From an uncultured Alistipes sp. (GTDB lineage: Bacteria; Bacteroidota; Bacteroidia; Bacteroidales; Rikenellaceae): a DNA stretch of 12,382 bases. The number at the start of each line of letters is the position of its first letter. The first letter of the stretch is position 1. Below the pieces are notes generated by a model that made no database searches, was not told the DNA's origin, and was given only the letters and a program-made list of their open reading frames with translations. Shown here piece after piece: positions 1 to 12,382 of this stretch. The stretch covers positions 1-12,382 of the forward strand of contig CAKVKI010000056.1 in assembly GCA_934754975.1 (NCBI GenBank). Reading direction: 5' to 3'. The translations under genes and the position numbers were made by a program.

Positions 1-1443
1 GGCGTGGCCGACGACGTGCTGTGCCCCGGACGGGAGAAGACTTTCGAATTCCTCGAAGGCGTATTGACCGAAGTGATGGAGCTGTTCCCCTCGGAGTACA
101 TCCACATCGGCGGCGACGAGTGCCCGAAGGTGCGCTGGGAGAAGTGTCCGCGCTGTCAGGCGAAGATCCGCCAGCTCGGCCTGAAAAGCGACGGCGAACA
201 TACCGCCGAACATTACCTGCAGAGTTACGTGACCGACCGCATCGGCAAATTCCTTGCGCAGCACGGCCGCCGCATCATCGGCTGGGACGAGATACTGGAA
301 GGCAAGGCGCCCTCCGACGCGGTCATCATGTCGTGGCGCGGCAGCGAGGGCGGAATCACCGCGGCCAAGCTGGGGCACGACGTTATCATGACGCCTAATT
401 CGCACTTCTATTTCGACTACTACCAGTCGCTCGACACCGACGCCGAGCCGTTCGGAATCGGCGGTTACATACCGATGGAGCAGGTTTATTCGTACGATCC
501 GGCCTTCCCGGAGCTGACGCCCGAACAGCAGAAACATATTCTCGGCGTGCAGGCCAACCTCTGGACCGAATACATCTTGACCGACAAACACCTCGAATAC
601 ATGCTCCTGCCGCGTCTGGCCGCCCTGAGCGAGGTGCAGTGGTGTCGGCCCGAGGTGAAGGACTGGAACCGTTTTATCGGCAGTTTCAGGATGGACAAAA
701 TCTATTCGCAGATGGGATATGAGTTCGCCAAACATATCTTCGGGGTTACGGCTTCGTATGCGGTCGATCCGGAGAAGGGAGGCGTCGTGATGACCCTCAC
801 CACGCAGGGCGGCGCTCCGATTCATTACACGCTCGACGGCTCCGATCCTACGGCTTCGAGCCCGCTTTACAAGGCGCCGGTAACGATCGGCGAAAGCTGC
901 ACGTTCAAGGCCGCGGCCCTGCGCGAAGGCATGCAGACGCCGGTTTACTCGCGCAAATTCGATTTCAACAAGGCGACCGGACGGCGCATCGCGCTGAACG
1001 CCGCGCCGACGCTTAAATATACCTACGGCGGCGCTTCGCTGCTGGTGGACGGCTACCACGGCGGCCCTGTTTATTCGAACGGGGCGTGGATCGGGTTCCT
1101 GAACGAGCCGCTGGACGTTACGATCGACATGCAGGGGGCGAAGCCCTATTCGGCGGTGACCGTCGAATCGCTGGTCGAGAAGGGCGAGTGGGTTTTCCCG
1201 CCTTCGTCGGTGGGGGTATACCTCTCGGACGACGGCAAGGAGTTCACCGAAGCGGCGCTGATGCCCGTGCCGCAGCAGACGGCCGACAGCCCCGACGGCA
1301 TCAAGCCCTTCAAGGTACTCTTCCCCGAGACTTCGGCCCGCTACCTGCGCGTTGTGGCCCGTACGGTCGATCCGATTCCGGCATGGCACGGCGCGGCCGG
1401 GCAGAAGGCGCATATGTTCGTGGATGAAATCGTCGTAGAGTAA
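1..1443 (+). CDS. GH20 beta-N-acetylhexosaminidase, 5'-truncated by the window edge
   Basis: Frame 1 is open from the first base to TAA at 1441-1443 (480 residues), so the true start lies to the left. GH20 enzymes remove terminal beta-linked GlcNAc or GalNAc by substrate-assisted catalysis. The diagnostic motif is visible: IHIGGDECP, with the Asp-Glu catalytic pair at fragment residues 39-40 (bases 115-120). Other typical GH20 active-site signatures follow: GWDEILEG (Trp95), a SWRG segment (Trp112), a Tyr-rich FYFDYY segment near residue 140, and NLWTEYI (Trp188). After the barrel (ending near residue 240) comes a chitobiase C-terminal-like beta domain with a TLDGSDPT motif near residues 275-283, then an F5/8 type C-like carbohydrate-binding domain from about 335 to the end. 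The missing part would be the signal peptide, the N-terminal chitobiase-like domain and the first barrel strands. It lies just upstream of the sigma gene on the same strand, and I see no terminator between them. Substrate linkage is not predictable from sequence. Family assignment is secure. Confidence 0.93.
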   Translation, partial: GVADDVLCPGREKTFEFLEGVLTEVMELFPSEYIHIGGDECPKVRWEKCPRCQAKIRQLGLKSDGEHTAEHYLQSYVTDRIGKFLAQHGRRIIGWDEILEGKAPSDAVIMSWRGSEGGITAAKLGHDVIMTPNSHFYFDYYQSLDTDAEPFGIGGYIPMEQVYSYDPAFPELTPEQQKHILGVQANLWTEYILTDKHLEYMLLPRLAALSEVQWCRPEVKDWNRFIGSFRMDKIYSQMGYEFAKHIFGVTASYAVDPEKGGVVMTLTTQGGAPIHYTLDGSDPTASSPLYKAPVTIGESCTFKAAALREGMQTPVYSRKFDFNKATGRRIALNAAPTLKYTYGGASLLVDGYHGGPVYSNGAWIGFLNEPLDVTIDMQGAKPYSAVTVESLVEKGEWVFPPSSVGVYLSDDGKEFTEAALMPVPQQTADSPDGIKPFKVLFPETSARYLRVVARTVDPIPAWHGAAGQKAHMFVDEIVVE

Positions 1444-1502
1444 AACCGGGAGTGGACGTGGAGAAAACCGCCGTGCGAATACAGGGTGCCGAATCCGTTG
1501 CG

Positions 1503-2069
1503 ATGACAACGGCCGAATTCGGCCGCCTGTTCGCCACATGGCGCACGCGGTTCGAAGCGATCGCGTGCCGCTATGTGCGGAGCGCGGCGGTGGCCGAGGA
1601 TCTCGTCTCGGACAGTTTCATGTCCTTCTGGGAGAACCGCGGACGGATTCCCGCCGATGCCAATCTGCAGGCTTACATCCTGATTATCGTGCGCAACAAA
1701 TGTCTCGACTGGCTGCGCGCCCAGAGCCTGCATACGAAGATCGAACAGGAGGTTTATGAACTTCGCCGGCGGGTTATGGCGGCCGATATCCGTTCACTGC
1801 AGGCGTTCAATCCCGAGGAAATTTTCTCGGAAGAGGTGGCCGCGATCGTGCGGCAGTCGCTCGACCGCCTGCCCGAACTGACACGCGATGTTTTCATCGC
1901 CCGGCGGTTCGAAGAGATGAGTTACAAGGAGATCGCCGAAAAGTACGGCATCACCGTGCGGCGTGTCGAATTCGAGCTGGAAAAGGCTGTGAAGCAGCTT
2001 CGCGTGGCATTGAAGGATTATTTGCCCGTATTGCTTATGTTGTTGTCGGATACTGTTTTACGATCTTGA
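1503..2069 (+). CDS. ECF-type RNA polymerase sigma-70 factor (PUL regulator)
   Basis: With the ATG at 1503 the protein has 188 residues, normal for Bacteroidota ECF sigma factors. Region 2 lies in about residues 5-45, with a VAEDLVSDSFMSFWENR segment typical of -10 recognition helices. Region 4 starts near residue 123 (LPELTRDVF) and contains the helix-turn-helix EEMSYKEIAEKYGITVRRVE. There is no region 3 and no anti-sigma domain. The tail is short and hydrophobic (LPVLLMLL). An in-frame GTG at 1452, 8 bp after the GH20 stop, would add 17 residues unlike the family, so I prefer the ATG, although no strong Shine-Dalgarno decides it. The next gene is a FecR-like anti-sigma factor and the one after is a SusC with an STN domain. 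That is the classic trans-envelope module in which substrate uptake releases the sigma factor to activate the PUL. Target specificity is inferred from this context. Confidence 0.93.
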   Translation: MTTAEFGRLFATWRTRFEAIACRYVRSAAVAEDLVSDSFMSFWENRGRIPADANLQAYILIIVRNKCLDWLRAQSLHTKIEQEVYELRRRVMAADIRSLQAFNPEEIFSEEVAAIVRQSLDRLPELTRDVFIARRFEEMSYKEIAEKYGITVRRVEFELEKAVKQLRVALKDYLPVLLMLLSDTVLRS

Positions 2070-2111
2070 AATTGCGGGAGTAATTTATTAAAATATTTTT
2101 TTAAACAAATC

Positions 2112-2155
2112 TAAGTGCGTCGGATTGGGAATCGGGCGCACTTATTCGTTTTTAT
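2112..2155 (+). terminator. Hairpin with T-rich tail between sigma and anti-sigma genes
   Basis: A perfect 8 bp stem (2112-2119 with 2137-2144, TAAGTGCG / CGCACTTA) is extended by weaker pairs and an inner 4 bp stem (2123-2126 with 2130-2133) closed by a GGG loop. A T-rich tail with five consecutive T follows (TTCGTTTTTA). It sits 42 bp after the sigma stop and ends about 20 bp before the anti-sigma ATG. It looks like an intrinsic terminator. Since the anti-sigma gene directly follows, it may be only partly efficient and so set the sigma to anti-sigma ratio, or the anti-sigma gene may have its own promoter. I see no convincing TAnnTTTG promoter in the gap. Confidence 0.6.
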
Positions 2156-2175
2156 AGAAACAGACTCAGAGAAAG

Positions 2176-3129
2176 ATGAATCCGGAACTTTTATATAAAT
2201 ATTTGGAAAATACGACGACCGATGCCGAGACGGAGCAGGTACTCGACTGGCTCGACGCCGATCCTGCGCACCTGCGCGAATTGGACGAGCTGGACAAAGT
2301 GATGGCCGCTTCGGTCATTTACGGTCCCGACGTGCTGTCGCCGGCGCCCGTGAAGAAGCCGGGACGCCGCGTTCCGCTGCGGCGCATCGTGCGTTATGCC
2401 GCGGAACTGGCCGCCGTGGTGGCCGTCGGTCTCGGCGTCGCCCGGATGCTTGCCGAAAACCGCATCGAAGAGTGGACGCGGCAGACGACGACGCTCGAAG
2501 TGCCTTCGGGGCAGTACCTGAGCATGAAACTGCAGGACGGCACGACGGTATGGCTCAATTCGGGGACCCGGCTGGAGTATCCGCTGGTGTTCGCCGGGGG
2601 TGAGCGGCGCGTGAAGGTCACGGGCGAGGCGATGTTCGACGTCGAGTACGATCCTGCACATCCGTTCGTGGTCGAGACGTTCGCCTGCGACGTCGAGGTG
2701 CTGGGAACCAAATTCGACGTGACGGCCGAAGAGAGCGAGGGATTTTTCTCGGCGGCCCTGCTGCGCGGAAGCGTGAAGGTGACCAACCGCCTGACGCCCG
2801 GCGAGCAGTTCGTCCTCAAGCCCAACGAAGAGGTGCGGCTGGCGGGGCGGCGGCTGAGCCTGAATGCGATCGGCAGCATGGACGACTATCTCTGGACCGA
2901 AGGCATGATCAGCATCAAGGGACTTTCGTTCGCAGAGCTGATGCGCAAATTCGAAAAGAGCTTCGGCGTGAAGATCCAGATCGACCGCAGCCGCATGCCG
3001 GTGGTCAATTACAACCACGGCAAGATCCGTATTTCGGACGGCGTCGATTCGGCGCTGCGCCTGCTGCAGATGGCCTCGGATTTCACCTATACGCGCAGTG
3101 AAGACAACGGAACGATCGTCATACGATAA
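2176..3129 (+). CDS. FecR-like anti-sigma factor (inner-membrane, DUF4974 C-terminus)
   Basis: A 317-residue protein with the order normal for Bacteroidota FecR proteins. A cytoplasmic helical part (about 1-70) would bind the sigma factor. A single transmembrane segment at about 74-93 is rich in Ala, Val, Leu and Gly. A periplasmic FecR domain spans about 107-203, with the recognisable sequence LEVPSGQYLSMKLQDGTTVWLNSGT and later EAMFDVEYDPAHPFVVET and VEVLGTKFDV. A C-terminal DUF4974 domain covers about 244-317 (ISIKGLSFAELMRKFEKSF, ending GTIVIR) and is expected to contact the STN domain of SusC. The start follows a purine-rich AGAGAAAG. It would hold the sigma factor inactive until SusC engages its glycan. 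All domains look intact. The partner assignment rests on gene order. Confidence 0.94.
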   Translation: MNPELLYKYLENTTTDAETEQVLDWLDADPAHLRELDELDKVMAASVIYGPDVLSPAPVKKPGRRVPLRRIVRYAAELAAVVAVGLGVARMLAENRIEEWTRQTTTLEVPSGQYLSMKLQDGTTVWLNSGTRLEYPLVFAGGERRVKVTGEAMFDVEYDPAHPFVVETFACDVEVLGTKFDVTAEESEGFFSAALLRGSVKVTNRLTPGEQFVLKPNEEVRLAGRRLSLNAIGSMDDYLWTEGMISIKGLSFAELMRKFEKSFGVKIQIDRSRMPVVNYNHGKIRISDGVDSALRLLQMASDFTYTRSEDNGTIVIR

Positions 3130-3188
3130 CCGATACCTGCATTATAAACCTGAAAACAAAATCTGAAAAACTGCCTATGAGAAGAACC

Positions 3189-3212
3189 GAACAATGATCC
3201 TTTCAGGTCGTC
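3189..3212 (+). promoter_or_regulatory. Candidate ECF-sigma promoter for the susC operon
   Basis: GAAC at 3189-3192 is followed after exactly 16 bp by CGTC at 3209-3212. This matches the general ECF promoter form of an AAC-type -35 and a CGTC-type -10 at 16-17 bp spacing. Transcription would begin near 3218-3222, giving a leader of about 95 nt before the susC ATG. The predicted antisense RNA covers almost exactly that leader. The motif is short and was found by eye, so chance is possible. An overlapping GAACC at 3184 would be at the wrong spacing. Confidence 0.35.
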
Positions 3213-3221
3213 CGGGGAGAT

Positions 3222-3256
3222 AAAAAAGCTTGCAGATGGTCGCAACATCCGCAAGC
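3222..3256 (-). terminator. Intrinsic terminator reading on the minus strand inside the susC leader
   Basis: Read on the minus strand this is an 11 bp stem, GCTTGCGGATG with CATCTGCAAGC, with one G-U pair and a 7 nt loop (TTGCGAC), followed directly by TTTTTT (plus-strand 3222-3227). On the plus strand the same stem has an A-C mismatch and no T tract, so it is a minus-strand terminator and not one for the anti-sigma gene. No protein-coding gene nearby is on the minus strand, which points to a non-coding antisense transcript. Confidence 0.8.
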
Positions 3257-3302
3257 CGCGGTCGATCGTTAATCAGCTACCCAGCCTACTAACAACTAAC
3301 CA
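3222..3302 (-). ncRNA. Predicted cis-antisense small RNA opposite the susC leader (DonS-like class)
   Basis: The minus strand of the susC leader holds a complete small transcription unit of about 80 nt. It has a canonical Bacteroides-type promoter (3338 to 3307), a 5' stem-loop (3293-3284 with 3277-3268, loop 3283-3278) and a terminator stem-loop (3256-3246 with 3238-3228), then six U. Both stems favour the minus strand: positions that are G-U wobbles in minus-strand RNA become A-C mismatches in plus-strand RNA (for example 3250/3234). The start site near 3302 is estimated from the promoter. Cis-encoded antisense RNAs opposite susC leaders are known repressors of Bacteroides PULs (DonS of the B. 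fragilis Don N-glycan locus is the model). By analogy this RNA would pair with the susC leader and lower expression of susC and downstream genes. The structure is seen in the sequence; expression and function are inferred. Confidence 0.72.
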
Positions 3303-3306
3303 ATTG

Positions 3307-3338
3307 CAAAAGTATGAACAAAAAACGTATTCAGCAAA
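3307..3338 (-). promoter_or_regulatory. Bacteroides-type housekeeping promoter (-33/-7) for the antisense RNA
   Basis: On the minus strand TTTG (3338-3335) is followed after 20 bp by TACTTTTG (3314-3307). This matches the TTTG / TAnnTTTG consensus of the Bacteroidota primary sigma factor, with normal spacing. The -7 box overlaps the A of the susC ATG, and the -33 box lies inside the first codons of susC. It therefore drives transcription away from susC into its own leader. No other plausible role was seen for it. Confidence 0.7.
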
Positions 3339-6300
3339 TTAAATGCCTGTTTACACTCTTTTTTGTCGTGTGCGCATCGTTCTATGCCACACGGTCATAC
3401 GCCCAGAATACCTCGGTGACGATCCGTCTGTCGGGCGTCAGCATGGAGCGTGTGATGAATGAAATCGAGAACCAAACCAATTATTTGTTCCTGTCGAACA
3501 AGGACGTGGACATCAACAGCGTCGTGAGCGTCGATGTCGAGGCGCGCCCGCTTTCGGAGGCGCTGGCCCAGATGGTGCAGGGAACCGACGTGGTCTACCG
3601 CTTCGACGGCAAATACATCCTGCTTTCGAAGGCCGACCGCAAGCCCGTGACCGTGAAGGGCGTCGTGACCGACGCCGACGGCGCGCCGGTGATCGGAGCT
3701 TCGGTGATCGTCAAAGGCACGACGGTCGGCGTTTCGACCAACACCGACGGTTCTTTTTCGCTGCAAGTTCCCCCCCCCTCGGAAAATGCGGTCCTGACCG
3801 TTACTTACCTGGGGTATGAGCCGGTCGATGTGACCGTCGGCAGCCGCACCGATTTCCGGATTACGCTCCGCGATTCGGCCGTGGCCGTGGAGAATGTCGT
3901 GGTGACGGCCCTCGGCATCAAACGCCAGGAGAAGGCCCTGAGCTACAACGTGCAGCAGGTCAAGTCCGAGGAGCTGACGACCGTCAAGGACGCCAACTTC
4001 ATGAATTCGCTGGTCGGCAAGGTGGCCGGCGTGCAGATCAACAGCGGTGCGAGCGGTCCCGGCGCCAGTGCGCGCGTGGTGATGCGCGGCGAGAAGTCGA
4101 TCGAGAAGGGCAACAACGTCCTCTATGTGATTGACGGTATTCCGATGTACAACCACAGCTTCGGCGGCGACGGCGGCACCTATGCCAAGCAGGCCGGTTC
4201 GGAGAGCGCCGCGGATATCAACCCCGAGGACATCGAGTCGATCAACATGCTGACCGGTCCTTCGGCTGCGGCCCTTTACGGCAGCGACGCCGCGAACGGC
4301 GTGGTGGTCATCAACACCAAGCGCGGCGTGAAAGACCGCACGGTAGTGACCGTCAGCAACAGCACGACCTTTTCGAAGGTCTACCAGCTGCCCGACATGC
4401 AAAACAGCTACGGCACCAGCTCGGGGCTGATGAACTGGGGCGGGAAGTATTCCAGCACGTTCGACGCCAGGAAGTTCTTCAACACGGGAACCAACATCAT
4501 CAATTCGGTGTCGGTATCGACGGGCAACGAGAAGAACCAGACCTATATTTCGGCTTCGACGACCAATACGGCGGGCATTATTCCCGAAAACACGTACGAC
4601 CGTTACAACTTCACGGCCCGCAATACCACCTCGTTCGCCAAGGACAAACTCGTGCTGGACCTGGGCGCCAGCTTTATCATCCAGCACGACGAAAATATGG
4701 TGACGCAGGGCAAGTATTACAATCCGCTGCCTGCGCTCTACCTTTTCCCGCGCAGCGACGATTTCGACGAAATCCGCCTTTTCGAACGCTGGGATCCCGT
4801 ACGCGGCTATATGGTGCAGTACTGGCCTTACGGCGAGGGCGCGCATTCGCTGCAGAATCCCTATTGGATTCAGAACCGCATGAACCGCGAGACGAGCAAG
4901 CGCCGTTACATGCTCAACGCATCGCTGCGGTGGAACATCACCGACTGGATGAATGTTTCGGGCCGCGTGCGGGTCGATAATTCGGAATACCGCATCAAGC
5001 AGAAACTCTATGCTTCGACGCTGACCACGTTCTGCGGAACGAACGGCGGCTACGAGGACCAGACGCAGCACGACCGCAGTTTCTACGGCGACGTGATGCT
5101 CAACATCGACAAGACTTTCGGCGACGACTGGTCGCTCGTCGCCAACATCGGCGCTTCGATCAACGACCAGCGCTACGAGCAGGCCGGCGTGGCGGGCGAC
5201 CTGCTGCTGACCAACCATTTCGCCATGAACAACCTCAATTACCAGGAGAAGTTCAAACCCCTGCAGGAGGGCTGGCACGACCAGACGCAGGCGATCTTCG
5301 CCTCGGTCGAAGTGGGATGGCGCTCGATGCTCTACCTGACCGTGACGGGCCGCAACGACTGGGCTTCGCAGCTGGCCTATTCCAAGAACTCGTCGTTCTT
5401 CTATCCCTCGGTGGGTCTCTCGGCCGTGGTTTCCAACATGGTGACCATGCCCGAATGGTTCACGTTCCTCAAGGTGCGCGGATCGTACTCGAAGGTGGCT
5501 TCGGCTTTCGCCCGCTACCTCTCCAATCCGGCTTACTCGTTCAACAACCAGACGCACAACTGGAGCAAACCTTCGACCTATCCGGCCTACAACCTCAAGC
5601 CCGAGGATACCAAATCGTGGGAAATCGGTCTGAACGCCCGTTTCCTCAACCACATCAATCTCGACGTGACCTACTACCGTTCGAACACCTACCACCAGAC
5701 GATTTACGCGCCGCTGCCCTCTTCGTCGGGTTACAACGAGGTGGTCGTGCAGGCCGGCGACGTACAGAACCAGGGCGTCGAGCTGGCGCTGGGCTACAAC
5801 AACAAGTGGAACGATTTCACCTGGAGCAGTTCGTACACCTTTACGCTCAACCGCAATAAAATCAAACGGCTGGCCGAAGGTGAAGTGAACCCCGTGACGG
5901 GCGAGACCATCACCGACAACGAGATTCAGAAAGACTGGCTCGGCGCGAGCAACGTCGCTCCGCAGGTTATCCTGCGTCCGGGCGGTTCGATGAGCGACAT
6001 TTACGTCAATCACGAGCTTAAGCGCGACCTGAACGGCAATATTGAGGTCGATCCTTCGACGGGCAACCTCGCGATCGCCGAAACCGACTTCCGCAAGGTG
6101 GGCCAGCTCTCGCCCCGCTACACGATGGGCTGGAGCAACAGCTTCGGTTATAAGGGAATCGAACTCGGGGCGGTCCTTACGGCCCGAATCGGCGGCCTGA
6201 CCTACTCGGCCACACAGGGCGTACTGGACTATTACGGCGCGTCGCAGACCACGGCCGATGCGCGCGACCGCGGCGGCATTCCGATCAACTACGGCACCAT

Positions 6301-6610
6301 CGATCCCCAGAAGTACTATTCGGCGATTTCAACGGCCGAAGGCGGTTACGGAGCCTACTACCTCTACAGCGCAACCAACGTCCGGCTGCAGGAGCTGAGC
6401 CTGCAGTATACGCTGCCGGCCCAATGGTTCCGCCACAAAGCCAAACTGACGGTCGGATTCGTCGCCAAGAATCTCTGGATGATCTACTGCAAGGCGCCGT
6501 TCGATCCCGAAATTTCGGCTGCGACGGACAATGCCTACTACCAGGGCGTGGACTACTTCATGCAGCCGAGTACGCGGAATTTCGGCTTTAACGTGAAACT
6601 GCAATTCTAA
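3314..6610 (+). CDS. SusC/RagA-family TonB-dependent outer-membrane transporter with STN domain
   Basis: The 1098-residue protein imports oligosaccharides across the outer membrane together with SusD. A signal peptide ends near residue 30 (ATRSYAQ). An STN domain (about 32-108) is the part that signals to the FecR-type anti-sigma factor. A carboxypeptidase-regulatory-like domain (about 112-186) begins VTVKGVVTDADGAPVIGASV. A TonB-box-like stretch with VENVVVTALG lies near 192-201. The plug domain (about 205-340) carries VLYVIDGIPM and AAALYGSDAANGVVVINTKRG. The rest is the 22-strand type beta-barrel, ending in the aromatic FGFNVKLQF, typical for outer-membrane insertion. The susD gene starts 13 bp after the stop, so the two are translationally close. 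The start codon overlaps an antisense promoter. A run of nine C at 3770-3778 encodes Pro153-155 and is a possible slippage site. The STN domain fits with the adjacent sigma/anti-sigma genes. Confidence 0.97.
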   Translation: MNKKRIQQIKCLFTLFFVVCASFYATRSYAQNTSVTIRLSGVSMERVMNEIENQTNYLFLSNKDVDINSVVSVDVEARPLSEALAQMVQGTDVVYRFDGKYILLSKADRKPVTVKGVVTDADGAPVIGASVIVKGTTVGVSTNTDGSFSLQVPPPSENAVLTVTYLGYEPVDVTVGSRTDFRITLRDSAVAVENVVVTALGIKRQEKALSYNVQQVKSEELTTVKDANFMNSLVGKVAGVQINSGASGPGASARVVMRGEKSIEKGNNVLYVIDGIPMYNHSFGGDGGTYAKQAGSESAADINPEDIESINMLTGPSAAALYGSDAANGVVVINTKRGVKDRTVVTVSNSTTFSKVYQLPDMQNSYGTSSGLMNWGGKYSSTFDARKFFNTGTNIINSVSVSTGNEKNQTYISASTTNTAGIIPENTYDRYNFTARNTTSFAKDKLVLDLGASFIIQHDENMVTQGKYYNPLPALYLFPRSDDFDEIRLFERWDPVRGYMVQYWPYGEGAHSLQNPYWIQNRMNRETSKRRYMLNASLRWNITDWMNVSGRVRVDNSEYRIKQKLYASTLTTFCGTNGGYEDQTQHDRSFYGDVMLNIDKTFGDDWSLVANIGASINDQRYEQAGVAGDLLLTNHFAMNNLNYQEKFKPLQEGWHDQTQAIFASVEVGWRSMLYLTVTGRNDWASQLAYSKNSSFFYPSVGLSAVVSNMVTMPEWFTFLKVRGSYSKVASAFARYLSNPAYSFNNQTHNWSKPSTYPAYNLKPEDTKSWEIGLNARFLNHINLDVTYYRSNTYHQTIYAPLPSSSGYNEVVVQAGDVQNQGVELALGYNNKWNDFTWSSSYTFTLNRNKIKRLAEGEVNPVTGETITDNEIQKDWLGASNVAPQVILRPGGSMSDIYVNHELKRDLNGNIEVDPSTGNLAIAETDFRKVGQLSPRYTMGWSNSFGYKGIELGAVLTARIGGLTYSATQGVLDYYGASQTTADARDRGGIPINYGTIDPQKYYSAISTAEGGYGAYYLYSATNVRLQELSLQYTLPAQWFRHKAKLTVGFVAKNLWMIYCKAPFDPEISAATDNAYYQGVDYFMQPSTRNFGFNVKLQF
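3770..3778 (+). repeat. C9 homopolymer within the susC coding sequence
   Basis: Nine consecutive C encode Pro153-Pro155 in the carboxypeptidase-regulatory-like domain. Loss of one C leads to TGA within seven codons (reading ATG CGG TCC TGA). Gain of one C leads to TGA about fourteen codons on. Either event would stop the receptor before its plug and barrel, so the tract could act as an on/off switch. It could also be an ordinary repeat or a sequencing-sensitive site. Confidence 0.85.
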
Positions 6611-6623
6611 CCGAACCAAAACT

Positions 6624-8150
6624 ATGAAAAATATCATTAAACTTACCTGTTTGTTATTGACGGTATGCGGTTTTGCGGGTTGTACGGGCAATTTCGACGA
6701 ATACAATACCGATCCGTATGCCCTTTATAAGGGAGACCCCGCCGTGCTGATTCCCACCATGCTCGACGCGATGATGTACGTGCAGCAGAACGACTCGCAG
6801 ATGGTCGATCAGATGGTCGGCTCGCTGGGCGGATATTTCACGCTGTCGAACCGCTGGGGCGGACAGAATTTCGATACGTTCAATGCGTCGGACGCCTGGA
6901 ACGCCACGCCGTACAACACGATGTTCGAGGATATTTACGCCAACTTCTTCGATATCGAGAAATCGACCAGCAAGTCGGGACATTACTACGCGATGGCCCG
7001 CCTGGTGCGCGCCGCCGTGATGATGCGCGTCGCCGACTGCTACGGCCCGATTCCCTACGGCAAGGTTGCCGACGGCTCGTTCTATGTCGAGTACGACTCG
7101 GCGGAAGAGGTTTATAAAAACATCATCGAAGACCTTTCGGGCGCGGCGACCACGCTCTATGCCTATGCGCAGGAGTATCCGGCGTCGAAGCCCCTGGCCA
7201 GCAACGACCCGATTTTCGGCGGCGATTATACCGCCTGGGCGCGTTTGGCCAACTCGCTCTGCCTGCGTGCGGCGATCCGCTCGAACGACCGGGAGGCCGC
7301 CGAGAGCGCCTGCGGCCATGCCGCCGGCCTGATCGAGACCAACGCCCAGAACGCCATGATGAATCCCGGCGTACAGGGCAATCCCTATCAGCTGGCTTCG
7401 GCTTCGTGGGGCGACCTGCGGGTCAATGCTTCGATCGTCGATTACATGACCGGATACGACGACCCCCGCTGCGAAGCCTACTTCCAGAAATCGACCTTCG
7501 ACAACAGCCGCTATATCGGCATGCGCGCCGGTACGGCCGGGTTCGAGAAGTCCGCGGTAAGCGGTTATTCGCTGCCCAACGTGCAGTCCGGCTCCTCGCT
7601 GCCGATTTTCGTGGCTGCCGAGACCAACTTCCTGCGCGCCGAGATGGCATTGAAGGAGTGGACCGTCGGCGGTACGGCGCAGTCCTACTACGAAGCCGGC
7701 GTGCGCCTGTCGATGGAGCAGAACGGCGTGGCGGGCGAGGATATCGACGCTTATCTGGCCGACGAAACGCTTACGCCCGCCGGACATCTGAACGATCCGC
7801 GCGGCGCGAAATACAATTACGACCGTCAGACGGACGTGAAGATCAAGTGGAACGATGCGGACGGCACGGAGAAGAATCTGGAACGTATCATCACCCAGAA
7901 ATGGATCGCCAACTTCCCGATGGGTCTCGAAGCCTGGGCCGAATTCCGCCGCACGGGGTATCCCGAACTGGCGCCGGCCATCGACAACCTCAGCGGCGGC
8001 GTTATCTCCGACAACTTCCGCGGCCTGCGCCGGCTGCGCTATCCCTATACCGAGCGTAACCTCAACAAGAGCAATTACGACAAGGCGGTGGCATTGCTGG
8101 GCGGCACGGACAACGAGTCGGTCGACCTTTTCTGGACCAAGAAAAAATAA
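6624..8150 (+). CDS. SusD/RagB-family surface glycan-binding lipoprotein
   Basis: A 508-residue lipoprotein that caps the SusC channel and binds the glycan at the cell surface. The signal peptide ends in the lipobox FAGC with the lipidated Cys at residue 20, followed by acidic residues (TGNFDEYNTD) like a Bacteroidota surface-export signal. The N-terminal NFDEYNTDP and the C-terminal segment FPMGLEAWAEFRRTGYPEL (residues about 431-449) are hallmarks of the SusD-like family, with helical TPR-type sequence between (AMARLVRAAVMMRVADCYGPIPYG). Its length is typical and the frame is intact. It starts 13 bp after susC, ends 28 bp before the GH18 gene, and clearly belongs to the same operon. Binding residues cannot be named from sequence alone. 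Confidence 0.96.
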   Translation: MKNIIKLTCLLLTVCGFAGCTGNFDEYNTDPYALYKGDPAVLIPTMLDAMMYVQQNDSQMVDQMVGSLGGYFTLSNRWGGQNFDTFNASDAWNATPYNTMFEDIYANFFDIEKSTSKSGHYYAMARLVRAAVMMRVADCYGPIPYGKVADGSFYVEYDSAEEVYKNIIEDLSGAATTLYAYAQEYPASKPLASNDPIFGGDYTAWARLANSLCLRAAIRSNDREAAESACGHAAGLIETNAQNAMMNPGVQGNPYQLASASWGDLRVNASIVDYMTGYDDPRCEAYFQKSTFDNSRYIGMRAGTAGFEKSAVSGYSLPNVQSGSSLPIFVAAETNFLRAEMALKEWTVGGTAQSYYEAGVRLSMEQNGVAGEDIDAYLADETLTPAGHLNDPRGAKYNYDRQTDVKIKWNDADGTEKNLERIITQKWIANFPMGLEAWAEFRRTGYPELAPAIDNLSGGVISDNFRGLRRLRYPYTERNLNKSNYDKAVALLGGTDNESVDLFWTKKK

Positions 8151-8178
8151 TGTCGAAACCTAAACGAAAGCAAACATT

Positions 8179-9351
8179 ATGAACATAAAGAAAAATATAT
8201 GGGCATTGGCGGCGGCGCTGCTTTTCGCGACTGCGTTTACCAACTGCAGCGACTGGACGGAGGTCGAAGCCGAAAAGAAGGTCGATTACGGCAATACCGA
8301 GACTGCGCGCCCCGAATCCTATTACCAGGCTTTGCGCGAGTGGAAAAAGACGGATCATTCGATTTCGTTCGGGTGGTTCAGCGACTGGGGAGATCCTGCT
8401 GTTTCGACGGCCAATATGCTGGCGGGGCTTCCCGACAGTATGGACATGGTCTCGTTGTGGGGGGCGTGGTCGAATCTTCCGGAAGGAAAGAAGGCCGACC
8501 TGAAGTACGTGCAGGAGAAGAAAGGAACCAAGGTCGTATTCTGCAGTTTTACCGAGTATGTGGGCCAGGGCTTCACCCCTGAAGAGTACAATACTGACGA
8601 AGAGACCCGGAACGCCTTCTGGGGCTGGGTAGAAGTTCAGAAGTTGGATGAGGAGGGTAATCCGGTGTTCGACAAACAAGGCAATCCCGTCATGGTGCCT
8701 GAGGAGGGAGCCATGAAAGCATCGTTGAAAAAATATGCCCACGCTATTCTCGACACGATGTACAAATACAACTACGACGGATTCGATATCGACTTCGAGC
8801 CGAATTACGGCGGTGCAGGTCCTTTGTCCAGTTACAATGATCGTATGCACATCCTGATCGAAGAGTTGGGCAAATATATCGGCCCGATGTCGCCCAATCC
8901 TGAAAAGTTGTTGCTTGTAGACGGTGAACCGCAGACGCTGAATGCCGAATCGGGGCCTTATATCAGCTATTTCGTGATTCAGGCTTATGCGGGAACTTCG
9001 GGAAATCCGGCCAATTGGACGAATTCTTTTTCGAATCTGGATAGCCGTTTGCGGCTCGGAATCAATAAATTCGGTGAGTTGCTGGGTGAAGAGACGGTGA
9101 CCAACCGGTATGTAATGACCGAGAACCTCGAACCGGCCCTCGAAGCCCTGCAGGGCGGATACCGGTTTTATGACCGTTCCAACGTCCTGATGGACTATCC
9201 GTCGCTGGTCGGGATGGCCCGCTGGCAGCCGCTCAACGGCTTCCGCAAAGGAGGGTTCGGCGCTTACCGCTTCAGCAATGAAGGAATAAACAAACCTTCT
9301 TACAAATGGATGCGCACCGGAATTCAGGCGCAGAATCCCGCAGTAAATTAG
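8179..9351 (+). CDS. GH18 lipoprotein, probable endo-beta-N-acetylglucosaminidase
   Basis: A 390-residue lipoprotein with lipobox AFTNC (Cys23). The GH18 catalytic signature DGFDIDFE lies at residues 200-207, with Glu207 as the acid and Asp205 as the supporting residue, so the site looks complete. Further typical barrel segments are SISFGWFSDWG (about 61-71), KVVFCSFTEY and YFVIQAYAGTSG. GH18 members in SusCD loci with this architecture (endo F / EndoBT-like) cut the GlcNAc-beta-1,4-GlcNAc core of N-glycans. A chitinase-like role is less likely, since there is no chitin-binding module and the operon holds a DUF1735-like protein typical of N-glycan PULs. Compared with BT_3987-type enzymes it lacks an N-terminal DUF1735-like domain; such a domain is in the next gene. 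A small insert at about 155-177 contains a near repeat, EGNPV and QGNPV. G+C in the middle of the gene is near 50%, below susC. High-mannose versus complex-type preference is unknown. Confidence 0.9.
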   Translation: MNIKKNIWALAAALLFATAFTNCSDWTEVEAEKKVDYGNTETARPESYYQALREWKKTDHSISFGWFSDWGDPAVSTANMLAGLPDSMDMVSLWGAWSNLPEGKKADLKYVQEKKGTKVVFCSFTEYVGQGFTPEEYNTDEETRNAFWGWVEVQKLDEEGNPVFDKQGNPVMVPEEGAMKASLKKYAHAILDTMYKYNYDGFDIDFEPNYGGAGPLSSYNDRMHILIEELGKYIGPMSPNPEKLLLVDGEPQTLNAESGPYISYFVIQAYAGTSGNPANWTNSFSNLDSRLRLGINKFGELLGEETVTNRYVMTENLEPALEALQGGYRFYDRSNVLMDYPSLVGMARWQPLNGFRKGGFGAYRFSNEGINKPSYKWMRTGIQAQNPAVN

Positions 9352-9379
9352 TCCGAACAACTAAAATGCAAGAAAGAAG

Positions 9380-10561
9380 ATGAAAAACAGCATTAAAACA
9401 GCGGCTCTCGGTTTGGTCGCACTCGTTTCGGGATTCACCGCCTGCAACGATGCCGATTACGATACGCTCGGAATACACGCCTTTGTCAGCGAGAGCGCGG
9501 CGAATAAAAGTACGAAAGTGACCATTACCGAACTGGGCGCCGACGCTGAGATTACGGCCTGCCTGAGCGAGGCCGCATCGAAAGATGTAAAATTGAAATT
9601 CGTGGTCGATCCCGAGGTGCTGGACCAGTATAACAAGAAGCAGGCTTCGAGTTTTATGGTGCTTCCCGAGGATGTTTATGAATTCGATCCCGAAGTGATA
9701 ATCAAAGCCGGCGATTACAGCGCTTCGACGACCAAAATCCATATCAAACCGCTGCCCAAGGAGTATGTCGGCGAGAGCTATGCCCTGCCGCTGCGCCTTG
9801 TCAGCGCCGACGGATCGGTTCCGGTGACTTCGGTAACCTCGTCCTATGTAATTACCACCGAAGCGATCGTAGTATCCTCGCTTCCGATGTTTGCCGGCGG
9901 TGCCGGTCTCGCAGCCGACGGCTTCCCCGTGACGCTTCCGCAGTTTACGGTTGAGGCCCGTTTCCAACTAAGTAATACGGCTAACCGCAACCGTGCTGTT
10001 TTTACGAACGGCGGTTCGGTGCTGCTGCGTTTCGAAGATCCGCAGAACGACACTTCGGACCACAAGGCACATTCGCTGGTGCAGTTCCAGGGCGATGGTT
10101 GGTACCTTAATCCGTCGCTTTCGTTTACACCGAACAAATGGCAGCATCTGGCGCTGACCTATGACGGAACCAAAGTGATCCTTTATGTCAACGGTACTTT
10201 TGCCGGGAGTAAAGAGGGTGTGTGCGATCCGAATTTCGGATCAGCCAACTGGTTCGGCGGCAATGCCGGCGGCGGGCACGGAACCGGCGATGAATGGTGG
10301 GATACGCCTGTCTTGTGCAACATATTGTGTGCCGAGATGCGTATCTGGTCAGTGTGCCGTACGGAAGCTCAGGTACAGAACAATATGACGACGACCAGTG
10401 CGAAATCGCAGGGGTTGGTTGCTTATTGGCGCATGAATGAGGGAGAAGGCAATACGTTCGAGGACTGTACGGGCAACGGACATACGCTGAAAACGTCCAA
10501 AACCCCGACGTGGGTTCCCGGCATTAAGTCTACCGATACGGAGACTGCATGGCCGGAGTGA
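9380..10561 (+). CDS. Surface glycan-binding lipoprotein with DUF1735-like and LamG domains
   Basis: A 393-residue lipoprotein with lipobox GFTAC (Cys22) followed by acidic residues. Residues about 25-165 resemble DUF1735, the N-terminal beta-sandwich common in proteins of N-glycan PULs; visible segments are KLKFVVDPEVLDQYNKK and YALPLRLVSADG. Residues about 185-375 form a concanavalin A-like LamG domain (Laminin_G_3 type), with FTVEARFQLS, NKWQHLALTYDGTKVILYVNGT, AEMRIWSVCRTEAQVQNNM and GLVAYWRMNEGEGNTFEDCTGNGH. No catalytic motif is seen. The layout is like the B. theta protein encoded beside BT_3987, so a role as a cell-surface glycan-binding protein that presents N-glycans to the GH18 enzyme is likely. 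It begins 28 bp after the GH18 stop, so it is co-transcribed. The sequence does not show which sugar it binds. Confidence 0.86.
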   Translation: MKNSIKTAALGLVALVSGFTACNDADYDTLGIHAFVSESAANKSTKVTITELGADAEITACLSEAASKDVKLKFVVDPEVLDQYNKKQASSFMVLPEDVYEFDPEVIIKAGDYSASTTKIHIKPLPKEYVGESYALPLRLVSADGSVPVTSVTSSYVITTEAIVVSSLPMFAGGAGLAADGFPVTLPQFTVEARFQLSNTANRNRAVFTNGGSVLLRFEDPQNDTSDHKAHSLVQFQGDGWYLNPSLSFTPNKWQHLALTYDGTKVILYVNGTFAGSKEGVCDPNFGSANWFGGNAGGGHGTGDEWWDTPVLCNILCAEMRIWSVCRTEAQVQNNMTTTSAKSQGLVAYWRMNEGEGNTFEDCTGNGHTLKTSKTPTWVPGIKSTDTETAWPE

Positions 10562-10570
10562 TTCGCTGTT

Positions 10571-10606
10571 ATGGCGCAGGCGCGCCCGGTGCGTGCCTGC
10601 CGCCAT
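10571..10606 (+). other. Strong intercistronic hairpin without T tract
   Basis: Between two lipoprotein genes an outer stem (10571-10576 with 10601-10606, ATGGCG / CGCCAT) continues past a single bulged C (10600) into a 5 bp stem (CAGGC / GCCTG). A 4 bp stem (10582-10585 with 10591-10594, including one G-U) then closes on the 5 nt loop CCGGT. That is 15 pairs in 36 nt. The following sequence, ATGATTATTG, has no T run, so it is not a standard terminator. It could stabilise the upstream mRNA end or mark a processing site that lowers expression of the last gene. Confidence 0.65.
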
Positions 10607-10633
10607 ATGATTATTGAAAATTACAGATTTAAC

Positions 10634-11605
10634 ATGATTACGATTATGATTGAAAAACTGAAATATTTATGTGCGGGGACGCTTGCGCTGGCTGCCGTGG
10701 TTTTCGTCGCGTGCGATGATGATGACGAGGGGCTGAACGGGTGGACCGACACCGCTTACGTATATGTCCGGGGAGAAACGCTCGGTAACGATATTACAAA
10801 ACAGGCCGTTGTTGTCGAGACGGAGGGAATGGAAGATACTACGCCTTTCGTCTATACCTTCCGGGCGTGCATAAGTACGCCTGCCAAAGCCGATGCAACC
10901 GTATCGCTGACCGCAGCAGCTTCGGGCGGGATAGCGGATATGCTCGAAAATACGATGAGCCTGAATACGGAGACGCTGAAAATTCCTGCCGGACAGCTTG
11001 TGTCCGAGGAGGCAACGCTTACGATCGATCCGGCCTTCTTAGCCATTACCGACGAGCAGAAGACATACGATCCGGCGGTTTTTACGGTGACGATGAGCGA
11101 TCTTAAGACAACCGGCAGCAATGTAAAACTCACGACCAAAACCAATAAGGTTACCGTTACGTACCAAAAGGTGGTTAAGCCTTATATAAATCTTGCGAGC
11201 GGAACTCCGAGCAACGCCGAGTATATGGACCGTACCAATTGGAGCGGTACGCTGGGCGAAGGTGTCGAAGGCTCGATTGATAAGATTTTCGACGGCAGTA
11301 CGGGAACGGACATTGCTGCTAACAACGCACCGTGGGAATTCACGCTCGATCTGGGGGCCGAAACCACGATGCTGGGGGCGAATACAAGACACTGGGGAGT
11401 TGGTTATGCTCCTTCGTCAATAGAGGTTTTTACCTCGTCAGACAATATGACATGGAAGTCGCAGAGTACGCTCTCGGTGTCCGGTAGTATGCAAAACTGG
11501 CGGTTCATAAAGCCGGTTGCAGCACGATATCTGAAATACAGGGTGTTAGCTCCCAATAAACGAACCGATCTTACGGAATTTAATATTTATGTCGCCAAGG
11601 AGTAG
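10634..11605 (+). CDS. Lipoprotein with DUF1735-like N-terminus and F5/8 type C (discoidin) domain
   Basis: From the ATG at 10634 the protein has 323 residues; an ATG at 10646 would give 319 and is also possible. An upstream in-frame ATG at 10571 lies in the hairpin and would add a tail not suited to a signal peptide. The lipobox is FVAC (Cys27 from 10634), followed by five acidic residues and Gly, typical of surface-exported lipoproteins. Residues about 38-180 form a beta-rich DUF1735-like region (VYVRGETLGNDI, later FTVTMSDLKTTGSNVKLT). Residues about 185-322 form an F5/8 type C domain with NLASGTPSNAEY, DKIFDGSTGTDIA, PWEFTLDLGAETTMLGANTR, SSIEVFTSSDNMTWK and ARYLKYRVL. No catalytic motif is seen. 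It is the last gene of the operon and probably an auxiliary surface glycan-binding protein, like the one encoded next to BT_3986/BT_3987. Assignment of the C-terminal domain is firm, that of the N-terminus less so. Confidence 0.85.
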   Translation: MITIMIEKLKYLCAGTLALAAVVFVACDDDDEGLNGWTDTAYVYVRGETLGNDITKQAVVVETEGMEDTTPFVYTFRACISTPAKADATVSLTAAASGGIADMLENTMSLNTETLKIPAGQLVSEEATLTIDPAFLAITDEQKTYDPAVFTVTMSDLKTTGSNVKLTTKTNKVTVTYQKVVKPYINLASGTPSNAEYMDRTNWSGTLGEGVEGSIDKIFDGSTGTDIAANNAPWEFTLDLGAETTMLGANTRHWGVGYAPSSIEVFTSSDNMTWKSQSTLSVSGSMQNWRFIKPVAARYLKYRVLAPNKRTDLTEFNIYVAKE

Positions 11606-11632
11606 GGTGTGATAGGAATTAGTGTATCAGGG

Positions 11633-11667
11633 AAAGTCGCCCGGTTTTAGGCCGGGCGACTTTTTTT
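11633..11667 (+). terminator. Strong intrinsic terminator of the PUL operon
   Basis: A perfect 12 bp stem (AAAGTCGCCCGG at 11633-11644 with CCGGGCGACTTT at 11652-11663) closes on a 7 nt loop and runs into seven T (11661-11667). It lies 27 bp after the last PUL stop codon. The flank on the other side has no T tract for the minus strand, so it serves the + strand operon and not the convergent gene. Confidence 0.95.
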
Positions 11668-11774
11668 ATCAGGCTGTGTCGATTGCTACTTTAGTTTTGA
11701 ACTGGCAGATGCAATTCGACCGTGATATAGTAATGGTGGTTTGTTATCCTATTTTTATAAATTAGCAATTTACT

Positions 11775-12382
11775 TTAATGGAAAATTCCTTGTATGTTAA
11801 TGTTGATAACTTCGTTAACCGCTCCGGAATTATATTTTTTTGCACCTTGTATCTGAATTCTATATTTTCCGGGAATAAGGGAAAATATTTGTGATGTCGG
11901 ATTCGGATTTTCTTCGTCGAATATAGGGAAAGGAACATATTCGGCTCCGTACCATATGTCTATAAACGGTTCAGATGTAATGCCGCCATATAAGTGTTCT
12001 GTTTCACTCCATACATCGAGCCATACACCTATAGGCATTGAAGCTGTTATTATTTCAATATTTCCTCTCTGAGTAATTTCCAATTCTATGAAAACATCAT
12101 TTCCGCATCCTCGTAACCGATCTACATCCCGGAAATATTCCCTGCGAGTATCAATTGCCAGAATTTCGGTGAAATCGCCGTCATAGGGGCCGAGTTTTAG
12201 TACATCATCTCCCGCATTGGTTCCCTGCCGGGGATCTTCCAGATAGGCGCAGTTGACAATGGTGCATTCGTTTGAATAGGCTGGGCCGAACGGAGTCGAT
12301 ATAGATGCCCGGTATTTTGTGATACGCTGTTCGGGTATCGGCAGGCGAATGTGTTTTTCATCGGAGCCGAATGGTGTCCAAA
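11775..12382 (-). CDS. Unrecognised protein, C-terminal part; start lies beyond the right edge
   Basis: The minus-strand frame ends at TAA (11777-11775) and stays open to the window edge, giving at least 202 residues. The piece starting at TTG 12083 is not the whole gene, because the same frame continues upstream with no stop and with plausible protein sequence (for example TPFGSDEKHIRLP and YRASISTPFGPAYSNEC). I do not recognise a family. The fragment has many aromatic and beta-forming residues and segments such as MPIGVWLDVWSE and FIDIWYGAEYVPFP; the last part, SLIPGKYRIQIQGAKKYNSG, looks like a beta-sandwich end. No transmembrane segment or catalytic signature is visible. By hand count G+C in its 3' part is about 35%, far below the PUL, so it may have a different history. 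It is convergent with the PUL and separated from it by the operon terminator. I see no clear terminator of its own in the 100 bp gap. Confidence 0.65.
   Translation of the reverse strand, partial: WTPFGSDEKHIRLPIPEQRITKYRASISTPFGPAYSNECTIVNCAYLEDPRQGTNAGDDVLKLGPYDGDFTEILAIDTRREYFRDVDRLRGCGNDVFIELEITQRGNIEIITASMPIGVWLDVWSETEHLYGGITSEPFIDIWYGAEYVPFPIFDEENPNPTSQIFSLIPGKYRIQIQGAKKYNSGAVNEVININIQGIFH

Follow-up and report, generated by a model that had tools for sequence, protein, structure and literature searches.

The susC locus and the minus-strand element

The window, i.e. the whole stretch of 12,382 nucleotides that was analysed, contains a PUL in which a susC homologue follows genes for a sigma factor and an anti-sigma factor (Table 1). 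A protein of the F5/8 type is also encoded. Because a GH18 of the BT1044-like/EndoS-like kind is present, the PUL is, as judged from its gene content with the additional GH20 gene, of the N-glycan type, i.e. predicted to be directed at host (mucosal) glycans. At the end of the window, an open minus-strand ORF (11775-12380, 201 aa) faces the PUL and gave only a weak match to Y_Y_Y (E 0.026). The best 19 of 120 listed relatives of the SusC protein were full-length and 97-98% identical. The nearest genome locus compared was that of Alistipes sp. AH.B8_2 (G002), with a FecR protein 90% identical and DNA 96% identical to the window across the leader and the first 1 kb of susC. The initial annotation had proposed a sigma/anti-sigma setting and an Alistipes-like affinity for this locus; the ECF sigma and FecR genes 5' of susC bear out the former and the kinship with AH.B8_2 the latter.

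Table 1. Positions of genes and predicted elements in the window
Feature	Position	Strand	Remarks
GH20 hexosaminidase	1-1443	+	Directly 5' of sigma gene; truncated at window edge; fits N-glycan use
ECF-type sigma factor	1452..2069	+	Sigma-70 regions 2 and 4; domain assignment
FecR-type anti-sigma factor	2176..3129	+	Domain assignment
GCCTATGA motif, candidate -10 region of sigma-driven susC promoter	3173..3180	+	Suggested by conservation and position
Predicted antisense RNA, ~81 nt	3222..3302	-	Probable start from box, end from T tract
Terminator stem-loop, 12 pairs	3227..3257	-	Followed by six T (3227-3222, first T paired); fold and terminator scan
Stem-loop 1	3260..3301	-	Own fold and family-level pairing tests
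-7 box TACTTTTG (consensus TANNTTTG)	3307..3314	-	Overlaps susC start codon; plus strand reads CAAAAGTATG
-33 box TTTG	3335..3338	-	Within susC codons 8-9 (CAA ATT)
susC homologue with STN domain, presumed antisense target	3314..6610	+	Domain assignment
SusD-like lipoprotein	6624..8150	+	Domain assignment
GH18, BT1044-like/EndoS-like	8179..9351	+	Marks N-glycan-type PUL
BT_3987-like N-terminal domain and laminin-G-type protein	9380..10561	+	Domain assignment

Opposite the leader of this STN-type susC gene, the minus strand reads TTTG, 20 nt and TACTTTTG. Both boxes match exactly the sequence TTTG / TANNTTTG, which is given as the promoter of the Bacteroidetes primary sigma factor in the accessible text of PMC7366714. 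Although boxes and spacing are the same as in primary-sigma promoters, the promoter of the window points away from the gene, its -7 box overlapping the start codon and its -33 box falling within the coding sequence. The first base of the -7 box lies opposite the A of the susC ATG (3314) and complements it, and the second complements the preceding T.

The unit claimed initially, complete with promoter, two stem-loops and a terminator with six T, could be read directly on the minus strand. The 82 nt from 3302 to 3221 folded into two stem-loops at -35.5 kcal/mol, compared with -21.7 kcal/mol (sd 3.2) in shuffles (z -4.4), and all of the 27 antisense bodies chosen for alignment folded into exactly two top-level helices. 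Terminator-like sites were not enriched window-wide (9 sites against a shuffle mean of 14.5); among the nine, the site at 3257-3222 ranked first in both stem pairs (12) and G-C pairs (6). The initial annotation had noted no minus-strand gene nearby; the minus-strand ORFs listed there overlie fecR and susC. Rfam 15 at gathering score gave no match to the antisense unit, either in the window or at 12 further loci; three sub-threshold matches in the window all lay outside the leader and belonged to animal lncRNA families. Since promoter, two-hairpin fold and terminator recur 5' of many related genes in Bacteroidales, the minus-strand element is very probably genuine, a regulator of a general kind already known, and not a product of chance.

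The predicted antisense promoter at susC start codons

In 61 genomes of the genus of AH.B8_2, the promoter pattern with CA before the -7 box, TTTGN{17,19}CATANNTTTG, occurred 464 times, compared with 36 occurrences of the reversed control. The pattern also catches ordinary promoters and was used solely as evidence for the promoter consensus; this excess indicates that TTTG-N19-21-TANNTTTG is in real use as a promoter in this genus. At Alistipes-type loci, many of them chosen by the covariance model R1 described below and not by promoter, CAAANNTATG was found at 45/56 susC starts, compared with 1/98 other ORF starts. The start-codon box was present in 31/80 STN susC genes and in 0/26 non-STN genes. 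It was accompanied by CAAA, the sense reading of the -33 box, at a spacing of 19-21 nt in 23 of the 31 genes, the chance expectation being 0.2 as calculated from the frequency of CAAA elsewhere in the same gene starts. The -33 box is encoded in susC codons 7-9 in two reading frames, either as CAA-A.. (Gln) at spacing 20 or as ..C-AAA (Tyr/Ile/Asn/Cys, then Lys) at spacing 19, and its retention via differing residues in two frames appears hard to explain by protein constraint.

The frequency of the unit was determined in susC leaders. Of 115 starts placed across the window and 118 loci, 106 leaders (80 STN, 26 non-STN) were kept; those dropped were identical leaders, starts with only a short stretch upstream and one stray site. 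A strict unit, consisting of TTTG-N19-21-TANNTTTG and a hairpin terminator 50-140 nt further on, was present in 18/80 STN leaders and in 0/26 non-STN leaders, and none was obtained in 20 rounds of dinucleotide shuffles. The relaxed unit, comprising box and terminator without the TTTG requirement, was present in 35/80 STN and 2/26 non-STN leaders (shuffles: mean 0.2/80, max 1, and mean 0.25/26, max 2, respectively) and absent from 45/80 STN leaders. Because the leader was part of the DNA query by which some of the other loci were obtained, those found by protein alone (L001-L080, among the matches listed) were also counted apart, giving 8/58 STN and 0/20 non-STN leaders with a strict unit and 22/58 and 2/20, respectively, with a relaxed one.

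Within the AH.B8_2 genome, box and terminator were found in 6/15 FecR-linked regions and a seventh region had an imperfect box; in one of the 15 no SusC was found. Regions L201, L204-L207, L209 and L210 of this genome are FecR-linked and have a SusC match, but lack the combination of box and terminator at the assigned start. For finding FecR homologues, a cut-off of E 1e-90 proved too strict, returning 1/180 genomes.

In this phylum, translation starts are commonly flanked by A-rich stretches, which read T-rich on the other strand. By chance, an A-rich translation start of this kind might mimic an opposite-strand promoter beside an unrelated hairpin. The near absence of CAAANNTATG from other ORF starts, the lack of strict units in the shuffles and the clustering of R1 matches at susC starts all speak against such an origin, the probability of which is negligible.

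Covariance models and pairing of the predicted antisense RNA

Model R1 rests on 14 antisense bodies, promoters excluded, in alignment A3 with the structure given by hand; 6/14 training rows, including the window, were out of register in stem 1. The window, as a member of the training set, scored 70.8 bits. In 180 genomes of the genus of AH.B8_2, with 26 candidates scored per genome and strict filters, 49 matches were obtained in at least 25 genomes, which is a lower bound; the other 155/180 gave no R1 match under these settings. When the window was added to these matches, 45/50 rows lay antisense at a susC start, 42 of them at STN-susC frame starts and three further rows (L176, L168 and L189) at susC-like starts with a frame cut by the contig end or changing. 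The remaining 5/49 matches lay elsewhere and scored at most 28 bits. Several of the rows are near copies of one another; with training rows excluded (matched by place and score), 31/36 rows were at susC starts. The -7 box, although not part of R1, was present in 44/45 susC-start rows, the exception being L163 with TAACTGTG, and 37 of the 44 boxed rows had TTTG at a spacing of 19 or 20 nt. In L189 (G161) and L168 (G155) the antisense unit and the susC-like start are kept while the frame soon changes or ends; these loci are possibly pseudogenes or assembly errors.

R1 was also run on 80 SusC loci (981 kb, E up to 1). All 17 matches were antisense within the susC leader, and 12 of these lay outside the training set, so the search of other PUL leaders proposed in the initial annotation did find the RNA. 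The matches came from records named Prevotella, Bacteroides, Muribaculaceae, Dysgonomonas, Cryptobacteroides, Alistipes and Bacteroidales. No R1 match was found in 63/80 loci, and R1 missed L090, the second-closest relative, though the unit of L090 satisfies the strict definition. A second model, R2, yielded 24 matches in 41 genomes of the genus of a B. finegoldii record and 393 genomes of its order. Twenty of the 24 lay opposite STN-susC leaders or starts, one at a SusC gene with unplaced start and three where no SusC was found; in 15 of the 20 a TANNTTTG box stood near the RNA 5' end. Four of the 24 matches are near copies of L071, an R2 training member. In the order-wide search, with 12 candidates scored per genome, at least 7/393 genomes were positive. 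The B. finegoldii genome itself had no R2 match, although L009 in this genome has a relaxed unit.

Base pairing was investigated in a model-fitted alignment of 45 distinct rows. The sources were the window, 39 genus loci and 12 non-training SusC loci (52 in all, of which 48 matched); the five rows lying elsewhere and L176, L189, L194, L195 and L196 were omitted. All 19 modelled pairs showed changes on both sides. The share of paired cells was 91.7%, compared with 70.2% in shuffled sequences, and fell to 37-43% when the partner was slid by 1-3 bases; it was 82.3% in stem 1 and 96.8% in the terminator. The window row took another register in stem 1, forming 5/7 modelled pairs, and its own fold is longer. 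In a model-independent test, the first six bases of stem 1 complemented the 3' region of their own locus better than those of other loci (4.44 vs 3.64, reached in 9/5000 permutations); this comprised 18 loci, left from 27 after two without the GG anchor and seven close copies had been dropped, and the window itself scored 3.5. The stem 1 helix score was 523, compared with 380 (sd 14) in shuffles. Because RNAalifold alone recovered only the terminator helix and not stem 1, stem 1 as a family-wide feature rests on the helix score, the own-versus-cross test and the pair count. Compensatory changes, for which the initial annotation had suggested an alignment of leaders, were thus observed in both stems. 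A first covariation count was discarded as circular, its arms having been drawn from each sequence's own fold, and MAFFT alignments of the RNA bodies misaligned stem 1.

The initial annotation had further argued from G-U pairs that selection acts on the minus-strand RNA. For stem 1 this argument proved weak: the G-U share of G-U plus A-C was 0.80, compared with 0.725 (sd 0.056) in composition-matched shuffles, 6/100 of which reached it; G and T abound on the minus strand, and composition explains most of the bias. The inner terminator pairs gave 31 G-U against 3 A-C, but in an alignment fitted to the minus strand. The T tract and the promoter are a firmer basis for the minus-strand orientation than G-U pairing. 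These data also bear on whether the conserved element might be a structure of the susC mRNA leader, such as an attenuator or stability element, with the minus-strand features as its mirror image. The plus strand of the 3302-3221 region does fold better than shuffles (-19.9 kcal/mol, z -3.0), and, in addition to the weakness of the G-U bias in stem 1, the sense strand gave 10 weaker mirror matches confined to the terminator hairpin (left out of the 50-row count). A leader structure is nevertheless extremely unlikely, since the T tract and promoter boxes are found on the minus strand only, R1 matched the antisense strand in every one of the 17 leaders, the inner terminator pairs favour G-U and the constraint from the -33 box reaches into codons past the leader.

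Between the window and AH.B8_2, the RNA stretch 3221-3310 showed 3/90 differences and the promoter stretch 3311-3342 showed 0/32, compared with 7/37 in 3169-3205, which includes the GCCTATGA motif, and 19/39 further upstream in 3130-3168; positions 3343-3373 were not used, being an alignment-end artefact. Two differences in stem 1 change U-A to U-G and G-U to G-C, keeping the pairing of the minus-strand RNA. Loss of the boxes and stems in homologous loci had been named initially as evidence against an antisense RNA; close homologues kept both.

Sense-strand motif and proposed mode of action

Upstream of the terminator, the plus strand of the window carries GCCTATGA (3173-3180), an instance of the motif GCC[CT]ATG or GCCATGA. 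This motif was found in 33/80 STN leaders and 1/26 non-STN leaders (shuffles: mean 1.3/80, max 7) and, in protein-found loci among the matches listed, in 17/58 and 1/20, respectively. It stands 127-199 bases 5' of the STN susC start codon, usually after an A-rich stretch. Of the 80 STN leaders, 22 had both motif and relaxed unit, 11 the motif only, 13 the unit only and 34 neither; the two are not strictly coupled. By its position, GCCTATGA is a candidate element of the ECF sigma-driven susC promoter. A -35 partner was looked for in the leaders; the spacing varied and none is claimed. In B. thetaiotaomicron, two ECF sigma factors, including one that controls a susC/D pair, have been proposed to use a different, TGTT-type -10 motif (accessible text of PMC12596196), and the GCCTATGA motif would therefore not be general. 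Literature on GCCTATGA together with Bacteroides gave, by title and abstract among the matches listed, none on such a motif. If GCCTATGA is the sense promoter, the susC leader would be ~125 nt long and hold the whole antisense complement, and antisense transcription would be halted by the terminator short of the sense start.

An ECF sigma/anti-sigma setting is shared by the window and the locus of DonS, an RNA of Bacteroides fragilis. DonS and PUL-associated cis-antisense RNAs were reportedly described by Cao et al. in 2016. As far as the accessible descriptions go, DonS is, like the predicted ~81 nt RNA of the window, a short RNA encoded on the strand opposite the susC homologue in a PUL for N-glycans; the window RNA differs in coming from a different family, in Alistipes relatives. 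It lies opposite the leader and start of its susC homologue, has by sequence its own promoter and intrinsic terminator, belongs by gene content to a PUL for host (mucosal) glycans and, at a predicted 81 nt from the presumed start to the T-tract end, falls within the 78-128 nt of PUL-associated antisense RNAs (accessible text of PMC7366714). Membership in the DonS-like class, as suggested initially, is thus supported by position, predicted length, promoter and terminator, and PUL type, as compared with the description of DonS. Two Bacteroides loci, L014 and L009, served as stand-ins for DonS; both have the gene order sigma, FecR, SusC, SusD, GH18, BT_3987-like, with the unit at the susC start. 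L014 has a box at +12, TTTG at 21 nt and a terminator at -98 (its start codon is less certain), and L009 has a box at +5 without TTTG and a terminator near -130; when R1 was run on six loci, L009 was recovered (E 0.0048) and L014 was not. The window promoter is fused to the start codon, whereas in 10/14 STN-susC matches in the genus of the B. finegoldii record the assigned start codon lies 52-94 nt from the RNA. By analogy, the window RNA most likely works like DonS, repressing susC.

The stretch is very probably a free-standing cis-antisense sRNA gene of ~81 nt, the product of which would pair with the sigma-driven susC leader and repress as DonS does. Sequence comparison shows promoter, fold, terminator, conservation and target geometry; we infer transcription, repression, the translation step and the sense start of the system. 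A sigma factor of the housekeeping type would start the antisense RNA ~8-12 nt 5' of the susC start codon, reading away from susC, and the RNA would fold into its two hairpins and end at its own terminator short of the sense promoter. The susC mRNA presumably begins just 3' of GCCTATGA under control of the neighbouring ECF sigma/FecR pair. With the glycan absent or a better sugar present, the RNA would pair with the leader beside the ribosome landing site; as the antisense 5' end lies within the expected ribosome footprint, pairing would block initiation of translation and form a duplex, which would probably be exposed to cleavage, and leaky sense transcripts would yield no SusC. Strong sigma activation would outnumber the antisense RNA, which would thereby set a threshold for sigma-driven transcription.

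The accessible text of PMC11697453 states that DonS represses its N-glycan PUL by a mechanism described as unknown. PUL antisense RNAs are numerous in model gut Bacteroides, with 32 reported in B. thetaiotaomicron (PMC11697453, PMC10994844, as far as accessible), yet their correlation with the PUL is mixed, and because some of the pairs rise together (PMC10994844), repression would not be general for such RNAs. This positive correlation also fits the idea that the act of antisense transcription matters and not the RNA, either by polymerase collision lowering sense output or by antisense accompanying and stabilising the message, and the two presumed promoters do face each other across ~130 bp. 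We regard this as unlikely, since a covarying stem 1 is kept, needless for transcription alone, and the antisense polymerase would already be halted at the terminator, ~35 nt short of the presumed sense start.

It is very unlikely that the RNA acts in trans on other transcripts in the manner of FopS or GibS, Bacteroides sRNAs acting on PUL or glycoside-hydrolase mRNAs, with its site opposite susC being incidental. Antisense 5' ends of several loci do share GGTAATNAGT-like stretches by eye. Owing to its position, however, each RNA complements its own leader perfectly, one large group has the RNA at a constant place relative to the start codon, and the window had no Rfam match at gathering score, the FopS model RF04319 included. 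FopS consists of a single-stranded 5' seed and one terminator hairpin (accessible text of PMC11697453), whereas the window RNA is predicted to have two stem-loops.

PUL antisense RNAs are already known as a kind, and the predicted cis-antisense RNA of the window adds a member in Alistipes relatives, together with a shared fold, a start-codon promoter and a sense-strand motif of the GCCTATGA type. Literature naming Alistipes contained no report of such an antisense RNA among the matches listed, and family-level evidence of this sort was not found among the matches listed from open-licence literature. The shared fold, the fixed start-codon geometry of one large group and the candidate sense motif would make boxes, stem pairs and loops mutable singly. 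More tentatively, and leaning slightly against it, we consider that an antisense RNA may be a standard part of the Bacteroidales ECF sigma/FecR/STN-SusC cassette, forming one two-hairpin family in which the Alistipes-like branch has its promoter in the susC start and signal-peptide codons, with the GCCTATGA-type motif as the matching sense promoter element of these sigmas. If so, the promoter lies within the susC start and the target could not easily lose its repressor without altering its own start.

Two minor observations were made at other loci. A longer second form of antisense RNA, with GATTTCANATCCGG-like sequence before or at the terminator as seen by eye, could be observed in Bacteroides and relatives (L009, L069, L036, L055, L217 and L225). 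The lone Rfam match among the 12 further loci was FopS (RF04319) at L050:1698-1764 of Bacteroides pyogenes, ~3 kb 5' of a SusC homologue.
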